Shown here: one piece after another, positions 1 to 62,123 of the stretch
How the letters are laid out: every line of letters starts with the position of its first letter
How positions within the stretch are numbered: the stretch's first letter is position 1
IMG/VR virus record: IMGVR_UViG_3300033571_004193
Span: 1-62,123 of that record
From: a virus
DNA length: 62,123 bases
Direction: 5' to 3' (one strand)
Program-made: the position numbers and the translations under genes
Notes under the pieces: generated by a model
Databases searched by the model: none
Told to the model about the DNA's origin: nothing
The model's input: only the letters and a program-made list of their open reading frames with translations

Positions 1-492
1 TGACTCTGCCGCTGCAATTGCTGTAGTTGCCTCTGCAACAGCTGTTACAACAGCAGTATCAGAAGCCGCTGCTGTTGGTATAATTGTGTTAGCAACAATA
101 GCTGTTGCTGTATCAATCTTCTCTTGTACGGAGGTAACTGTAGGTGTCAAAGGAACTGTTGTGGTTGCTGGTGTTGCCTCTGGTGTGGTGGTTTGGCTGG
201 GCGATGGCGTTCCACTGGATGAAGATTCGGTTACTGGTGGAGTTGAACCAGTTGAAGGAGCAGACGTCTGAGGCTCAGAGGTTGGTGCAGGGTCTCCAGA
301 AGACGCAGGAGGGTTGGTTACAACGGGAGTCTCGCCTTGCGATGGACCGCTCGTTGCAGTCGCTCCGTCCACGGGAGCAGGACTAATCACCTGCTGTTCA
401 GGGGCAGGGTCTTCGGCGTAAGCGGTTGGTTGACCTAGTAAGTATAGGAATGATGCAAGGAATAATGCAGCGAATATTCGCTGTGGAAGAAT
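1..492 (-). CDS. Secreted Ser/Thr/Pro-rich protein, 3' end outside window, probable ATT start
   Basis: The minus strand from 492 to 1 is open for 164 codons and continues past the window edge. The first ~25 residues look like a signal peptide: a short basic start, a hydrophobic core rich in Ala/Leu/Phe, then a likely AYA cleavage site. About 90 residues of Ser/Thr/Pro/Glu-rich linker follow, then Ala/Thr-rich helical sequence. There is no ATG, GTG or TTG before the signal peptide; an in-frame TAG lies just upstream. The only candidate is ATT at 492-490, preceded by the good ribosome site AGGAGAGAGAAG. Composition suggests an exported or virion-surface protein; no family was recognised. Confidence 0.6.
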   Translation of the reverse strand, partial: MLPQRIFAALFLASFLYLLGQPTAYAEDPAPEQQVISPAPVDGATATSGPSQGETPVVTNPPASSGDPAPTSEPQTSAPSTGSTPPVTESSSSGTPSPSQTTTPEATPATTTVPLTPTVTSVQEKIDTATAIVANTIIPTAAASDTAVVTAVAEATTAIAAAES

Positions 493-521
493 GTTATCTT
501 CTCTCTCCTAATAGGTTATAC

Positions 522-722
522 CTATTCTACAACAGGAATGAAATTATTCGGGTCAAAGATAGTTACAGCTTTTAATTTTAAAGACTCAGATTTATCTTTT
601 GCGTGATGACCGCAAAACATTAACTCTCCGTTAAGAAAAGTTACAATAACTTGTGCAGAAGCGCTGCAGGCGTCACAGCGGTCTTGCGCAGTTAGCTGGC
701 GATTGACCTCTGTAGTTACCAT
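522..722 (-). CDS. DUF7455-like small Cys/His protein
   Basis: A 66-residue protein with a CDAC motif near residue 16 and FCGHH near residue 37. This spacing and the DRCDAC...FCGHH pattern match small actinobacterial and actinophage proteins of the DUF7455 type, thought to bind a metal. Function is unknown. It lies in the minus-strand series of tiny genes and ends about 30 nt before the ATT-started secreted protein gene. The family assignment is from memory of the motif pattern. Confidence 0.8.
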   Translation of the reverse strand: MVTTEVNRQLTAQDRCDACSASAQVIVTFLNGELMFCGHHAKDKSESLKLKAVTIFDPNNFIPVVE

Positions 723-724
723 TG

Positions 725-967
725 TTAGTTACCTTTCTTCTTACTTTCGTTTTCGTAGTGAGTTGCTATCTCATCTTGCTTTTCAGATGTCCAGTCCCAA
801 TTAGGGTCTTCTCCACCATCATATGGGTCTTTGTTGTCGTTTTTCTTTGCATAGTGTGAACGGTCATAATTAGCAATAGTTCCACCAGCAGCTAAATGTG
901 CACGACGACGAGACCTCTCATCAGGAAACTGAGTTTCATTTCTTTTATCTACATGTTCTTCAGCCAT
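725..967 (-). CDS. Hypothetical hydrophilic protein
   Basis: An 80-residue, highly charged protein without hydrophobic core segments, probably largely disordered. An earlier in-frame ATG exists at 997, but the start at 967 is preferred: it follows the ribosome site GAAGGAAAAG and sits 1 nt after the stop of the upstream gene, like the other junctions here. No family recognised. Its place among small Lys/Arg/Gly-rich genes suggests the same expression unit. Confidence 0.75.
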   Translation of the reverse strand: MAEEHVDKRNETQFPDERSRRRAHLAAGGTIANYDRSHYAKKNDNKDPYDGGEDPNWDWTSEKQDEIATHYENESKKKGN

Positions 968-968
968 G

Positions 969-1253
969 TTACTTTTCCTTCGGTGGACGTTGCTCATCAG
1001 ACAATGTAAAACCAGCGGCTTTCCATGGACCAGGATTCTTACGTTGCCAATGTAGAGCGTTAGCTCCCATACGCATGCCTTTAGCGCTAACTGGGCCTCC
1101 GCCCATGTCTTCGTACTCTTTAACGCTCATACGTGGATTTAAACCAATAATGTGACCATTGCTGTCAGCTTCATTGTTTTTATGAGAAGCTTCTTGTTCT
1201 TTAGCGCGGTTCCATAATGGGAACTGGTCATCGCCTTTACGATAAATAGGCAT
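969..1253 (-). CDS. Hypothetical basic protein
   Basis: 94 residues, rich in Lys, Gly and Asn. Its ATG shares one base with the stop of the upstream gene (TAATG junction), the commonest junction in this operon. A GGxxSAKGMRMGANAL-like segment lies in the middle; no catalytic motif is visible. Function unknown. Confidence 0.75.
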   Translation of the reverse strand: MPIYRKGDDQFPLWNRAKEQEASHKNNEADSNGHIIGLNPRMSVKEYEDMGGGPVSAKGMRMGANALHWQRKNPGPWKAAGFTLSDEQRPPKEK

Positions 1254-1414
1254 TAGTAACCTTTCTTTTCCATACGTTCGCGCTCAGCCTCGTGCTGCTC
1301 ACTATCTTTACGAGCTTTTTCAATTTCAGGAGCATACTTAGATTGCATCTTAGATTGCATTTCAGACTTAATGTCTTCTTGGCTCATGCCAAACTGGTCA
1401 CCATTATGTTTCAT
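1253..1414 (-). CDS. Hypothetical small helical protein
   Basis: A 53-residue protein, almost all charged and helix-forming, with a tandem near-duplicate (EMQSK then KMQSK) near the middle. Start and stop are both TAATG overlaps with neighbours (stop 1253-1255, start 1412-1414), which supports translation by coupling. Function unknown. Confidence 0.7.
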   Translation of the reverse strand: MKHNGDQFGMSQEDIKSEMQSKMQSKYAPEIEKARKDSEQHEAERERMEKKGY

Positions 1415-1590
1415 TACATGCCTCCTAGATACTTCTTACGGTTTTCTGCAAAATTTGCTTGACGAGTAGCTGCTTCTCTTACTTCTGGAGTAGCTTTTTC
1501 CATACCACCAGGAGTCTGACGCGCTTGCTGAACTTGGAATTGAAATTCCTCTTCACGCTTAGACGCTGGGTCCTGATGGCGGTTAATCAC
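1414..1590 (-). CDS. Hypothetical small protein, GTG start
   Basis: 58 residues, rich in Gln, Glu, Arg and Lys. It starts with GTG at 1590-1588, overlapping the TGA of the upstream gene as GTGA, and ends in a TAATG overlap with the next gene. Both couplings support it although the start is not ATG. No family recognised. Confidence 0.65.
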   Translation of the reverse strand: MINRHQDPASKREEEFQFQVQQARQTPGGMEKATPEVREAATRQANFAENRKKYLGGM

Positions 1591-1880
1591 TTTTCGTTCT
1601 CTTTCTTACCTGCACGACGCTTATTCTCTTTAGCAGTGTTCTTGCTACGAGAAATAGCTCTTAGGTTTCCCTTGGAGTCATTATTGTGGTTGTTGTCCTT
1701 GTGGTCAACCGTCGTGTCTTTAGATTTAATTTTACCGTTTTCTGACTCATAGTCAGCGCGAGCTTTGTTTTTAGATGTAGTAACCCATTTACCGCCTACC
1801 TTCTTCTTGTAGACGTAGATAGGGCGTCCGCCATTTTCTTTAGAGCCCTTATAGGGTCCAAACTTCTTTGCTTCAGCCAT
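1587..1880 (-). CDS. Small HNH-nuclease-like protein
   Basis: 97 residues. An N-terminal basic beta-like part (GRPIYVYKKK) is followed by VDHKDNNHNNDSKGNLR and an S-R-S-x-N ending near residue 83. This resembles the HNH_3 core (DHINGDxxNNRxxNLRxxSRSxN), with His at 60, central Asn residues and a late Asn. Such proteins are usually metal-dependent DNases. The unit is short and very Lys-rich, so it may be a minimal nuclease or a non-catalytic DNA-binding relative. Confidence 0.55.
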   Translation of the reverse strand: MAEAKKFGPYKGSKENGGRPIYVYKKKVGGKWVTTSKNKARADYESENGKIKSKDTTVDHKDNNHNNDSKGNLRAISRSKNTAKENKRRAGKKENEK

Positions 1881-1883
1881 TAT

Positions 1884-2096
1884 TTACCACTGGCTTTCTG
1901 TTCGTTTGTCCCAACCTAATGTTTTACCAATTTTACTGTTATCAATGCGTTCCATAATTACATGCTGGTCGTAAGCGACGCCACCCATACCGCCAGGATA
2001 ACGTTTTCCTGTTTTTTTAACTTGTTTAGCGGCGCGGTGCATTGCAACTTCTCCAGCGCCTCTTTCAACAACTTTGCGAACTTTATCTAACGCCAT
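1884..2096 (-). CDS. Hypothetical basic protein
   Basis: 70 residues, basic N-terminal half, a YPGGMGGV turn-rich centre and an acidic to neutral end. It overlaps the end of the upstream gene by 14 nt and is followed closely by the HNH-like gene. No recognised family. Confidence 0.65.
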   Translation of the reverse strand: MALDKVRKVVERGAGEVAMHRAAKQVKKTGKRYPGGMGGVAYDQHVIMERIDNSKIGKTLGWDKRTESQW

Positions 2097-2277
2097 TTTT
2101 ATTATGCCAATCTTTAGTAGCCTTTACGCCCGCCTTAACGGTCTTAGCGCCAGCTTTCTTCGTAAGATTAATCTTATCGTACTTTCCTTTTTTGCCAGCG
2201 TGGTCGACAATAATGTCGCCTTTTTTATCTTTCTTAATGGTGTGCTTCTCACCAGCTGCTTTAATAACCTTAGCCAT
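2083..2277 (-). CDS. Hypothetical Lys-rich protein
   Basis: 64 residues from ATG at 2277; roughly a third are Lys or Arg. A longer reading from 2358 exists but would cover a convincing Cys/His gene in another frame. The site GGGAG, 7 nt before 2277, supports the shorter form. The KKGDIIVDHAGKKGKYDKINL region looks like a small beta-rich unit. Function unknown. Confidence 0.65.
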   Translation of the reverse strand: MAKVIKAAGEKHTIKKDKKGDIIVDHAGKKGKYDKINLTKKAGAKTVKAGVKATKDWHNKNGVR

Positions 2278-2443
2278 GTGGCTTCTCCCGTCTTTCCCCT
2301 TTAGTAGGGGCAGACGCGCATCCGTGCGCATCTTTGTGAAAACTTTGACTTCCACCATGTTTTAAACTCACGGTCATTGATTCTCCACGAATTTCACGAC
2401 CACAGCTATCACATGTTGGAAACTGGTCAGAGCTTTTTTTAAT
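2270..2443 (-). CDS. Zinc-finger-like small protein, probable ATT start
   Basis: A 57-residue frame with CDSCGREI near residue 11 and H-x-x-A-H-G-C near residue 37, a plausible Cys/His metal site. The frame has no ATG or GTG before CDSC. It begins at ATT (2443-2441), which overlaps the stop of the upstream gene as TAATT, exactly where neighbouring genes have TAATG. It ends overlapping the start of the 2083-2277 gene. The Cys/His pattern, junction geometry and lack of an alternative support an AUU start; a base error changing ATG to ATT is possible. Confidence 0.55.
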   Translation of the reverse strand: MKKSSDQFPTCDSCGREIRGESMTVSLKHGGSQSFHKDAHGCASAPTKGERREKPHG

Positions 2444-2667
2444 TAGTAACCGCCACGACCAGGGAAGTAACCTTGCATATTTTCACGTGACTGACCATCT
2501 TGCTGGCCCTGTGCTAAGTTCGCGTTGCGACCTGCAACATATCCTCCGATAGCTGCCATGCCTGGCTTTGAAAGAGCTGCTTTTGCAACTGTTCCTACTG
2601 CTTTCTTTGTTACTGCAGGGCCTGCGATTCGTGCGGCTGCTGCAAGTAGAGGTAACATGAACGGCAT
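2443..2667 (-). CDS. Small protein with hydrophobic N-terminus
   Basis: 74 residues. The first ~25 residues are hydrophobic (LPLLAAAARIAGPAV), then an Ala/Lys helical region and a Gly/Gln/Arg-rich tail ending PGRGGY. It could be membrane-associated or a minor virion peptide. TAATG coupling at the start. No family recognised. Confidence 0.65.
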   Translation of the reverse strand: MPFMLPLLAAAARIAGPAVTKKAVGTVAKAALSKPGMAAIGGYVAGRNANLAQGQQDGQSRENMQGYFPGRGGY

Positions 2668-2945
2668 TATTTGGTTCCTTTCCTATTGATTGAACGATTT
2701 AGAATATCTTGTGCTTGTTCAGATACATTGTACTTCCCATAGGATGGGCGTGGTCCGTCAAACATACCAGAAGAAACTTTACGAACTTCTTTTGCTTTAT
2801 TAATCTGCTTCTTTGACGCGGGGGCCTTTTTGGTGTTTACACCCGTGGTTGCCTTCTTTGCAACGGTAGCGTTAACAGCTCTCTTTGGTGCATCTTTACC
2901 AAATGCACGTTGAGCTTTGCTGCGTCCTAGTGCTGGGTCTTGCAT
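2667..2945 (-). CDS. Hypothetical basic Ala/Lys-rich protein
   Basis: 92 residues from ATG 2945, which shares its A with the TAA of the upstream gene; an in-frame ATG at 2957 is less likely. The first two thirds are Lys/Ala-rich and disordered; the last third (FDGPRPSYGKYNVSEQAQ) is less biased and may be a short binding motif. Function unknown. Confidence 0.65.
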   Translation of the reverse strand: MQDPALGRSKAQRAFGKDAPKRAVNATVAKKATTGVNTKKAPASKKQINKAKEVRKVSSGMFDGPRPSYGKYNVSEQAQDILNRSINRKGTK

Positions 2946-3208
2946 TAGCAATCCCATTTTCTACGCGCTTTGTTTAAACGACTGTTAGGGTCTTTTGCTG
3001 CCTTAGGAAAATCTTTTGCTTGTCCAGCAGAACGTGCACAGTATGACTTACGTCGTGCTGCAGACTTAGGGGATTTCTTTGCTTGTTCTTTACTTACAGG
3101 CGGTTTAAGGTTGTGACCTTCTTTTTTAGCTGAAGCACGGCCCTTTGCGTTTAGTCCGCCTTCTTTGTTCTGTCCCTCTTTACGTTGCCAAGCTGGAGTC
3201 TTTGCCAT
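2945..3208 (-). CDS. DUF6321-like small basic protein
   Basis: 87 residues. TPAWQRKEGQNKEGGLNAKG near the start and RRKSYCARSAG near residue 55 match a short phage and viral family I associate with DUF6321 (WxRKxGxNxxGGLNxKGR...SFCARMxGM). Function unknown; usually found near virion genes. It is coupled to both neighbours. Confidence 0.65.
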   Translation of the reverse strand: MAKTPAWQRKEGQNKEGGLNAKGRASAKKEGHNLKPPVSKEQAKKSPKSAARRKSYCARSAGQAKDFPKAAKDPNSRLNKARRKWDC

Positions 3209-3438
3209 TAGTATCCCTCTGGTTTCCTTGAATCTTTATTTCTTTTAAACGCTGCCATGGAGACCACATTCGGTGCGATTGCTGAATCTGTACCTGAGTA
3301 GTGTGCATTCTGTACATTGTTCTCTGTGTCAGATAAGTTCTGGTCAAAGAATGCGTGACGACGATTCTCTCCTCCGCCACGATTGCGAATTCCGCGATGG
3401 GCTGGATGGTTAGGTCCTGGTGTTGTCATATCGTCCAT
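3208..3438 (-). CDS. Hypothetical protein
   Basis: 76 residues, hydrophilic and rich in Asn, Arg, His and Gly, probably disordered. It ends in a TAATG overlap with the next gene. A similar-length frame at 3180-3380 is a shadow. No family recognised. Confidence 0.6.
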   Translation of the reverse strand: MDDMTTPGPNHPAHRGIRNRGGGENRRHAFFDQNLSDTENNVQNAHYSGTDSAIAPNVVSMAAFKRNKDSRKPEGY

Positions 3439-3452
3439 AATGAAAGTATCTC

Positions 3453-3680
3453 CTATTTTGCTTTTATAGTAAGGACATACGAGCTATAAGCAACTAAGAG
3501 TAAATCAATCAATTGTCCTGATTTTTCACTATGTTTCTCGATGAAATGGGCTTTCCATGCAATCGCATCGAACCTAGAGGAGCCACATCCGTTAGAAATA
3601 TCCTGAAATACAACGTAGGCAAATTTAGCCACACGACCATCAAAGTCCTGGGCTTCCTCTAGATAATCTATAAAACTCAC
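3453..3680 (-). CDS. YozE-SAM-like small helical protein
   Basis: 75 residues beginning with GTG at 3680. The pattern FIDYLEEAQDFDGRVAKFA, then CGSSRFDAIAWKAHF and a final helix resembles the YozE/SAM-like fold (FxxYLxxxxxxDxxVxxFAxDV). Function of that family is unknown. It is the second or third gene of the minus operon starting near 3934. The similarity was judged by eye. Confidence 0.6.
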   Translation of the reverse strand: MSFIDYLEEAQDFDGRVAKFAYVVFQDISNGCGSSRFDAIAWKAHFIEKHSEKSGQLIDLLLVAYSSYVLTIKAK

Positions 3681-3708
3681 AGACGTATCATGACAGAAAG
3701 GCTACTGC

Positions 3709-3798
3709 CTAAACGGGTGAATCTAAAATTTCATCAACGGCATCATCAATCGTCCTACCGCCATGTTCGGCTGCACAGTTACCGCAGTTCTTGCACAT
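3709..3798 (-). CDS. Tiny CxxCxxC protein
   Basis: A 29-residue frame starting MCKNCGNC, with an acidic C-terminal half. The start lies inside the upstream gene (20 nt overlap). The CxxCxxC head followed by a short acidic tail recurs in tiny actinophage proteins and suggests a metal site. Short length makes this tentative. Confidence 0.45.
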   Translation of the reverse strand: MCKNCGNCAAEHGGRTIDDAVDEILDSPV

Positions 3799-3934
3799 CT
3801 TCTATTTTTCGGACTTCCACTGGAAAGTCATACTTACGGATTTTAATAGGATGGAGCTTTCCGCCAACCCGCATCACGGAGCTACCAGCTCGGCGCTTCT
3901 TCCGCTTCGATGGGCTATTCGCACTTTTGTACAT
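3779..3934 (-). CDS. Small basic protein, first gene of the left minus operon
   Basis: 51 residues; a strongly basic N-terminus (KRKKRRAGSS) followed by a compact beta-like part (VGGKLHPIKIRKYDFPVEVR). It is the promoter-proximal gene of the leftward series, with a divergent plus-strand unit beginning about 120 nt away. The basic arm suggests nucleic-acid binding, but no family was recognised. Confidence 0.5.
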   Translation of the reverse strand: MYKSANSPSKRKKRRAGSSVMRVGGKLHPIKIRKYDFPVEVRKIEDVQELR

Positions 3935-4058
3935 ATCACCAGCCTACCACAGGCTACTGCCTCCTCCACTATATGCTACAGGTGTGCCTGGTACCTGGTG
4001 GCCTACTCGCCAGTAACTTGGTTTAAGGGTGGGGGGGAGAGCAGAGGGCATGAGTGCC

Positions 4059-4112
4059 TGTGGATAACTAAGTAAACAGCCTGTTGCATGGGGTAGGGCT
4101 ATCGCATATGGT
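4059..4112 (+). promoter_or_regulatory. Module promoter 1 (DnaA box, -35, -10)
   Basis: TGTGGATAA at 4059-4067 is the reverse complement of the consensus DnaA box, followed by CTAAGTAAAC. A -35 TTGCAT starts at 4084, exactly 25 nt from the box start, and a -10-like TATGGT lies at 4107 with a 17-nt spacer. Predicted start near 4119. It drives the 4161 unit. The upstream 3935-4058 stretch holds no gene; it contains a G-run at 4029-4037 but no long inverted repeat. Confidence 0.6.
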
Positions 4113-4122
4113 TATCTCACTA

Positions 4123-4141
4123 GGTAATCAGACGGGTTACC
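4123..4141 (+). promoter_or_regulatory. 5' leader hairpin, unit 1
   Basis: GGTAA (4123-4127) pairs with TTACC (4137-4141) a few nt after the predicted transcription start and just ahead of the GGGGAG ribosome site for 4161. Every module unit has a hairpin in this position. Confidence 0.4.
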
Positions 4142-4160
4142 TACCTAACGGGGAGTAAAT

Positions 4161-4478
4161 ATGAAGCGCAACTACCATTCAGTAATGGAAATCCGTATTC
4201 CTGAAAACGCAAAACTAGAGGACGTATATCTTTACACAGGATACGGACACCAATCAGGCGAAGGTGTGGACACCCATATCAGTATCGCCCTTGAATCTAG
4301 CGTGGCTAATAACCTACGCGACGAGCGAGCATGGAATAAGTATAAGTTCCAACTATCACTAGACCAAGCGCGGGCGCTAGTCGAGCACCTAACCACAGCA
4401 CTAAACACCGAAGCACCTGAGGAAGGCAAGGTTGCGTGGGTAATGATTGACGGCAAACTAGAAGCATTAGTAGCATGA
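4161..4478 (+). CDS. Hypothetical protein (module unit 1)
   Basis: 105 residues, mixed alpha/beta character. The start is preceded by ACGGGGAGTAAAT. A central THISIALESS segment and a following amphipathic helix (LSLDQARALVEHL) are the clearest elements. No family recognised. It is the first gene of the module-organised plus-strand island, and overlaps the next gene by ATGA. Confidence 0.75.
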   Translation: MKRNYHSVMEIRIPENAKLEDVYLYTGYGHQSGEGVDTHISIALESSVANNLRDERAWNKYKFQLSLDQARALVEHLTTALNTEAPEEGKVAWVMIDGKLEALVA

Positions 4479-4582
4479 AGTGCTTCGACTGTGACGGCAC
4501 TATGACAGTGCTAGCAGAAGGAACTCGCGGAACCAGTTGGGTCTGCAATAAGTGTGAACATATCTCTATAGTAAGTAAGTAG
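4475..4582 (+). CDS. Tiny zinc-ribbon protein
   Basis: 35 residues with CFDC near the start and CNKC near the end, 18 residues between the knuckles: a classic minimal zinc ribbon. ATGA overlap with the upstream gene. A terminator hairpin begins 4 nt after the stop. Likely a small adaptor or regulator; the target cannot be inferred. Confidence 0.65.
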   Translation: MKCFDCDGTMTVLAEGTRGTSWVCNKCEHISIVSK

Positions 4583-4585
4583 GAC

Positions 4586-4620
4586 AGAGGCTGGGACTTC
4601 CCCCCCAGCCTCTTTACTTT
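4586..4620 (+). terminator. Intrinsic terminator, unit 1
   Basis: A 10-bp stem AGAGGCTGGG / CCCAGCCTCT (4586-4595 with 4604-4613) followed by TTTACTTT, directly after the zinc-ribbon gene. Confidence 0.8.
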
Positions 4621-4650
4621 ACTCCCTTAGACGGCATTGGGTTAGGCATT

Positions 4651-4660
4651 CAACACAAAC
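4651..4660 (+). repeat. Lone right arm of the long inverted-repeat element
   Basis: CAACACAAAC is identical to the right end of the complete elements downstream, but no matching GTTTGTGTTG lies before it. The 4621-4713 spacer otherwise shows nothing recognisable. Probably a decayed element. Confidence 0.5.
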
Positions 4661-4713
4661 AATATAGAACGGCATAGGGACTGGCAAAAGAACCCCAAGA
4701 ACATAAGAGAGCC

Positions 4714-4765
4714 TGTGGATAACTAGGTTAACGGGCTGTTGCTTCTAATAGGGCTCTGCTATAAG
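4714..4765 (+). promoter_or_regulatory. Module promoter 2 (DnaA box, -35, -10)
   Basis: TGTGGATAA at 4714-4722, then CTAGGTTAAC; TTGCTT at 4739 is again 25 nt from the box start. A -10 candidate TATAAG lies at 4760 (15-nt spacer), or TAAGTT at 4762 (17 nt). Drives the 4814-5434 genes. Confidence 0.55.
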
Positions 4766-4773
4766 TTTATACC

Positions 4774-4792
4774 AGTGAGCAAGGGGCTCACT
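4774..4792 (+). promoter_or_regulatory. 5' leader hairpin, unit 2
   Basis: AGTGAGC (4774-4780) pairs with GCTCACT (4786-4792), loop rich in A and G, at the predicted mRNA 5' end. Confidence 0.45.
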
Positions 4793-4813
4793 AAATGACG
4801 GAAGGGCAACAAA

Positions 4814-4948
4814 ATGTGTTCAATATGTGGAACTAAGGAAAATATCGTGTTTAGTGGCGTAGACGCGTTTCTCCTAGAATGTATGGATAGAATCGAAAAA
4901 ATCTGCTATCCATGCGCTAACGAGGAAAAGGTGAAGGTAAATGCATAA
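4814..4948 (+). CDS. Tiny four-Cys protein
   Basis: 44 residues: CSIC at the start and CYPC near residue 31, a treble-clef or ribbon-like pair of knuckles. Ribosome site GGAAGGGC upstream. It overlaps the next gene's start by 8 nt in another frame. Likely metal-binding; function unknown. Confidence 0.6.
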   Translation: MCSICGTKENIVFSGVDAFLLECMDRIEKICYPCANEEKVKVNA

Positions 4949-5135
4949 TGAAATTATCTTCTACAACGGATTTAATCTCCTTGTTGACATCATTATCGGC
5001 GCAACAGTATTTTTCTTCACAGCCCGTTTCTACTGGTCTAAAGGTTACAGTGAGGGTTACGCAGACTGTCAAGACCATGCAGAACAAGCAGGGGAAAGTT
5101 ACTACAATAACTACCGAGAAAGTGACGCGCTATGA
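4941..5135 (+). CDS. Small membrane protein
   Basis: 64 residues with one clear membrane segment (residues ~12-30, LLVDIIIGATVFFFTARFYW) and a polar acidic C-terminal tail. Chosen over the overlapping frame at 4948-5148, which is polar and low-complexity, because this one has a coherent membrane helix and couples to the next gene by ATGA. Possibly a host-envelope effector. Confidence 0.65.
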   Translation: MHNEIIFYNGFNLLVDIIIGATVFFFTARFYWSKGYSEGYADCQDHAEQAGESYYNNYRESDAL

Positions 5136-5434
5136 AACTAAATGTTAATCAAAAGGAAGCCATGGAGCGCATCGCAAATCGCGAGCCATTCGAGGCTTCA
5201 AGCCTAAGCGGTAAGTTTATGAACTACACACCTAGCGCAGGGCGCCTAGGTGATGAATATAATAAGCTTATTGCAGACTTCAAGACTGGCGCCTATGTAG
5301 TCTTCTCATACGCTACGCCTATCGCATGGTTTGGCGCAAATGGTTGGTATGTAGTAGAACAAAAGTTCTCCTCTACTACAAGCAAGACACAGACTTATGT
5401 GCGACGTGCGATTGCTGAAAGGCAAGCCGCATAG
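5132..5434 (+). CDS. Hypothetical protein (DUF8033-like, tentative)
   Basis: 100 residues. The second half (YVVFSYATPIAWFGANGWYV...TSKTQTYVRRA) reads as a small beta-sheet domain found in several actinophage early proteins; I believe these are grouped as DUF8033, without certainty. Function unknown. Last gene of unit 2, followed by a strong terminator. Confidence 0.7.
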   Translation: MKLNVNQKEAMERIANREPFEASSLSGKFMNYTPSAGRLGDEYNKLIADFKTGAYVVFSYATPIAWFGANGWYVVEQKFSSTTSKTQTYVRRAIAERQAA

Positions 5435-5446
5435 AAACCCCCTAAG

Positions 5447-5482
5447 CAAGAAGCCCCCGTGCCGTCACACGGGGGCTTCTTG
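5447..5482 (+). terminator. Intrinsic terminator, unit 2
   Basis: A 15-bp stem, CAAGAAGCCCCCGTG at 5447-5461 with CACGGGGGCTTCTTG at 5468-5482. Its end abuts the GTTTGTGTTG arm of the long inverted repeat. Confidence 0.85.
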
Positions 5483-5560
5483 TTTGTGTTGGGGCGTGTG
5501 GGTGTGTATGTATGTATGGCTTTAAAGCTTCTTTATATATACACACGCCCCAACACAAAC
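5482..5560 (+). repeat. Long inverted-repeat element A
   Basis: Left arm GTTTGTGTTGGGGCGTGTG (5482-5500) pairs with CACACGCCCCAACACAAAC, which ends at 5560. The apical part contains GCTTTAAAGC, with AAGCTT at its core. The outer 10 bp are shared with elements B-F; the inner arm is unique but self-complementary. Confidence 0.85.
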
Positions 5561-5566
5561 TCTGCC

Positions 5567-5620
5567 TGTGGATAACTACATGAACGAGATGGAATAAGAA
5601 TTGGAATAATTGGTTATAGT
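5567..5620 (+). promoter_or_regulatory. Module promoter 3 (DnaA box, -10)
   Basis: TGTGGATAA at 5567-5575 then CTACATGAAC. The -35 window 25 nt from the box start reads GAATAA (weak); a good -10 TATAGT lies at 5615 with a 17-nt spacer. Predicted start near 5627, at the base of a GAGC/GCTC hairpin (5627-5644). Confidence 0.55.
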
Positions 5621-5667
5621 TACTACATGAGCAACACCGCTCATATTAGATAGATAGGAGACACACC

Positions 5668-5709
5668 ATGACGAGATTCGTCGGACTCCATATCAGGGAG
5701 ACACACTAA
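5668..5709 (+). CDS. Possible 13-residue leader peptide
   Basis: ATG at 5668 follows ATAGGAGACACACC, one of the best ribosome sites in the region, and runs 13 codons to TAA at 5707. The downstream gene's first start (5712) has a near copy of the same site (GGGAGACACACTAACT). This pattern suggests a translated leader that may couple or attenuate expression of the zinc-finger gene. No regulatory codon run is evident. Confidence 0.4.
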   Translation: MTRFVGLHIRETH

Positions 5710-5711
5710 CT

Positions 5712-6134
5712 ATGCAAGAGGGGGGTGATAATATGCAATTTACACGCAAAAACGCAATTCTGTGTCAGCGTGACACAGTACCAAATCCAATGCGCACAGG
5801 CACTTTCTTTAGCAACATGGTGCAACTAACATGGCTCGAAGAAGACAACAATATCCTTGTCTCATTCGGTTGCCTACAATGTGGCGAACAGACTCTAAGT
5901 CGTCCACAAATGTCAATCCATGTCGGGACACACAATCCCGACAATGCTAAGCCTAAGGTACGCGGTAAGTATAAGACCAAATCAGCCAAGAAGGCTGACG
6001 CGGTTACTACTGTTAGTAAGATGATTGACGACCTTACAGCAGAACGCGACCTATACAAGGCGCAAGCCCGCAAGTATCAAAAGCAACTTCAGGCGCTACG
6101 CGACCTGTTCAAAATTGACGATAATCTCGTCTAA
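5712..6134 (+). CDS. C2H2 zinc-finger / coiled-coil protein
   Basis: 140 residues (or 133 from ATG 5733, which has the site GAGGGGGG 5 nt upstream). Residues ~54-74 show C-x2-C-x12-H-x3-H, a classical C2H2 finger with CLQCGEQTL at its start. Then a basic linker (KPKVRGKYKTK) and a C-terminal helix with strong coiled-coil character (LTAERDLYKAQARKYQKQL). Likely a dimeric DNA-binding regulator, in the manner of Ros/MucR-type bacterial C2H2 proteins, though not clearly a member. Alone in its transcription unit. Confidence 0.7.
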   Translation: MQEGGDNMQFTRKNAILCQRDTVPNPMRTGTFFSNMVQLTWLEEDNNILVSFGCLQCGEQTLSRPQMSIHVGTHNPDNAKPKVRGKYKTKSAKKADAVTTVSKMIDDLTAERDLYKAQARKYQKQLQALRDLFKIDDNLV

Positions 6135-6164
6135 GGGTTTTACACCCCCCGTGTAAAGGCAACG

Positions 6165-6192
6165 AGCCCCCGCAGAGATGCGGGGGCTTTTT
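6165..6192 (+). terminator. Intrinsic terminator, unit 3
   Basis: AGCCCCCGCA pairs with TGCGGGGGCT followed by TTTT. A weaker hairpin, TTTACAC / GTGTAAA, lies just after the stop at 6139-6157. Confidence 0.85.
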
Positions 6193-6281
6193 GTTTGTGT
6201 TGGGCTTGTTGTTAATGGTTGATGTGTGTGTGAATAGCTTTCCATCTTTTATTAACTACTAGCAACAAGCCCAACACAAAC
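6193..6281 (+). repeat. Long inverted-repeat element B
   Basis: GTTTGTGTTGGGCTTGTTG starting at 6193 pairs with CAACAAGCCCAACACAAAC ending at 6281. Inner arm differs from A (GGCTTGTTG) yet stays complementary. The loop includes a GT-rich run and AGCTTT. Confidence 0.85.
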
Positions 6282-6294
6282 AACCAGGGCGCCC

Positions 6295-6360
6295 TGTGGA
6301 TAACTAGGTAAACAAATAGAGATAGCCTTATTGCATGAGAGCGAGAGATAAGCCTAAGAT
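6295..6360 (+). promoter_or_regulatory. Module promoter 4 (DnaA box, -35, -10)
   Basis: TGTGGATAA at 6295-6303, then CTAGGTAAAC. TTGCAT at 6331 is 36 nt from the box start (11 nt, about one helical turn, further than the other copies); -10 TAAGAT at 6355 with an 18-nt spacer. Predicted start near 6367, where the palindromic hairpin CGCGAG...CTCGCG (6368-6384) begins. Drives the DUF932 gene. Confidence 0.6.
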
Positions 6361-6407
6361 AAGCACACGCGAGACCGTCTCGCGCTATTTACCGAAGGGG
6401 GACTCTC

Positions 6408-7415
6408 GTGGCTCATGCGCTCGAGGTTCAAAATGGTGAAGTAGCCTTTGCTCTACGCGGTGCACCCGCGTGGCATGGGTTGGCTAACCGCACTTTCGGC
6501 ATTGACGAGCATGTCACAACCGCTGACATGCTAGAAAGTGCCAAATTGGCTGGCTGGGGTGTAGACCTCGAGCCTGTCCAATATCCGAGCGATTATCGCT
6601 CATCATCTGACCTATTCATGGTCACACGCACCAATCCATTCGACGCTGGCAAGGATGTCCTTGCGGTCGTTGGTAAGCGTTACCGCGTATTCCAAAATGA
6701 GGATTTATTCGCGTTCGGGGATAACATCCTCGACGGCGGTGCCTCATGGGAATCTGCTGGCTCAATCAAGGATGGCAAGGTTGTCTTTGGCTCCCTAGTT
6801 GTCCCTCGTGAGTTCATCCTCGACCCACAAGGTGCGAACGATAAGACTACGACTTACCTCTTGGTCTCATCTTCACATGACGGGTCTGCAAGTGTTACCG
6901 CGTCAATCACGCCTGTGCGTGTTGTCTGCCAAAACACTCTCAACATGGCGTTGCGTGGCGTTAAGCAATCTTTCAAGTTGCGCCACACTCTCAAGGCTGG
7001 CGAGCGCACTGCTGAGGCTCGTCGCGTATTGGGACTCACTTTCAATCACATGGACACTTTCGAGACTCTCGCTCGTGACCTGTTCCAGACCTCAATGGAC
7101 GCCAAGGGTTGGGATACTCTCGTGAACGCGGTTTATCCTAAGCCTGACGCACAATCAGCGCCTCAGTCACTCACCAAGTGGCAAGCCAAGCGCGACCTAC
7201 TGGATGATATTTATTTCCAGTCTCCTACCCAGACCAACATCAAGGGTAATTACTGGGGAGCGCTAAACGCTCTCACTGAGCGCCTAGATTATTTCCGCTC
7301 ATCACGCACCGCTAACGGCGAGGCTTTAATCGGTGCTGCTGCTGGTTTCGACCCTACTGTGAACGCTGAGAAGGCTCGTATCCTACGCGCCGTCCGCGAA
7401 CTCGCTAGCGTCTAA
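6408..7415 (+). CDS. DUF932 phage/plasmid-like protein
   Basis: 335 residues from GTG at 6408, with AAGGGGGAC upstream. The N-terminus (APAWHGLANRTFG), an FxxxDN region and SxTPVRVVCxNTLNMAL near residues 168-182 are hallmarks of the DUF932 / TIGR03299 family, common on phages and plasmids and often highly expressed. Molecular function is unknown. It is the only gene in its unit, with its own promoter, leader hairpin and terminator. Confidence 0.9.
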   Translation: MAHALEVQNGEVAFALRGAPAWHGLANRTFGIDEHVTTADMLESAKLAGWGVDLEPVQYPSDYRSSSDLFMVTRTNPFDAGKDVLAVVGKRYRVFQNEDLFAFGDNILDGGASWESAGSIKDGKVVFGSLVVPREFILDPQGANDKTTTYLLVSSSHDGSASVTASITPVRVVCQNTLNMALRGVKQSFKLRHTLKAGERTAEARRVLGLTFNHMDTFETLARDLFQTSMDAKGWDTLVNAVYPKPDAQSAPQSLTKWQAKRDLLDDIYFQSPTQTNIKGNYWGALNALTERLDYFRSSRTANGEALIGAAAGFDPTVNAEKARILRAVRELASV

Positions 7416-7427
7416 CAAGCCTAGCAA

Positions 7428-7460
7428 TCAGCCCCTAGCCAATCGGCTAGGGGCTGATTT
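7428..7460 (+). terminator. Intrinsic terminator, unit 4
   Basis: TCAGCCCCTAGCC pairs with GGCTAGGGGCTGA across the 4-nt loop AATC, followed by TTT. Confidence 0.85.
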
Positions 7461-7551
7461 GTTTGTGCTGGGGCTATATGGCTAGTAGTTAATACTCAGG
7501 GAAAGCTTATTCTCTCAAAATAGCCAGTAACCATATAGCCCCAGCACAAAC
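7461..7551 (+). repeat. Long inverted-repeat element C
   Basis: GTTTGTGCTGGGGCTATATGG starts at 7461 and its perfect complement ends at 7551 with CAGCACAAAC. Here both arms carry the C/G variant (GTGCTG / CAGCAC), a compensatory change within the conserved end. AAGCTT lies in the apical region. Confidence 0.87.
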
Positions 7552-7558
7552 ATTTGCC

Positions 7559-7613
7559 TGTGGATAAGTAAGTGAACTCGGTCTAGTAAGAGAATTAAAA
7601 GTGTGATTATACT
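7559..7613 (+). promoter_or_regulatory. Module promoter 5 (DnaA box, -10)
   Basis: TGTGGATAA at 7559-7567, then GTAAGTGAAC. The -35 position 25 nt on is TAGTAA (weak); -10 TATACT at 7608 with an 18-nt spacer. Predicted start at 7620, exactly the first base of the hairpin CTCGC/GCGAG (7620-7634). Confidence 0.55.
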
Positions 7614-7659
7614 TGGGGGCTCGCACCAAGCGAGAGAACTACTACCAAAGGGGTATCAC

Positions 7660-8139
7660 ATGGGTCTAGATATGTATCTAAAGGCAACAACTTACATCAA
7701 CAAGATTGACTACAACGCACAAGGCGATAGCGACGCTTGGGTTACTATGGAACAATTTGATAAGGTTGTTTCAGAGGCTGGCTTAGAAGCAGTCCACACC
7801 GACATCTATGGTGCAGAGGTTTCAGTTACCTGCGCCTACTGGCGCAAGGTCAATGCCGTTCATGGTTGGTTCGTACAGAACGTTCAGGGTGGCAACGACG
7901 ATTGTGGTAACTACTACGTTCCTAAGGCTAAGTTAGAGGAACTACGTGAAGCATGCCGTCAGGCTATCTTCCACAAAAATCCGTTGTTAATCAAGCCTAT
8001 GGAAGGGTTCTTCTTCGGTACTACAGATATTGACGAGTGGTACTGGAACGGGCTAAAAAGCACTATTAAACAGATTGACCGCGTACTTGCCTTGCCTAAT
8101 ATCGACGACTTGAGTTTCTACTATCAGTCGTCTTGGTAA
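7660..8139 (+). CDS. Conserved phage protein, MGLDMYL family
   Basis: 159 residues. Start at 7660 (MGLDMYL...) chosen over upstream GTG 7603 because of the ribosome site AAAGGGG and the conserved beginning. The YWRKVNAVHGWFV block and the later FFFGTTDIDEWY block are typical of a widespread phage family of unknown function. The His/Trp/Asp-rich conserved blocks suggest an enzyme-like pocket, but no reaction is known. Confidence 0.85.
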   Translation: MGLDMYLKATTYINKIDYNAQGDSDAWVTMEQFDKVVSEAGLEAVHTDIYGAEVSVTCAYWRKVNAVHGWFVQNVQGGNDDCGNYYVPKAKLEELREACRQAIFHKNPLLIKPMEGFFFGTTDIDEWYWNGLKSTIKQIDRVLALPNIDDLSFYYQSSW

Positions 8140-8149
8140 GACTATTAAG

Positions 8150-8176
8150 AAGCCCCGCAGAAATGCGGGGCTTTTT
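8150..8176 (+). terminator. Intrinsic terminator, unit 5
   Basis: AAGCCCCGCA pairs with TGCGGGGCTT followed by TTT. Confidence 0.85.
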
Positions 8177-8256
8177 GTTTGTGCTGGGCTTGGGGATGGG
8201 TATATTTAAAAGTAGTATTAATGCATCTCTTATTTATACCCAAGCCCAGCACAAAC
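8177..8256 (+). repeat. Long inverted-repeat element D
   Basis: GTTTGTGCTGGGCTT (8177 on) pairs with AAGCCCAGCACAAAC (ending 8256); pairing resumes as GGGTATA / TATACCC after a 6-nt bulge. Again the C/G compensatory variant of the outer arm. Confidence 0.83.
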
Positions 8257-8278
8257 ATTACTCGCCAGTAACATAGCC

Positions 8279-8333
8279 TGTGGATAACCAGGTGAACAAG
8301 AGTTTGAGAGGTGTCTGTTAGATAGTCTAATAT
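8279..8333 (+). promoter_or_regulatory. Module promoter 6 (DnaA box, -35, -10)
   Basis: TGTGGATAA at 8279-8287, then CCAGGTGAAC; TTGAGA at 8304 (25 nt from the box start), 18-nt spacer, TAATAT at 8328. Predicted start 8340 is the first base of the hairpin ATGAGCAC...GTGCTCAT (8340-8360). One of the best copies. Confidence 0.65.
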
Positions 8334-8360
8334 AAAGCCATGAGCACAAGGGGTGCTCAT

Positions 8361-8861
8361 ATGAGAGAAAGAGCGGGTATGTTCACACTCAACGACATCA
8401 CCTACTATGAGGAAAGCGACATCGCTGACCGCATAGCAAGTGAGCGCAGTACCGCAAGCGAGTGGGCTATAAATAGCCTACGCGCTGATAATCGCCATGA
8501 AACCTTGGCGATATTCAAAGCCGAGGTATCGGCTGGCTCAATGACGGAAGAAGATGCCGTCGAACTGTTTAATAAGATTGCTACAGCCTGTGGCTGGGAG
8601 CATGCTGAGGAGTCCGACTTACGGACACGATTTCGCGCAGAGGTTAGCCTCTTGGGTGAAGTTGTACTTGAACTTGACGATATTGAGGCGGACGACGAAG
8701 ACGACGCCAAGCAAAAAGTTCTAGATGATATTTCCTTCGATAATATCGAAGTTCGCGGTGACCTATCAGTCTTAGGTGATAGCGGTTCGTTCCGTGCGGG
8801 TACATGGGACCTAGATGATTTCCTAAATGATAACCTCGAAGTCGAGATATACGAGGCTTAG
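8361..8861 (+). CDS. Hypothetical acidic protein (module unit 6)
   Basis: 166 residues from ATG 8361; the ATG at 8340 lies in the leader hairpin, and 8379 is another possible start. For 8361 the ribosome site AAGGGG sits in the hairpin loop, so leader folding could modulate initiation. The second half has two beta-strand stretches around an acidic repeat (DDIEADDEDDAKQKVLDD). No family recognised. Confidence 0.7.
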   Translation: MRERAGMFTLNDITYYEESDIADRIASERSTASEWAINSLRADNRHETLAIFKAEVSAGSMTEEDAVELFNKIATACGWEHAEESDLRTRFRAEVSLLGEVVLELDDIEADDEDDAKQKVLDDISFDNIEVRGDLSVLGDSGSFRAGTWDLDDFLNDNLEVEIYEA

Positions 8862-8878
8862 CAGATACCCCTGCTAGG

Positions 8879-8905
8879 AAGCCCCCGCCGCAAGGTGGGG
8901 GCTTT
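8879..8905 (+). terminator. Intrinsic terminator, unit 6
   Basis: AAGCCCCCGCC pairs with GGTGGGGGCTT (one G-T pair) followed by TTT. Confidence 0.85.
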
Positions 8906-8919
8906 TTCATGCCGTAAAA

Positions 8920-9011
8920 GTTTGTGTTGGGGCTATTAGATGGCTATTTAAGCTTTTATTGCTTTAATAGATTCATCTATTAAAGCGCCATCTAATAGCC
9001 CCAACACAAAC
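8920..9011 (+). repeat. Long inverted-repeat element E
   Basis: Left arm from 8920 (GTTTGTGTTG then GGGCTATTAGATGGC) is perfectly complementary to the right arm ending at 9011 (GCCATCTAATAGCCC then CAACACAAAC): 25 bp of continuous pairing. AAGCTT lies in the AT-rich apical region. Confidence 0.88.
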
Positions 9012-9013
9012 CC

Positions 9014-9068
9014 TGTGGATAAGTAGATGAACAGCCCTCTGTGCAGATGAGAGATGAGAGATTAGTAT
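9014..9068 (+). promoter_or_regulatory. Module promoter 7 (DnaA box, -10)
   Basis: TGTGGATAA at 9014-9022, only 2 nt after element E, then GTAGATGAAC. The -35 position (25 nt) reads CTGTGC; -10 TAGTAT at 9063 with an 18-nt spacer. Predicted start near 9075, followed by a weak TTAC/GTAA hairpin. Confidence 0.5.
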
Positions 9069-9097
9069 TACGCCTGTTACTTAGTAAAGGAGATACT

Positions 9098-9619
9098 ATG
9101 AACAAGACAGAACGCAGAGAGCGTTTTACAGAACTAATGACGACAATAGAGTTATTAGGTAATCAGCATGACGAGAACTACGACCCTAAGTTCCCACGGG
9201 GGTCTTATGGTCTATCAGACGGCAACCTTAAAACCGCAGTAATGGCACAGGCTATGAGAGAAGATGATGAGTTCGTTGGTAACCTTATTAACGCGCTCGC
9301 CAACACAGGTCTAGGTGCATGCCAAGAAGCACACGAACGCGACGAACAACCAAGCGAGGACGACCTATCTTGCGCCACACTAGCAGTTCATGTGGCATGG
9401 GCTAAGGGCGCGTTTATGCCAATGGCGTTCCTAATGGGCACTATCGCCAAGATGATAGATGTCTTTGATATGGAAGTACCTGAGGACTTAACACTTATCC
9501 TTCGCAGTAACTCAGGTATGCAGGACAAGGCAAATATGTTTGACCCGATAGCACTATTAGATATGACGACGAAAGACTTGAAGCGTTATATCGAGGAAGG
9601 ATTGTCAAATGGCAACTAA
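9098..9619 (+). CDS. Hypothetical protein (module unit 7)
   Basis: 173 residues from ATG 9098, which has AAAGGAG upstream; an earlier ATG at 9041 lies in the promoter. Mostly helical, with a long Ala/Met-rich segment (VAWAKGAFMPMAFLMGTI). I see a faint likeness to the C-terminal part of actinobacterial DUF4192 proteins, not enough to assign it. Overlaps the next gene by 11 nt. Confidence 0.75.
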   Translation: MNKTERRERFTELMTTIELLGNQHDENYDPKFPRGSYGLSDGNLKTAVMAQAMREDDEFVGNLINALANTGLGACQEAHERDEQPSEDDLSCATLAVHVAWAKGAFMPMAFLMGTIAKMIDVFDMEVPEDLTLILRSNSGMQDKANMFDPIALLDMTTKDLKRYIEEGLSNGN

Positions 9620-9830
9620 GGTTATTAACGGCAAGAAAATGGTAGAAGTACCATTCACAGTTACCTTCAATGTGTGCGTAGAGGAACACGAATACCTGAA
9701 GTATGTAACTAGCGGTATCGTAGATGGGGCTATGGCACAAGCAGGTAAGGAAACCCTATTAGATAGTATTAAGCCCGTAATGGACAAGGCTAATGAAAAT
9801 TGGTCTTATATGATGATTGAGGTGGCGTAA
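9609..9830 (+). CDS. Hypothetical small protein
   Basis: 73 residues, one beta-rich half (MVEVPFTVTFNVCV) and one helical half. Coupled at both ends (TAATG-type overlap with the next gene). No family recognised. Confidence 0.7.
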   Translation: MATKVINGKKMVEVPFTVTFNVCVEEHEYLKYVTSGIVDGAMAQAGKETLLDSIKPVMDKANENWSYMMIEVA

Positions 9831-10234
9831 TGCAGATTAAAGACATGATGACACCTGCTATGTGTAAGAGCACTATCGGTGGGTGGATATGGTATTGCGA
9901 TAGTTGCGATACCCACGGCAACGCCAATTCCTCAGATGAGGCAGAGCATATGGCTGAGGCTCATGCGCTGTACCACTCATGGGATGAGGATGTGGAGTAC
10001 GACGAGGAGAAAGACCCTGACGGGGAGAACATAACCTCATATATGGAACTACCCTATGAAGAACGGGAGTTCTCACTCGCTAACTGGAGTATGGAGTGCC
10101 TACAAGCAACCTACCTTATTAGCGTAGATGACAACATTACCTACAACTATGGTGATGACTATGAAGATAAGACTATTAGACCGATAGATTTAGAAGTAGC
10201 CAACGAGATTAAGAAACGGATGGGATTAGCATAA
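9830..10234 (+). CDS. Zinc-finger-like acidic protein
   Basis: 134 residues. Near residues 22-44: WYCDSCDTHG followed by EHMAEAHALYH, a C-x2-C ... H-x(4)-H arrangement that could bind zinc. The middle is strongly acidic (DEDVEYDEEKDPDG). Function unknown; coupled to both neighbours. Confidence 0.7.
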   Translation: MQIKDMMTPAMCKSTIGGWIWYCDSCDTHGNANSSDEAEHMAEAHALYHSWDEDVEYDEEKDPDGENITSYMELPYEEREFSLANWSMECLQATYLISVDDNITYNYGDDYEDKTIRPIDLEVANEIKKRMGLA

Positions 10235-10749
10235 TGGGTATGGATGTATATGGAAATAACCCTATTAGTGAGAAGGGTGAGTATTTCCGCAACAATGTAT
10301 GGTGGTGGCGACCTTTGTGGGATTTCTGCGAGGAGATTGCCCCTGAACTGACACACGGAGTCCAAGGTCATACCAACGACGGAGATGGTCTAGATGAGGA
10401 AGGCGCTAAGGCGCTCGCTAATATCCTCACAATAAGCCTATCAGAAGGCGTTGTAGATACCTATGAGCAGAAGCGTAATGAGTATCTAGCAAGCCTACCT
10501 AAAGAGCCGTGCAAATACTGTGAGGCAACAGGTATCCGTACTGATAGCGTGGGCGTGGAGCACGGCATGGATGTACAAGTCTTATCAGATGCCGAGGCGA
10601 GCGCACTAGGTAGGACTATTGGATACTGTAATGGGTGTCAAGGCAAGGGAGAAACAGATAGTTGGGAGACACACTATCCGTTTAGTAGGACTAATGTACA
10701 AGAGTTTGCCGAGTTTCTAGCAGATAGTGGTGGTTTTAAAATCTGCTAG
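10234..10749 (+). CDS. Conserved phage protein with DnaJ-type zinc knuckles
   Basis: 171 residues. The opening (MGMDVYGNNPISEKGEYFRN and the following WWWRPLW) is typical of a phage family of unknown function. Near residues 93-100 and 129-135 it carries CKYCEATG and CNGCQGKG, the C-x2-C-x-G-x-G knuckles of DnaJ-like zinc domains. Last gene of unit 7, followed by a terminator. Confidence 0.85.
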   Translation: MGMDVYGNNPISEKGEYFRNNVWWWRPLWDFCEEIAPELTHGVQGHTNDGDGLDEEGAKALANILTISLSEGVVDTYEQKRNEYLASLPKEPCKYCEATGIRTDSVGVEHGMDVQVLSDAEASALGRTIGYCNGCQGKGETDSWETHYPFSRTNVQEFAEFLADSGGFKIC

Positions 10750-10786
10750 GATGTAGTATCTCCGCCCCCTTCGGGGATATACCACC

Positions 10787-10820
10787 AAAGCCCTCTGCTA
10801 GGACTAGCAGAGGGCTTTTA
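10787..10820 (+). terminator. Intrinsic terminator, unit 7
   Basis: A 14-bp stem, AAAGCCCTCTGCTA with TAGCAGAGGGCTTT, followed by TA. A small UUCG-loop hairpin (CCCCTTCGGGG) precedes it. Confidence 0.85.
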
Positions 10821-10839
10821 TCTGCCGCCAGCCTGGAAT

Positions 10840-10979
10840 GTTTGTGTTGGCCCACCCATCGCATAAATGTATTCAATTATACATTTATGCTAACCCACCC
10901 TTTTTGCCAGCCTTTTTATATTAAAAAGGCTGGATTCCTCTGTTGAGCAATAAGCCGTAGGCTATTGCTCAACACAAAC
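10840..10979 (+). repeat. Long inverted-repeat element F (composite)
   Basis: Same 10-bp ends (GTTTGTGTTG at 10840, CAACACAAAC ending 10979), but enclosing three separate hairpins: a perfect 12-bp stem GCATAAATGTAT (10861-10890), a 12-bp stem CCAGCCTTTTTA (10907-10933), and GTTGAGCAATAAGCC with its complement (10942-10973, one bulged A). It fills the first part of the 593-bp gene-free stretch 10750-11341. Confidence 0.8.
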
Positions 10980-10989
10980 ATTTGCCGCC

Positions 10990-11043
10990 TGTGGATAACT
11001 AGATGAACGAGAGTTTGACAAGCAAAGAGAGCCAATGATAAGA
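10990..11043 (+). promoter_or_regulatory. Module promoter 8 (DnaA box, consensus -35)
   Basis: TGTGGATAA at 10990-10998, then CTAGATGAAC; the perfect -35 TTGACA at 11015 is 25 nt from the box start; -10 candidates GATAAG or ATAAGA at 11037/11038. Predicted start near 11050. No gene follows until 11342; the stretch to 11225 has GGCT/AGCC hairpins and two GGTTGTTCA copies but no convincing gene, so a non-coding leader or small RNA is possible. Confidence 0.6.
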
Positions 11044-11225
11044 GAGTGAGAGAGCGCGTCTAATAGGCTTATTTAGCCGTTAGGCTACTGCCACCGAGCC
11101 GAAGGGAGTGTGCAGGGATACGACCAGATGAGAGGCTATGGGATAGGCTTATTATGATGATAGGTGGCGGTGGTGGCGGTAGAGAGGTTGTTCATAGGTT
11201 GTTCAGGGTAAAGAGAGGGAGAGGT

Positions 11226-11289
11226 TGTGGATAACTAGATGAACAGATTATAGAGCCGTCTTTAATATAGAGAGCCTATGCCCTAGTAT
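11226..11289 (+). promoter_or_regulatory. Module promoter 9 (DnaA box)
   Basis: TGTGGATAA at 11226-11234, then CTAGATGAAC. The best -10 is TAGTAT at 11284, with a poor -35 near 11262 (box distance 36, as in copy 4); TAATAT at 11263 is an alternative. A GATAC/GTATC hairpin (11300-11314) follows the predicted start. Drives the MoxR-VWA operon. Confidence 0.5.
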
Positions 11290-11341
11290 CTGAGGGTGGG
11301 ATACAGAAGGTATCTCCGTTACCGCACCGAAGGGTCACAAT

Positions 11342-12880
11342 ATGCTCGCACTACTCGTAGTGTCTGACACCGAACTAGAAGGAACACCTGCACAATCGCA
11401 GACTCTCCTAGTTGGTACAGATACAGAAGTTATCGGATACCACCGCGTATCCAATGGACAGAAGGGGCGTGGTCAATCATGGCAACCCCTTACAGATAGC
11501 ACTATCCCAACCGCCCCTATCACCAACGAGCCATGCGCCGTTGTCCTATCAGATAGGGATATGGAGATGATGAAGTTAGGTCAAATTACCAATATCGGTA
11601 TCAAAGCCCTATACGCCCTAGAAAGCGCACCTGCTATCCACGACGGCAACCCTCACAATGAGGTAGTAGATAGTCTTATTACACGCCTAGAGTCAGGCGA
11701 CCAATCCCTAACTAACCTTATTACCGACAAGCGCAGAACGACGGGTGTATCTATTAAGCCTATCGCGAAGGCAGAGGAAGTAACACAGGTCATGGAAGTA
11801 TCCGTCGTACCTACTAAGGTTACTAACTACACCGAACTATCTAATAACCTCGTTACACAAATGGTATCCGTACCCGACAAGAAGTGGGCTAAGGAATATA
11901 TCAACCGCAAGGTCGTTAATAACCTTACCGACTTTGAGATTTACGACTACGCCAACGCTAACGACATGAATATCCTTATTGAGGGTCACGCAGGGTCAGG
12001 TAAGACTATGAGCGTACAAGCGTTCGCTTCCGCTAGAGGCATGCGCTACTTCAATGTCGCGTGTCATATCGGGCTAGAAGCCTCACACCTAATCGGTCGT
12101 TGGATACCAACGGCAGACGGGCACTTCCGTTGGCAAGACGGCGCAGTTACAGAAATTGTCCGTAATGGTGGCGTACTCCTATTTAACGAGATTAACTTTG
12201 CACCTGAACGCTTCCTCACCTTTATCTTTAGCCTATTAGATTATCGCCGTGAGATACAGTTAATGGAAAATGGCGGAGAAGTTATCAAGGCTCACCCTGA
12301 CCTACTAATCGTGGCAGACATGAACCCTGACTATCGTGGCACTCGCCCACTTAATCAAGCACTCGCCGACCGCTTCGCAGTACGCCTATCATTCCCATAC
12401 GATAAGCCTATTGAGCAGAAGTTACTCGGTAACAAAGCCCTAGTAGATATGGCTAACCAACTCCGTGATGAGTTTAATAAGGGTACGCTATTGACTCCCG
12501 TATCTACTAGAGCGTTGGTCGCGTTCGTAAAGCATGCTAAGCAGTTTGGCATGGACTTCGCTACTTACACCTATGTCAATAGTTTTGAGGGTGATGAGGA
12601 ACGCTCGGCAGTACGCCTAGTAATCAACACCCACCGCGACAATATCGCAGAGGAACTAGGACTAGAAGTTACTAATAAGGCTAGTGTGTTTGGTAACTCT
12701 AACTTAGAACAGGCTATCGCTAATACAGAAATAGGCGCACAGGTCGCTTCATACGAAGCCGTAGTCGCACCTAGCGACCCTGACATTACCGCTAGTCAGG
12801 TCATGGAAGTAGAACTTAATAACATTATCAACGGCAACAACCCGAACCTCGTTGCTAACCTTATTGTAGAGGGTAACTAA
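11342..12880 (+). CDS. MoxR/CobS-type AAA+ ATPase
   Basis: 512 residues; ribosome site AAGGG upstream. About 200 N-terminal residues are unrecognised. Walker A is GHAGSGKT at residues 215-222. The Walker B segment reads GGVLLFNEINFAPERF, with Asn where MoxR proteins have Asp. Sensor 1 ADMNPDYRG and ALADRF (arginine finger region) follow. MoxR ATPases work as hexameric chaperones with VWA-domain partners, and the next gene is exactly that. CobS, the cobaltochelatase ATPase, is a related alternative. NTP hydrolysis may be altered by the Asn. Confidence 0.85.
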   Translation: MLALLVVSDTELEGTPAQSQTLLVGTDTEVIGYHRVSNGQKGRGQSWQPLTDSTIPTAPITNEPCAVVLSDRDMEMMKLGQITNIGIKALYALESAPAIHDGNPHNEVVDSLITRLESGDQSLTNLITDKRRTTGVSIKPIAKAEEVTQVMEVSVVPTKVTNYTELSNNLVTQMVSVPDKKWAKEYINRKVVNNLTDFEIYDYANANDMNILIEGHAGSGKTMSVQAFASARGMRYFNVACHIGLEASHLIGRWIPTADGHFRWQDGAVTEIVRNGGVLLFNEINFAPERFLTFIFSLLDYRREIQLMENGGEVIKAHPDLLIVADMNPDYRGTRPLNQALADRFAVRLSFPYDKPIEQKLLGNKALVDMANQLRDEFNKGTLLTPVSTRALVAFVKHAKQFGMDFATYTYVNSFEGDEERSAVRLVINTHRDNIAEELGLEVTNKASVFGNSNLEQAIANTEIGAQVASYEAVVAPSDPDITASQVMEVELNNIINGNNPNLVANLIVEGN

Positions 12881-12881
12881 T

Positions 12882-14753
12882 ATGCCTAAGGCTAATCAGA
12901 ACGACATATTAGATAACCTTATTAACGAACTTCGTTACGGGGGAGAATATAACTCCCGTGATGAGGAAGGTAATTGGGTTACAGATTACGACGCTATTGA
13001 GGAACGACAGGAAGCCGTCGCAAAGCATATCGAAAAGTTACAATCGGTAGGCTTCGTGTATAGCAAGGCAGATAGGATTATTACAGGCGACCCCGTAGAA
13101 GTACGGGTTGAGGATAACCCTGAAATGGATACTACCGCCTACAACGACGGCAAGAATATCGTGTTCAACGCACACCTATTAGAGGACATAACCGACGAAA
13201 GTATCGTGAGCCTTCACGGGTTTAACTACCATGAAGTCGCGCATATCCTATGGACTCCGCGTGGTGGTAGTGAGTTTGGTACGACTATCAGACAGGAGAA
13301 GTTAGGCAGAGCCTTCAATATCCTAGAGGATAGCCGTATCGAACGACTACTAATCGCAAAGTATCCTGCAACCGCACCCTTCCTAGAAGCGTCTAGCCTA
13401 GAGTATATTCTTAAAGGCGACCCTAGTGAGTGGTGCGATTACTTCCCACTATTTACAGGTCGTAAGTATTTAGATATAGATTTACGACAAGAACTCGCAG
13501 ATAGGTTTATTAAGAAGCATGGAGTAGCAACCGCACAGTTGCTATCCGTAATCGTGCATGAATACCGCACCCTAGTATTCCCACGCGACTATGCGAGAGC
13601 GTTAGATATTCTCCGACAGTTTGCAGATATAGTCGGTAAAGACGACCAACCGACTAGCAATATCCCACAAGACGGGGGCGGTCATGGCGACCGCAAGCCT
13701 ATGGATAAGGGTCGCATGGAAGGTAACAAGGAACAACAGAAACTACAAGATAAGGCTAGTAGTCAGGAAAGCGGTAGTAACGCAGGTAATGAGAAGTTAG
13801 ATGAACCTGCCGATAACAGTAACTCCAACGATACAACAGGCTTATCAGATGAGCAGAGCGCAGAGGATAAGGCACTTAAAGATAAGATTAACAATGACCT
13901 TACCGACCTACTAAAGCGTGAGGAAGTAAAGCGAGATACACAGGAAGTCCGTAAGGCTATCCGTGATAACTCTAACTCTCATAGTGCTATTAAGCAGGGC
14001 GCATACACTAATAGCGTTGTGAAGCCACAGTTACAGGCTAACGCTCGTAACTTCGCCGTGGCTATGGAACGCCTACGGATAGATAACGACCCACAATGGG
14101 AGTTAGAAGTAGAAAGCGGTCGCTTAAATATAGGTCGCGCTATGAAGGCAGATATTAACGACATTAACCGCCTATTCGATAGGTGGAGTGAAGGTAATAG
14201 CAACAACGACATAGAAGCGGTAGTCCTAGTAGATACTAGCGGTAGCATGGGTTGGCAGATACAACGCACTATGGAAAGCGCATGGACTATCAAGCGCGGT
14301 ATTGAACGCATTAACGGGCGTGTATCCGTCTATAAGTTTAACCATGACTCTCGCCTAGTTTATAGTGGAGATGAGAAGGCTAAGCCTACGGAGTACCGCT
14401 TCGTAAATAGTAGCGGTGGCACTAACCCATACAAAGCCCTATTAGAAGCGCAACGCATACTTCGCACTAGCCGTAAAGGTATCAAGATACTATTTATCGT
14501 TACCGACGGCTCATGGGATATGACAGAGCAGAACGATAGGGTTATTAAAGATTTATCTAGCGAAGGCGTTATGACTAGCGTAGCCTTCCTCGGTGACTTT
14601 GAGTGGATAAAGGCTAACGACCATGAACGCTACAAGGCGTATATGAAAGAAGTACGCCACGAAGCACAGGTAATGCGTGTAGTATCAGAGCCACGCGACC
14701 TAGTAGATATTGCTAAAGACCTAGTTAAGTTGGTAATGGGTAAGAAGCACTAA
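12882..14753 (+). CDS. VWA-domain protein with HExxH metalloprotease-like motif
   Basis: 623 residues, starting 1 nt after the MoxR gene. HEVAH at residues 117-121 is an HExxH zinc motif, with NILEDSRIERLL ~25 residues later supplying a possible third ligand. A low-complexity, charged linker (residues ~260-350) leads to a VWA domain whose MIDAS starts VDTSGSMG (D451, S453, S455), with a later TDGSWD. This resembles VWA proteins with a putative metallopeptidase domain (DUF2201-like) or CobT-like partners of MoxR ATPases. The pair probably remodels a target protein or complex; the target is unknown. Confidence 0.85.
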   Translation: MPKANQNDILDNLINELRYGGEYNSRDEEGNWVTDYDAIEERQEAVAKHIEKLQSVGFVYSKADRIITGDPVEVRVEDNPEMDTTAYNDGKNIVFNAHLLEDITDESIVSLHGFNYHEVAHILWTPRGGSEFGTTIRQEKLGRAFNILEDSRIERLLIAKYPATAPFLEASSLEYILKGDPSEWCDYFPLFTGRKYLDIDLRQELADRFIKKHGVATAQLLSVIVHEYRTLVFPRDYARALDILRQFADIVGKDDQPTSNIPQDGGGHGDRKPMDKGRMEGNKEQQKLQDKASSQESGSNAGNEKLDEPADNSNSNDTTGLSDEQSAEDKALKDKINNDLTDLLKREEVKRDTQEVRKAIRDNSNSHSAIKQGAYTNSVVKPQLQANARNFAVAMERLRIDNDPQWELEVESGRLNIGRAMKADINDINRLFDRWSEGNSNNDIEAVVLVDTSGSMGWQIQRTMESAWTIKRGIERINGRVSVYKFNHDSRLVYSGDEKAKPTEYRFVNSSGGTNPYKALLEAQRILRTSRKGIKILFIVTDGSWDMTEQNDRVIKDLSSEGVMTSVAFLGDFEWIKANDHERYKAYMKEVRHEAQVMRVVSEPRDLVDIAKDLVKLVMGKKH

Positions 14754-14826
14754 GGTAGGGAAGTAGCAATCGAACAGGCGTTCGCACCTACCGCGACCGC
14801 CCACCACAAACAGAAGGGATATAACT

Positions 14827-14985
14827 ATGGAATACCAAGACCCAAATATAGATTACAAAGAACTACTAAAAGAAGTATTAACCCGATTAAAGGCGCATGA
14901 GGAAGTCGAAGGCGACGAGTACGGGGTCAATGCGTGTGATACCGCGCTAGATTATTTATTCTACCTAGAGGACAGAAGCAAATGA
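14827..14985 (+). CDS. Hypothetical small acidic protein
   Basis: 52 residues, helical and acidic; ribosome site AGAAGGG upstream. ATGA overlap with the next gene. The 73-nt gap before it holds no clear terminator, so it is likely transcribed with the MoxR-VWA pair. Confidence 0.65.
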   Translation: MEYQDPNIDYKELLKEVLTRLKAHEEVEGDEYGVNACDTALDYLFYLEDRSK

Positions 14986-15254
14986 ACCCACAATACCTAA
15001 CCCTATTTAATAAATATATAAATGGTGATGAGAAGGCAATAAGCCTATTAGATACCGCACTAGATGTAGCACTAGACACCGCATACCTACGCGGTAGCCA
15101 TGACGAGCGCATAGATAACCTTGACTACCTTGACGAGCGCATGGTGCTAGACGAGATGAACGACAGTATCTATGACCTAATGGTGGAGTTAAATATAGAA
15201 GCACCTATCGTGGGCTACCTAAGCCTATTAGAAACAGAAAGCGAGCAAGCGTAA
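14982..15254 (+). CDS. Hypothetical acidic helical protein
   Basis: 90 residues with a Leu/Asp-rich pattern including a near repeat, DERIDNLDYLDERMVLDE. No family recognised. TAATG overlap with the next gene. Confidence 0.7.
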   Translation: MNPQYLTLFNKYINGDEKAISLLDTALDVALDTAYLRGSHDERIDNLDYLDERMVLDEMNDSIYDLMVELNIEAPIVGYLSLLETESEQA

Positions 15255-15421
15255 TGGAATACACAAAGGAAAACCTATACTCTATGGTAAATGCGGTAGA
15301 GGAAGCACGATACGCAGTAACCGACCCTAAGTTAAAGGGTCGGCTAGGAGATGTAGCAGACCTATTAGATAGCCTTATTGTAGAAGGCGTTATTGAGCGA
15401 GAGGTAGAGGAATATGCCTAA
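15254..15421 (+). CDS. Hypothetical small protein
   Basis: 55 residues, helical and acidic, with LLDSLIVEGVIEREVEEYA at the end. Its last codons overlap the start of the next gene by 8 nt. Function unknown. Confidence 0.6.
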   Translation: MEYTKENLYSMVNAVEEARYAVTDPKLKGRLGDVADLLDSLIVEGVIEREVEEYA

Positions 15422-15569
15422 GTACGAAGTAAGAGTTGTAGCAGATATATCAACCGCGTGGGATACAGATACAAGCGCGGAAGCCCTAGCGTTAGCAGAT
15501 GAGTGGGTGCGACAGGAATATGGCGACCTTATCCACAAGGCTAACCTTATTGTAAAGGAGATAGCATGA
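15414..15569 (+). CDS. Hypothetical small alpha/beta protein
   Basis: 51 residues: a strand (YEVRVVADI), a Thr/Asp turn, then a helix (EALALADEWVRQEY). The pattern resembles short phage proteins with a beta-alpha unit. Its coding sequence contains one TTATCCACA (15529-15537), the only DnaA-box match I noticed outside the modules. Confidence 0.6.
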   Translation: MPKYEVRVVADISTAWDTDTSAEALALADEWVRQEYGDLIHKANLIVKEIA

Positions 15570-15715
15570 GCGTAACAGAGTTATTAGATGAGTTAGATAG
15601 GCTTATTGAAGGACACCCGTTAGCATGCGGTTGTGCTAATTGTCTTACTAGGGATACAATTACAGAAGTTATGTATCAAAGAAACCTAAGAACGGGAGTG
15701 TCTTACCATGTCTGA
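15566..15715 (+). CDS. Hypothetical small Cys protein
   Basis: 49 residues, with ACGCANC near residue 20 (C-x-C-x2-C) after an acidic helix. Overlaps both neighbours. Possibly metal-binding. Confidence 0.6.
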   Translation: MSVTELLDELDRLIEGHPLACGCANCLTRDTITEVMYQRNLRTGVSYHV

Positions 15716-16166
15716 TGAGTTTATCGGATACGACCATGAAGGTCACGAAGTATATGAAGGCGAAATTATAGAGAACTTAGACGACGACCTAGACGACGCG
15801 TTAGAGGAAGTTAGCGACTATTGGAAGTTGGTCGCGTACCACTTACAGAATAATCTTAACCCACCCGTACCCCTTGCTATGGTAGAAACATGTATTGAGG
15901 CTATCGAACACGCCAATAAAGAGGAGTGGGATAGCCTTATTACACTACCCGAAGGAATTAAATATAAAGGAGAGAGTGAAGCCACAGTAGAAACTATTGT
16001 TGATGGTCACTACCTACAAGATTTTATTACAACAGCAAGAGAAGTTGTTACAATTACCGATAATGAAGGAACAGTAATTTACAAGGGTTATGGTACGGAA
16101 TATAAATTAGAACCTCACTCCACTATTACAGATGAGAACCTAGAGGACTTCGGTATCGAGAAATGA
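15708..16166 (+). CDS. Hypothetical acidic protein
   Basis: 152 residues; a very acidic segment (NLDDDLDDALEEV) followed by a helix and a beta-rich C-terminal half. A CGGGAGTG ribosome site lies in the preceding gene. No family recognised. Confidence 0.7.
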   Translation: MSDEFIGYDHEGHEVYEGEIIENLDDDLDDALEEVSDYWKLVAYHLQNNLNPPVPLAMVETCIEAIEHANKEEWDSLITLPEGIKYKGESEATVETIVDGHYLQDFITTAREVVTITDNEGTVIYKGYGTEYKLEPHSTITDENLEDFGIEK

Positions 16167-16306
16167 GATGCGCCCGTTGTTTTATTGAGTATGATAACGG
16201 AGAGTTAATCGCACCCGAAGGCATGGATATTGAGCAAGCCGTAGCGGTTGGGTTAGCCTTTTGCGTGATGTGTATAGTACCGCAGGGTAGTCCTGCGTCT
16301 ATTTGA
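16163..16306 (+). CDS. Tiny zinc-knuckle protein
   Basis: 47 residues with CARC at the start and CVMC near residue 34: two Cys pairs, a likely zinc site. ATGA overlap with the previous gene; a (GA)10 tract starts at its stop codon. Confidence 0.6.
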   Translation: MRCARCFIEYDNGELIAPEGMDIEQAVAVGLAFCVMCIVPQGSPASI

Positions 16307-16324
16307 GAGAGAGAGAGAGAGAGA
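16305..16324 (+). repeat. (GA)10 tract before 16328 gene
   Basis: Twenty bases of alternating G and A end 3 nt before an ATG. They can act as a long, slippery Shine-Dalgarno region (GAGAG), so repeat-length change could tune translation of the next gene. Confidence 0.7.
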
Positions 16325-16327
16325 ATT

Positions 16328-16441
16328 ATGTCCGAAGAAAGAGAGAATAAATGTGGCTGCGGGAATTGCAGTTGCGGAGAGAGTAACGAAGGATTAAAGA
16401 TAGAAAAGAGAGTCGTTTCGGAAATGGACGGCGTTAGTTAG
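16328..16441 (+). CDS. Tiny Cys-rich protein
   Basis: 37 residues containing KCGCGNCSCGES: five Cys in eight residues, similar to short metal-binding peptides. Its stop codon overlaps the GTTTGTGTTG motif. Confidence 0.5.
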   Translation: MSEERENKCGCGNCSCGESNEGLKIEKRVVSEMDGVS

Positions 16442-16475
16442 TTTGTGTTGGCGCACTAGACAAGTTTGTTATATA
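16441..16475 (+). promoter_or_regulatory. Possible promoter with a lone left arm of the inverted repeat
   Basis: GTTTGTGTTG at 16441-16450 is the left end of the long inverted repeats, here without a right arm. Its last TTG begins a -35-like TTGGCG (16448), followed after 16 nt by TATATA (16470). It may drive 16514-17079. No DnaA box here. Confidence 0.4.
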
Positions 16476-16513
16476 GCAGTACCCTTTTCACGCCTACCCT
16501 AAGGAGAAATTAA

Positions 16514-16801
16514 ATGGCTAAGAAAGTAAATGTAGTATTTGACGCTACGCTAAAGAAGAACCCTGAGAAGGGTGGCGCATGGTTAGCCCGTGTTACCACC
16601 TATGATGAGGGCATTGACGAAGGTAATGTAATCGTATCAACCGCATGGTCTAACGCGAGCGCAGGTAAGCGTTGGATTAAAGAAATGGTTATTAAGATGA
16701 CTACCAAGAAGTCTGTAAAGATGATTGCTGGTACTGACCTTGACGCTAAGGGTAAGCCTATGGCGTTTGAGGGCAAAGTATTGTTTAAGAGAGAGATTTA
16801 A
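16514..16801 (+). CDS. Hypothetical basic protein
   Basis: 95 residues, strand-rich, with TKKSVKMIAGTDLDAKGKPM in the second half; excellent ribosome site TAAGGAGAAAT. Small size and basic charge suggest nucleic-acid binding; no family recognised. Confidence 0.75.
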   Translation: MAKKVNVVFDATLKKNPEKGGAWLARVTTYDEGIDEGNVIVSTAWSNASAGKRWIKEMVIKMTTKKSVKMIAGTDLDAKGKPMAFEGKVLFKREI

Positions 16802-16808
16802 TAGTTAA

Positions 16809-16928
16809 ATGGCAACCTTTGGTTACTCGTTTGACCCTATCGTACCTGACCCAGAGTGGGGCAGACCTTCACCTGATATTCCAGATGAAGAAATTTATGA
16901 TGATGATGAGTTAGAAGATGATGATTAA
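16809..16928 (+). CDS. Tiny acidic-tail protein
   Basis: 39 residues, Pro-rich start (FDPIVPDPEWGRPSPDIP) and a C-terminal run of Asp/Glu. It could be a DNA mimic or a short binding peptide. Its end overlaps the next gene. Confidence 0.5.
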   Translation: MATFGYSFDPIVPDPEWGRPSPDIPDEEIYDDDELEDDD

Positions 16929-17079
16929 AGATATAAGAGTCCGTAACCCGTTTTATATTAAAGAGAGTAAGTTCGGGGATAGTTCTACTGTGCAAGTTCT
17001 ATGCTTTCACTGTGGTAGCACTTACCGCACACACCCTAATAATCTAAGAGTTCCTAATTACTGTAGTAACTGTAAGTAA
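16921..17079 (+). CDS. Tiny zinc-ribbon protein
   Basis: 52 residues: a basic N-terminus, then CFHC near residue 28 and CSNC near residue 48, a zinc ribbon. An ATG at 16918 is an equally possible start. Last plus-strand gene; the next gene is convergent. Confidence 0.6.
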   Translation: MIKDIRVRNPFYIKESKFGDSSTVQVLCFHCGSTYRTHPNNLRVPNYCSNCK

Positions 17080-17182
17080 AATTTAATATAGGCGTCAAAG
17101 AGAGGCTTTTCTACTTTTCAACTCTCTAAGGCTATTCATGACCCACCCCTTCGGATAGATAGACCTGCGCCTTCCGCAATAG

Positions 17183-17219
17183 AGAGAGCCCCTAGTTTTC
17201 GGGTAACTAGGGGCTCTCT
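17183..17219 (+). terminator. Terminator between convergent operons
   Basis: AGAGAGCCCCTAGTT pairs perfectly with AACTAGGGGCTCTCT across a 7-nt loop (17183-17219), followed by TACTTTTATATT. It lies between the last plus-strand gene and the convergent reductase gene and may serve both. Confidence 0.8.
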
Positions 17220-17233
17220 ACTTTTATATTAGT

Positions 17234-19267
17234 TTATTGTTTAGGTACTTCGCAGTAGTCTGTTGAGCAGTATTTCTCACCGATTGCATCCGCTGCCATT
17301 CCCGCATAGACATCAGTAAAGTCAATAGGCAGTAACTTCATAGTAGATTTATCGTATTCTTCTTTAGTTATCTGTGTGTATGGCATTTGCGGGTAAGTCG
17401 CGTTCCCCATAGGTAGGAAGGAAACGGTTTTGAGTTGCCCGTCAAACATGTGTAACACTGTTCCCACGGCATCCTTTTCTTTGTCCGCGTCAAACGATAC
17501 TGTAACGCTTACGCTGTTGTCCGACCAATGGCGTTGAGCCATAGCGGCAAGAGAAGTTTTTTCATATATAGAAACATCTTTCTCACTGCGTAGTGCGGAG
17601 CTATGGATAGGGAAGAAGACTACAGAAGTTGTTTTTGGAGATTCCGAAGCCTTTTCTACTTTATAACCCGACGCTCTAAAGAGAGGTAGCATAGGGTCAT
17701 CATTAGAAAAGCGGATTGCACGGTTAAAGTACTCTCCACCTGGCGTCCAGTGCACTCCAGGAGATTCTCCAGCAAGGATAGACACAGTTCCGCTTGGCTT
17801 CACAGTAGTAGTCTTAATAGATTCGCGGATACCTAGCCACTCTGAGTATGTGCGGTCATAGTCTTGGATAACTTTGTAACCAGAGTCCATCCACTCACGG
17901 AGAGTTGGCAAGCCCTTGCGGTCTGCAAAGTTAGCAACACCAGACATAGAAGTTCCAATGCGACGATTGCGTTGCATGATTGCGTTAGTTTCTTCCCAGT
18001 GAGTAGGAAGCAATGTCACGGTCTTTGCATACAGGTAGGCAAACTTTAGTGTGCGCTTGTAATCTTCAATAGAGTCGTGGCGGTTGAGGTAAGTTTCAAC
18101 CAGAGTACAGCACTCAAAAGACTCCAATGATTGTTCGGCACACGGATTGTAACCAGATGCTCGATGGTCTTTGTTGTTAATTGGGTCAATAAGGCGACCA
18201 TACTGACGGGTAACATCCATCCAGATAACCCCAGGCTCTCCGTTGAGAGAGATTCCGTCAATGATTCCAGAGAAGTCGTCTCCAACCTTTACCTCAACAG
18301 AGTTGTTAGACATCCATGCCCAACCAGGAGAGGCAGGGTCATAGGAGTTGCGTTCAGGATATACGGCAGGGTTCTTTAAGTTTAAGAAGTCCTTATCGTC
18401 CAAACGACCCATGAGAAGTTCTGCTGAGCGGCGGACGTTGCCAGAGACAACGCAGACACCGATGAGATTGCCTATATCCGCAATATCTTTGCGAGTTAAC
18501 TTTTGAGTAGCCCGACCTTCAAATAGGTTAGAAATATAGTCGTGTAATTTAACGAGAGGCCCTGGACCAGCTGCAGTGCCGCCGAAGGTCTTGATTGGCT
18601 CTCCTTCAGGACGGATAAGTGTGTAATCAAATACCCATCTAGGCTGTTCTGGTTTTAAGTAAGAGTTAATCAACATACCTACTGAGTCCACCCATCCCTC
18701 GCGGGTATCTGGGATTTCCCAGACTTGGTGGTTAGCCTCATCTTTGGAAGGTGAGTAGATAAGGAAGTCCTTATCTGCACCCTTGTCATCAAAGCCAACA
18801 CCTACTCCTAGCATTGACGCTTCCATTAGGAAGGTAAACGGTTTAGCAGGGTCTAACTTAGTCATAGAAGCAGTGGAGACAAAAGAGCAGTTCTGAAGAG
18901 CCGCTGAGTTCTTTTGTTCATTCACTAGCGGAGTACCCATTACCCAGAGTCCGCGACCTGGGGGAGTCCACTTTAAGTTAAACAAACGGTCAAAGGCTTC
19001 CTTAGCCGAAGCCTGAGCTCGTGAGTCATTCCATGGAAGACGCTGAGACTTGCAGTGGTCTTTCTGGATTGAGTACATGCCTTCGATTACTCGTTGGCAA
19101 ACATCAGTCCATGTCTCCTTAGTTCCGTCAGCCTTTAGACGAGAGTAGGTGCGGAGAAAAGTAATTTCACCGACGGAATTACCGCCAGCATCTCTGTATC
19201 CCCAAGGCACTTGTTTAGCACGGTACTCCTTTAGAAAGTCTTCGGCTAGTCGGAAAGATAGTGCCAT
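17234..19267 (-). CDS. nrdJ: Class II (adenosylcobalamin-dependent) ribonucleotide reductase
   Basis: 677 residues from ATG 19267, which has GGAG 5 nt upstream (an ATG at 19282 lacks one). It matches the monomeric Lactobacillus leichmannii-type triphosphate reductase: NCSFVST early, NVRRSAELLMG, the active-site loop YNPCAEQSLESFECC, and a C-terminal CSTDYC redox pair. It reduces ribonucleotides to deoxyribonucleotides for phage DNA synthesis and needs host B12. No small subunit gene or thioredoxin is needed nearby. The L. leichmannii enzyme is slightly longer. Confidence 0.93.
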   Translation of the reverse strand: MALSFRLAEDFLKEYRAKQVPWGYRDAGGNSVGEITFLRTYSRLKADGTKETWTDVCQRVIEGMYSIQKDHCKSQRLPWNDSRAQASAKEAFDRLFNLKWTPPGRGLWVMGTPLVNEQKNSAALQNCSFVSTASMTKLDPAKPFTFLMEASMLGVGVGFDDKGADKDFLIYSPSKDEANHQVWEIPDTREGWVDSVGMLINSYLKPEQPRWVFDYTLIRPEGEPIKTFGGTAAGPGPLVKLHDYISNLFEGRATQKLTRKDIADIGNLIGVCVVSGNVRRSAELLMGRLDDKDFLNLKNPAVYPERNSYDPASPGWAWMSNNSVEVKVGDDFSGIIDGISLNGEPGVIWMDVTRQYGRLIDPINNKDHRASGYNPCAEQSLESFECCTLVETYLNRHDSIEDYKRTLKFAYLYAKTVTLLPTHWEETNAIMQRNRRIGTSMSGVANFADRKGLPTLREWMDSGYKVIQDYDRTYSEWLGIRESIKTTTVKPSGTVSILAGESPGVHWTPGGEYFNRAIRFSNDDPMLPLFRASGYKVEKASESPKTTSVVFFPIHSSALRSEKDVSIYEKTSLAAMAQRHWSDNSVSVTVSFDADKEKDAVGTVLHMFDGQLKTVSFLPMGNATYPQMPYTQITKEEYDKSTMKLLPIDFTDVYAGMAADAIGEKYCSTDYCEVPKQ

Positions 19268-19354
19268 GTGTTCTCCATTCATAAGGGGGGTCGTATAGTT
19301 TAGCGATGCGTTACAGCCCTTTTCAGACTGTGTGATTCCGTGCCTATTTAGTTG

Positions 19355-19372
19355 TTATTATCATGATAATAA
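19355..19372. promoter_or_regulatory. 18-bp palindrome upstream of the reductase gene
   Basis: TTATTATCATGATAATAA is a perfect palindrome between the TGT-like gene (stop at 19376) and the reductase start. Its 12-bp core TTATCATGATAA recurs at 20004-20015 inside the upstream gene. Candidate operator; too AT-rich for a terminator. Confidence 0.45.
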
Positions 19373-19375
19373 AAC

Positions 19376-20830
19376 TTACTTATCTTCGGTTAAATCCTTG
19401 ATAATCTTTGTAGTTTCAGTCTCATTTAGACCGCCGTCTGGCAGTTCTTTTAGTGCCTGAGCCTTGTCTCCGAAGATGGAAGATAGCACACCTGAAGACC
19501 CTTGGCGCTCTACGGTCATGCGAATAAACTCACGTGAGTCGTCCAATTCTTTGGTGGTTTTTATAAGTTTGAATAGGCGGTCTATCTCTTGAGAAACGTT
19601 CGGGTCAGCGTATCCACCGTTCATTTCTTCAGCAAAACGCATAAAAGCAACGCGTTGCCCCTGCATTTCGATGATTGAGTTAATAAGACTCTTAAGTTGG
19701 TCTTTGGTCTTTACCTCGATTGGCAACTTAAAAGCACACACACTTTGGGGCTTGTAAGCAGGGCAGTTAGAGGCAATAAAGCATGTATCGCATGACCTAA
19801 TTGTGGTTGCTTGGGATGAGATATGTGTGGTGTCTGAGATGACTCCATCAGCATCAACTTCGGTCTTTATCTCGTATCCGAAGACTGGTAAATTGCCCAT
19901 TTCTTCTGGATTTCGTGGCATAAGTTTCCGCATCTGGATACCCTTATTATCAGCATTGGTTGGGGTCAGTTCCGCGTTATCTGACATGTTAGTTTCATCG
20001 TTATTATCATGATAAGAATCGCCCACTTTATTTATCCTAACCTCAAATTGTTCGTACGACCATACTGCAAGACGACACACTTCCTGTGGGTCATCTTCAG
20101 CAATTTTATCTGCATCTATGCCAGCCTTCTCATACACGTGAGTGTAGCGTGAGCGAGCCTGCTCTTTCATACGCTTGGGGTAGCGCATAAGCCTAGTACC
20201 GTCCCAGACAATAGTTTCCCCGTGCATCATTGGCGATAGCCATGAGAGGGTGCTAGCGGTCTCAAAAGGCACAGAGCGTAGGTTGTCTGGTTTGGCACAG
20301 CCTAGCGCATGGAAGCGGTTTCCATTGCGCTTAGCCATAAGTCTTGTGACTGAAGCTAGACGGGTCTCTACCTCGATTACATCGCCTGGTATGCCTATAT
20401 CTAGGTACTTATCTCCCATGGATTGTAGGGTTTCTAACTTAGACTCTGGGTTCCAGACTGGCAAGAACTTACCTGGTGGCACCTGGGACCAAGCTGTGCG
20501 ACGCTGCTCCTCCACGAAATCTGGGCTAACAAATGAAGAATTAATCTCAGCAAATATAGATATGCGGTCTATATTCATGGCAATCATATGTTCGTAGGCA
20601 GCAGCAAACTCCTCGAGCTCTACCCTCGACAGGTTGATGTTCTTGGGTAACCCTGGGTATACATAAATATAGGAATCCTTAGAAAAGTAGTTCTCTAATA
20701 GATATTCCTTGGTTTTAGGTAATCCGCGTTTTACAAGACCGTAGAAGCTCAGGCCCACGTGGTTAGCTGTGGTTGACTCTAGCAGTGTGCGGTTACTTGG
20801 AATCTCACATCCCAAATATACAATCCGCAT
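19376..20830 (-). CDS. TGT/DpdA-like protein with C-terminal Cys cluster (tentative)
   Basis: 484 residues. The N-terminal ~260 residues read like a TIM-barrel of the tRNA-guanine transglycosylase superfamily as seen in phage DpdA-type proteins: IFAEINSSF, then a GIPGD turn, FHALGCAKPDNLRSVPFETA and STLSWLS. The C-terminal half has CDTCFIASNCPAYKP...C, a four-Cys metal site, then a helical region. If DpdA-like it would insert 7-deazaguanines into DNA, but no queuosine-pathway genes lie in this window. Family call by pattern only. Confidence 0.45.
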   Translation of the reverse strand: MRIVYLGCEIPSNRTLLESTTANHVGLSFYGLVKRGLPKTKEYLLENYFSKDSYIYVYPGLPKNINLSRVELEEFAAAYEHMIAMNIDRISIFAEINSSFVSPDFVEEQRRTAWSQVPPGKFLPVWNPESKLETLQSMGDKYLDIGIPGDVIEVETRLASVTRLMAKRNGNRFHALGCAKPDNLRSVPFETASTLSWLSPMMHGETIVWDGTRLMRYPKRMKEQARSRYTHVYEKAGIDADKIAEDDPQEVCRLAVWSYEQFEVRINKVGDSYHDNNDETNMSDNAELTPTNADNKGIQMRKLMPRNPEEMGNLPVFGYEIKTEVDADGVISDTTHISSQATTIRSCDTCFIASNCPAYKPQSVCAFKLPIEVKTKDQLKSLINSIIEMQGQRVAFMRFAEEMNGGYADPNVSQEIDRLFKLIKTTKELDDSREFIRMTVERQGSSGVLSSIFGDKAQALKELPDGGLNETETTKIIKDLTEDK

Positions 20831-21306
20831 TACAAGGTCTTTTCAAATACCAAAATGCGTCGTTCGCCTAGTTCAGTACCAGCAACAGCTGTCCATAGGC
20901 GGCGGGTGTAATACTCTTCATTGGATGCATCTGTCCAAATATAGGCTTTCTCATAGTTAAATTCCTCTTTTAATTTAACTAAAGCCATTTCCATTAAATA
21001 GTTGCCAATACCTTGACCCCTAAAATCTTCAGATACGTACAGATTGCTTACCCAAGGACCAAAAGCCCAACCATCTACCGCAGGCTCAGATTCTATAGAT
21101 ACAGCTCCAGCTAATTCATTATTTAACTTTGCAATAAAGGTTCGTGGAAGCCCTTCGGTGCTCTTAGCGTGAGACTCAAATTCAGATTGAAAATCATCCC
21201 CATCAAAGATATCTGGATATTGACTACCCCAGTAAGCCTGGTTCCAACTAGCAACCGTGTAGATAGTCTTTGGGTCGTCTTGTAGCAATTCAAATGATAA
21301 TTTCAT
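20830..21306 (-). CDS. GNAT-family N-acetyltransferase
   Basis: 158 residues. VSNLYVSEDFRGQGIGNYLM contains the acetyl-CoA pyrophosphate loop (R-G-x-G-I-G) after the beta4 strand; EEYYTRRLW near the C-terminus is the usual helix before beta7. Transfers acetyl from acetyl-CoA to an unknown amine. One-base overlap with the next gene. Confidence 0.9.
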   Translation of the reverse strand: MKLSFELLQDDPKTIYTVASWNQAYWGSQYPDIFDGDDFQSEFESHAKSTEGLPRTFIAKLNNELAGAVSIESEPAVDGWAFGPWVSNLYVSEDFRGQGIGNYLMEMALVKLKEEFNYEKAYIWTDASNEEYYTRRLWTAVAGTELGERRILVFEKTL

Positions 21307-21761
21307 ACTCTTTCATCCTCCTGATATTGGTCCTGTTGGCGCTCTAGTTCTGTGGTTATATCAGACCATGAGCGAACGCCTTTTCGACTATCTGGTCTAA
21401 ACTCTTCTTTTGCATATGTAGGGTTAAGAAACACTAATGTTGTAATGCCCTTTTCTAATAGTTTAACTGTTAAATCAGGGTCGGATGTTATCACGTACTC
21501 TACTGGTCCTTGGGACTTTACCCACTCTACCTGACGTAATTTAGGGAAGTCTCCAGGCGCAGGTACATCTGCAATATCAACCAAATCATCCATGTTATTA
21601 ATACGATGTTGTCGTAGCCAGTGGTCGCTTTTTTCTTTGTCTTCACACATGACTAAAACTCTATTTTTTTCTTTTAATATCCTATACAGAGCCATGCCAT
21701 CAGCAATAGGAAATGCTTTGTCGTTGCGCAAAACACCTTCCATAAATAATAAAATTGCCAC
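21303..21761 (-). CDS. HAD-like protein with degenerate active site
   Basis: 152 residues. The start ILLFMEGVLR sits where HAD phosphatases have hhhhDxDGxL, and the later strands (RVLVMCED; YVITSDPDLTVKLLEKGITTLVF) fit the Rossmann order with a motif-IV-like SDPD. The nucleophilic Asp appears replaced by Met-Glu, so catalysis by the usual mechanism is doubtful. Could be a binding protein derived from a HAD fold. Confidence 0.45.
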   Translation of the reverse strand: MAILLFMEGVLRNDKAFPIADGMALYRILKEKNRVLVMCEDKEKSDHWLRQHRINNMDDLVDIADVPAPGDFPKLRQVEWVKSQGPVEYVITSDPDLTVKLLEKGITTLVFLNPTYAKEEFRPDSRKGVRSWSDITTELERQQDQYQEDERV

Positions 21762-21782
21762 GATTAGTGCTCCTTATTGGTA

Positions 21783-22712
21783 TTAACGTTTATTACTTAA
21801 TGCACGTCTAATTAGCGTATCGGCAGTTGGCAGTTGTTGTCCGTAGGTTTGCTCTTCAAATTGTTGTTTAGTCATAGTAGCAATCTCTTTCAATTGCTTT
21901 AATGCCTGCACAGTACCAGATGCTTTGCCTGCTTGCCAACGGTAGTTATGAGCATCAGCATATCCCTGTCCACTAGGGCTAAATGCGTATTTTCTACCTT
22001 GATGTATATCTTCAAATAAAGACGAGCCTTGTTCTACCGCTAGTTTTAATGCGGCTTCAGCATTACGACGTGCCGTATCTGTACTGGCTGCGCCAATATC
22101 ACTTAACGCACGTGAGTATCGTGAAAGTATTTCTAACGCCAGTGACTTATCAGAATCTACTTTTCTATCCCACTGCTTGTTAGATGGTGCACCTTTAAGT
22201 TCTGGCTGTACGGTCCAGTCATCGTTTGTTAATGAGTAGGCAGCGTATGGTTTGATGTTGCGAATGTCTGACTGAACATTAACATAGAATGTAAGTTCAA
22301 AAGAATCTAGGAAGTTGTTAGTTGTTGGGTGTAGCTCTTGAAAAGTTTCATTAAACAGCTGTGATATTTGTTTATCGCTTAGCGCTTTGTATTCTGAATT
22401 AGATTGACGGAATTGTAGATAATTTACGCCAATCAAACAGTCTAGGTCAGCTGGTTTACGAGCTGCAGACCACTGATAGGACACGGCAGAGCCCGCTAAC
22501 CAAATGTGGATATAGGCTTCTGGGCTATGAAAATGGTTTTTAAGGTGCTCTAGCAGTATGCGAAACACCATTGAACGTACCGATGGAATCAACTTGCCAT
22601 CGCGGAATAATCTAGGGTCTAACCCCGCGCCTGGTTTTGTAAAGTAAGAAGTCTCAGATGGCTCTACGGATACAGGTCGCGCCTGCGCAACAAGGGCATC
22701 GTAGAAGTTCAT
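21783..22712 (-). CDS. Nucleotidyltransferase-fold protein
   Basis: 309 residues. Residues ~70-92 show LAGSAVSYQW followed by KPADLDCLIGV: the GS...DxD signature of pol-beta-type nucleotidyltransferases (DLD), with FELTFYV ~55 residues later as the likely third-carboxylate strand. The helical C-terminal half is unrecognised. Substrate unknown. Confidence 0.7.
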   Translation of the reverse strand: MNFYDALVAQARPVSVEPSETSYFTKPGAGLDPRLFRDGKLIPSVRSMVFRILLEHLKNHFHSPEAYIHIWLAGSAVSYQWSAARKPADLDCLIGVNYLQFRQSNSEYKALSDKQISQLFNETFQELHPTTNNFLDSFELTFYVNVQSDIRNIKPYAAYSLTNDDWTVQPELKGAPSNKQWDRKVDSDKSLALEILSRYSRALSDIGAASTDTARRNAEAALKLAVEQGSSLFEDIHQGRKYAFSPSGQGYADAHNYRWQAGKASGTVQALKQLKEIATMTKQQFEEQTYGQQLPTADTLIRRALSNKR

Positions 22713-22719
22713 CTACGTA

Positions 22720-22944
22720 TTATAGTTCTTTTTCCTTCTTTTCCTTGTACATAACGTCGGTTTCAAACTCAAATTTACGATGCTTCTCTGGTGCATCCAT
22801 GCGAACAGGGTTCATATACCCACATTGCTGGTGCGCACTAACAAATTGTTGAGCCCACATAATGATGAGCGACTCATTAGCGGCATCAGAAACGTCCGCT
22901 TGAAAACTCGCTACACAATTACATGTCATCTCGATGAACGCCAT
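22720..22944 (-). CDS. Hypothetical small protein
   Basis: 74 residues; CNCVASFQADV near the start, WAQQFVSAHQQCGY in the middle and a Lys/Glu tail. Seen in the same form in actinophages as far as I recall; function unknown. First gene after a possible promoter at 22975. Confidence 0.7.
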   Translation of the reverse strand: MAFIEMTCNCVASFQADVSDAANESLIIMWAQQFVSAHQQCGYMNPVRMDAPEKHRKFEFETDVMYKEKKEKEL

Positions 22945-22974
22945 GATTGCCGCCTATCCCTAGTATGTAGTTAC

Positions 22975-23003
22975 AGTATAGCCTGAGTTACAGCCAACTG
23001 TAA
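22975..23003 (-). promoter_or_regulatory. Possible promoter with TTACAG operator
   Basis: On the minus strand, TATACT (22980-22975) is a good -10. The -35 zone is covered by the perfect inverted repeat TTACAG-CCAA-CTGTAA (22988-23003), and a third TTACAG lies at 22971-22976. The overlap of operator-like repeats with promoter positions suggests repression. Confidence 0.4.
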
Positions 23004-23006
23004 GGG

Positions 23007-23312
23007 TTACTTAGGCTGGGTATCTTGGGAAGAAAGCACGTCTTTGACCATAAGAAGCACTTGATGGGCAATATCGGTGTTATTCATGCTGTCGGTGATG
23101 TCTCTACACCCATGCTTGATGTCTTCCATCTCGGCTGGACGCTCAATCTTAGGTCGAAGGTTAAGGTTAGCGGTTGCATACCACCCAGCGTTGTTAGGGC
23201 GTTTAATAACTAGGAAGGCTGTTGTGCCTTCTTCTGGGGTACCCAATACCTGCTCTGGAGTAAGTTCGATGTTGATATCTTCTGCGTCGATAATTTCTTC
23301 GTGGTTTGACAT
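23007..23312 (-). CDS. Hypothetical protein
   Basis: 101 residues, acidic N-terminus (EEIIDAEDINIEL), a strand-rich middle (TTAFLVIKRPNNAGWYATANLN) and a helical end. Overlaps the upstream gene by one base. Function unknown. Confidence 0.7.
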   Translation of the reverse strand: MSNHEEIIDAEDINIELTPEQVLGTPEEGTTAFLVIKRPNNAGWYATANLNLRPKIERPAEMEDIKHGCRDITDSMNNTDIAHQVLLMVKDVLSSQDTQPK

Positions 23313-23869
23313 TAGTTGTATAGTCCTCTCGATTGATATGCTCGCTTTTGGTTGTACATCTTAACAGGGCAAAAGTCACAAAGGTGAATCTTTGTATTAG
23401 TAGCAGCTAAGCCTGCTTCTTTTCTTTCTTTATTTGTATCTGGCTTTAATTCTTTGCGGTCTGACTTGTAGTCTGGGCATTGACCCTTAGGGCGGTTATG
23501 TATAGCGTAGCAACTCATAGCATCCGCTGAGTATGTGTCTTTAACGTTATAAAAATTAGTACCCAAGATGTCTAGTCCTTTAGAACCACCACCTAGAATC
23601 TGCTCTTTAATCTGGTTTAAAATCTGCTCTTTAAGTGGGGCATTACCCATCCATGCAACAGTAAGGCAGTCAGTTAGTACACCAAAGTGCCCTGCTTGTT
23701 GGCAGTCACCAATATACATATCAATAAAAGGATTATCGGATTGGTCATAGCGACCCTCACCCAATGCTTTACCAGTCTTGGTATATGGAATTTCTTGGAT
23801 AGTCTTACACTGCTTACATACAAGCAGGTTCATTCTATCTGGCTCTAGTTCGTCAATGATGTTACCCAT
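23312..23869 (-). CDS. Cys-rich metal- or Fe-S-binding protein
   Basis: 185 residues. CKQC near residue 18; isolated Cys at ~56, ~68, ~119 and ~130; CDFCPVK near residue 163. The distribution suggests two metal centres, possibly an iron-sulphur cluster. Contains YSADAMSCYAIHNRPKGQCP. No family recognised. Confidence 0.65.
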   Translation of the reverse strand: MGNIIDELEPDRMNLLVCKQCKTIQEIPYTKTGKALGEGRYDQSDNPFIDMYIGDCQQAGHFGVLTDCLTVAWMGNAPLKEQILNQIKEQILGGGSKGLDILGTNFYNVKDTYSADAMSCYAIHNRPKGQCPDYKSDRKELKPDTNKERKEAGLAATNTKIHLCDFCPVKMYNQKRAYQSRGLYN

Positions 23870-23891
23870 GACGGTAGCCTACCACACTAGA

Positions 23892-24566
23892 TTAGTCTTC
23901 TGCCAGCCGTTCTTTACGTAATCTGGCTCTTTCGGCTTTATCCGCTGCCTCTGCGTCCGCCTTCTTTTTCTTCTCCATCTCAATAGACTCTGGAGTAATG
24001 CGGGCGTTACCACCAACAAATAAAGATGCAATCTCTGACTTAGGGTCTGATGTAATTCTATCTGCTACGGCTTTAACAGGGCTGGCAGGCTTTGTAGGGC
24101 GTGGAGCCACTGGACGTACGCCAGGCTTCTTTGAGTCTTTTTCAGACGCACGTGGAGCAGGTATGACTGCTCCAGAAGGTTTTGGACCTTCGTAACGCTT
24201 TTTTCCCCCACCCATTTCAGCTGCTACTTCAAATTTTTTAGCATTTTCTGATTTATATGCAACATTTGCTGGCAAAGATACTGCGCCACCTTCATGAAAA
24301 GTTAAATCTCCAATACCGCCATTATCGTAAAGATGTTCTAGTAAGTCTTTATGAAAAGGGTTTTTCATGTCAAGCTTAAACCCTCTATGGCGAGAAACAT
24401 TGTCAGGCTCACTTGTAAAAGGCTTAATAGTCTTTGACAATTCAGTTGTTTCTTTGCTAAATTGACGACCACCTACTTTTGGTTCTGGCAACGCTGCTAC
24501 AGACTCACGCAAGCTATCGCGTTTTGCCGCATTAGCGGTAATCTTTCCAATATCTTTTAATCCCAT
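23892..24566 (-). CDS. Hypothetical disordered protein
   Basis: 224 residues: basic, with a folded-looking middle (PFHKDLLEHLYDNGGIGDLTFHEGG) and a Pro/Lys-rich linker before a C-terminal charged helix (RARLRKERLAED). First of the small-protein group at 23892-27009. Function unknown. Confidence 0.65.
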   Translation of the reverse strand: MGLKDIGKITANAAKRDSLRESVAALPEPKVGGRQFSKETTELSKTIKPFTSEPDNVSRHRGFKLDMKNPFHKDLLEHLYDNGGIGDLTFHEGGAVSLPANVAYKSENAKKFEVAAEMGGGKKRYEGPKPSGAVIPAPRASEKDSKKPGVRPVAPRPTKPASPVKAVADRITSDPKSEIASLFVGGNARITPESIEMEKKKKADAEAADKAERARLRKERLAED

Positions 24567-24958
24567 TACTTGCCCTTTGCTGGGTCTGTATTAATTTTAA
24601 TAACTTCTTTTTTACGGGCAAACGCACCTGTTGAATTAAATTTATTACGCGTTTCACCAAAAGATGTGGAATCTTTTGCTGCTTCGCCAGACTTAGCGCG
24701 GTTGGTTAACGCCGTGCTTACTTCGTTATAGTCTGCTGGTGACTGTTCCCAGCGCCAATTTCTACTTCCTGCTGGTGGCTCTGCTGGGCGTGTTCGTACA
24801 CCGTTTTTAGCAGGTCCAGAAAAACCATGTAAAACGTTCATCTCTCTAAGACTGTCAGGCCCAGTACTACGACCAAAAGTTAATGCGCTATCTTTTAAAC
24901 GTGCTTCTATTTGAGGTACACGACTAGGGTCGTATGCGCGGTCGTATGCTTCAGCCAT
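24566..24958 (-). CDS. Hypothetical disordered protein
   Basis: 130 residues, Ser/Arg/Gly-rich and without a hydrophobic core. Coupled by single-base overlaps to both neighbours. Function unknown. Confidence 0.65.
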   Translation of the reverse strand: MAEAYDRAYDPSRVPQIEARLKDSALTFGRSTGPDSLREMNVLHGFSGPAKNGVRTRPAEPPAGSRNWRWEQSPADYNEVSTALTNRAKSGEAAKDSTSFGETRNKFNSTGAFARKKEVIKINTDPAKGK

Positions 24959-25314
24959 TAACTTGGCTCTTTATCTGACATCACAGCTTTAGTTTTTCCT
25001 AGACGCGTACCACTTATAGGCATGCTAGTTGACTCGCCTCTTGATATTTGGTTACCATGACCATCTGAAGCATATATATTTGTTAATCTTTTTCCGCCAG
25101 CTTCAACCTTAGTAGAAACACTATCTCCGCCTTTAACCATATCAAAGCCAGCCATGTCAGACACGTAGTCTGCGATATTCTTTGCTTTATCTTGATGTGG
25201 CTTTTGACGTCGTTCCTCTGCTCGTCTGTCAAGCTCTTCGTTACTTGCTTTATCGCCTTTATAAAAGATGTTTGGACGACGCTTAGGGTCGTACTCTCTA
25301 CGTGGCGCAGCCAT
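24958..25314 (-). CDS. Hypothetical basic protein
   Basis: 118 residues. Strongly basic N-terminal half (REYDPKRRPNIFYKGDK...RRAEERRQKPHQ) and a Gly-rich second half. Function unknown; coupled to neighbours. Confidence 0.65.
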   Translation of the reverse strand: MAAPRREYDPKRRPNIFYKGDKASNEELDRRAEERRQKPHQDKAKNIADYVSDMAGFDMVKGGDSVSTKVEAGGKRLTNIYASDGHGNQISRGESTSMPISGTRLGKTKAVMSDKEPS

Positions 25315-25523
25315 TAGTTGCTCCCTGGATTTACCTTTGCTGGTTCTTCAGAGTTAATGAAACCATAGTTCATGTATGGATGCAAGCCTGCGCGATTTTT
25401 CTGTACAAGCTCGTCACCAGATGCTGGGGCTACAGTTGTATTAGGGCGACGCTTACGGTACTTACCGTCAGTTGCACCTTCATTTAGTTCAGCGTTCTGT
25501 GAACGTGAGATGTTAACTGTCAT
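25314..25523 (-). CDS. Hypothetical small protein
   Basis: 69 residues from ATG 25523, which overlaps the upstream gene's end as ATGA and has GAAAGGACGG upstream; the longer reading to 25580 lies inside that gene. Composition Asn/Gly/Pro-rich. Function unknown. Confidence 0.6.
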   Translation of the reverse strand: MTVNISRSQNAELNEGATDGKYRKRRPNTTVAPASGDELVQKNRAGLHPYMNYGFINSEEPAKVNPGSN

Positions 25524-25756
25524 TGGGACATCCGTCCTTTCAATAGTTTTTGGGCCCGACGGCGATTGCATGTAGGGCAATTGCTTTGGTCCTTTAGCGA
25601 TTGTACTGGGTTCATAGTAGAACCACAGCCTTTACAAGTCTTAGAACCGTTATAAATGGTGTTTTTAAGCTGCTGTTGCGTACTTAAGGCCACGTCTGTA
25701 GCTCCAGCCATGCCTTCTCCTGTGCTATCGGTGAATAACCCTGGGTCTTTACTCAT
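25520..25756 (-). CDS. Small zinc-ribbon protein
   Basis: 78 residues with CKGC near residue 41 and CPTC near residue 60, then a basic RRRAQKLLKGR tail: a zinc ribbon with a nucleic-acid-binding-like tail. Coupled to both neighbours. Confidence 0.7.
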   Translation of the reverse strand: MSKDPGLFTDSTGEGMAGATDVALSTQQQLKNTIYNGSKTCKGCGSTMNPVQSLKDQSNCPTCNRRRAQKLLKGRMSQ

Positions 25757-26088
25757 TACTTGTTCTCCTCAAGAGGCCGACCAGCGGTTTCATTCATAAA
25801 AGCCTTTGCTCGGCTTTCAGCTTTAGTAACATTTTTATTAAAATTCTTTAATTTATTGCCTGGAACGGGGAAACTACGAATTTCTCCAATGTCGTCACTA
25901 GCTTCTATTGCAGGTTTTCTACCGTCTTTTACAAGTTTAGATGTTCCCTCATTAACCATTACACCTTTTGCTCTATATTCAGGGTTAGGTGCTGGATAAG
26001 ATTTTCCGTATGTTTTTTCAGGCGCAGACTCAATCTTTTTTTCTAATTTTTTTACACCAGCAGATGTTTTTGTAGACTTTTTACCCAT
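25756..26088 (-). CDS. Hypothetical Lys-rich protein
   Basis: 110 residues, Lys/Ser/Thr-rich start, disordered throughout except a short strand region (IGEIRSFPVPGNKL). Function unknown. Confidence 0.6.
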   Translation of the reverse strand: MGKKSTKTSAGVKKLEKKIESAPEKTYGKSYPAPNPEYRAKGVMVNEGTSKLVKDGRKPAIEASDDIGEIRSFPVPGNKLKNFNKNVTKAESRAKAFMNETAGRPLEENK

Positions 26089-26468
26089 TAGATTGTGTTT
26101 CCTAACGTGTTGCGGCTAGTGCTCTGATTACTAGCAGGGGCTTGTGAGAAGTCTGATTCTACACGCTGAGCGCTGCGAGCACCAGGCAACCCGATGACAT
26201 CTTCAATAGTTAATTCTTGGTCTGTATAGCCATATCTATCTGGAAATAGGTTAATCTGAGGTAGATTAGGTCGAACTAATTCTTGTAGTTCCGCACCGCT
26301 CATAGTCCATGTTGCCAAAGACTGGTTAAGTAGGCGGTCTTGATTAGACTGAAATGGTCCTAGATATTCCTGTGGAGGAAATGCTGCTTCTTCTGGCGTG
26401 TTAATTCCAGGACGGTCTTTATCCCATGGCTTATGACCATAGCGACCATCTGCATATTTACCTGGCAT
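26088..26468 (-). CDS. Hypothetical protein
   Basis: 126 residues, Pro/Gln/Asn-rich, with ATWTMSGAELQELVRPNLPQINLFPDR as its most structured part. It may be a minor virion or scaffolding peptide given its neighbours, but this is a guess. Confidence 0.6.
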   Translation of the reverse strand: MPGKYADGRYGHKPWDKDRPGINTPEEAAFPPQEYLGPFQSNQDRLLNQSLATWTMSGAELQELVRPNLPQINLFPDRYGYTDQELTIEDVIGLPGARSAQRVESDFSQAPASNQSTSRNTLGNTI

Positions 26469-26469
26469 T

Positions 26470-27009
26470 TTACTTCCACGCTGGTTTCATACGAGCCATC
26501 TGGTCTTGACGAGCCTGATTGATTTGCATAGGCGAATCGCTCTTAACTGTTGGACCTGCTTTACCATCGTTAGGAAGGTGTGGAGCAGGAACTAACTTAG
26601 CAACTGGTGCGTGACGTGTTGAACGATACACATTGCCATCTAGTGCAGCTTTCATCTGACGACTAATACCTGCGTATGGTTCTAAACCTTCTGGGTAATA
26701 ATAACTTTGCATATCAATACGTTCACCTTTGTGAACGCCACGCTGATATGAGCGTTGACCAATACGTACTTTAAGGCTATCTAATACATTTTCTGATTGA
26801 CCGTTAGGACGACCGCGGTCATCACGACGTGTGCGGATAGTTCCTAAATAACCATCTGGATATTCTGCAGAAGGTTGACGACCAACACCCATACGCAAGT
26901 GGTCAAGTTCACCACGTGCAACAGGAGTTCCACCTCCACCATAATTGGTGTAGGTTCCTGACATGCCATTGGCACCTAGGTTCTGGGTGTTTTGATTAGG
27001 ATTTGCCAT
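26470..27009 (-). CDS. Hypothetical Gly/Arg-rich protein
   Basis: 179 residues from ATG 27009 (a TTG at 27039 lies inside the upstream gene). Gly/Asn-rich N-terminus, then charged segments with repeated R-x-x-R-G patterns. No family recognised. Confidence 0.6.
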   Translation of the reverse strand: MANPNQNTQNLGANGMSGTYTNYGGGGTPVARGELDHLRMGVGRQPSAEYPDGYLGTIRTRRDDRGRPNGQSENVLDSLKVRIGQRSYQRGVHKGERIDMQSYYYPEGLEPYAGISRQMKAALDGNVYRSTRHAPVAKLVPAPHLPNDGKAGPTVKSDSPMQINQARQDQMARMKPAWK

Positions 27010-27013
27010 ACCA

Positions 27014-28216
27014 CTATGGTAAGCGGTTTTCTCCCGCAAGTACTGCTAAATCACGGCGTGGGTCATAACCTTCGCCTACTACTAAAGAAACAATACCTGT
27101 TGGTGATTCTAGCCCGCTCTTGTCACGGAACCAAGCACTTCCGCCATCCATGGCAGGCACTTGAATCCATAAACGTGGGCCAACTTGGTCAGCGCGGAAG
27201 TGGTGGAAGTGACCAGTTAACAAAACATCAGCTGAACCTACTGGTGTACGACCAGTTGCCTGTCCTGCAATCCACTTACCCATGTCTTTAGCTTGGTGAC
27301 CGTGTGCCAAACCAATAATAGTTCCACCTAAATCAATTGCAAGTGTTTGATGGTCTGGCTTTGGATACATAAATTTAACATGTGACAACGCTGGGTTTTC
27401 TGCACACGCATCTTGCACAGCAGCTACAACCTCAATCTGCCATGAGTCAGTTGGGTCAATCATCATGATGCGATGTGGCTCATCATGGTTTCCAGGAACA
27501 ACTGGAACAATTAATTCTTCACATAGTGGGGCAAACGCCTTTACCCATGCCATAAGGATGCGTCGACCAAGGCGAACCTGTTGAGTAACACCTAAATCAC
27601 TGCGCCCAATTACCATTCCTTTTTGTGAACTTGTACCCTCAATGCAGTCACCTAATTGTGGGAGTACAACTGTGCCAATCTTACGACCAAGCTTTAGTAG
27701 CTCTTTGTGACGTGCCACAGACTCTTCAATACCAAGCATAACTCGTGCAACTGTTGCTTCTGTTCCACCGCCTGCATCCTTGCCATACTGTGTGTCACCA
27801 ATTGCATAAATAGCGTACAAAGGACCAGTCGTTGTTTCTGTTTTTCCTGGCTTCCACTTACTAATATCTGCAACTAATGCGTCGTAATCTAAATCTTTAC
27901 CGTTAATAAATTGGTCTGCTGGCTTTACGTTAACTCGTGCAGCCTCTAACCACTCTCCGTCATAACGTTGCCAACGACTCTTACGAATACTTACAACTGT
28001 CCATACTGCTGGGTCTAAATCAAAATCTTTAAATAACTCTACTGCATCTGGTAGCTCTCCTGCTGTACGTGGTGTGGATACAAAAAATCCACCATCTGTA
28101 CCAATGTCCATACGCGCTCTAAACTCTGGTGGCGTATTGGCTCTCTTTACTTCTTCTTCTGCGCCGTTTAATTCGGCATTAATTAATGCTTTAGTAATAG
28201 CGTTTAATTTCGACAT
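27014..28216 (-). CDS. Calcineurin-like metallophosphoesterase
   Basis: 400 residues from ATG 28216, with AAGGAA upstream. Metallophosphoesterase motifs in order: GDTQYG (~142), GDCIEG (~192), PGNHDE (~243) and GHFHH (~337), which bind two metals. This form with a ~120-residue N-terminal extension is common in actinophages; likely a nuclease or phosphodiesterase related to the SbcD/Mre11 superfamily. Confidence 0.9.
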   Translation of the reverse strand: MSKLNAITKALINAELNGAEEEVKRANTPPEFRARMDIGTDGGFFVSTPRTAGELPDAVELFKDFDLDPAVWTVVSIRKSRWQRYDGEWLEAARVNVKPADQFINGKDLDYDALVADISKWKPGKTETTTGPLYAIYAIGDTQYGKDAGGGTEATVARVMLGIEESVARHKELLKLGRKIGTVVLPQLGDCIEGTSSQKGMVIGRSDLGVTQQVRLGRRILMAWVKAFAPLCEELIVPVVPGNHDEPHRIMMIDPTDSWQIEVVAAVQDACAENPALSHVKFMYPKPDHQTLAIDLGGTIIGLAHGHQAKDMGKWIAGQATGRTPVGSADVLLTGHFHHFRADQVGPRLWIQVPAMDGGSAWFRDKSGLESPTGIVSLVVGEGYDPRRDLAVLAGENRLP

Positions 28217-28434
28217 GTGCAATAGTTCCTTAGGTGTGAGCGGAAAGCGGTTAGTTTAAATGGCAATTCAATTTCTTTGTTTAAATCCTTATATAAAGAT
28301 GCAACTACTACTTTATTGTTATTACGCAGTTCAATAAATGCATCTTGTTCTTCTTGAGGTAACTCGCTTATCCACTGATTTACAACGCATATAACGGGTT
28401 TTGTTGTTAAGTGTTTATTTAATACGTCTAGCAC
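28204..28434 (-). CDS. Hypothetical small protein, GTG start
   Basis: 76 residues from GTG 28434, with AAGGAG 6 nt upstream. Mostly helical (ISELPQEEQDAFIELRNNNK), a small basic C-terminus with CTC. Promoter-proximal gene upstream of the phosphoesterase, following the Hsp20 terminator. It may be a small DNA-binding protein; no family assigned. Confidence 0.65.
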   Translation of the reverse strand: MLDVLNKHLTTKPVICVVNQWISELPQEEQDAFIELRNNNKVVVASLYKDLNKEIELPFKLTAFRSHLRNYCTCRN

Positions 28435-28505
28435 GAGCTCTCCTTGTCGTCATCGTGATTTAAGCAATACCAGCCTAACACAGTATTTGAGTATGCACAA
28501 TGAAA

Positions 28506-28532
28506 AACCCCCACCTAAATTAGGTGGGGGTT
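28506..28532 (-). terminator. Terminator of the Hsp20 operon
   Basis: AACCCCCACCTAA pairs with TTAGGTGGGGGTT; read on the minus strand it is followed by TTTC. It lies 15 nt after the hsp20 stop. Confidence 0.8.
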
Positions 28533-28546
28533 CTTGGTTGACAGCC

Positions 28547-29065
28547 TTATTTAATTTTGATTGTCTTTTCTTTCTTGCCTTCTGGAAGGATGCGCTGCAG
28601 CTCAATGGTCAAAAAGCCATCAGATAGCTTTGCGTCTCCTACAATTACGTCGTCTGCAACTGCAAACTTTTGTACGAAATTACGTGCTGCAATACCCTTA
28701 TATGAGTATTCTGCAGTATCTTCGCCGCGGTTGCCTTCAACGGTAATGATGTTTTCCTTGTAAGTAATGGTGACATCATCTTTCTTAAACCCAGCAATAG
28801 CAAGCTCAATCTCAGCTTTATCATTGGGTAGTGTCTTGATGTTGTATGGGGGATAGTTGGACTTAATACGGACATCATCTAGGTTCTGCATGAACTCTAA
28901 ATGACGCTCAAACCCAAAAGTCCACGGGTCTAGCATATTGTGTAGCGCCTTGAATGGGTCCGTAATTGTTAACGTAGTAGTGTGTGGGATTTGCTTTGGC
29001 GGGTGGGGCCACTGATTTCTTTCATGTGGTGAACCCATTGGATAGCCATTAATACCTGAAGCCAT
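28547..29065 (-). CDS. Small heat-shock protein (Hsp20)
   Basis: 172 residues. An alpha-crystallin domain spans roughly residues 70-165: IELAIAGFKKDDVTITY, TVEGNR, then LSDGFLTIELQR (the A/D-x-x-L-x-I-x-L strand) and a C-terminal K-x-I-x-I motif. It is an ATP-independent holdase; phage copies are thought to protect virion assembly or host proteins. Single-gene unit with its own promoter-like region and terminator. Confidence 0.93.
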   Translation of the reverse strand: MASGINGYPMGSPHERNQWPHPPKQIPHTTTLTITDPFKALHNMLDPWTFGFERHLEFMQNLDDVRIKSNYPPYNIKTLPNDKAEIELAIAGFKKDDVTITYKENIITVEGNRGEDTAEYSYKGIAARNFVQKFAVADDVIVGDAKLSDGFLTIELQRILPEGKKEKTIKIK

Positions 29066-29123
29066 AATATATCTCCTTAGACGATATAACTTTTTGTGAC
29101 CCTCCTAGTGAGCGGTCATCAAT

Positions 29124-29135
29124 AGTATACAACAA
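29124..29135 (-). promoter_or_regulatory. Possible -10 of the hsp20 promoter
   Basis: On the minus strand GTTGTATACT is a good -10 (TATACT) with an upstream TTG, ~60 nt before the hsp20 start; the -35 is poor. A strong AAGGAGATAT ribosome site precedes the gene. Confidence 0.3.
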
Positions 29136-29164
29136 TCTAATTTAGAATATATTCCTGAAATGCC

Positions 29165-29189
29165 AAAGCCCCGCATACAGCGGGGCTTT
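29165..29189 (-). terminator. Terminator hairpin after 29207 gene
   Basis: AAAGCCCCGC pairs with GCGGGGCTTT across a 5-nt loop, between the 29207 stop and the hsp20 promoter. There is no long T-run on the minus side. Confidence 0.65.
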
Positions 29190-29206
29190 GCGCTATTTAG
29201 TTGTAA

Positions 29207-29536
29207 CTACCCAGCCATGCCATCTTTGAAGTTAGGCGCTGAGCGTTTTACCGCTGAAGAAAGGATACGTCCGTTGCTCTGTGTAGAGCCAGCTTCTGGA
29301 GCTGTGGACTTTTGGAACTTAACACGAATACCGTATCGTGCTCCACCTGTAGCAGTAATCTTAGTACGTGACGGCTTTGCCTGTGTGTATGGGTCTGTTC
29401 CACCCTTAGCATTACCAGTTTTCTTTATAAGCTTGCCTTTAAGAGGCTTAGCAACTTGTGGTTTTGCACCTGCAGCATTTGATGGCTCGGCAGATGTCGG
29501 AGCAATCGGTGCTGAGTTCTTTGTTGAATCTTTCAT
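29207..29536 (-). CDS. Hypothetical Ala/Lys/Pro-rich protein
   Basis: 109 residues; disordered Ala/Pro/Lys-rich first 60 residues and a basic second part (GGARYGIRVKFQK). Could be a nucleic-acid-binding tail protein. Good ribosome site (AGGAAAAC). Function unknown. Confidence 0.65.
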   Translation of the reverse strand: MKDSTKNSAPIAPTSAEPSNAAGAKPQVAKPLKGKLIKKTGNAKGGTDPYTQAKPSRTKITATGGARYGIRVKFQKSTAPEAGSTQSNGRILSSAVKRSAPNFKDGMAG

Positions 29537-29597
29537 TTGTTTTCCTTTGGCCTAGGATTACCTAATAGATTAGGCTATTAAATGGATAAATACAGTC

Positions 29598-29882
29598 TTA
29601 AGTCGCCTTGACATCAAAAATAATGGCAGAAATCTGCCCATCATGGCTTTCAATACTGGTAAAACCTGGGATGCAAGTTAGGTCTAGACCGCGTGGAGCT
29701 GTGTAGCCACGTGCGATAGCAATAGCCTTTACTGCTTGGTTAATAGCGCCTGCGCCAACTGCACGAATCTTACAAGTGCGAGTTTCGTAGATGCTATGGG
29801 CAATGGCAGATGCCACGGCCTGGGGGTTACTGCCCGCGCTGACACGCAGGATGTGTTCTTCTTGTGGTTGTTGCTCGGTCAT
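29598..29882 (-). CDS. SpoVS (stage V sporulation protein S)-like protein
   Basis: 94 residues. HILRVSAGSNPQAVASAIAHS, then RAVGAGAINQAVKAIAIARGY and LDLTCIPGFTSI follow the SpoVS family pattern almost throughout (LKVSxxSxPxxVAxAIA...IGAGAxNQAVKAxAIARG...DLxCIPAF). SpoVS has an Alba-like fold and probably binds nucleic acid or partner proteins. In Bacillus it affects sporulation; a phage role is unknown. Full family length. Confidence 0.9.
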   Translation of the reverse strand: MTEQQPQEEHILRVSAGSNPQAVASAIAHSIYETRTCKIRAVGAGAINQAVKAIAIARGYTAPRGLDLTCIPGFTSIESHDGQISAIIFDVKAT

Positions 29883-29932
29883 GTGTACCTCGGTTTACGT
29901 ATAGTGGAGCCCCGTAGGTACAATTATGAAGG

Positions 29933-30154
29933 CTATATTAAATTAGGTCTGTCTAAAGGCGTAGGAGCCTTGGCATAGCTGCCACAGATAGAGCACTCCA
30001 TATCCAATAAATACTGGGATATCTCATAGTCCTGAAAACTAGCTTTTACATTCCACAATGTGGACTCACAATGAGGGCACTCATGGCAAACCTCGTTGGC
30101 ATACGCCATAGTGCCTGTGTAATCAGGCTTTAACTCTCTAATTCCCTTTGCCAT
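29933..30154 (-). CDS. Zinc-ribbon protein
   Basis: 73 residues from ATG 30154 (a TTG at 30193 is an alternative). CHECPHC near residue 23 and CSIC near residue 55 give two Cys pairs typical of a zinc ribbon. Coupled to the upstream gene. Confidence 0.65.
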   Translation of the reverse strand: MAKGIRELKPDYTGTMAYANEVCHECPHCESTLWNVKASFQDYEISQYLLDMECSICGSYAKAPTPLDRPNLI

Positions 30155-30365
30155 GGTGGCAACCGCCAAAATCTGCAATAACTCTGTATGCAACTTCCAT
30201 ATAAATAGAAGCTGTTGTGGCTAGGTCCTCTGGGTGGTGAAGCTCGCCTTTAGCGTGACCCCAGTTAGAGTTTAAGTATTCTTTAAGACCTAAGGATAGG
30301 CGGTCTACAAACTCATCAGATGTCATCCAACCGTCTTCTATTAGATGCTTATCCTTATGCTTCAA
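30138..30365 (-). CDS. Hypothetical small protein
   Basis: Open from TTG 30395; a TTG at 30365 or ATG at 30326 are likelier starts because they fall at or after the end of the upstream gene. The conserved-looking core is helical (WMTSDEFVDRLSLGLKEYL) with two His-rich spots (GHAKGELHHPED; GGCHHGK). Function unknown. Confidence 0.55.
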   Translation of the reverse strand: MKHKDKHLIEDGWMTSDEFVDRLSLGLKEYLNSNWGHAKGELHHPEDLATTASIYMEVAYRVIADFGGCHHGKGN

Positions 30366-30492
30366 CGTTCTCAGCTTCCCAATCAAGCCACTCAAAAACT
30401 AACTCGTCTATATCAATAGTTTCGCTAAAACCGTTTTCGTGCAGGTGTTCAATGAAATCATCATCTGCAACTAATATAGGTAAATCAAGCAT
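30355..30492 (-). CDS. Tiny acidic protein
   Basis: 45 residues from ATG 30492, overlapping the upstream gene by 8 nt; a longer TTG/ATG reading lies inside that gene. Acidic, ending FEWLDWEAENVEA. Function unknown. Confidence 0.5.
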   Translation of the reverse strand: MLDLPILVADDDFIEHLHENGFSETIDIDELVFEWLDWEAENVEA

Positions 30493-30715
30493 CCCACTTA
30501 TCCTTCCACTCTTCAATAAGCTTACGGTTCTTTTCAATCTCTTCTTCTACCTGTGCGATTTCTTCTGGGCTCATCTTGTCCTTGTTAGACTCAAAAAACT
30601 CCATGCCAACTTTAAAATTAGACTCAAATATAGCTAGTTGTACCTGACGACGCTCTTTAATAAAGGCATCGCGTTCTGCAGCACGGCGAGCGCGTTTTTC
30701 CTGTGTCTTACTCAT
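30485..30715 (-). CDS. Hypothetical helical protein
   Basis: 76 residues from ATG 30715 (GGGGAGG 6 nt upstream). Basic start (KTQEKRARRAAERD) followed by long amphipathic helices with coiled-coil character. Overlaps the FmdB-like gene by ATGA. Confidence 0.65.
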   Translation of the reverse strand: MSKTQEKRARRAAERDAFIKERRQVQLAIFESNFKVGMEFFESNKDKMSPEEIAQVEEEIEKNRKLIEEWKDKWDA

Positions 30716-30882
30716 CCTTGGCCTCCCCAACCGCCACCCTTAAACTGTACAGATGGTGGTGTGTAACTTTTGACCATAAATTCTCCGCAACCTTCGCAAG
30801 CGGGACGCTGTGTGGCATCAAATGCAAAATGCATTTCTACTGTGCGGTCGCACTTCATACATGTGAAGTCGTATTTAGGCAT
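30712..30882 (-). CDS. FmdB-type zinc ribbon protein
   Basis: 56 residues. MPKYDFTCMKCDRTVE then CEGCGEFM at ~29 follow the FmdB/CxxC_CxxC_SSSS pattern (PxYxFxCxxCGxxxE...CPxCG), ending in a Gly-rich tail. FmdB-like proteins are putative regulators. It overlaps the wHTH gene by 8 nt. Confidence 0.75.
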   Translation of the reverse strand: MPKYDFTCMKCDRTVEMHFAFDATQRPACEGCGEFMVKSYTPPSVQFKGGGWGGQG

Positions 30883-31171
30883 TATCTTCTTCCTTTAACT
30901 GTTGCTTGGCTGTAGTTGCAGCTAAATCTAATCTGTATTCGTATGTATTCCCTACTCTACGGCGGTTAATAATATATCCGCCATGTTTTTCTTTACGTAG
31001 GTTGCGAATTTGAGCTGATACCGATGGTTCAGGAGCAGAAATATCAACAGCTATATCTTGCATCGTATGCCATTGTTGGTCTAACAATATATTTAATACA
31101 TCGTTAATTTGAGTGGATAAACGACCATAATCTAAATCTTCGTCGTAAGTTGCCCCTTCAAAACTTGCCAT
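30875..31171 (-). CDS. Winged helix-turn-helix protein
   Basis: 98 residues. WHTMQDIAVDISAPEPSVSAQIRNLRK is a helix-turn-helix followed by the wing (GGYIINRRRVGNTYEYRL). Similar short wHTH proteins near phage recombination genes likely regulate transcription or help DNA processing. Confidence 0.75.
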   Translation of the reverse strand: MASFEGATYDEDLDYGRLSTQINDVLNILLDQQWHTMQDIAVDISAPEPSVSAQIRNLRKEKHGGYIINRRRVGNTYEYRLDLAATTAKQQLKEEDNA

Positions 31172-31717
31172 TTAAATCTCCCGATAGTCTGGATTTTGTA
31201 CCTGCTGGTAAATAGCCTTTTCATATGCAAGCGTACCATCCCCTGAGCATAGCCTTGCAAGTCCATATGCGTCACAGGCGTTATCGTCAGTAAAAGTCTG
31301 TCCCCACTTTTTGTAGGTATGCAAAATCATCTGATTCTTTTGTCCCGTGCCTGCACCTGTTACATACTTCTTTAGCGTACTTGGTGGGATTATCAACGGG
31401 TACTTGTCAATATCTGCCAACTCCATCTTAACTAGGCCGCCAAGCTCACCTAGGTGGAATACCTTGCCCTTAGCCCCCATTGCATAGCCTTCCATGGCTA
31501 CATCAATAATTTCTGCTCTAGATAACCAATCACGAATAAACGCACGTATATCTAACATACGTGGCATTCCTTTATTTTGTGATTTATACACTTCCGCGTA
31601 ATAAGAGTTATTGCTATACGCACATATGGCAAAGCCAGTAAATGATTGGTCTATACCTAAGTAAACTGGGCTACTGCCAGTCAGGGACAGACCTCCTTCA
31701 ATTTTTTTAAGGGACAT
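31172..31717 (-). CDS. RuvC-like Holliday junction resolvase
   Basis: 181 residues from ATG 31717 (GTG 31735 also possible). RNase H-fold signature: YLGIDQSFTGFAI (catalytic Asp), AMEGYAMG (Glu), then DDNACDAYGLA (acidic pair at the end). Resolves branched DNA before packaging. It fits the recombination cluster with Cas4-like nuclease and RecA. Confidence 0.85.
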   Translation of the reverse strand: MSLKKIEGGLSLTGSSPVYLGIDQSFTGFAICAYSNNSYYAEVYKSQNKGMPRMLDIRAFIRDWLSRAEIIDVAMEGYAMGAKGKVFHLGELGGLVKMELADIDKYPLIIPPSTLKKYVTGAGTGQKNQMILHTYKKWGQTFTDDNACDAYGLARLCSGDGTLAYEKAIYQQVQNPDYREI

Positions 31718-32201
31718 ATCTGTTAAACGAACCACTACGAGCGTTTGAGGTACGACGCGTCAACTCACGGCTAGTGAGTGAGTAGTAGCGCTCTAAGTTC
31801 TCTAGGTGGGTCTCTAACAGCTTACGATAAGCATAAGCAAAATCTTTAGCCTTAGCTAGCTCAACAACCTCAGGCTCTGTTACAACGGCTGCCTTAAGCA
31901 TCACAGACTTCTCTGTGCTCTTGCCTGTTGTTTTACCTAGTAAACCTTTGGCTACAGTCATGTCATATGCGCTGTCAGCCTCGGCCTCTGCAAGGGTAGC
32001 GCATGCTACCTGTGTACGAATGAAGTTTAAGTTCTCCATGTACTTGCTAGCCATAATCATTAACTGTTGCTCATCAATTGCTGTGATGTCTTCTGGAAAA
32101 TCTGGTAGTTCTAACTTCATAGAACGCTTGATAGGAAGACCCTGGTTTTCCAATACCTTTAGTACTTCTTCGCTAATACCTGTTGCTACTAAATCAGTCA
32201 T
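31707..32201 (-). CDS. Hypothetical helical recombination-cluster protein
   Basis: 164 residues from ATG 32201 (GGAGG 5 nt upstream, overlapping the nuclease gene end). Mostly helical with a middle TVAKGLLGKTTGKSTEKS loop and a basic tail. No family recognised; position suggests a recombination or replication accessory. Confidence 0.65.
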   Translation of the reverse strand: MTDLVATGISEEVLKVLENQGLPIKRSMKLELPDFPEDITAIDEQQLMIMASKYMENLNFIRTQVACATLAEAEADSAYDMTVAKGLLGKTTGKSTEKSVMLKAAVVTEPEVVELAKAKDFAYAYRKLLETHLENLERYYSLTSRELTRRTSNARSGSFNRYVP

Positions 32202-33051
32202 CGTATCCTCCGCATCTTGAACACTGTCCCCAGGCATCAATATTACATGTTGGTGGAGTGTCATTTTTAACTGCTTCTACAATCATAGCAGCAGCCTCGA
32301 ACAGTGGCGCAATAGCAAAATCAGATTTAGGTACTACAAATTCTTTAGCAGATTGGTCTGCCTTGTTCTCGTAAATAAGAACAGCCTCCTGTGGAACATC
32401 TGGGTACCCAATTAGCTCTGCTAACTTCATATAAATCTGTACTTGATTAACGTGCTTTTCAAATGGCGCTTTAATATCAGGCCATACCTTAGTCATGTCC
32501 CCACCATGCTGAGCCATTAACTGTGGCGCTTCCCAACGAATAGTTCCTGCACCAATTGACTTAATCTCTAACATCAATGGGTCGCCTAGGTTAACTAGCC
32601 AACCATCTGAGTGACCTGAGATGCGCAATGGCTCATAAAACAAAGGTACTTCTCGGTATTCCAATGGGCCATCGTGACAATCAGAACCGCCCCAGAACTC
32701 TTCTTCACACTCAATGCAGTACCACTTACCGTATAGCGTTCCCATTTCTTGGAACCACTTCTGCCACTTAGCGTGGATAGCATGACCTTCAGCAAAGACA
32801 GAGTGTGTCTGTAGTCGCATAACACGGTTGCTTATTGGTGCATGACCTTTTAGGTGAAAGTAAGAAGCGCGGTAACACCACTCATCACTGACCATATCAG
32901 ATGGATGTAGAACATCTGTTCTACGGCTCATATCACGAGGCTTAGAAATTAGATGGCGCTCTACAGAACCTATTACTCTACTGTTCTTTTTAGCCACGTC
33001 GACAAATGCTTTCAGGGAGCCAGTAATTTGCTGGGGTTTGTTTGCTTTCAT
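32194..33051 (-). CDS. Cas4-like PD-(D/E)XK exonuclease
   Basis: 285 residues. GHAIHAKWQ (motif with His), SGHSDGWL (D), LEIKS (E-x-K) and HVNQVQIYM (Q-x-x-x-Y) are the catalytic motifs of Cas4/RecB-type nucleases. A Cys at ~59 (EWCYR) and the C-terminal C-x8-C-x2-C match the four Cys that bind 4Fe-4S in Cas4/AddB proteins. An inserted CIEC...C-H segment may bind a separate zinc. Likely processes DNA ends for RecA-dependent recombination. Confidence 0.85.
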   Translation of the reverse strand: MKANKPQQITGSLKAFVDVAKKNSRVIGSVERHLISKPRDMSRRTDVLHPSDMVSDEWCYRASYFHLKGHAPISNRVMRLQTHSVFAEGHAIHAKWQKWFQEMGTLYGKWYCIECEEEFWGGSDCHDGPLEYREVPLFYEPLRISGHSDGWLVNLGDPLMLEIKSIGAGTIRWEAPQLMAQHGGDMTKVWPDIKAPFEKHVNQVQIYMKLAELIGYPDVPQEAVLIYENKADQSAKEFVVPKSDFAIAPLFEAAAMIVEAVKNDTPPTCNIDAWGQCSRCGGYDD

Positions 33052-33063
33052 TGCAGCAACCTA

Positions 33064-33381
33064 TCACAACTTCTCCTCTGATACCCATTCTCTAAAAGTT
33101 TTTCCTTCTTTATTTGCTTTACGTTTTAACGCGTTGCGTTCACGGTGTGACATGCCACCCCAAATACCATGCTGTTCGTCCATGCTATCTGCGTACAAAA
33201 GACACTGCTTACGAACAGGACACTCTGGCAACCCGTCTTTCCCATAGCATGTAGCTTTAGAAATGGTTGCTATTTTTTTATATTTTGCTTTGTCTCTTGG
33301 TGGAAACCAAAGCTCGGTATCCATGCCACGGCACTTAGCGTTATGACGCCATCCTTCTACGTGCCCGATGTCTTCGTACAA
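33064..33381 (-). CDS. WhiB-like transcription regulator
   Basis: 105 residues. Four Cys (CRGM; ATCYG; CPVRKQC) bind an iron-sulphur cluster, followed by EQHGIWGGMSHRER, the WhiB turn, and a basic C-terminal DNA-binding tail. WhiB proteins are restricted to actinobacteria and their phages and act with sigma factors. It overlaps the downstream nuclease gene. Confidence 0.93.
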   Translation of the reverse strand: MYEDIGHVEGWRHNAKCRGMDTELWFPPRDKAKYKKIATISKATCYGKDGLPECPVRKQCLLYADSMDEQHGIWGGMSHRERNALKRKANKEGKTFREWVSEEKL

Positions 33382-33698
33382 TTACACTCCTGGAGGTATT
33401 GGCGCAGCTCCAGGAAATCGTCTTCGGTTAACATTACGTAGTTTTCACCATCAAGGTGAAAGCCGAGGACAGGCATCCGACTCTCAACAATTGCTTCGTT
33501 GACAATCTTTTTTAGAACCGCAGCCTTAATGGTTACGGAGGTTTTGCCAGTCCACTTATGCTCTACGAGCAAATCGTCAGACCTAACATCACCTTTACGA
33601 CTCCAAAAGGCACCGCTTCCAGCTGAACGCTGTCCACCAATTGCCTTTGCAAGTCTGTCCTCGTGCTTCTTAGATTCTTTCTGTCCTTTAGTCCTCAT
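33357..33698 (-). CDS. Hjc-like PDDEXK nuclease
   Basis: 113 residues. GSGAFWSRKGDVRSDDLLVEHKWT contains the G-D-V-R...(V)E-x-K core of small archaeal-type Holliday junction resolvases or VRR-like nucleases, followed by a helix. A second branch-cutting candidate near the RuvC-like gene. Confidence 0.75.
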   Translation of the reverse strand: MRTKGQKESKKHEDRLAKAIGGQRSAGSGAFWSRKGDVRSDDLLVEHKWTGKTSVTIKAAVLKKIVNEAIVESRMPVLGFHLDGENYVMLTEDDFLELRQYLQECNCTKTSGT

Positions 33699-34749
33699 CG
33701 GATGCTACAAACTTAGACCCTGCTTTAATAGAGTCCAGCACGTCGCGTTCTAAAGTTTCTTTAAGGTCTAACTCTTCCCGTATGGAGGCAAGCATAGCAT
33801 CCTGACCCATCCACTGTCGAGTCTCGCCTTGGAAGTCATAACGGTAGTAAGCACCAGCACGGGTAATAACCTTGTTAAGGATACCCATAGCCATAATCTC
33901 TTTACCAAAGTCAATCTCTCCAGCAGGGATTTCTCCACCATCTGCAAAGTAAAAATCAAAGACGGCAACCTGTGATGGTGGGGCTGACTTGTTCTTAATA
34001 ACTCTGGCTTTAATACTCTGTCCTACACGGCGTTTATCTTGTCCAGTACCAGCCTCAATCCACTCATCACGACGCACCTCCATGCGAGTAAAGAAAGCGT
34101 AATCCTTGCCTAGACCACCTGGGGTAGTGCGAGGGTCGCCATACATAACACCAATCTTTGAACGCCACTGGTTGATTAGAATGCCAATGAACGGGCGCTC
34201 AGCCTCAATAAGGGAGCGCTTAGACGCCTTACCTACCTTACGAAAGAACTTGTTAGTAAGAAGCGCTGAGCGTCCTACAGTAGATTCCTCCATCTCCTTA
34301 TCGTCTTCTGCTGAAGGGACCAAGGCAGGTAACGAATCAATAACAATACAATCAACCGTTTTAGACCCAGTAATCTCGATGACGGTTTCATAAGCTTCCT
34401 CCATGATGTTAGTAGAAACTACATATAGACGGGATACATCTACACCGCAAAGCTCTGCATACTCTGGAACCCACTGCTCTGCTGCAATCCATACCGCAGT
34501 AAAGTTAGGGTCTTTCTTTTGATTAGCAGCAATAGTCTTTAATGCAATAGCGGTCTTGCCGTTGCTAGCCTCACCAATAATCTCATGCCACTGATTGGTA
34601 GGCCACCCACCACCTAGGGCTACATCTAATGACACCGAGCCAGTAGTCAAACGACCAATGCCTTCGGTAATCTCTGAACCAATAACTATGGTGTCAGAGC
34701 CGTACTTCTTATTAATCTTTGTTATTAGTTTAGTTAATTCAGCATTCAT
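33688..34749 (-). CDS. recA: RecA-like recombinase
   Basis: 353 residues. Walker A GEASNGKT (59-66), Walker B VDCIVIDSLPALVPS, the L1/L2 region near TNKFFRKV and LINQWRSKIGVMYGDPRTTPGG. Shorter C-terminus than bacterial RecA and with Asn in place of the usual Ser in Walker A. Catalyses strand exchange. Confidence 0.93.
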   Translation of the reverse strand: MNAELTKLITKINKKYGSDTIVIGSEITEGIGRLTTGSVSLDVALGGGWPTNQWHEIIGEASNGKTAIALKTIAANQKKDPNFTAVWIAAEQWVPEYAELCGVDVSRLYVVSTNIMEEAYETVIEITGSKTVDCIVIDSLPALVPSAEDDKEMEESTVGRSALLTNKFFRKVGKASKRSLIEAERPFIGILINQWRSKIGVMYGDPRTTPGGLGKDYAFFTRMEVRRDEWIEAGTGQDKRRVGQSIKARVIKNKSAPPSQVAVFDFYFADGGEIPAGEIDFGKEIMAMGILNKVITRAGAYYRYDFQGETRQWMGQDAMLASIREELDLKETLERDVLDSIKAGSKFVASDED

Positions 34750-35108
34750 TAAATGTGTCCAATGATTGTAGTTGGGTTAAATCCACCAGATGAAACTTGC
34801 TTTGCTGCTTGAGTAGGTCCTCCACCTTGATTACCTACAACACCTTTACCCATACCTGAACCACTTTGAGTAATTGGGTATCCGCAATCGTAGCATCGCT
34901 TACGTGACTCGGGTGTTGCACCACCGTAGTTTCCGCTGCCACATCCTGGGCAACGCTCTGCTTGCGGCGTTGCTTGCTGTGTAGGTGGATACTGTGGTTG
35001 AGAAGGCTGCACATATGTAGCAGGTTGTGGCGCTACGTACTGTGGTGTTGGGGCTGCTTGCTGTGGTGCTTGTGTGCCTAACTTATTTGCCCACCAATTA
35101 CTGCTCAT
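34749..35108 (-). CDS. Pro/Gln-rich protein with zinc ribbon
   Basis: 119 residues: a start with WWANKLG, ~45 residues of Pro/Gln/Tyr linker, then CPGCGSGNYGG and CYDCGYPI (two knuckles) and a Gly-rich tail. Coupled to RecA (shared base) and to the gene upstream. May tether RecA or SSB via its linker; function unknown. Confidence 0.75.
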   Translation of the reverse strand: MSSNWWANKLGTQAPQQAAPTPQYVAPQPATYVQPSQPQYPPTQQATPQAERCPGCGSGNYGGATPESRKRCYDCGYPITQSGSGMGKGVVGNQGGGPTQAAKQVSSGGFNPTTIIGHI

Positions 35109-35571
35109 CTAGTACTCGATTCTCCCACTCGGTCTTCTGTATATCGCCTGGCTCAATTAAACCTATTTCCATAGCCGAAGCGAAGGCTCCCATGATAGCG
35201 GATAAGCTGACAACTTTATACAGCACCCGCATAGTGTCTAATTCACGCTCAATTTCTTCAGAGTTATTGGGGTTGTCTTTAGTAATCTCGTCTACTTGTA
35301 AGCCTGTAATAACATCCGCTGCTATATCAGCCATAGCGTTTAAGTAGGAAAGTAGGTAGGCGATGTTATCCATGCGCTTATCAGAGTCTTCACGCTCTTT
35401 CTCGTCACCTTCTTCACTAGCCCTATTAAGGCCCATGATTTCTACAACCTCGTTAGGTTCTCCTAACTCTGTGTCATAGATATACCAACGAAGTATGGTG
35501 CTAAGAGGAATATCTCTAGTAAATATCTCAAAGTTATCTTCTCTTTTTTTAAAACGGTCAAAGAAACTCAC
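35098..35571 (-). CDS. Hypothetical helical protein, GTG start
   Basis: 157 residues. GTG at 35571 overlaps the polA stop as GTGA, with GGGGAG upstream. Helical; residues ~75-95 (IAYLLSYLNAMADIAADVITG) look like a core helix. No family recognised; always in a replication context here. Confidence 0.7.
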   Translation of the reverse strand: MSFFDRFKKREDNFEIFTRDIPLSTILRWYIYDTELGEPNEVVEIMGLNRASEEGDEKEREDSDKRMDNIAYLLSYLNAMADIAADVITGLQVDEITKDNPNNSEEIERELDTMRVLYKVVSLSAIMGAFASAMEIGLIEPGDIQKTEWENRVLDEQ

Positions 35572-37541
35572 TTGGCTTCTCCCCACCGTTGTACGACCTT
35601 AACGTCTGCAATCAACGGTACGTCTAGCATATTGATTCCTTCCATCGCTTCTCTAATAGCTTCTTTTGTTTCATCAACTAGATGGTCAGGTGTAATGGTG
35701 ACCAGTTCGTCGTGCACTGTCAATAGGATGTGTGATTCTTTTGGAATCATCTGATGTGCCCTAATCATAGCAAGCTTCATGATGTCAGCAGCAGAGCCTT
35801 GAATACGTGTATTAAACGCCTGACGCTCAGCACTACCCCTCTCCCCAAAGTTCCTAGAGTTAATCTCAGGGATATAGCGCTTACGACCCATAATAGTGGT
35901 GACATAGTTCTTGACCTTGGTAGCGCCAATAACTTTAATCCTGTACCGATTAATGTTTGCAAACTTAACAGCAAAGTCACTGAGCAGATTCTTAGCCTCT
36001 GTAATAGAACACCCGATAGAACGAGCAATCTTTTCTGGGCCTACGCCATACGCCATAGCAAGAACTAATGTCTTACCGCCCTGACGGTTAACACCCATAA
36101 CATCACCAACAGTTGTATAGATGTCGCTACCATCCCTGTAGTTCTTTAACATAATAGGGTCTTGAGACATAGACGCAATGATTCGTGGCTCAATCTGTGA
36201 GTAATCAGCAACTACTAACTTGTAACCTTCTGGAGCGTAGAAGAGGTTTCGGATAGCTTTTCCGTGAGCTGTGGCTGGATTTGGTACGTTCTGTAAGTTT
36301 GGGTTACGGCTAGAGAAACGACCCGTCTCTGCCCCATGTTGTATGAAGTCGCAGTGTAAACGGCCTTCGACGAGGAGGCTGTCTTTAACTTCAATCTTAG
36401 ATTTTCCACCTGTTGTTCGTACAACTTCTCCTCCTAAATATGGAATTACGTATGTGCTTAATAACTTGTTAAGGTCTGCGTACTCTAGCAACGCTTTTAC
36501 TAATGGGTCTTTCTCACGGTAAGGCTCAAGCGCCTCTGCTGATACAGAAAAGTCAGATACTTCTAACTCTCTACCTTCCATGTCTTTCTTAATACCCTTG
36601 CCTGTAAGAACCTTAGGCTTTAATCCACGACCACCCATATCCTTAGAGGTATACAACAACTCTTGCTTCTCTGGATTAGAGTTAAGGTTAAATACACGAC
36701 CAGCAACTGAGTAGATAGTCTCCCTTGTTGCTTCAATATCTTTTTCTAATTGCTGATGTAACTCAGATAACGCGTTCTCATCAATAGGAGCACCCGCTAA
36801 CTTCATATGACAAAGGACCTCTAACACGTCCATCTCTAGCTTCATAATGTTATCTACATCTGCAGCATTAATCTTTTCTTTTACTACCTTCCATAGAGCA
36901 AAGGTGTACTTAGCATCTAAGTAAGCATACTTAGCAACAATGTCAAAGGCGTGTATCTCCACCTGTGCTCCGACACCCTTAGTCATCTTGTAGCCAAGCT
37001 CACGCTCTAGGCAATCATCTAAACCACACTTGTTCTTATTGCGATTGTCGTAGATAAACGAACCAACCATTGTGTCAAAGTAAGGACCTGCGGGTATACG
37101 TCCACCTAGGTATTTTGCTACAGATGTAAGGTCAAAGACTAAGTTGTGACCTATAGTTAAAATCTCTTCATTAAAAAACAATGGCTCTAAAGCCTTAAAT
37201 ACCTCTGTTGGGTATAGCTGTTGTGGGGCTGGGCCAAAAACCTGCGTGGCTTTCTTATCGTCAGCAGAATAATCCGCATCGCGTACTTCTAAACCTTTAT
37301 CTTTGCGCTTCTGTCCTTGTCCTGTAAGCGGACGTATAGTTTCAATAAACTCACCGTTGGGATGCCCCATTGGGATTACATCTCCACGACCATGTGTAGC
37401 AAAGCTTAACCACAGCACTTCATTAACTACTGTAACTCCACGGCGTGGACCTACTGTTTCGCAGTCATACGCATAAGCGTCCTGCTTAAGATAGTAAGCC
37501 ACCATCTCATCTAACTGTTCTTTAGTCGTAATAATGTTCAT
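35568..37541 (-). CDS. polA: Family A DNA polymerase with 3'-5' exonuclease domain
   Basis: 657 residues. DCET at residues 26-29 is exonuclease motif I, with NLVFDLTS and YLDAKYT as the later exo motifs. Polymerase motifs: DYSQIEPRIIA (A), RQAFNTRIQGSAADI (B) and VHDELV (C). No 5'-3' exonuclease domain. The Glu in motif A is the usual steric gate for dNTP selection. Replicative polymerase of the phage. Confidence 0.95.
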   Translation of the reverse strand: MNIITTKEQLDEMVAYYLKQDAYAYDCETVGPRRGVTVVNEVLWLSFATHGRGDVIPMGHPNGEFIETIRPLTGQGQKRKDKGLEVRDADYSADDKKATQVFGPAPQQLYPTEVFKALEPLFFNEEILTIGHNLVFDLTSVAKYLGGRIPAGPYFDTMVGSFIYDNRNKNKCGLDDCLERELGYKMTKGVGAQVEIHAFDIVAKYAYLDAKYTFALWKVVKEKINAADVDNIMKLEMDVLEVLCHMKLAGAPIDENALSELHQQLEKDIEATRETIYSVAGRVFNLNSNPEKQELLYTSKDMGGRGLKPKVLTGKGIKKDMEGRELEVSDFSVSAEALEPYREKDPLVKALLEYADLNKLLSTYVIPYLGGEVVRTTGGKSKIEVKDSLLVEGRLHCDFIQHGAETGRFSSRNPNLQNVPNPATAHGKAIRNLFYAPEGYKLVVADYSQIEPRIIASMSQDPIMLKNYRDGSDIYTTVGDVMGVNRQGGKTLVLAMAYGVGPEKIARSIGCSITEAKNLLSDFAVKFANINRYRIKVIGATKVKNYVTTIMGRKRYIPEINSRNFGERGSAERQAFNTRIQGSAADIMKLAMIRAHQMIPKESHILLTVHDELVTITPDHLVDETKEAIREAMEGINMLDVPLIADVKVVQRWGEAK

Positions 37542-37560
37542 GGGTTCCTTAAATAGAAGA

Positions 37561-37595
37561 AGGCTGGGGGTCTTAGCACGTGTTGCCCCCAGCCT
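37561..37595 (-). terminator. Hairpin between the SSB-like gene and polA
   Basis: AGGCTGGGGG (37561-37570) pairs with CCCCCAGCCT (37586-37595), 12 nt after the SSB-like stop and before the polA ribosome site; the minus-strand downstream is T-rich. Probably a partial terminator or mRNA 3' stabiliser giving more SSB than polymerase. Confidence 0.65.
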
Positions 37596-37606
37596 ACTAC
37601 TAGAAA

Positions 37607-38272
37607 TTAGAGAAGGGAGTTGGCAATTTCTTCAAGCTCTTCCCAAGTGTGCTCTTTAATTACAGAGCGCTCGAAAGGCTTGATAGCTGCTACGCCATCT
37701 TCTGCCATCTTCTCATCAATGCCCCAGTCCTCTAGGAGGTCGCGTGGCTTGATTGAGTTAAGGTTGTAAACAGTCTGTTGCATCTTGCCTGTACGGCTGA
37801 TTGCCCAGTAGTTCTTGGTCAATGGACCTTGTGGTGAAAACTCTGCAGAGTGAAGTGTCTTATACAGACGTGGGCTTGCAATTAACATCTGACGTTGTAC
37901 ACCTGAGGGTGTAATAACGGCAATTGTAAATGCTCGCTTGTCTTCAGGCTTGCTGCCAAGCTTTGTGCACAGTGGGTCGTTAGCCCCAAGAGAAACGTAT
38001 GAACGCTTACCAACAGTTTTTTGCTGTAGGAAGTGTTGTTTGTAAATTGCGAAGGGACCGTTTTGGTCGATGAACTTAATTACTGTGAACTCACCATCAG
38101 TGAACTTAAACTCTGTTGGGAAATCACCTGAAGAAGTTGAGAGCTTATCTGCTGCGTCCCAACCTGATTGTACTGCTGAAGATGTTGCTTGCTCTGGACG
38201 ACCCTCGACAACTGCGTCGATTGTAAAGTCATCAGTAGCAGGCATGTATTCATCTGTTCTATTGATAGCCAT
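37607..38272 (-). CDS. Phage single-stranded DNA-binding protein-like
   Basis: 221 residues. FKFTDGEFTVIKFIDQNGPFAIYKQHF, KRSYVSLGANDPLC and KNYWAISRTGKMQQTVYNLN correspond to a phage SSB-like family with a gp32-type OB fold. Its place right before polA and the hairpin after it support high expression as SSB. Confidence 0.75.
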   Translation of the reverse strand: MAINRTDEYMPATDDFTIDAVVEGRPEQATSSAVQSGWDAADKLSTSSGDFPTEFKFTDGEFTVIKFIDQNGPFAIYKQHFLQQKTVGKRSYVSLGANDPLCTKLGSKPEDKRAFTIAVITPSGVQRQMLIASPRLYKTLHSAEFSPQGPLTKNYWAISRTGKMQQTVYNLNSIKPRDLLEDWGIDEKMAEDGVAAIKPFERSVIKEHTWEELEEIANSLL

Positions 38273-38296
38273 TTGTTTCCTTTGTTTTAGTGGTTT

Positions 38297-38752
38297 TTAT
38301 TTAGTTTCTTCTGCGCGGATGTTACTCCACGCCTCTGCAATTGCATCAGTCAATTGCTGGTTAGGCCACTTTATCCTAGTTTTATCTAGGGCGCCAGCCT
38401 TTCCAAACAATGTAACTGCTGCGTCAATCTGGGACCGTGAATATAACCTACGGCCTTTGATTTCCTTTCCCGTGGCATCTTTCTTATCACCTAAGCGATA
38501 AGAGGGAGCAGGTAGGTAGCCCTCTTTCATCCAGTAACGGATAGTAACAAGTGGGCGACCTAGCGCTACCGCTAACGCACCAATGGTGTAGAACTCCATG
38601 TCCCTACCATTAGGTAACGTCTTCTTAATTGGATTGATGGTCCAATCAGAATCTTTTTTATTTACCTTCTCTTCTTTTACGCGACGCTTGCGTTTGCTGT
38701 TTGGATAATACTCATCCAAATCAGATAAGAAGTTGTCAATCTTATCAGTCAT
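38297..38752 (-). CDS. MerR-like HTH protein
   Basis: 151 residues. A charged N-terminal arm, then FYTIGALAVALGRPLVTIRYWMKEGYLPAPSYR: a MerR-type helix-turn-helix with wing, followed by R-R-L-Y-S-R-x-Q-I-D. Likely a regulator of the replication operon. Ends 1 nt before the next upstream gene's coding region. Confidence 0.8.
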   Translation of the reverse strand: MTDKIDNFLSDLDEYYPNSKRKRRVKEEKVNKKDSDWTINPIKKTLPNGRDMEFYTIGALAVALGRPLVTIRYWMKEGYLPAPSYRLGDKKDATGKEIKGRRLYSRSQIDAAVTLFGKAGALDKTRIKWPNQQLTDAIAEAWSNIRAEETK

Positions 38753-39145
38753 TTACTTTCCTACGATGAACGCGTAACTTACCTTAGATGGGAACATCGT
38801 ATCAATGTCTTCTTCTGACAGGTGACCGTTATAAAACGCAGCCATGATTGCTGACTCATCAAGAGTGGGAATCATTTTGATGCAGGTATCTTTAATACCT
38901 TTTTTGTTAAGAATAATTTCTGCAGCAGCAAGGTCTAAGTTTTTAGATACACGACGTTGCTTCATTATCTGCTGGTCTTCATTGTAGTTAAGAACAATGT
39001 GACCCTTTTCGTCTTCTACACCAAACTCATCAATGGTTTCGGTGAGACGCTTTTTAATAATTGTCTGACGTTCTGTCAGCTGTGTAATTTGGTCTTTGAG
39101 AACTGTAAACTGTTTTACATCTTCTACTACGGCATCTTGATTCAT
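38753..39145 (-). CDS. Hypothetical coiled-coil protein
   Basis: 130 residues. Residues ~10-40 have heptad-like Leu/Ile spacing (FTVLKDQITQLTERQTIIKKRL); the rest is mixed alpha/beta. Found next to HTH and SSB genes; function unknown. Confidence 0.7.
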   Translation of the reverse strand: MNQDAVVEDVKQFTVLKDQITQLTERQTIIKKRLTETIDEFGVEDEKGHIVLNYNEDQQIMKQRRVSKNLDLAAAEIILNKKGIKDTCIKMIPTLDESAIMAAFYNGHLSEEDIDTMFPSKVSYAFIVGK

Positions 39146-39205
39146 AAGTTTCCTAACGTTTAGGTTGTTAGGTCTAACTTAGTGGGTGCCTATAAGGCTG
39201 TCAAG

Positions 39206-39349
39206 TTATTTAGCGCTCTTGGCGCGTTGACCTCTGTAACCTGTTTTCTTTTTATTCATAGAACCTGGCTTCTTGTAGCCAGCTCCGTTAGGAGTAGCTG
39301 CCTGGCGTTGTTCTAAAGCCTTAGCAATCTTATCGTGGTGTTTTCCCAT
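39206..39349 (-). CDS. Tiny basic protein
   Basis: 47 residues, very basic (MNKKKTGYRGQRAKSAK at the end). It begins just before the end of the RHH gene's frame. Weak ribosome site. Possibly nucleic-acid binding. Confidence 0.55.
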   Translation of the reverse strand: MGKHHDKIAKALEQRQAATPNGAGYKKPGSMNKKKTGYRGQRAKSAK

Positions 39350-39353
39350 TTGA

Positions 39354-39500
39354 TTAGTCTTCTTTAATATAGGTTTCTAGCGCCTCAATAATGATGCTAG
39401 TAACCGTAATCTTCTCAGCTGCAGCTTTCTTTTGGACAGCAGTCCATAGCTGGTCTGATACGCGGATGGTACGCGTTGGAGTCTTAGGTGCGTTTGGCAT
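39354..39500 (-). CDS. Ribbon-helix-helix protein, possibly leaderless
   Basis: 48 residues from ATG 39500. TRTIRVSDQLWTAVQKKAAAEKITVTSIIIEALETYI is an Arc/CopG-type RHH. There is no Shine-Dalgarno: TGTACACTTATACA lies directly before the ATG, and its TGTA...TACA ends form an imperfect palindrome that could be its own operator. Probably an autoregulated repressor. Confidence 0.75.
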   Translation of the reverse strand: MPNAPKTPTRTIRVSDQLWTAVQKKAAAEKITVTSIIIEALETYIKED

Positions 39501-39513
39501 TGTATAAGTGTAC

Positions 39514-39538
39514 ACACCCAACGGGAGATGTTGGGTGT
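39514..39538 (-). terminator. Hairpin between tRNA-Gln and the RHH gene
   Basis: ACACCCAAC (39514-39522) pairs with GTTGGGTGT (39530-39538). It closely follows the tRNA-Gln end and may terminate or process the tRNA transcript. No T-run. Confidence 0.5.
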
Positions 39539-39543
39539 AAAAG

Positions 39544-39615
39544 CTCCCCACCAAGGACTCGAACCTCGACTCGCTGAACCAGAATCAGCTGTCCTGCCAA
39601 TTAGACGAATGGGGA
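39544..39615 (-). tRNA. tRNA-Gln (anticodon CTG)
   Basis: Cloverleaf on the minus strand: acceptor TCCCCAT/GTGGGGA, anticodon stem GCTGA/TCAGC with loop TTCTGGT (anticodon CTG), T-loop GTTCGAGTC, discriminator G. No encoded CCA. Confidence 0.9.
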
Positions 39616-39619
39616 ATGG

Positions 39620-39692
39620 AGCGGTTGACGAGGCTCGAACTCGCGACCTGCACCTTGGCAAGGTGCCGCTCTACCAACTGAGCTACAACCGC
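39620..39692 (-). tRNA. tRNA-Gly (anticodon GCC)
   Basis: Acceptor GCGGTTG/CAACCGC, D-arm with AGCTCAGTTGGTAGAGC, anticodon stem GCACC/GGTGC with loop TTGCCAA (anticodon GCC), T-arm AGTTCGAGCCT. No encoded CCA. Confidence 0.93.
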
Positions 39693-39696
39693 ATAG

Positions 39697-39769
39697 CTGC
39701 CCCACCTGGACTCGAACCAGGGACACTCGCATTAACAGTGCGATGCTCTGCCAACTGAGCTATGGGGCA
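39697..39769 (-). tRNA. tRNA-Asn (anticodon GTT)
   Basis: Acceptor TGCCCCA/TGGGGCA, anticodon stem TCGCA/TGCGA with loop CTGTTAA (anticodon GTT), T-arm GGTTCGAGTCC, discriminator G. Its 5' end directly abuts the helicase stop codon, so it is probably cut from the helicase mRNA. Confidence 0.93.
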
Positions 39770-41362
39770 CTAAACATCTGATGACTGTAAGAAAGTTTTT
39801 AAACTTCCTACAGACATTGACACCTTAGTTTCATCATCATCTACGCCTTCGCCATCAATGATGGCATTAGCAATAGAACTCTTTTGTTGTAGGGCTTCCC
39901 ATTGACGCTCTTCAATAGACCCTGAGATAACTATATCTTGGATTACAATTGAAGGCCATGTTGAAGACGCACGTTTAATACGACCGTTACGCTGTGTGGC
40001 TGTTCCTGATGACCATGGTAGGTCATAGTTAACCAGCATGTTGGCTGCAGGTAGGTCTACACCATAACCGCCAGCATCGGAAGAAATAAGAACACGAACA
40101 GTAGGGTCGTTATTAAAAGCAACTTTGTTATCTTCTTTAGTCTTAGCATCTAGTTTCCCTGAATATAGTCGGCACTGCTCTGGCCCTAGAGCCTCGGCAA
40201 TCTTGTCAAGCATGTCTACATAGGTGGCAAATATAACTACTTTGTTTTCTTGATTCTGGTCCAGGAAGTCTTTAACGTACTGAGTAAGATAGTCAAGCTT
40301 AGGCGAGTTACCAACACTATCAAGAAGACCCCCATCAACCAGTTCAGTGACATAAGCAGAACCCTCTCCTGACATTAATTTAAATTTTGCAGCGCTACTT
40401 TTTAATAGCTCTGGATGTGAACAGAGCATTTTAAGTGCTCCAATCTTAGACATAATCTTTCCACGCATCTCGTCTTGTGGTCCGCCACGCGTAGACTCCA
40501 TGCCATAGTGCGCCATAACATTAAAGTTAGAACCAAACAAATCTTGCGCTTCGTCAAGGTCAGCTAATAGGTCCTGTGAAATACGTGTATACAACTTTGA
40601 AGACGCTCTATCAAATACAATTTTGATTGGGTCTTTGTGAATAGTGTCAGGAAGATACGGCGCTACGTCTGGGTCTTTCTGTGCTTTACGTACGCAGACC
40701 TCTTTCATCCTAGTGTGTAGGGTAGAAAGATTACGGTAGTACTGTGGTGCGCCCCACGAGTTTCTTACAATAAAAGCAGAGTCAAAGATGTCAAACCTAC
40801 CAAGTACGCTGGCGTCAACAAACTGCATAATGCTATACAGCTCTTCAGGCTTGCCATTTTCAATCGGAGTACCAGTGAGTGCATATCTATATTTAGCATT
40901 GATTAACCTCTTTACTGCTTTGGAGCGTTTGGATTTAAAAGATTTAATGGCTGTGGCTTCGTCAAGGACAACAAATCCTCGTGGTAGTTCTTTGATGGTA
41001 TCCCAGTCATTAACAACCTGCTCATAGTTAAGAATGATGTAATCGACCCCCGAGTTGTGCCAGTCCATGGCTTTAGCATATTGCTCTGCTCTTTTCTTCG
41101 GCGTTCCATCAATGACCAAAGCTTTAGAAGTTCCATCGGTAAATTTCTCAATCTGATTAGCCCACTGATACTTCAATGAGGATAGACAGATTATAAGACC
41201 TGGCTCTGTAACTTTGTTCTCATCCATCAAACGTTCTATGGCTGCAATAGTAATAACAGTCTTGCCAAGACCTAGGTCATAGGCGACTAGCACCTTGTGG
41301 CGTTCAACCATACGGTCTACAGCCTCAGGTTGATATGGAAGTAGGGTCCCTTTAAAAGTCAC
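39770..41362 (-). CDS. SNF2-family DNA helicase/translocase
   Basis: 530 residues. Walker A YDLGLGKT (28-35, motif I), LNYEQV, VVLDEAT (motif II), ALTGTPIEN (motif III), and in the second RecA lobe KVVIFATYVD, ISSDAGGYGVDL and QRNGRIKRA (V and VI). Moves on duplex DNA and may act in replication, recombination or defence evasion. Confidence 0.92.
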   Translation of the reverse strand: MTFKGTLLPYQPEAVDRMVERHKVLVAYDLGLGKTVITIAAIERLMDENKVTEPGLIICLSSLKYQWANQIEKFTDGTSKALVIDGTPKKRAEQYAKAMDWHNSGVDYIILNYEQVVNDWDTIKELPRGFVVLDEATAIKSFKSKRSKAVKRLINAKYRYALTGTPIENGKPEELYSIMQFVDASVLGRFDIFDSAFIVRNSWGAPQYYRNLSTLHTRMKEVCVRKAQKDPDVAPYLPDTIHKDPIKIVFDRASSKLYTRISQDLLADLDEAQDLFGSNFNVMAHYGMESTRGGPQDEMRGKIMSKIGALKMLCSHPELLKSSAAKFKLMSGEGSAYVTELVDGGLLDSVGNSPKLDYLTQYVKDFLDQNQENKVVIFATYVDMLDKIAEALGPEQCRLYSGKLDAKTKEDNKVAFNNDPTVRVLISSDAGGYGVDLPAANMLVNYDLPWSSGTATQRNGRIKRASSTWPSIVIQDIVISGSIEERQWEALQQKSSIANAIIDGEGVDDDETKVSMSVGSLKTFLQSSDV

Positions 41363-41598
41363 AGTGGTATCTCGTTAACTCTATCTTTAGACCAATGAAT
41401 GTAAGACCTAATATAGACAAGAGCGTAGGCAAGAGCAGAAAAGATAAATCCATACTGGTCAGTAGTTAACGCGTAACCAATCCACAAAACCTCGTTAAAA
41501 AGAAGAACTAGCCAGCCCCAAATAGTTTTACGTCCAACAAAGTAAATTCCCCCGACACCTATAACAGCAAGGACCCAGGACCCATACTCCATAATCAT
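41359..41598 (-). CDS. Small membrane protein
   Basis: 79 residues with three hydrophobic stretches (WVLAVIGVGGIYFVG; IWGWLVLLFNEVLWIGYAL; FIFSALAYALVYI) and a basic tail. ATGA overlaps at both ends. Function unknown; unusual inside a replication operon. Confidence 0.75.
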   Translation of the reverse strand: MIMEYGSWVLAVIGVGGIYFVGRKTIWGWLVLLFNEVLWIGYALTTDQYGFIFSALAYALVYIRSYIHWSKDRVNEIPL

Positions 41599-42137
41599 AT
41601 GTATGCTCTCATTCTTGTATTAATTAAAACTTTAAGGTCATCAAGGGTACCGTTGTTAAGGAATATTTGGTCAACCTTTTCCCCATCCATGGCTGTCTCT
41701 GATGCATGGGCGTTTACTGGGATAACCCCACTGCGCTTTATGCGCCAAATCTGTGAGTTATCATAATCTCTAATAGCCTTAGCTTCGTTTGGATACCTAA
41801 CGTCAGTAATAACATAGTTAACTTCTCCAAACAATTGAAGCTCACTTAAAGCCTGCTTTACCCAAAACATATCTCCAAAAGTTTTGCGAGCGCCAACTCC
41901 TAGGCTCTGTAACATATTACGAACCTCTGGAAAAGCAGTCTTAGCAACGTCCCAACCGTAACCATCAACAACTCCTTGAACTCTATACCCACCATCTTTA
42001 ACTGTAGGGTTCATCTCATAAAGAAGTTTGCGAATAGGGTCTGCAAAAGCAATACGTTTGTATCCGTAATTTTCTACAAGAATGTTAGCAACTGAGTCTT
42101 TACCTGATTGTGCGTATCCAGTTAATCCGATAATCAT
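41595..42137 (-). CDS. Deoxynucleoside monophosphate kinase
   Basis: 180 residues. P-loop GYAQSGKDS (7-15), then FADPIRKLLYEM and a lid-like region; VITDVRYPNEAKAI and IWRIKR follow. This is the T4 gp1-like dNMP kinase pattern. Makes dNDPs for replication alongside the reductase. Confidence 0.9.
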   Translation of the reverse strand: MIIGLTGYAQSGKDSVANILVENYGYKRIAFADPIRKLLYEMNPTVKDGGYRVQGVVDGYGWDVAKTAFPEVRNMLQSLGVGARKTFGDMFWVKQALSELQLFGEVNYVITDVRYPNEAKAIRDYDNSQIWRIKRSGVIPVNAHASETAMDGEKVDQIFLNNGTLDDLKVLINTRMRAYI

Positions 42138-42138
42138 C

Positions 42139-43053
42139 TCAACTCCTTAACATGTGGGTAGCGTTCTCAAGTCCCCAGACTATCTCAGCTTGAGACATTC
42201 CGCCAACGTCTTTCATATCTGTCTGAGAATAGTTAAATAACCAGCATTCAAGACCGTACTCTTTTGCCCTCTTAAGCAGGTCACGGGTAGCCTCATTACC
42301 AGCCTTATCATTGTCCATTGCAAAAATTACACGTTCCCCACCGCGAATTAAATTAAACTGCACATTAGAGACTATGCATCCATAGACCGCTACGCCCCCT
42401 GGGAAGCCCACAGAAGCTAAGCGAATGACATCTAGTGGTGACTCAACAACAATCATGTCTCCGCCTTCGTACAGGTCGTAGCCAAATAAAGCATCGCCCT
42501 TCTTTACACGAGCAGTGTTCTTAAAGATGCGTCGGTCATGACCCTTCTCCTGCCATCCCATAAGCTTATTAGTTAGCGGGTCTCTAATAGGAATAATCCA
42601 AGACTTGTCAGTGGAGTTCCAACGTACGCCATACTTCCAAACTAAATCTGGTAACAATCCTCTAGTCAAACATGTAGCGCCAGGCACTCCTTTAAATGCA
42701 CTGAGCATAGACTCGTGGATAATAACTGGCTCTTCTTGCTTTTGGTCTTTGAGGTTTGTAAGACGTTGAAAACGAGAACGCAAAGATGACTCAACTTTTG
42801 CTGCTAAATCTAAATTACCACCACCAGCTACACCACCAACCTGCTCTATAAGTGTGTAGATGTTTCCTTTCCACTGACAAGAGAAACATATGAACGCGCC
42901 ACTATCAGCATTTATCCATAACGATGGGTTCCTATCCTCTTTGCCTGTGCGCTCTTTATGAGCAGGACAGTTAATCTGAATCTCATCGCCACGAGTATCG
43001 TTGACGTTAAGACCTAAACTAACAAGGGTGTCTTTCATCTCCTCTATGGTCAT
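42139..43053 (-). CDS. DnaG-type primase (CHC2 zinc finger + Toprim)
   Basis: 304 residues. Zinc finger ligands C29, H32, C56 and C59 (CPAH...CFSC), then a Toprim domain: MIVVESPLDVIRL and FAMDNDKAG (acidic motifs). Shorter than bacterial DnaG, as in many phages. Synthesises RNA primers with the adjacent DnaB. Confidence 0.92.
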   Translation of the reverse strand: MTIEEMKDTLVSLGLNVNDTRGDEIQINCPAHKERTGKEDRNPSLWINADSGAFICFSCQWKGNIYTLIEQVGGVAGGGNLDLAAKVESSLRSRFQRLTNLKDQKQEEPVIIHESMLSAFKGVPGATCLTRGLLPDLVWKYGVRWNSTDKSWIIPIRDPLTNKLMGWQEKGHDRRIFKNTARVKKGDALFGYDLYEGGDMIVVESPLDVIRLASVGFPGGVAVYGCIVSNVQFNLIRGGERVIFAMDNDKAGNEATRDLLKRAKEYGLECWLFNYSQTDMKDVGGMSQAEIVWGLENATHMLRS

Positions 43054-44279
43054 TAGATATCACTTGCATCAATCTCTCTAAACGTACCTGTGCCCCAGTC
43101 CCATAGGAGTGATACGTCTACGCGACCAGAGTTACGTGAGTCAAGAATCTTAAGTACACGGGTGTCATCTACATTCTCGTCTTCTCGCTGTAAACCAAAG
43201 ATAACGTCAGCGTCCTGATGGAAAGAAGATGAGTAACCAATAGAGTCAGCAGTTACCTGCCCCTTCTTCATCTTCCAATTAAGTACCTGAGTAGAGATAA
43301 CTACTGGAACTTTGTAACGCTGCGCCATGCGCTTTAACGAACGGGTGATGTTAGTGATTGCCTGTGGGGTGTTCTGCTCTCCAGACTGCTCATCAATCAT
43401 AAGGTAAGTACCGTCAATGAACACGATGTCTGGGTGTAGAACCTGAATCTTGTTAGCAATACCAGAGACTGTAGAACCGTTAGCGGAGTCCACTAACCAG
43501 AACTTCTTACGCATGTTCTCTAATGATTTAAGCTTCTGCTTGTATCTTGCTTCGTCTTCTGCAGATAAAGTACCAGTTAACAAACGTGTGTGTGATACGC
43601 GTGAACGCATAGCATCGTAACGAGTTTGCTGTTCATGGTTACTCATTTCAAATGACTGGAACATTACGCACTTATCCTGCATGTGGATGTTCTGTGCAAC
43701 CTGCAAAGCAAGAGTTGATTTACCTGTCTTAGGTGGAGCAACGATAACAATTAGCTGACCATCTTGTAAGCCGTTAGTCGCTTGGTCCATAGTAGGAAAA
43801 CCAGTAGGAACGCCAAGCATGCCTGGGTTGTTCTTTCTAAACTCGTACTCATTGAAACGCTCTAGTGCGTTATCAGTAAGGTCTAGGTCGCTGGTCTTAC
43901 TAAGGCCGTCTTCTTCTAGCTTGGCTAGGTTACCTTGAATAACAAGTAAAGCCTTTTCATGGTCTTTTTCTTTTTCCAAAATATTGATGGTTTCATCCAT
44001 CATATTAATGGTCGCAGCCTTACGTCGGTCTGAGATTACAGTGTCAATTAAATAATCAACGCTGTCATTTACTTCCAACAACTTATAAGCAGGGAAGTTA
44101 CCCGAGATAACATCAAGGCTTGGGCACTCTGCATAGTTAAAGAAATGCTGTCGTGTAAATATCCATACACGTTTTACATCAGGGTCAACAAACCAACTGT
44201 CGTTTACGCCTCTATCAAATAATGGGGCTAGGTTGCGGTCTGCAAGTACTTTACTTAGTAACTTTGCTTCATTGTTCAT
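43053..44279 (-). CDS. dnaB: DnaB-type replicative helicase
   Basis: 408 residues. N-terminal helical domain; Walker A APPKTGKST (181-189), IVFIDGTYL (Walker B), then STQVLNWKMKKG and a DNA-binding loop region. Hexameric 5'-3' helicase. One base overlap with primase. Confidence 0.93.
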   Translation of the reverse strand: MNNEAKLLSKVLADRNLAPLFDRGVNDSWFVDPDVKRVWIFTRQHFFNYAECPSLDVISGNFPAYKLLEVNDSVDYLIDTVISDRRKAATINMMDETINILEKEKDHEKALLVIQGNLAKLEEDGLSKTSDLDLTDNALERFNEYEFRKNNPGMLGVPTGFPTMDQATNGLQDGQLIVIVAPPKTGKSTLALQVAQNIHMQDKCVMFQSFEMSNHEQQTRYDAMRSRVSHTRLLTGTLSAEDEARYKQKLKSLENMRKKFWLVDSANGSTVSGIANKIQVLHPDIVFIDGTYLMIDEQSGEQNTPQAITNITRSLKRMAQRYKVPVVISTQVLNWKMKKGQVTADSIGYSSSFHQDADVIFGLQREDENVDDTRVLKILDSRNSGRVDVSLLWDWGTGTFREIDASDI

Positions 44280-44683
44280 AGTTCCTTAAATGTCCTTCCC
44301 CATCGACCGTATTGTAAGAGGCGCGAGTCTACATCAACAACGCCAACAACTTCAGGTCTATAGGGAAGTTCGCTGACCAAATGATTAACCGATTCGTATG
44401 CCGTAAAGTATCTAAAGGGATTGGTACCCATCTTGTCAAGTAGGTCCATAGCTTCAGATAAATTTTCTTCGTCTAAGTTGTAAGACACAAGTTCAAGCGT
44501 CACCCCTGCACGGGATGTATATAAATATAGATAGCTTAAAATATCGCGTCTAAACTTTTTATTTATTTTTACTGATGGGATTATTAAAAGCTTCCGCTTA
44601 ACGGAAACTTCTACATCCATAATCAGGTCTGTTGTAACTAACAACCTTTTGGGGAGTTCGTTACTGATATCCCCGTGCTTCAT
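44276..44683 (-). CDS. Hypothetical replication-cluster protein
   Basis: 135 residues. Strand-helix alternation (KLLIIPSVKINKKFRRDIL, TLELVSYNLDEENL) and a conserved-looking end (PEVVGVVDVDSRLLQYGRWGRTF). Possibly HAD-like by the VDVD strand, but not convincingly. Coupled to DnaB. Confidence 0.7.
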   Translation of the reverse strand: MKHGDISNELPKRLLVTTDLIMDVEVSVKRKLLIIPSVKINKKFRRDILSYLYLYTSRAGVTLELVSYNLDEENLSEAMDLLDKMGTNPFRYFTAYESVNHLVSELPYRPEVVGVVDVDSRLLQYGRWGRTFKEL

Positions 44684-44992
44684 TTAAAAGACTTCTATCT
44701 TACCGAAGCGAATTACAAAGTCACGGAAGTCTTCCTTGGACTGTTTAGCTTTAAACACATCGTCTTTAGTAGCACGACTAGAGAACTCTAGTGGGTAATT
44801 GTCTCCACCGTTAGATTTAACACGGGCTTGTACAAACTTAACATGCTTACATGTACTACGACCTTTGTAGCCTTGGCATGTGCAATAAAACTTGTTGTCG
44901 TCATCGACAGATACTTCAAAGATTCCTGGACCAGGGGTCTGGGATTGACTTAGAAATACTTGTACAAGTTTAGTATCCATTACCTTGCTCAT
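44684..44992 (-). CDS. SWIM zinc-finger protein
   Basis: 102 residues. YCTCQGYKGRSTCKHVKFV fits the SWIM pattern C-x-C-x(n)-C-x-H. SWIM fingers bind DNA or proteins. It sits between the helicase loader and DnaB, so it may help load or regulate the helicase. Confidence 0.8.
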   Translation of the reverse strand: MSKVMDTKLVQVFLSQSQTPGPGIFEVSVDDDNKFYCTCQGYKGRSTCKHVKFVQARVKSNGGDNYPLEFSSRATKDDVFKAKQSKEDFRDFVIRFGKIEVF

Positions 44993-45675
44993 TCTCGTAG
45001 GTCTCCTTTGTTAGTAACCATTTCATAATATAAGAATGCTTCCTTGGCAAAACTTTCGGTAGCGTCTCCGTAAAGACTACTCCAATCGTCAAGCAAGACG
45101 TTAGTGGTCACTATGGTTGGCAGCCCTTGATTGAACCGTGTACGTAGTACGTGGTGCAACACATTCTTCTGCCATCCGCTTAGGCTAGCGTGTTCCTTAC
45201 CTACATCGTCTATCACTAGGACTCGGATGTTATAGGAGTCATGCGCTTCGCCTAAGACACCATAGTAGAGGACCTCCTCCCAGTCTGTCGGGCTATCCAT
45301 CATGCGACCTTGTAGGGCCAAAACGTCATTAAAGGTCATAAAGTAGCAAGGACGTATTAAAACGCCACCCTCCTCAACATCAAAAGCTTCGATAGGGGAG
45401 TTGAGCATGATGGTCTGGATAATAGATGCAGCCACTGTTGACTTTCCACGACCAGGCTTTCCAGCTAGCAACAACCCCTTACCGCAATCCTTACTAGAAG
45501 AAGCACGGACGTTCTCACCTTTGTTAAAAGTTTTAAGCCAACTTTTAATATCTGCAATATCGTCTTTGTCAGTGTCTTTGCAATCATCCACTGTCCAACC
45601 TAGACGAGCCTTTGGTATGCCAGCAGCTTTAATCCATGAACGACGACGAACCTTTTGGTCTTCAAGTTTGTACAT
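44989..45675 (-). CDS. DnaC-like helicase loader ATPase
   Basis: 228 residues from ATG 45675 (GTG 45678 also possible). Walker A GKPGRGKST (72-80), Walker B VLVIDDVGKEHAS, sensor 1 TIVTTNV, and WSSLYGDATESFA near the C-terminus. IstB/DnaC-type AAA+ protein; loads DnaB. Confidence 0.9.
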   Translation of the reverse strand: MYKLEDQKVRRRSWIKAAGIPKARLGWTVDDCKDTDKDDIADIKSWLKTFNKGENVRASSSKDCGKGLLLAGKPGRGKSTVAASIIQTIMLNSPIEAFDVEEGGVLIRPCYFMTFNDVLALQGRMMDSPTDWEEVLYYGVLGEAHDSYNIRVLVIDDVGKEHASLSGWQKNVLHHVLRTRFNQGLPTIVTTNVLLDDWSSLYGDATESFAKEAFLYYEMVTNKGDLRE

Positions 45676-46580
45676 CACTCAACCCCTAACTGTGCACGAC
45701 GCTTTGCTTTAACAGACTCTACACGTGATAAGTCTTCTGGCGCCAGTGCACGTTTTGCTTCTTCCAACATTGTGGGAGCATACTTTATAAAACCAAAGAA
45801 GAGAGCATCAGGGCTTCGCTTATCTGTATCGTGCTTCTGACTATCAATCCAACGGTCAAGAATTTCTTTTTCAATATCGCCAGTAGTACCAAAATCTGCA
45901 CGGAAATTTTTCATAGCGCTAATAAACGCGGGACGCTGGTTGGTAGTAACCTCACTAATGTGCCACACATTCTTAACCAGTTCCGCAAAGTAATTAACTA
46001 CATCCGTAGGTGTCCACTTCTCAACGGGACGTGAAGCTCTAATCTTTTGGCGGTCAGTGTGCTTCTTCTTCTTAGCCTCTGTGCGTTCCTCAGCCTTGCG
46101 CTTAAGGTCTTTTTCTATCTCTGCTGCTAAGTCATCTGGGTCTAGCCACATGTCGACTCCTTCGATAAATTCTTCTGTTTCTTTATGGGACGCATGGAGT
46201 GCGTCCCCTTGGTTAATAGAATATGCCTCTATGCTATTAGGATAATTAGCTAGAGAGCTATTCTGTGATATAGAGGGACGGGTTTTCCGCAACGGTACCG
46301 TTGCGGGTTTTCCGCTACGGTTCTTCCCATCCTTCATATGTTTCTTGAGGATGTCAATACCCTTTTGGGTAATCTCCACAGTGGACCAAAAGTTCCCGTT
46401 GTAATTCCCTTTAGTCAAGGCTACAAGGTCGTTAGAGCGTAGTTCTATCAAACCTGATAGAACGTAGTCCTTACCCACCCCAAGAGCCTCTGAGAGGCCT
46501 TTGGAGCCTCCTGAGGCCCCTTGTGCGTACACGTGTAGGAGTAGCCCCAAAGCCTTAGGGCTTAGGTGTATCTGTGTCAT
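45675..46580 (-). CDS. Replication initiator-like wHTH protein
   Basis: 301 residues from ATG 46580 (AGGAGG ~13 nt upstream). N-terminal winged HTH (GLLLHVYAQGASGGSKGLSEAL, then VGKDYVLSGLIEL), a charged linker, and a C-terminal helical domain (DVVNYFAELVKNVW) like DnaD/replisome organiser proteins. Located directly before the loader. Confidence 0.75.
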   Translation of the reverse strand: MTQIHLSPKALGLLLHVYAQGASGGSKGLSEALGVGKDYVLSGLIELRSNDLVALTKGNYNGNFWSTVEITQKGIDILKKHMKDGKNRSGKPATVPLRKTRPSISQNSSLANYPNSIEAYSINQGDALHASHKETEEFIEGVDMWLDPDDLAAEIEKDLKRKAEERTEAKKKKHTDRQKIRASRPVEKWTPTDVVNYFAELVKNVWHISEVTTNQRPAFISAMKNFRADFGTTGDIEKEILDRWIDSQKHDTDKRSPDALFFGFIKYAPTMLEEAKRALAPEDLSRVESVKAKRRAQLGVE

Positions 46581-47226
46581 TACGGCCAAATTCCTCCTTG
46601 AAAGCGCGGGCAAAGATGCGGGCTATCTCTTCGACCCCCGCGTAGAGATTCTCAAGACCTTCGTCGTCGTCTTCTTCTTCGTCTTCGTACTCTTCGTCAT
46701 CTTCTTCTTCACTGCCTTCTTCTTCCTCCGCGGCATCTTCCTCTATCTCCTTTGCGGTCACTTGTTCTTTCTCTGGGAAGTTAATCACCTCTGCCTTTTT
46801 AATATCAGCAGATGGATTGATTGGGACTAGGCCATCGGTAAGGTCAAAGCATTTAATCTCAGCTTTCTTACATGCAACTAGGATGTCTAGAGAAGTATTA
46901 TCTTCATCAGACCATAGAAGAAGCGCCGTTGCCTTTTCTCCCACAATTATTTCAACAGCCTTGTTAATTGGGTCTGGGTCATTAATCATAGAACCAGCGG
47001 GAAGGTTAGTTAGGTTAGCGCCTTCCGATGCTATGTAAACAACCTCTTTGTTTTTTTCTTTTGCATACTGTGCAGCAAAAACTTGGGAAGGCGTTGGGTT
47101 ACCAAAGATTGGCATAACAACAATGCCATCTGCACCATTGGCATAGTAATGGTCTTCCATTAGTGCCTCAATGTTTGCGCGACTTGTCGCACCGTTTCCT
47201 GCTACCAGTACATAGTACTTGTCCAT
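46555..47226 (-). CDS. Rossmann-like protein with very acidic tail
   Basis: 223 residues. The first ~130 residues are alpha/beta (YYVLVAGNGATSR; VVYIASEGANL; ALLLWSDEDN), suggesting a nucleotide- or small-molecule-binding fold. Residues ~155-195 are mostly Glu/Asp, then a helix. The acidic block could mimic DNA or bind a basic partner such as the initiator encoded just downstream. No family assigned. Confidence 0.75.
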   Translation of the reverse strand: MDKYYVLVAGNGATSRANIEALMEDHYYANGADGIVVMPIFGNPTPSQVFAAQYAKEKNKEVVYIASEGANLTNLPAGSMINDPDPINKAVEIIVGEKATALLLWSDEDNTSLDILVACKKAEIKCFDLTDGLVPINPSADIKKAEVINFPEKEQVTAKEIEEDAAEEEEGSEEEDDEEYEDEEEDDDEGLENLYAGVEEIARIFARAFKEEFGRNDTDTPKP

Positions 47227-47258
47227 GTGGACCTCCTTAGGTGGCCCACATACTACAC

Positions 47259-47540
47259 CTATTCGTCGCGGGCGCTATTAATTACGGCAGGTCTATAGGT
47301 GGCTACCCTCTCTACAAGGGCTAGTAAAGCTGCCCCTAGGAATGCTCCCGCTATGGTGTAGAGGATGTAGCTTTTAGTAGTTGAAACTTCAACTAAATAC
47401 ACAGCTACTGCTGAGAACAAAATAGAGAATCCAGCATTTAATATTTGAATGCCAATAAAAATACTAAGCACATCTAACAAGGAACGTATAGAAGCTAGGA
47501 AGAACCCTGTAAAGCATCCAATAAGAAGTAGCTCAAGCAT
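47259..47540 (-). CDS. Small membrane protein (three segments)
   Basis: 93 residues with hydrophobic stretches near 1-18, 25-52 and 58-78 and a polar C-terminus. It lies between tail and replication genes. A holin is possible by topology, but no lysin gene is next to it. Confidence 0.7.
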   Translation of the reverse strand: MLELLLIGCFTGFFLASIRSLLDVLSIFIGIQILNAGFSILFSAVAVYLVEVSTTKSYILYTIAGAFLGAALLALVERVATYRPAVINSARDE

Positions 47541-47552
47541 GAGCCTATCCTA

Positions 47553-50102
47553 CTACGTATTTGGCTGTGCTAGGTATATCGCGTAGGTGGAGCCGCTAGT
47601 AATCCACTCTTCCAAAGCTCCCTTGGTTATACGAACCTGGATAGCCACGCGATTCTTGTAGTAGTGGCTACGCCCTTGGTTAGGGGTTGAGCCTTCCCAG
47701 AACAGGTCCTGCCCTGGGATGATGCGACCGTTAGTGCCATCAAAGTAATCTAGTACTAAACCAGAGTTTTCAAAAAGTGCTTCTTTAACCAAAACAGTTC
47801 TAGAAGATGCGCTTGCTGTCCAAGTTAAACTAACAGTTGCGTAGGCTGCCGTAGCTGGGGCTAAGGCAGAAACACTTGGACGCGAGTAGTCAGCGTTGGT
47901 AAATGTCATAGCTTGAGTGCTAGTAGACAATAGAGTCTTTGATGAGTCGTACCATAAGATGTTTACAGAACCACTACCGCTAGTTTGAGTTCCACCCTTA
48001 ACGTATAAGCTAAATGTGTAAGAAGAGCTAGGGTAGAAAATCTTCATGTATTGAGTGTTGTTAGTAAAAGACCTAAGAGTTACAAGACCAGCTGCTGTTG
48101 ATGTAACTGTTGGTATATCAGATGGTCGTGTAATAGTTCCGTTAACTAATGACCAAGGTTGAAAAGTACTGCTTACATTAAAGAACGTAGGATTAACTAG
48201 CTCGTTTATACGATTAGCTTTAAGAGTAATGTGAGCTTGACGAGCTTCATCAAAGTCAGTAACACTGCTAGCCTGTTCAAATTGACAGTTGTCAAAGTAG
48301 TGATGTTCGTTAGATGCGGCGTTTGCTACGTTAGACACTGTAAGAACAGGTACAGCGTAGTAAGACTCTTGAACAAGTTTAGTTGTAACAAGGAATCCAG
48401 AACCAGTAGCGCTTCCAATATCTGTTTTATTTAAAGTAAATACTGTAGTTGTATCAGCGCCTTTACCACCGTTAATAACGGCAATAGATATCACAGCTCC
48501 ATTAAAGATAGTAACGTTAACTCGTGGAAGAGTTGAGGGTTGTTTTCCAGACACATAAGTTAAAGGAACGTTTGCGTATGTACCATCTACATACCCTGTT
48601 CCAGCAGTGCTGTTATATGGGTTAAAGGTAATATTACATGGAGCATTTGCTGAAACTGTTCCTCTTGCAGAGAAAGAGCCTGCAACGTTAGATACAGAGC
48701 TACCTGTAGTTGTAGCCATAAAAGTGCCGAGGCGGTCGTACCAGCTAATGCCTGCGGTAAAAGTTCTAGAAGTTACGCTAGCCGCCGAATAGGCGCTAAA
48801 CGTGTATTGGTCTCCAGAGGTTACTGGAATTCCATAGACAATAGGATTAGACGAACCGCAGTTAATAGTAACAACTGCAGCACTAGAACCAGCGTTACCT
48901 AATGAAAGATACCCATTTTGCTTGTTTGGGTATAAAGCAGGGGCAGTGGGTTCATTACGGGCTTCTGGGTACGGGGTAACAATTGGGTAGCTTTGAGTAT
49001 CTGGATTAAACGCAGAAACTAATGCGATATTAGGAGCCACAATATTTACGTCAATACCTGTAGGGTCTGAGCCCGTAATAGCAACAGGAGTTATAGAATT
49101 AAACTTAGGAATTTTAAAGCCACTCAAAGTTACAAAGTCACCTACGGTATACCCGTTTACTCCAATGTTTAAGTGAACAGTATTAGAGTTTACAAAGAAA
49201 GAGTTAACAATATCTTTTTTAATATGACGCAAGGTTCCGCTACCGTCACTAGAAGCCCAACGCCCGACCCCCTCTTCAAATGAGGAGTCGTTGTAATCAA
49301 GCATAAGGTTGTGACTTGTTTTGATACCTTCTACTACAGGGTGAACAGACCCATCAATTGGGGAAGGGCATGCCCATCCCGTAAACGCTTTAACGTATTG
49401 TCTAATGCCCTGAGATGAACCTTTTTCTTTTGATAACTGTAATGAGTCACGTACTAAAACTCTAGAGTTTTGAAACCCAATTTCAGGTTCAAAAGTAACT
49501 CCAAATTGATTTAATAAAAGGGGAATGACTGTATTAGACATTTGTTCAAAGTTATATCGTTCAAACAATGTTTCAACAGTTCCCTTAATGTAGTCAAACT
49601 GATAGCCAAATAAAGATAAGAACTCTTTTAAATCATTGTTTTCATCAGGAATAGATGCTACGTAGGGAGTTGTTAATTTTGTAATTTTTGGCATTAAGTC
49701 ATAGAGGCGAGTTCCACCACCGTAGTTAGGTACAGCAAACCCAATTACTTTACCTGCTAACACCCACGTATTTTGAGTTGTTTCACGTACAAATAAAGAA
49801 TAGTAGTAAAACTTTGGTTTTTCTAAAGTTGCTCTATCAACATAGGAATCATCATTCTCTATCTTTAAAGTAGAGAATACATTTATACCATCTGTTATGT
49901 TTACTGGAAATCCGTAAGGACTTCTCATAATTTTCATCTGGTCCCAGTCACCAATTGGTACAGACCATTTAAGGGTTATCTCTAAATAATTAGAGGACGT
50001 GGCTGTAACTGGAGAGGCATCAAACGTTAAGGGGTTATCACTACCGTAGTAGCTTAAAGGAAAACTGGGAGAGCTATAGTAATCAAGGCCGTAACGTGAC
50101 AT
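47553..50102 (-). CDS. Baseplate/tail protein (P2 gpI-like) with receptor-binding repeats
   Basis: 849 residues. Residues ~170-250 (LLLNQFGVTFEPEIGFQNSRVLV...KGSSQGIRQYVKAF) match the tail protein I / baseplate-periphery family. Two later segments, around residues 400-520 and 670-800, each read YTFSxYs...ISWYD/ILWYD...F-E...FD, like jelly-roll carbohydrate-binding modules. Likely anchors to the wedge and binds the cell surface. Last structural gene of the tail operon. Confidence 0.8.
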   Translation of the reverse strand: MSRYGLDYYSSPSFPLSYYGSDNPLTFDASPVTATSSNYLEITLKWSVPIGDWDQMKIMRSPYGFPVNITDGINVFSTLKIENDDSYVDRATLEKPKFYYYSLFVRETTQNTWVLAGKVIGFAVPNYGGGTRLYDLMPKITKLTTPYVASIPDENNDLKEFLSLFGYQFDYIKGTVETLFERYNFEQMSNTVIPLLLNQFGVTFEPEIGFQNSRVLVRDSLQLSKEKGSSQGIRQYVKAFTGWACPSPIDGSVHPVVEGIKTSHNLMLDYNDSSFEEGVGRWASSDGSGTLRHIKKDIVNSFFVNSNTVHLNIGVNGYTVGDFVTLSGFKIPKFNSITPVAITGSDPTGIDVNIVAPNIALVSAFNPDTQSYPIVTPYPEARNEPTAPALYPNKQNGYLSLGNAGSSAAVVTINCGSSNPIVYGIPVTSGDQYTFSAYSAASVTSRTFTAGISWYDRLGTFMATTTGSSVSNVAGSFSARGTVSANAPCNITFNPYNSTAGTGYVDGTYANVPLTYVSGKQPSTLPRVNVTIFNGAVISIAVINGGKGADTTTVFTLNKTDIGSATGSGFLVTTKLVQESYYAVPVLTVSNVANAASNEHHYFDNCQFEQASSVTDFDEARQAHITLKANRINELVNPTFFNVSSTFQPWSLVNGTITRPSDIPTVTSTAAGLVTLRSFTNNTQYMKIFYPSSSYTFSLYVKGGTQTSGSGSVNILWYDSSKTLLSTSTQAMTFTNADYSRPSVSALAPATAAYATVSLTWTASASSRTVLVKEALFENSGLVLDYFDGTNGRIIPGQDLFWEGSTPNQGRSHYYKNRVAIQVRITKGALEEWITSGSTYAIYLAQPNT

Positions 50103-50103
50103 C

Positions 50104-51819
50104 TTATTCGATGCCTCCAGTTGTAGTTAATTCTAGAGTACCTAATTGAGGCAACTCATTAGTAGAGCAGATGATGTCTCTAACTGTAAGAACTGTGACT
50201 TTTGCAGTCGACCCACCAACAGCTGTAGTAGGAACTGCAGTTGCAATACATACATAGCTGAACGTTGTTGGAGCAGTAGCTGTAATAACATATGTGCCAT
50301 TAAATGTGGCATCTACATTTGTAATCAACACAGTCTGACCAACAGATAAATTGTGGGTAGCTGAAGTAGTAAGTGTTGCTACGTTACTTGTAAGCACTTT
50401 GTTGTTAATAGTAAAAGTTTGCTCTTCATCTGAACGTACTAGCTTAGACACAGCTACTCTTGACACGCCAGGCACAGCATTAACAGAGCTTAGTAAATCT
50501 TGTAAGTTAATTCGGTCGTTAAAAGCCACGTTATCAAAATCAAATAGGCTTTCAATAGCAGATTGAATATCAGCTGTAACCTTAGCTTTAACGTATTGAG
50601 GAAGTAACACACAATCAAGTTTAACTTGCGCTGGTACATACTTAGGAGGTTGGAAAGTAAGGGTTGTTCCTGGAGGAGTTTTATCCGAGAAGAACGCATA
50701 GACTTTTTCAACTAGGTTATTAAAAACTGTTGATGCAGTTAAGCCATCGGATTGAAGTCCAGAGTCTCCGTAAGGAGCCAAATAGATAGTAATACTGCTG
50801 TAGACCTCAGCAATAGAAATAGCTTTAGCTACTCCTTGTACCTGTACAGCTAAAGAAGAATAGTCTGCTAAAGATACAGCGCGACTTAATGCTCTAATAC
50901 TTAGCGGAGCATTTATTCTAATAGAATCTGTTGTTTCTGGGTCAGCGCCACCAGTAGCAGCTCCTGATACTTGTCCAACAGTTTGATTAACAACAGTTAA
51001 TCCTGTTGTTTGATTAGTAAGAATAAACTTAATAGTGTTAGCTGATACGTTGCCTTGAACGCCGCCACCTACACGATAGGTAGCAACAATTTGAGCTCCA
51101 TTAGGTGGAACTCGACCACTGATACCGTCTCCAAATGTTACAAATGTAACGTCTTCAGCGTCAGCCTCTGCTGTAAATACGGGGTCAAATTCCTGATAGT
51201 CAATTAGATATGAAACTTGTGAGTAGTTAACTCCAGAAACAACTATTGAAACGCTACCATTGATAACAGGACTTTGTGCTAACTCAAAAATTTGATTAGG
51301 TCCGCCGTCAGAAACTCCAATAACTTCGTTAACTACTGTCTCACCTTGAGTTGCTCTAACCGTTTGAGAACCATTTATTGTTCCAGCTTTTGCTGGAACT
51401 GTTATAGCAGCGTCAGTTTCAAACACTACCTGAGTTCTTTGACCATTGTTTACTACGCTTGTTGCTACCTGTGTGCTTTTTGGTACAGTAATTGGGTTAG
51501 CAGTTGAGTTTTGAAAAGTAAGAAGGACGGTAGAAGGTGACGCTGACGTAGGAATGTAACCAAGAATTTTTGCAATTTGAAGTACGCTAGCTTTTTGACT
51601 GGCTGTAGATAAGAAAGACTCGTTAAGAGAGCGGTCAATATAAAAGTTTAGTTCGTCTCCAATGTATGAAAACAGCTCAATCATAACCATGCCAAAGTCT
51701 GCAGGGTCGCGGTTAGTCCACTTAGGTGCAAAGTTAGGAATAAGACTTATTAAATCTGCTCTTATAGCTTCATAGTCTCTAGAGGTGTAGTCCACCTGAG
51801 GTACAAAATTATCAGCCAT
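50104..51819 (-). CDS. Baseplate wedge protein, J / gp47-like
   Basis: 571 residues. DYTSRDYEAIRADLISLIPNFAPKW and DFGMVMIELFSYIGDELNFYIDRSLNE at the start, a beta-rich middle, and SRAVSLADYSSLAVQVQGVAKA at ~300 are hallmarks of the baseplate J family. Joins gp25-like and fibre-bearing parts. Confidence 0.92.
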   Translation of the reverse strand: MADNFVPQVDYTSRDYEAIRADLISLIPNFAPKWTNRDPADFGMVMIELFSYIGDELNFYIDRSLNESFLSTASQKASVLQIAKILGYIPTSASPSTVLLTFQNSTANPITVPKSTQVATSVVNNGQRTQVVFETDAAITVPAKAGTINGSQTVRATQGETVVNEVIGVSDGGPNQIFELAQSPVINGSVSIVVSGVNYSQVSYLIDYQEFDPVFTAEADAEDVTFVTFGDGISGRVPPNGAQIVATYRVGGGVQGNVSANTIKFILTNQTTGLTVVNQTVGQVSGAATGGADPETTDSIRINAPLSIRALSRAVSLADYSSLAVQVQGVAKAISIAEVYSSITIYLAPYGDSGLQSDGLTASTVFNNLVEKVYAFFSDKTPPGTTLTFQPPKYVPAQVKLDCVLLPQYVKAKVTADIQSAIESLFDFDNVAFNDRINLQDLLSSVNAVPGVSRVAVSKLVRSDEEQTFTINNKVLTSNVATLTTSATHNLSVGQTVLITNVDATFNGTYVITATAPTTFSYVCIATAVPTTAVGGSTAKVTVLTVRDIICSTNELPQLGTLELTTTGGIE

Positions 51820-51820
51820 T

Positions 51821-52222
51821 TTATCTTATCTCCCTTATAAGTTCCCCTGCTCGTGTAAGCAGTTGTGTTTTTATATTTAATGAATCAATAATGCCTTCTC
51901 CATTTTTATTATAAAAAATAGTACATTCTAATGCATCATTAACAACGTTTGCAGTTACCCTTATTAAAGTAAGGTACGAAAACCAAGTGCTAAAACATCC
52001 AGCAACTGATTCAGATACAAGTTCTATAGCATCATTTTCATTTTCAAAAGCTGCTTTTTGCGCGTCCGTACCAAAGTTAGGTCGCATTACACGCTCGTCA
52101 AAGCTAGTCATTACAGCTAATACAACTCGGTCTTGAATAATTTTTCTAAGGTCTGTTGTGTATGCAATTTCCCCAGCACTGTTAAAAGAAAAGGGTAGAG
52201 ATATAGCGCGTTGTTCAGCCAT
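51821..52222 (-). CDS. gp25-like baseplate wedge protein
   Basis: 133 residues. SLPFSFNSAGEIAYTTDLRKIIQDRVVLAV then FDERVMRPNFGT is the gp25/W family core (lysozyme-related fold without known catalysis). Sits between the spike and J genes, as in other contractile tails. Confidence 0.92.
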   Translation of the reverse strand: MAEQRAISLPFSFNSAGEIAYTTDLRKIIQDRVVLAVMTSFDERVMRPNFGTDAQKAAFENENDAIELVSESVAGCFSTWFSYLTLIRVTANVVNDALECTIFYNKNGEGIIDSLNIKTQLLTRAGELIREIR

Positions 52223-52748
52223 CTAACTCAACTCCCATCCACACTGGATAATTAGGGTCTCCACCTATAAACATAACCCACACCTTTTGACCAACTCTAG
52301 GTACAAGTCTATGGGGTGTATGCTCAGGAGTCTGGTTTGTCTCCTGGTCATCATTCCATTTTTCATCTTTATCAGCATCCGTTTCATGCTCATGGTCAAG
52401 GCTAAGGTTGTTACCTGTGTGATTATTAGTATGAGTTAAAGTCTGGGTAGCACTAAAGGTGTGGGTGTGGGAACCAAAGGTGCTGACTGTGGCTGGTCCA
52501 GAGGTACCTGATACAGATACAGCGTGGTCTCCATGGGCATTAAGCAAAGCAGCTACCTCAGCTGCTAAGTGCTTCTTATGGTCAGGGTGGTTAGAGTTAG
52601 CAATTACTGGAAGGCATGGTCTAGCCCACTCTGTAACCTCTTGCCCCATAACTTGAGGAACCTGAAGTTTAATACGGCTATCGTTTTCTGGGTCGTCAAC
52701 GTCAGCGCAGATACCTTGATAGATACCATAGAACTTTAACTCATCCAT
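52215..52748 (-). CDS. Baseplate spike protein (gp5/gpV OB-fold) with His-rich tip
   Basis: 177 residues. IYQGICADVDDPENDSRIKLQVPQV is the OB-fold of gp5/gpV spike proteins. A middle segment rich in His (SHTHTF; THTNNHTG; DHEHET) lies where the beta-helix tip would be, and GQKVWVMFIGGDPNYPVWMG resumes the OB-fold. Punctures the outer layers during infection. Confidence 0.85.
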   Translation of the reverse strand: MDELKFYGIYQGICADVDDPENDSRIKLQVPQVMGQEVTEWARPCLPVIANSNHPDHKKHLAAEVAALLNAHGDHAVSVSGTSGPATVSTFGSHTHTFSATQTLTHTNNHTGNNLSLDHEHETDADKDEKWNDDQETNQTPEHTPHRLVPRVGQKVWVMFIGGDPNYPVWMGVELDG

Positions 52749-54079
52749 TAACTAGCCTTTTTCTGCAATCGTTTAGTGACCTGAAGTGGCCTTCTTTTTT
52801 CTACAAACGTTACTTTTTTAATAGGAGTTGTTGTTTTCCATAAAGATGGCGCTGCTACTTTAGCTGCTGGTTTTGTTCGGTTTCCTATCTTACCAAAGCT
52901 TACCGTGTTTCGTTTATTTGATGGAACACTGTTTCTAATGATTTTAGACCTTGGGACTTTTTTAGTTTGTTTAATTCCAGGGGTAACTTTTCTTATCTTT
53001 GTTGATGGAGGGCGGCTTACTAAAGTTCCACCAAAACTTATAGCCTTACCTAGAGAATCAGCACCTAGATATAACTCAGTTACATAAGAAAATACGTCGC
53101 GTTCTGTTTCAATGACCTTATGTTGGGTTCCTAAGATTACCCAATATCCGCTATAGGTTGAGCCAATGCCGTCTAGGTATATAGGCATGTTAGGTCTTAG
53201 GTCTGGCTCACCAAGTACAGTGGCTGAAGCTCTATACGGAAAAGAAGCACGTAGGTCTGCAGCCTCTGCTTCATATGCAGCTACCTCAGGGTTAGGAGCA
53301 ACAATCCCAGTATTAAAACGGTCAAACATTTCGTATTGAGATATTGACTTTGTTTTAGGAGGTCTCTTTTGTTTAGTAACAGACATAGGTGCTTTGGCAA
53401 GTCTATCTACGCCTTGCACAGCATGGGCAGCTTTCATGTCATCCCCATCAAAAGACAAGGACTCACTGATAATAGGTTTAAAACTATAAAGTGTAGAACC
53501 AGCAGGGTTGCCTTCTTCTCTCATCATGAAGACGCTAGCTTCGTCCCTATAGTTTTTAAAGTCTTCCATTGTAGGCTCAAAGTAAATCTCAGTATTTTGA
53601 GTTCTAATTGTGTAGCCAATTTGTTTAGCTAGACGTACTAGCATTTGCCAATCAGTTGTTCCCGCATGAGAGATTTGTTCAAATATGCGTGGGTGCGGTA
53701 TTCCATAATAGGTAAGGCCGTGTTTTGATGCAAGGTCTCTCACTACTTGGTCAGCTGTATGGTCCCTGTAAACTTTTTGAGAAGCCTGCTTTAAAGGAAA
53801 AGAACCTCCTATTAAAACAACTTCTGTAAATGCTTTTCCAGGAGTTCTATTAGGTTCAATGTGGTGCACATACCCATAAAAATTTCTTTTAGATGTTGTT
53901 CCTCTAATCTGTACAGAAACAGGAAGACCTGGTTTTATTGAGTCATAGCTCATGTCCCAGTCTTTAAACATGATGCTCATCATTTCATGTTCATAGTTTT
54001 TTTGATACAAAGTAGCGCTGTAAACTCTGTTAGGAGTATTTACAGCGTCTTCAAATGTAACTGTTATAAATTTAAACAT
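52748..54079 (-). CDS. Tail hub protein (gpD/gp27-like)
   Basis: 443 residues. YKFKNYEHEMMSIMFKD-type start, SVQIRGTT..FYGYVHHIEP and DQVVRDLASKHGL follow the late control D / gp27 pattern; the C-terminal ~90 residues are very basic (Lys/Arg/Pro). Forms the hub trimer above the spike. Confidence 0.82.
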   Translation of the reverse strand: MFKFITVTFEDAVNTPNRVYSATLYQKNYEHEMMSIMFKDWDMSYDSIKPGLPVSVQIRGTTSKRNFYGYVHHIEPNRTPGKAFTEVVLIGGSFPLKQASQKVYRDHTADQVVRDLASKHGLTYYGIPHPRIFEQISHAGTTDWQMLVRLAKQIGYTIRTQNTEIYFEPTMEDFKNYRDEASVFMMREEGNPAGSTLYSFKPIISESLSFDGDDMKAAHAVQGVDRLAKAPMSVTKQKRPPKTKSISQYEMFDRFNTGIVAPNPEVAAYEAEAADLRASFPYRASATVLGEPDLRPNMPIYLDGIGSTYSGYWVILGTQHKVIETERDVFSYVTELYLGADSLGKAISFGGTLVSRPPSTKIRKVTPGIKQTKKVPRSKIIRNSVPSNKRNTVSFGKIGNRTKPAAKVAAPSLWKTTTPIKKVTFVEKRRPLQVTKRLQKKAS

Positions 54080-54353
54080 TAGGAATCCTAAGAATTGTCC
54101 CAGATGGAATATTAGTAAAGTCTTTTATTTCTGGATTATATTCAGCAATTACCCACCAAAAAGATGGGGCCTTGTAGTATTTATAAGCTAAGGTATCTAA
54201 GCGCTCCCCCATAGAATATGTGTGTTCAAAGTATGTAACTCTGCCTAGGTCGGTCATAGAATAAAAAACTGCAGGGTTTTCATCACCGTTTTCTTTTGTT
54301 GAAAAGAAATCAATAAGAGAGTACTCGTATCTGGAACCTGAATAAATAGTCAT
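54072..54353 (-). CDS. LysM-domain baseplate protein
   Basis: 93 residues. SMGERLDTLAYKYYKAPSFWWVIAEYN followed by IPSGTILRIP is a LysM-like fold as in gpX/gp53 baseplate proteins. Overlaps the hub gene by 8 nt. Confidence 0.85.
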   Translation of the reverse strand: MTIYSGSRYEYSLIDFFSTKENGDENPAVFYSMTDLGRVTYFEHTYSMGERLDTLAYKYYKAPSFWWVIAEYNPEIKDFTNIPSGTILRIPNV

Positions 54354-54361
54354 AGTGTCTC

Positions 54362-55483
54362 CTAAATAAGTGTTGAACCAGCAAAGCAGTCAATGCTAAA
54401 GCTGACCGATGTTCGCAAAGGAATCATTTCTTCTGTAAACATGGTGTGGTTAATGCTTAAAGACGTAGCCCAACCTACATAAGAAAGGGACTCTTTTGCA
54501 CTTGGTCCAAGTCTAATAGCTAATAAGTTTGGAGCTAAGAATCCTATGTTTGAAGTTTCTTTATTTAAAAGGGTTGTCCAACTACCCCCAACAGTTCCAG
54601 AACCGTTGATGCACTTAAACAAGTACTCTAAGTCAGCCATAGTACCAAGCCTTGATAAATCATAAAGTTTTTTTTCAATTGATTCGCCAGAGTTTTCATC
54701 TAACCCGTGTTTATAAGAATTTTTAATTGCATCATTAAAAGATGGGTATGGGCCCTTTTGAGTCTTTGATGCTCCAGCAACGCTTCTAAGCATTGCAAAG
54801 TCATTAACCCTATCTAGTACGATGCTAAAAGAAACAGATTCTTGTCCAGGAAACGCTCCAGAGACTCCTCGAAGACGGTCAGCATTAGACGGTGTTACAT
54901 CCATGTTTCTAGAAACAGAGGTTGAAATCTGGTCTGGGTTCCATAAAAATTGAAACCCATAATTGTAAGAGCTTGCCAAAACTTTGTTCGGGTCGTCCTT
55001 AGCAATTTTTTCTTGATTTATTTGTTTATCTTTATACGCTTTTGCTACTTGGTTTCCAGTTGATTCAACTACACCAGCATCATCTACGGTACTTACATTT
55101 GCACCAGTATCGTAATACCAGATAGCTCCTCTACGAGTTCTATGTAAGCTGTCCTGGTCATTGCTATATAAGCTTTCAGTACCAATAACATCTCTTGCTC
55201 TTACTGGCAGGCTTGAAACGTGTGGTGGAAGATTCCATTTGCATCCATCTTTAGGCCTAGCTTTTTTTTCTCTATCACTTAAAATTTGAGTTCTTGTAGG
55301 AACTGGCGGCTTGTATGGGGTAGGGTTTTGACTTGCATTAACAAACTTTTTTATACCTTGATTAGTTGTAGTTGCACCAACAAGAGACAAGCCTATATTT
55401 TTAACCCATCTAACAATTGCATTTTCATTAGCTGCATTTTTTTTAACAGCAGAGGTGTTTTTATTTGGAGTTGACATTGACAT
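54362..55483 (-). CDS. Tail/baseplate-associated protein
   Basis: 373 residues. Basic disordered N-terminus; middle NYGFQFLWNPDQISTSVSRN and VSFSIVLDRVND; the end (AIRLGPSAKESLSYVGWATSLSI then TMFTEEMIPLRTSVSFSI) is typical of a myophage tail protein encoded between the tape measure and LysM genes. Probably links tube and hub. Confidence 0.75.
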   Translation of the reverse strand: MSMSTPNKNTSAVKKNAANENAIVRWVKNIGLSLVGATTTNQGIKKFVNASQNPTPYKPPVPTRTQILSDREKKARPKDGCKWNLPPHVSSLPVRARDVIGTESLYSNDQDSLHRTRRGAIWYYDTGANVSTVDDAGVVESTGNQVAKAYKDKQINQEKIAKDDPNKVLASSYNYGFQFLWNPDQISTSVSRNMDVTPSNADRLRGVSGAFPGQESVSFSIVLDRVNDFAMLRSVAGASKTQKGPYPSFNDAIKNSYKHGLDENSGESIEKKLYDLSRLGTMADLEYLFKCINGSGTVGGSWTTLLNKETSNIGFLAPNLLAIRLGPSAKESLSYVGWATSLSINHTMFTEEMIPLRTSVSFSIDCFAGSTLI

Positions 55484-57687
55484 TATGATTTAGCCGCCTT
55501 TGCAATAGTGTCTTGACTTGTTAAAGCAGCTTTTAAAGCCGCCACAGTGTCATTAGGGTTGTTGCTTCCATCAATTTTAATGTTGACTCCGCCGTAGTTA
55601 TAAGTGTGTCCAGTTTCTGGCTTTGAACTTTTTGCAAATTCACCCATGCTTTTTGTTAAATTAGAAAGCAAAGACTTTGTACTATCTGGGTCTTTCTCCA
55701 ACAAAGAGCGCATAGTAACTCTTCCTGAGTCGCTATTAAATACGGCAGAGGATTTTCCTCCGTATTTTGTGCCACTGTAGTTTGCTGAAGACCCATCAAA
55801 CTTGTAGTTACTTGCTTTATTTTCTCCGTTTACCCACGCAGATTTATTTACAGCAGCAAGAATATCATCTTTACTTGCACCCTTACGAAGAGCCTCAACA
55901 ATTGCAGTGTAGCCACGCTCCTCAGCTCTGTTTCCTGTAAGAGTAGCAGCAGTTGCTTTTAATCCATCTTCCCAAGATGCGTAAGCTTTTACACCAATCT
56001 TGTTCATACTCTTAGCACCAGACATTGTGTAAGTAGTGTTCAAAGGGTTGTAGGCAGCAGTGTTTCTAAAGTGCCCGCCTTCAAATCGTGCCCAGGTCTT
56101 TAATGCATCAATCGAGTCTTCTTTTATTGGAGCACCTAAAGCTTTTAGCATTGCTTTAGCCCACTCTTCTGGGCTAGATTTTTCTCCCAATCCGTATCCG
56201 CCAGCTTTCACGCCTCCGCCACCATCACGGAATGGGTAGTTTGCTAGCTCGTGATTAGGAACAATCTTTCCGTCAGTTTTAGGAACAAAGAGCTCAGGTC
56301 CACGCTCACCTACAATGTATGGGGACTTTCCTGCTACTGGACCTCCCTCGGCTTTAAACAATCCACCAAGAGCACTAACAACACCAGCTGGTCCAGCAAA
56401 CGCAAAATTTCCAGCGCTTGCAATACTGTCTATAAAACCTTTAAAGAGTCCGCTTACCTTTAGTATTCCAGCAATTCTATCAAAAAGGTTTACAATTCCA
56501 GTTATAGTTTTAATAACATTGTTACCTTGAGTAAACCCAGCAGCGTTAGCATCAGCTGTTTGACCAAGTGTCTTAGATGCTTCGGCAGTTCTATTGGACA
56601 AAGATGATACAGCAGCAGTAGTAGCACCAGCTTGTTCAGCTGCTCGTTTACCTTCCGCACCGCTCTTGATGGCTCCGCCACCAGTACGAGCTTTAAAAAT
56701 AAGACCATCTTCTACTTGCTTACGAAGTAGTGGGTCTCCACCAAAGTATTGGTCAAGCATAGACGCAAGAGCATTACCTGGCTGTAAAGAAATACGTACA
56801 TCTTCTACGCTAAGGGCGCCACCACCAATTTTTTCACGGTTAATCTTGCGCCAAATTTCATCAATAATTTGTGGCATAGGTTTCATAGAACCATCTTCAC
56901 CACGAATACGAATACCAATGCCGCGAAGCATGTTAACGCTACGAGCTTGTTGTACAGCTCCATAGGCACGTGTAGCACCTTCAAGCCCAATACCAGGAGT
57001 TAAATTAGACATGGCAGCATTGCCCATCATCATTTGCTGCATGTTAGGACCAGACAATCCGTACTGTGCAGCTGTTGCATAGGCGTTAACTGCGTCAAAT
57101 TTATTAGTTGCAGTGCCAGCAGCCATTAGATTTTCTGCAGCTTGACGAGCACCAGCTCTTCCTGGGTCTCCTTTACCTATTCCAAGGCGACTAAAAATAC
57201 TTCCACTACCAGCAGTTGCATTAGGAGTTTGCTGGTAAAAAACCATACGACTAAGAGCAAGCTGATAATCAACAGATTCTTTTGTACCAGGCATTGCCTG
57301 TATACCACCAAGTGCTCCCGCAGCCATTGCGGCTCGGTAATCACCACCACCACCTGCAGGGGTTCTTGGTGTGTTAGGTGGTACAGCATGTGTTGGAGTT
57401 ATATAAGGTTGTAAAGCATTTTGATTAAATACTAAACCCTTATTACCGCTTGTTGTTCCCTGGTAATTAACAACGCCGTCAGAGTCAACGCTAAATTTTG
57501 GGTAAGGAGCCACTTGGTTGCTTGTAGCACCAGAGGCTCCTCCCATTTTAGAGGTAGCAGTGCCAAGGGTGTTTACCCATCCACCAGTGTCTTGTCTAAG
57601 ACCCTGCATCTGTTGTCTAAGTTGAGATATACCAGACGCAATGTCAGAGATTACTGAGGTTGCTTTACCGCTTGGCAAATTAAGCAA
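55483..57687 (-). CDS. Tape measure protein with muralytic domain, TTG start
   Basis: 734 residues from TTG 57687; AGGAGG lies 8 nt upstream. Ala/Gly-rich helical N-terminal two thirds, with a hydrophobic segment near 400-440 (FAFAGPAGVVSALGGLF) and GKSPYIVGERGPELFVP, seen in tape measures. From ~500 to ~630 (WAKAMLKALGAPI...WARFEGGHFRNTAAYNPLNTT...GLKATAATL) lies a lysozyme/glucosaminidase-like domain, probably for local cell-wall digestion. Confidence 0.85.
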   Translation of the reverse strand: MLNLPSGKATSVISDIASGISQLRQQMQGLRQDTGGWVNTLGTATSKMGGASGATSNQVAPYPKFSVDSDGVVNYQGTTSGNKGLVFNQNALQPYITPTHAVPPNTPRTPAGGGGDYRAAMAAGALGGIQAMPGTKESVDYQLALSRMVFYQQTPNATAGSGSIFSRLGIGKGDPGRAGARQAAENLMAAGTATNKFDAVNAYATAAQYGLSGPNMQQMMMGNAAMSNLTPGIGLEGATRAYGAVQQARSVNMLRGIGIRIRGEDGSMKPMPQIIDEIWRKINREKIGGGALSVEDVRISLQPGNALASMLDQYFGGDPLLRKQVEDGLIFKARTGGGAIKSGAEGKRAAEQAGATTAAVSSLSNRTAEASKTLGQTADANAAGFTQGNNVIKTITGIVNLFDRIAGILKVSGLFKGFIDSIASAGNFAFAGPAGVVSALGGLFKAEGGPVAGKSPYIVGERGPELFVPKTDGKIVPNHELANYPFRDGGGGVKAGGYGLGEKSSPEEWAKAMLKALGAPIKEDSIDALKTWARFEGGHFRNTAAYNPLNTTYTMSGAKSMNKIGVKAYASWEDGLKATAATLTGNRAEERGYTAIVEALRKGASKDDILAAVNKSAWVNGENKASNYKFDGSSANYSGTKYGGKSSAVFNSDSGRVTMRSLLEKDPDSTKSLLSNLTKSMGEFAKSSKPETGHTYNYGGVNIKIDGSNNPNDTVAALKAALTSQDTIAKAAKS

Positions 57688-57692
57688 CTGTC

Positions 57693-57845
57693 TTACCTCC
57701 TAACCGTTCTCTTAGAGCGCTCCATCCAGTTAGCTCTTTCTCTAACTGATAATGCACGTATGTCTGAAAGTGTCCAACCCGTAAAAGTTCTTGTAAGAAC
57801 TTCAAACTGGTCTAACAGTTCTTCGTAATCTGCTTCGCTATAGAC
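57693..57845 (-). CDS. Tail assembly chaperone extension, reached by +1 frameshift
   Basis: Fifty codons (EADYEELLDQFEVLTRTFTGWTL then LSVRERANWMER) with no ATG, GTG or TTG start, open from an in-frame TAG at ~57857 and in the +1 frame relative to the upstream chaperone. The overlap around the upstream stop reads TTT CGT CTA TAG; slipping from TTT to TTC, both read by the same tRNA-Phe, would join the frames. This copies the G/GT arrangement just before tape measure genes. An ATT start is the alternative, but no ribosome site precedes it. Confidence 0.65.
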   Translation of the reverse strand, partial: VYSEADYEELLDQFEVLTRTFTGWTLSDIRALSVRERANWMERSKRTVRR

Positions 57846-58632
57846 GAAACAAATCTAACAAGGACAGTGGTAGGAAGATATCTTCTCCACATGCCTTACA
57901 AGCCTTGGTCACCTCCCCAAGGCGAGGGCCTGGGTTACGCTTAAGAATTTCATCTACAATCTTGTTTCTATCAGCCATGCCTAAAGACAAAGCTGTTCCT
58001 GAACCTACTGATGGATATCCGTCTAGTGAAACAATGCATCCAGATAGTAACAAGGTGTTAAGCTCAGCTGGAGTCTTGTCATAGTTCTCCATCAATCGCT
58101 TTTGTGTAATACCGTTAGGTAAAGACACTGTTACTACACCAGCTTTGGTTTCCATATTCCATTCTCTATCTTGAATTGGGTCAGATAGTGTTGGAGTTGG
58201 AACATCAGAAGTTAGGTCTAAAGTTGTAATGTGTTCATCTGAGCAGTTGCTGCAACGAACCATTAGCTCTGTAGTTTGACCAAAAGTTACTCTTCTAATA
58301 CCTAAAAGAATTGCGTCTCTGTCTCCAGATAGCAAAGTGTCTAGGTCGTCGCTAGTAGCTTTGTTAGGGCCAATCTTTACTAACCCTCTTTGCAAGAGAA
58401 CATTAAGAGCTTTGCCTGAAGAACCAGCTTTAGCAACTGCCTCTTCGTCAGCTCCAGTGAGCTCTCTAACTTCTGCTGTAGTGTGCAACTCACCATTTTG
58501 GTCAATATGCCCACCAGGTAGTTTTACTTCTGACTCTGAAGGGGCCCGCGTCTTAATGACTTGTGCGGGCTCCTCCATCGCCTTTGCTGCAAACTGTTCG
58601 ATAAGTTGTGCGTCGGTAATGATGTCGGACAT
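57838..58632 (-). CDS. Tail assembly chaperone
   Basis: 264 residues; ribosome site AAGGAG. VKLPGGHID, VRELTGADEEAVAKA and a Cys pair each in CSNC and CKAC; the end CGEDIFLPLSLLDLFRL. This family lies between tube and tape measure in myophages and acts as a tape-measure chaperone or hub assembly factor. Zinc is likely bound by the four Cys. Confidence 0.8.
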   Translation of the reverse strand: MSDIITDAQLIEQFAAKAMEEPAQVIKTRAPSESEVKLPGGHIDQNGELHTTAEVRELTGADEEAVAKAGSSGKALNVLLQRGLVKIGPNKATSDDLDTLLSGDRDAILLGIRRVTFGQTTELMVRCSNCSDEHITTLDLTSDVPTPTLSDPIQDREWNMETKAGVVTVSLPNGITQKRLMENYDKTPAELNTLLLSGCIVSLDGYPSVGSGTALSLGMADRNKIVDEILKRNPGPRLGEVTKACKACGEDIFLPLSLLDLFRL

Positions 58633-58663
58633 ATTATTCTCCTTTTAATATTTAGTAGTCGTA

Positions 58664-59308
58664 TTATACAGGCTTGTAAGCGTCTGAACCAGTTCCACCC
58701 TTTGTGAATGCAACTGACAAACCTTCGTGTACAACTGACATAGATTCAAAAAGAATCGCTCCGTCAGCAGCATTTAGGTCTGTGTAATTAAGTGTAGAAA
58801 TCCACGCATTGTGAACAGTGAATACCATCTTCTCTACGTTCTTATCAGATGCACCTGGGGAACTTAAGTGGTCCATAACATAGATGTTGATGTCTACACG
58901 GAAGCTCTTTGCATTTGTAGCACTACGAAGACCTTCTCCAGATACTGCGCCAAATAGGCCGCGCATCCATGTTTGAGCCTGGTCATTTCCGTAAAGAACA
59001 CCACGCTGGAAAGTGATAGGTGTGAAAGTTGTCATTCCAGGAATCTGGTGAACAGTGGTGTTGTAGCCACCTTCACGATACTGGATAGACTGAGTGTTAA
59101 TGCTTAGCCCAGAAATTTGGCTAAAGCCACCTTGCCAACCTTTAGACTTACCTGTAGTAGGAAGTGTCTTGTCGTCTGTGGTAGTAATTCGGTCGTCAAA
59201 TACAGCGTTGCTTCCACGAACTACAAAGTCCGCGTAGAACCTAAACGAGCGAAGCGGGTCAGACGCTAATGTGGAAAAGCGATTTATGATACTAGCTTGA
59301 TTTGGCAT
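58664..59308 (-). CDS. Tail tube protein
   Basis: 214 residues. DPLRSFRFYADFVV at the start, GWQGGFSQISGLSI and MTTFTPITFQRGV in the middle, and WISTLNYTDLNAADGAILFESMSVVHEG at the end: T4 gp19-like tube family. Follows the sheath gene. Confidence 0.92.
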   Translation of the reverse strand: MPNQASIINRFSTLASDPLRSFRFYADFVVRGSNAVFDDRITTTDDKTLPTTGKSKGWQGGFSQISGLSINTQSIQYREGGYNTTVHQIPGMTTFTPITFQRGVLYGNDQAQTWMRGLFGAVSGEGLRSATNAKSFRVDINIYVMDHLSSPGASDKNVEKMVFTVHNAWISTLNYTDLNAADGAILFESMSVVHEGLSVAFTKGGTGSDAYKPV

Positions 59309-59322
59309 TTATTGGGTCTCCT

Positions 59323-60825
59323 TTACGCCACAGTAACGGTGGTTCCACCGTCAAACTGACCAATTTTAATTACAACAAATTCAGCTGGACGCTGTAGAGC
59401 AACGCCAACTTCAATGTTAACTTCTCCGTTATCGATAGAGTATTGAGGATTATTCTCATTATCTACCTTTACAAAGAATGCTTGGCTTGGGGTAGCGCCA
59501 CGTAAGCCACCTTGTGACCAAAACTCTGTTAAGAAGCTAGAGACTGCTGCGTCAATTCGACGCCATAGAGCTTCATCATTTGGCTCAAAAATTGCAAACT
59601 GTGTAAGGTCTGTAAGAGACTTACGTAGATAAATAAGTGTGCGACGTACTGGGACGTACTTATCTACATACCCTGTCTTAAGGGTACGTGAACCCATAAC
59701 TACATAGCCAGAACCAGGTACAAATTTAATTGCGTTTACTGGTGCTGCTGCTGAGTTAAGTGCATCAAGGTTTGCATTTGTAAGCTGACGTGTTGATACA
59801 ACACCAGCAAGACGTGCAGTCAAACCAGCAGGGGCTTTGTAGACTCCACGAGAAGCATCTGTTGAAGCAATTAGACCTGCTACAGCAGCGCCCGCTCCAA
59901 CTGTTAGTGTCTGTCCAGAACCAGCTCCAATAGCTAGAGTTGGGTCAGCAATTACTAATGGTGGGTAATACACAGCTGCAAGTGATGAAGCTGTATATGT
60001 TGCTGTAAGTGATAGTTGATTTAATGGGGTCTGGTCTTGACCATCAACAAGTACAAATACATCTTCACGGCTAGCCGCATATGAAATCATTGCATTAACA
60101 GTAGCTGCTGATGTTTGACCAGGTGCGTTAAGTACTAGAGATGCAAGAACAGTATCTAGTGATGTAACTGCAGTAGAGTAGTTAGAAGTTGAAACTGCTC
60201 CACCGTTACTTCCAGAAGTTAAAGTCTGGTTAGCTACAACAGCAGGGTTACGTGTAGCACCTGTGTTACCTGAGTTAAGGTCTACAAGTCCTACATACTG
60301 TGATGCTGAATTTACAGTTGCAATTGCATAACGACTATCTGTAAACGTCATGTTAAGGTCTGTAAAACGTTCAACAATATTAGCATCTGTAACTCCACCG
60401 TAGTAGACAGTTAAATCAAAATAACCTGTTTGAATAGAGTTGGTGATACTGATGTTAATACCATTTCCCCACACACCTTCAGTTTTAGCTGCAATAGCTA
60501 AAGTAGCAGATGGAGAAACTGCGCGGTCATTTAAAGAACGAGCAGCTGAAGTTGCAGTGTTAGCTACACGTACAATATACGCTTGACTTCCACCATTTGA
60601 AAAATACATGTAAACAGCAAGAGGAAGTGCATCATCTGCTGTTGTGTTCCAAGAACCAAATTTTGAAACATATTGGCTCCAAGATGTTACTAGAGTTGGA
60701 GTGCTTACTGGTCCTCTATCGTTTACTCCAATAAAAGCAGCAATAGAGTCAGAGTTAGGTCCAACAACTGGCTGGATAGGGTTTAGGGTCTCTTCGACGT
60801 ACACCCCAGGGCGTTGAAATGCCAT
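59323..60825 (-). CDS. Tail sheath protein
   Basis: 500 residues. RPGVYVEETLNPIQPVVG at the start, IAAFIGVNDRGP, and near the end LTDLTQFAIFEPNDEALWRRIDAAVSSFL and VNIEVGVALQRPAEFVVIKIGQ: clear contractile sheath protein. Defines the phage as myovirus-like. Confidence 0.96.
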   Translation of the reverse strand: MAFQRPGVYVEETLNPIQPVVGPNSDSIAAFIGVNDRGPVSTPTLVTSWSQYVSKFGSWNTTADDALPLAVYMYFSNGGSQAYIVRVANTATSAARSLNDRAVSPSATLAIAAKTEGVWGNGINISITNSIQTGYFDLTVYYGGVTDANIVERFTDLNMTFTDSRYAIATVNSASQYVGLVDLNSGNTGATRNPAVVANQTLTSGSNGGAVSTSNYSTAVTSLDTVLASLVLNAPGQTSAATVNAMISYAASREDVFVLVDGQDQTPLNQLSLTATYTASSLAAVYYPPLVIADPTLAIGAGSGQTLTVGAGAAVAGLIASTDASRGVYKAPAGLTARLAGVVSTRQLTNANLDALNSAAAPVNAIKFVPGSGYVVMGSRTLKTGYVDKYVPVRRTLIYLRKSLTDLTQFAIFEPNDEALWRRIDAAVSSFLTEFWSQGGLRGATPSQAFFVKVDNENNPQYSIDNGEVNIEVGVALQRPAEFVVIKIGQFDGGTTVTVA

Positions 60826-60864
60826 TTAGATTATCTCCTTTAGATTAGACTGTATAAACATTTA

Positions 60865-61497
60865 TTACAAGATTTGGTAGGCGGAAGGGATATACGTATT
60901 GTTTTGAGGAATGTTAATGTTGACAGAAGTAACAGCAAGTATTGCGTTAGCTGCTGTTGCTGGTGACATCTCACTAACAACCCTTATTGTGTAAACGTTA
61001 CGAAGCGTACGGCGATTACCTGTCTCTCCGTCTACTGCGTCACGTTTTACAAACCCATCTAGAAACATTGAACGGTAGCCAACCTCTGTGCCTAATTCAT
61101 TTGGCACAGCCAGCTTTCCGAACTTAGATGGAAACTTATTAGCCATTTGATAAAGCAATGCTCTATCGTGGCGTGGGTTACGGGCATAGGTAGCTACTTG
61201 GTATACCAAGTCATATGCAATAGGCATTTCGTACCTGTAAGAAACATTATTTGCTGGAGCAATAGTTCCTTGATAATCAGTGTCCGACCAGTACCCAGAG
61301 TTTTGACGGTCGTTAGCGGGTACGATATCGATTAGGTCTATGGTTGCAAATGGGAACTCCTGTGCGCGTACTTCAACATCAGGGTATCCAAACCACACTT
61401 TTACTGGGCGTGAGGCAACCTTTTCATCCCCTACGGTCATTCCTTGAAGTAAGGTTTTTAAAGCAAGGTCTTCAGCAACAATAAATGGGTTACCCAT
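60865..61497 (-). CDS. Tail completion/terminator protein (probable)
   Basis: 210 residues. PVKVWFGYPDVEVRAQEFPFATIDLIDI and MPIAYDLVYQVATYARNPRHDRALLYQM resemble tail terminator or head-tail joining proteins encoded just before sheath genes. Family not named. Confidence 0.7.
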   Translation of the reverse strand: MGNPFIVAEDLALKTLLQGMTVGDEKVASRPVKVWFGYPDVEVRAQEFPFATIDLIDIVPANDRQNSGYWSDTDYQGTIAPANNVSYRYEMPIAYDLVYQVATYARNPRHDRALLYQMANKFPSKFGKLAVPNELGTEVGYRSMFLDGFVKRDAVDGETGNRRTLRNVYTIRVVSEMSPATAANAILAVTSVNINIPQNNTYIPSAYQIL

Positions 61498-61832
61498 TAA
61501 AACACCTCTGCTTCCATAATAAGATTATCTAGAACTTCTCCGCCTAGAATTTTTGAAGCGATGCCTTCTGTGCGATACATAAACTTTCTAAGGACAGTCT
61601 TAGGAGGAGTAGCGGCATTGCCGTACTCTAAATCTTGAATTTTTTTATCCATATTTTCTGGGTAGTCTATATTTAAACTGCCTTCAGATAAGGTAACAGA
61701 TAGGGAATTAGCTACGTCAGCAGGCCATCCTGCAGCTACAGCTAGCTCTCGTAGCTCCAAAGTAAGCTCTTTGGCAGCAGACTGAGCGTATGATAACGCG
61801 AGCTCTTCAGAGCTACTTGTGTCTTTTTCCAC
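61497..61832 (-). CDS. Hypothetical head-tail region protein, GTG start
   Basis: 111 residues from GTG 61832, with GGAAGAAG upstream. Helical, acidic, with LAVAAGWPADVANSLSVTLSEGSLNI in the middle. Position before the tail-completion gene suggests a connector component. One-base overlap with the downstream gene. Confidence 0.7.
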   Translation of the reverse strand: MEKDTSSSEELALSYAQSAAKELTLELRELAVAAGWPADVANSLSVTLSEGSLNIDYPENMDKKIQDLEYGNAATPPKTVLRKFMYRTEGIASKILGGEVLDNLIMEAEVF

Positions 61833-61971
61833 GAAGCTTCTTCCTTATAACGTACGCTGCTAAAGCTCCAGTCCACACTATACGACTGGCAAGTTCTCCA
61901 GGAATGTTTTCTGTTATCTGCTCGCGGAATTCGATATCAGACGCTTTGTCTATTTTCTTATTCTCGGGCAT
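61813..61971 (-). CDS. Hypothetical small protein with C-terminal helix
   Basis: 52 residues from ATG 61971 (GGAG 5 nt upstream); a TTG at 62052 would extend it but overlaps the terminator region. The end (IVWTGALAAYVIRKKLRGKRHK) may be a membrane or amphipathic helix with a basic tail. Confidence 0.6.
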   Translation of the reverse strand: MPENKKIDKASDIEFREQITENIPGELASRIVWTGALAAYVIRKKLRGKRHK

Positions 61972-62052
61972 GACATCTCCATAGAAGTAGCAAGGTACAT
62001 CGCAAGGGTAGAGCTTTGAGTCCCGCATGGACTCAATACTAGGATAAAGCAA

Positions 62053-62074
62053 AGAGGGGCCTTTCGGCCCCTCA
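62053..62074. terminator. Terminator hairpin
   Basis: GAGGGGCC and GGCCCCTC enclose TTTC, just past the stop of the gene entering from the right (minus strand). Confidence 0.7.
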
Positions 62075-62079
62075 ACTAC

Positions 62080-62123
62080 TTACTTCTTTTTGTCATCCTT
62101 ATCGGACTTCTTAATCTTCTTAA
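62080..62123 (-). CDS. 3' end of a Lys-rich protein gene
   Basis: Only the last 13 codons and stop are inside the window (KKSDKDDKKK at the end). The Lys/Asp tail gives no function. It belongs to the head region outside the window, by position. Confidence 0.45.
   Translation of the reverse strand, partial: KKIKKSDKDDKKK

Follow-up and report, generated by a model that had tools for sequence, protein, structure and literature searches.

What could be the role of the palindromic elements that punctuate the early genes of a phage genome, all closed by the same ends and carrying arms that differ from copy to copy and are nonetheless complementary? The window (i.e., the whole stretch of DNA analysed, 62,123 nucleotides) is a 62-kb virus record that encodes a contractile-tail sheath, a B12-type ribonucleotide reductase, RecA, a DnaB-like helicase and three tRNAs. 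The sheath is closest, at ~40 percent, to those of Streptomyces phages such as BRock and LuckySocke, and the presence of the actinobacterial protein WhiB in all 25 related records searched points to actinobacteria as the hosts. RecA was found in 11 of 11 records checked; neither a tyrosine recombinase (PF00589), nor a Y1 transposase of the RAYT kind (PF01797), nor a serine recombinase was found in the 25 records and, since these possibly fragmentary sequences yielded no integrase, a lytic lifestyle is likely. The related records all come from metagenomic assemblies, where palindromes are easily misassembled, and several of these contigs end at or near elements.

The original prediction placed in this genome six elements with the ends GTTTGTGYTG / CARCACAAAC, and a scan of the window located all six, with these ends, at the following positions (no strand assigned; the stems of A–E are uninterrupted perfect pairs counted inward from the conserved ends):

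5482–5560: element A, inverted repeat with a 19 bp perfect stem and a 41 nt apex
6193–6281: element B, 19 bp perfect stem (21 bp with flanks)
7461–7551: element C, 21 bp perfect stem
8177–8256: element D, 18 bp perfect stem
8920–9011: element E, 25 bp perfect stem plus an inner hairpin
10840–10979: element F, the family's 10-nt ends, C-rich CCCACCC tracts and three separate hairpins

The description of the elements as long inverted repeats holds for A–E, with their perfect stems of 18–25 bp, but not for F, whose outer stem measures 10 bp (13 bp if flanking bases are included) around three small hairpins; as these are independent of one another and a long stem is missing, F constitutes a separate class. 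The Y/R position of the ends is matched on both sides in all six elements and the apices of A, C and E contain AAGCTT, both as had been claimed. The stems of A–E are far beyond chance: across 40 Markov copies of the window, inverted repeats whose arms reach 13 bp occurred twice in total and none reached 16 bp, whereas the real window contains 10 with arms of 13 bp or longer, each of them an element or a terminator-like hairpin. Folded as single-stranded DNA, the window elements have z-scores from −6.3 to −15. Their apices are related among some copies only, those of B and C being homologous yet inverted relative to each other.

The surroundings are as regular as the elements. At all six sites an intrinsic terminator is followed by the element and then, 2–22 nt past it, by a TGTGGATAA box (5567, 6295, 7559, 8279, 9014 and 10990), so that the predicted location between a terminator and the next box is borne out in every case. 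These features and the genes that they delimit are:

5447–5482, + strand: intrinsic terminator abutting A, its T-rich tail being the GTTTGTG end of A
5567–5587, + strand: TGTGGATAAC box, of the CTGTGGATAACTAGRTGAACA type, after A; CTGTGGATAACTAGRTGAACA-type boxes also at the other five elements
5712–6134, + strand: gene of the A–B unit, 140 aa, no family
6164–6189, + strand: intrinsic terminator abutting B
6408–7415, + strand: DUF932 gene, B–C unit
7426–7459, + strand: intrinsic terminator abutting C
7603–8139, + strand: gene of the C–D unit, phrog_7971-like
8146–8177, + strand: intrinsic terminator abutting D
8340–8861, + strand: gene of the D–E unit, weak DNA-binding PHROG match
8880–8905, + strand: intrinsic terminator ~15 nt 5′ of E
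9041–10749, + strand: E–F unit, multi-gene
10787–10818, + strand: intrinsic terminator ~22 nt 5′ of F

In A–D the GTTTGTG end serves as, or touches, the T-rich tail of the terminator. The elements themselves, each preceded by a separate terminator, differ from intrinsic terminators, in which a U-tract succeeds a GC hairpin with a short loop, in having long apices and no T-run 3′ of the stem. A promoter probably lies at the repeated box, which in its CTGTGGATAACTAGRTGAACA-type form occurs also at 4059, 4714 and 11226 without a complete element. The exact TGTGGATAA adjoining each window element could alternatively signify a DnaA box, in which case the elements might be sites of replication or single-strand initiation; however, several relatives have elements without the box, a different repeat takes its place in two contigs (L077 and L146), and the copy number of the elements tracks that of the gene units, all of which renders this explanation hardly credible.

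How widespread are the elements? Viral contigs scanned for the paired ends returned 68 stretches, many of them in related phages with several elements each, although some matches (such as L005, L010, L016 and L044) look like chance matches in coding sequence. Homologous elements do exist in related phages: in ~25 related records the paired half-sites are concentrated in one early-gene region of several kilobases, where almost all neighbouring early genes have such a palindrome between them. An Rfam scan of the window gave only the three tRNAs above the gathering threshold and no family for any element. Bacterial and archaeal genomes gave three matches, none convincing, with ~2 expected by chance according to our estimate; in an annotated phage collection the element pattern matched inside coding sequence only; the searched part of BRock and Evy held no long-arm inverted repeat of the element kind with other ends; and the GTTTGTG clade contained no hairpins with the motif reversed.

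Across the family, elements of 59–143 nt share a 7-nt invariant end and variable arms, and three forms can be distinguished. The first, to which A–E belong, is characterised by outer stems that pair perfectly over at least 18 bp. The second is F, which precedes an AAA ATPase gene in most records examined, as it does in the window, and which is nearly precisely absent in L113 as compared with L114. The third, found in another group of relatives, retains the ends, whereas its interior folds no better than composition predicts (mean z ~−1.1 for about 20 elements vs −7.4 for the first form). Stem lengths are bimodal, being either 7–12 or at least 18 bp with nothing in between. In the genomes with the first form, 44 of the 45 non-F elements located by their 10-nt ends alone have a stem of at least 18 bp, and pairs 11–18 of the non-F elements are Watson–Crick in 353 of 360 cases, against a mean of 194 and a maximum of 238 with permuted arms. 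Pairs 11–18 having played no part in the search, this test of complementarity is not circular; the claim that the inner arms vary yet remain complementary holds.

As to how the arms change, none of 68 distinct long-stem elements, which together contribute 1514 outer pairs without interruption, has its stem disrupted by a lone mismatch or wobble, i.e., one succeeded by four pairs; a single A·C was seen in one further element (L002). These 68 were chosen for at least 15 uninterrupted pairs, a selection that misses few interrupted stems in view of the bimodal stem lengths. Among 29 element pairs from close relatives with similar apices, in which both members are perfect-stemmed and which are not independent of one another, 41 of 603 outer pairs differ, every one of them on both sides; at the apex, 125 of 1295 positions differ. 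Between L109:9671 and L107:7199 a single apical base differs, yet a 2-bp insertion is found in both arms; element C and its counterpart in L106 have similar apices and outer arms replaced on both sides; and both the outer stem and the inner hairpin of E display two-sided changes in relatives. Since a MAFFT alignment of 25 elements misaligned the inner arms, these pair statistics were counted from the ends inward.

It has been shown that template switching between inverted repeats homogenises the arms and inverts the spacers (PMC8604942) and that it can create and maintain perfect hairpins (PMC8794818). Two-sided, wobble-free arms together with inverted apices represent the published signature of this process, so that selection for pairing is not required. 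The original prediction had concluded from the covariation that pairing is selected and that a functional RNA or cruciform must be involved; this inference is not supported, given the lack of wobble, the two-sidedness of all outer-pair changes, the relatives that keep the ends without inner pairing, and the sufficiency of template switching as an explanation. The covariation is thus not a proof of selection for pairing, although selection may keep the products of template switching.

The same data bear on the possibility that the elements act as RNA hairpins, forming upon read-through an 18–27 bp duplex cut by RNase III as in T7, or functioning as a small RNA or insulator. Strong folding and location between a terminator and the next gene would suit such a role, and the stems are near the length of RNase III substrates, about two helical turns; hairpins processed by RNase III lie between early genes also in the early mRNA of T7. 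On the other hand, the elements are found past the terminator, where they would be transcribed only on read-through, their 10–12 bp ends are fixed, which RNase III does not require, and their arms are rewritten without wobble pairs. Furthermore, no strand preference pointing to RNA emerged among the long-stem elements, those of the first form folding equally on both strands, and the third form lacks inner folding beyond composition. A functional RNA hairpin is accordingly an unlikely explanation.

The ends, too, can change. In L077, a contig with a relative of the DUF932 gene, the architecture of the elements is retained and the ends are TTGTTGAGTTGG / CCAACTCAACAA; L146, which stems from the same sample, contains ~10 more copies, located between almost all genes. 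As all the ~16 copies in the two contigs carry the TTGTTGAGTTGG motif, oriented either inward or outward, the ends switch in concert within one genome. Two TTGTTGAGTTGG-type copies have arms of ~40 and 64 bp, enclosing the neighbouring operator repeat GTTATCAAATCGTTATAA.

This concerted switch is consistent with the elements being paired operators, in which a phage regulator would bind GTTTGTGYYG half-sites near early promoters and the palindrome would be secondary; the adjoining repeated promoter box and the retention of the ends where inner pairing is lost are in keeping with this, as are half-sites found without a partner:

4651–4660, − strand: single half-site CAACACAAAC, after the terminator 4586–4613; position kept in relatives
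14802–14811, − strand: single half-site CACCACAAAC, one mismatch, just 5′ of the ribosome-binding site after the VWA gene
16441–16450: single half-site

At the place equivalent to 14802–14811, relatives L104, L106, L111, L112 and L124 have CAACACAAAC, so that a lone half-site is conserved at homologous intergenic places. Because half-sites are kept partnerless between genes and the third form lacks inner pairing, a paired operator is the next best explanation after the one developed below. It is still rather doubtful, for it leaves the perfect variable arms and the matched Y/R changes unexplained and has to accommodate a half-site spacing that varies with elements of ~60 to 143 nt.

What, then, happens to the genes lying between the elements? 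A gene listing across the relatives reveals gains, losses and rearrangements of the units that lie between elements. The 5712–6134 gene lies before the DUF932 gene in the window and after it in L107, L108, L109 and L115, and the 7603–8139 unit is absent in L104. The alignment of L104 ends at window position 7481 (the end of the left arm of C) and restarts at 8245 (the right end of D); both breakpoints of this indel, the sole unit indel resolved to the base, are therefore inside elements C and D. The terminator and left end of the element present in L104 resemble the C side, its right end and box the D side, and its apex neither, so that a simple C–D crossover does not account for everything. 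Moreover, terminator–element stretches of the window align to non-homologous units of L107 and L108.

These findings lead us to favor, tentatively and as a plausible rather than a probable reading, the premise that the elements are, in actinobacteriophages that look lytic, DNA boundary pieces of swappable, self-contained early-gene units, their arms being renewed by template switching. Each unit, consisting of element, operator and promoter, gene(s) and terminator, would be autonomous; crossovers or template jumps would land in the terminator/element stretch, so that a gene could arrive, disappear or change place together with its own promoter and terminator. The ends of 10–12 bp, which are specific to each clade, would provide a recognition sequence or shared homology, while template switching in the course of replication would copy one arm anew from the other, so that the arms drift and stay complementary. 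The anatomy, family distribution and position of the elements, the two-sided change of their arms, the second end motif and the gain and loss of units at the elements were all observed; we infer that the elements cause the exchange, that their ends are the recognition site, that promoters lie next to them and that template switching is the copying process.

This reading is favored by the clustering of the elements in one early region, by the gain, loss and reordering of the units that they bound, by the L104 breakpoints within elements and the stretches shared with non-homologous units, and by the perfect variable arms, the inverted apices, the second end motif and the presence of RecA; cassette-exchange boundaries thus turn out to be the best supported among the candidates of the original prediction. 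Against it, no site-specific recombinase was found in the records, and a homology of 10–30 bp is short for RecA; identity varies also within units, indicating that exchange is not confined to the elements; the conserved single half-sites hint at regulation or binding; a long hairpin is more than a simple boundary needs, and the third form does without inner pairing; finally, since the relatives are metagenomic contigs, misassembly of palindromes could account for part of the variation.

If the units are exchanged, could the elements be recombination sites proper? Integron attC sites measure 57–142 nt and lie between cassettes; their boundary boxes, seven nucleotides long, are conserved, whereas their inverted inner arms are only poorly so (PMC2727003). 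They are the closest system in anatomy, the elements matching them in length, boundary box and variable inverted arms, and the unit indel inside elements would also fit folded single-stranded sites recognised by a putative recombinase that moves gene units. Yet neither a tyrosine or serine recombinase nor a Y1 transposase was detected in the 25 records, the outer stems are perfect, without extrahelical bases, and the units carry their own terminators and probably their own promoters. As recombinase and extrahelical bases were not found, the elements are not classed as attC; attC-like sites are quite improbable, and no better prospects can be given to a phage attC-like cassette system in which a recombinase of no known family would recognise the folded palindromic DNA with its clade-specific ends and would insert, remove and reorder early host-takeover genes.

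Dispersed copies, conserved ends and the near-precise absence of F in L113 relative to L114 might alternatively denote mobile palindromes, MITE- or REP-like, inserting after terminators. However, inspection of the flanks by eye revealed no target-site duplication, many copies have unrelated arms, and the elements are not convincingly present in host genomes; mobility of this kind is very improbable, and REP/RAYT palindromes were rejected, the RAYT-kind Y1 transposase being found in 0 of 25 records.

The ESAS known from cluster K mycobacteriophages are inverted repeats upstream of some non-structural genes, consisting of 17-bp repeats with one consensus per phage and spacers mostly of 4–13 bp, and usually adjoin a 13-bp SAS at the start codon (PMC3203893). 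Our elements likewise lie, in actinophages, upstream of a subset of non-structural genes. Their sequence is not that of ESAS, in agreement with the original prediction: the arms differ between copies, 27–51 nt (a range that depends on allowing mismatches) rather than 4–13 bp separate the arms of A–E, and the only match to SAS GGGATAGGAGCCC in the window, with 2 mismatches at 42926, is at chance level.

In their presumed function, the elements are most like the PeSLs (promoter early stem-loops) of T4-like phages, reportedly the subject of work by Arbiol in 2010 and Comeau in 2014. A PeSL is described as a repeated intergenic piece made of terminator and early promoter and linked to modular gene shuffling (PMC4503421). 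Here, too, genes between copies shuffle modularly and a terminator is found, the promoter being indicated only by the repeated box. Compared with PeSLs so described, the present elements add a separate long palindrome, whose ends are fixed and whose matched arms vary, in the space from the terminator to the promoter region, and they belong to phages unrelated to the T4-like ones. The boundary looks like an undescribed kind of gene-swapping joint.

The matched, wobble-free rewriting of the arms offers a natural case in which covariation alone does not prove a selected RNA structure. Furthermore, if the elements are indeed boundaries of exchangeable units, they would represent visible joints where early genes, probably a host-takeover set, swap as complete units, and these joints could help to locate such genes, and to define their limits, in actinophages that have not been cultured.

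Next to the element region lies a gene pair that is kept in most relatives:

11342-14753: gene for an AAA (MoxR-like) ATPase, then a gene for a VWA-domain protein

Downstream of the VWA gene, a single copy of the element end motif, CAACACAAAC, is conserved at 14802-14811 of the window and in relatives; it has no partner half-site and immediately precedes a ribosome-binding site. The same motif occurs within element F of the window and its relatives, being contested there between the outer stem and the base of the last hairpin. F (10840-10979) and its counterparts also carry CCCACCC tracts, whose opposite strand, GGGTGGG, could possibly form a quadruplex. In one of two near-identical phages F is almost exactly absent (L113, ~4060-4080, versus L114, 3673-3779), the junction being GGAAATG/CTGTGGCG; this represents either a deletion in nature or an assembly error.

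The stretches L011, L049, L037, L047 and L105 start or end only a few bases from an element; some of these termini are probably contig ends that arose where assembly broke at palindromes. L146, a relative with a different end motif, contains two perfect palindromes whose arms include the promoter-box repeat:

6571-6662 of L146: arms of ~40 bp
7356-7495 of L146: arms of ~64 bp

The box of the window, first read as a DnaA box, occurs as follows:

4059, 4714, 5567, 6295, 7559, 8279, 9014, 10990 and 11226: CTGTGGATAACTAGRTGAACA

Its sequence extends beyond the length of a DnaA box, and in other relatives its position is occupied by different repeats (e.g., TTTATAACGnnnnGATAACG in L077). Instead of a DnaA site, the box may be a tandem operator or a -35 region.
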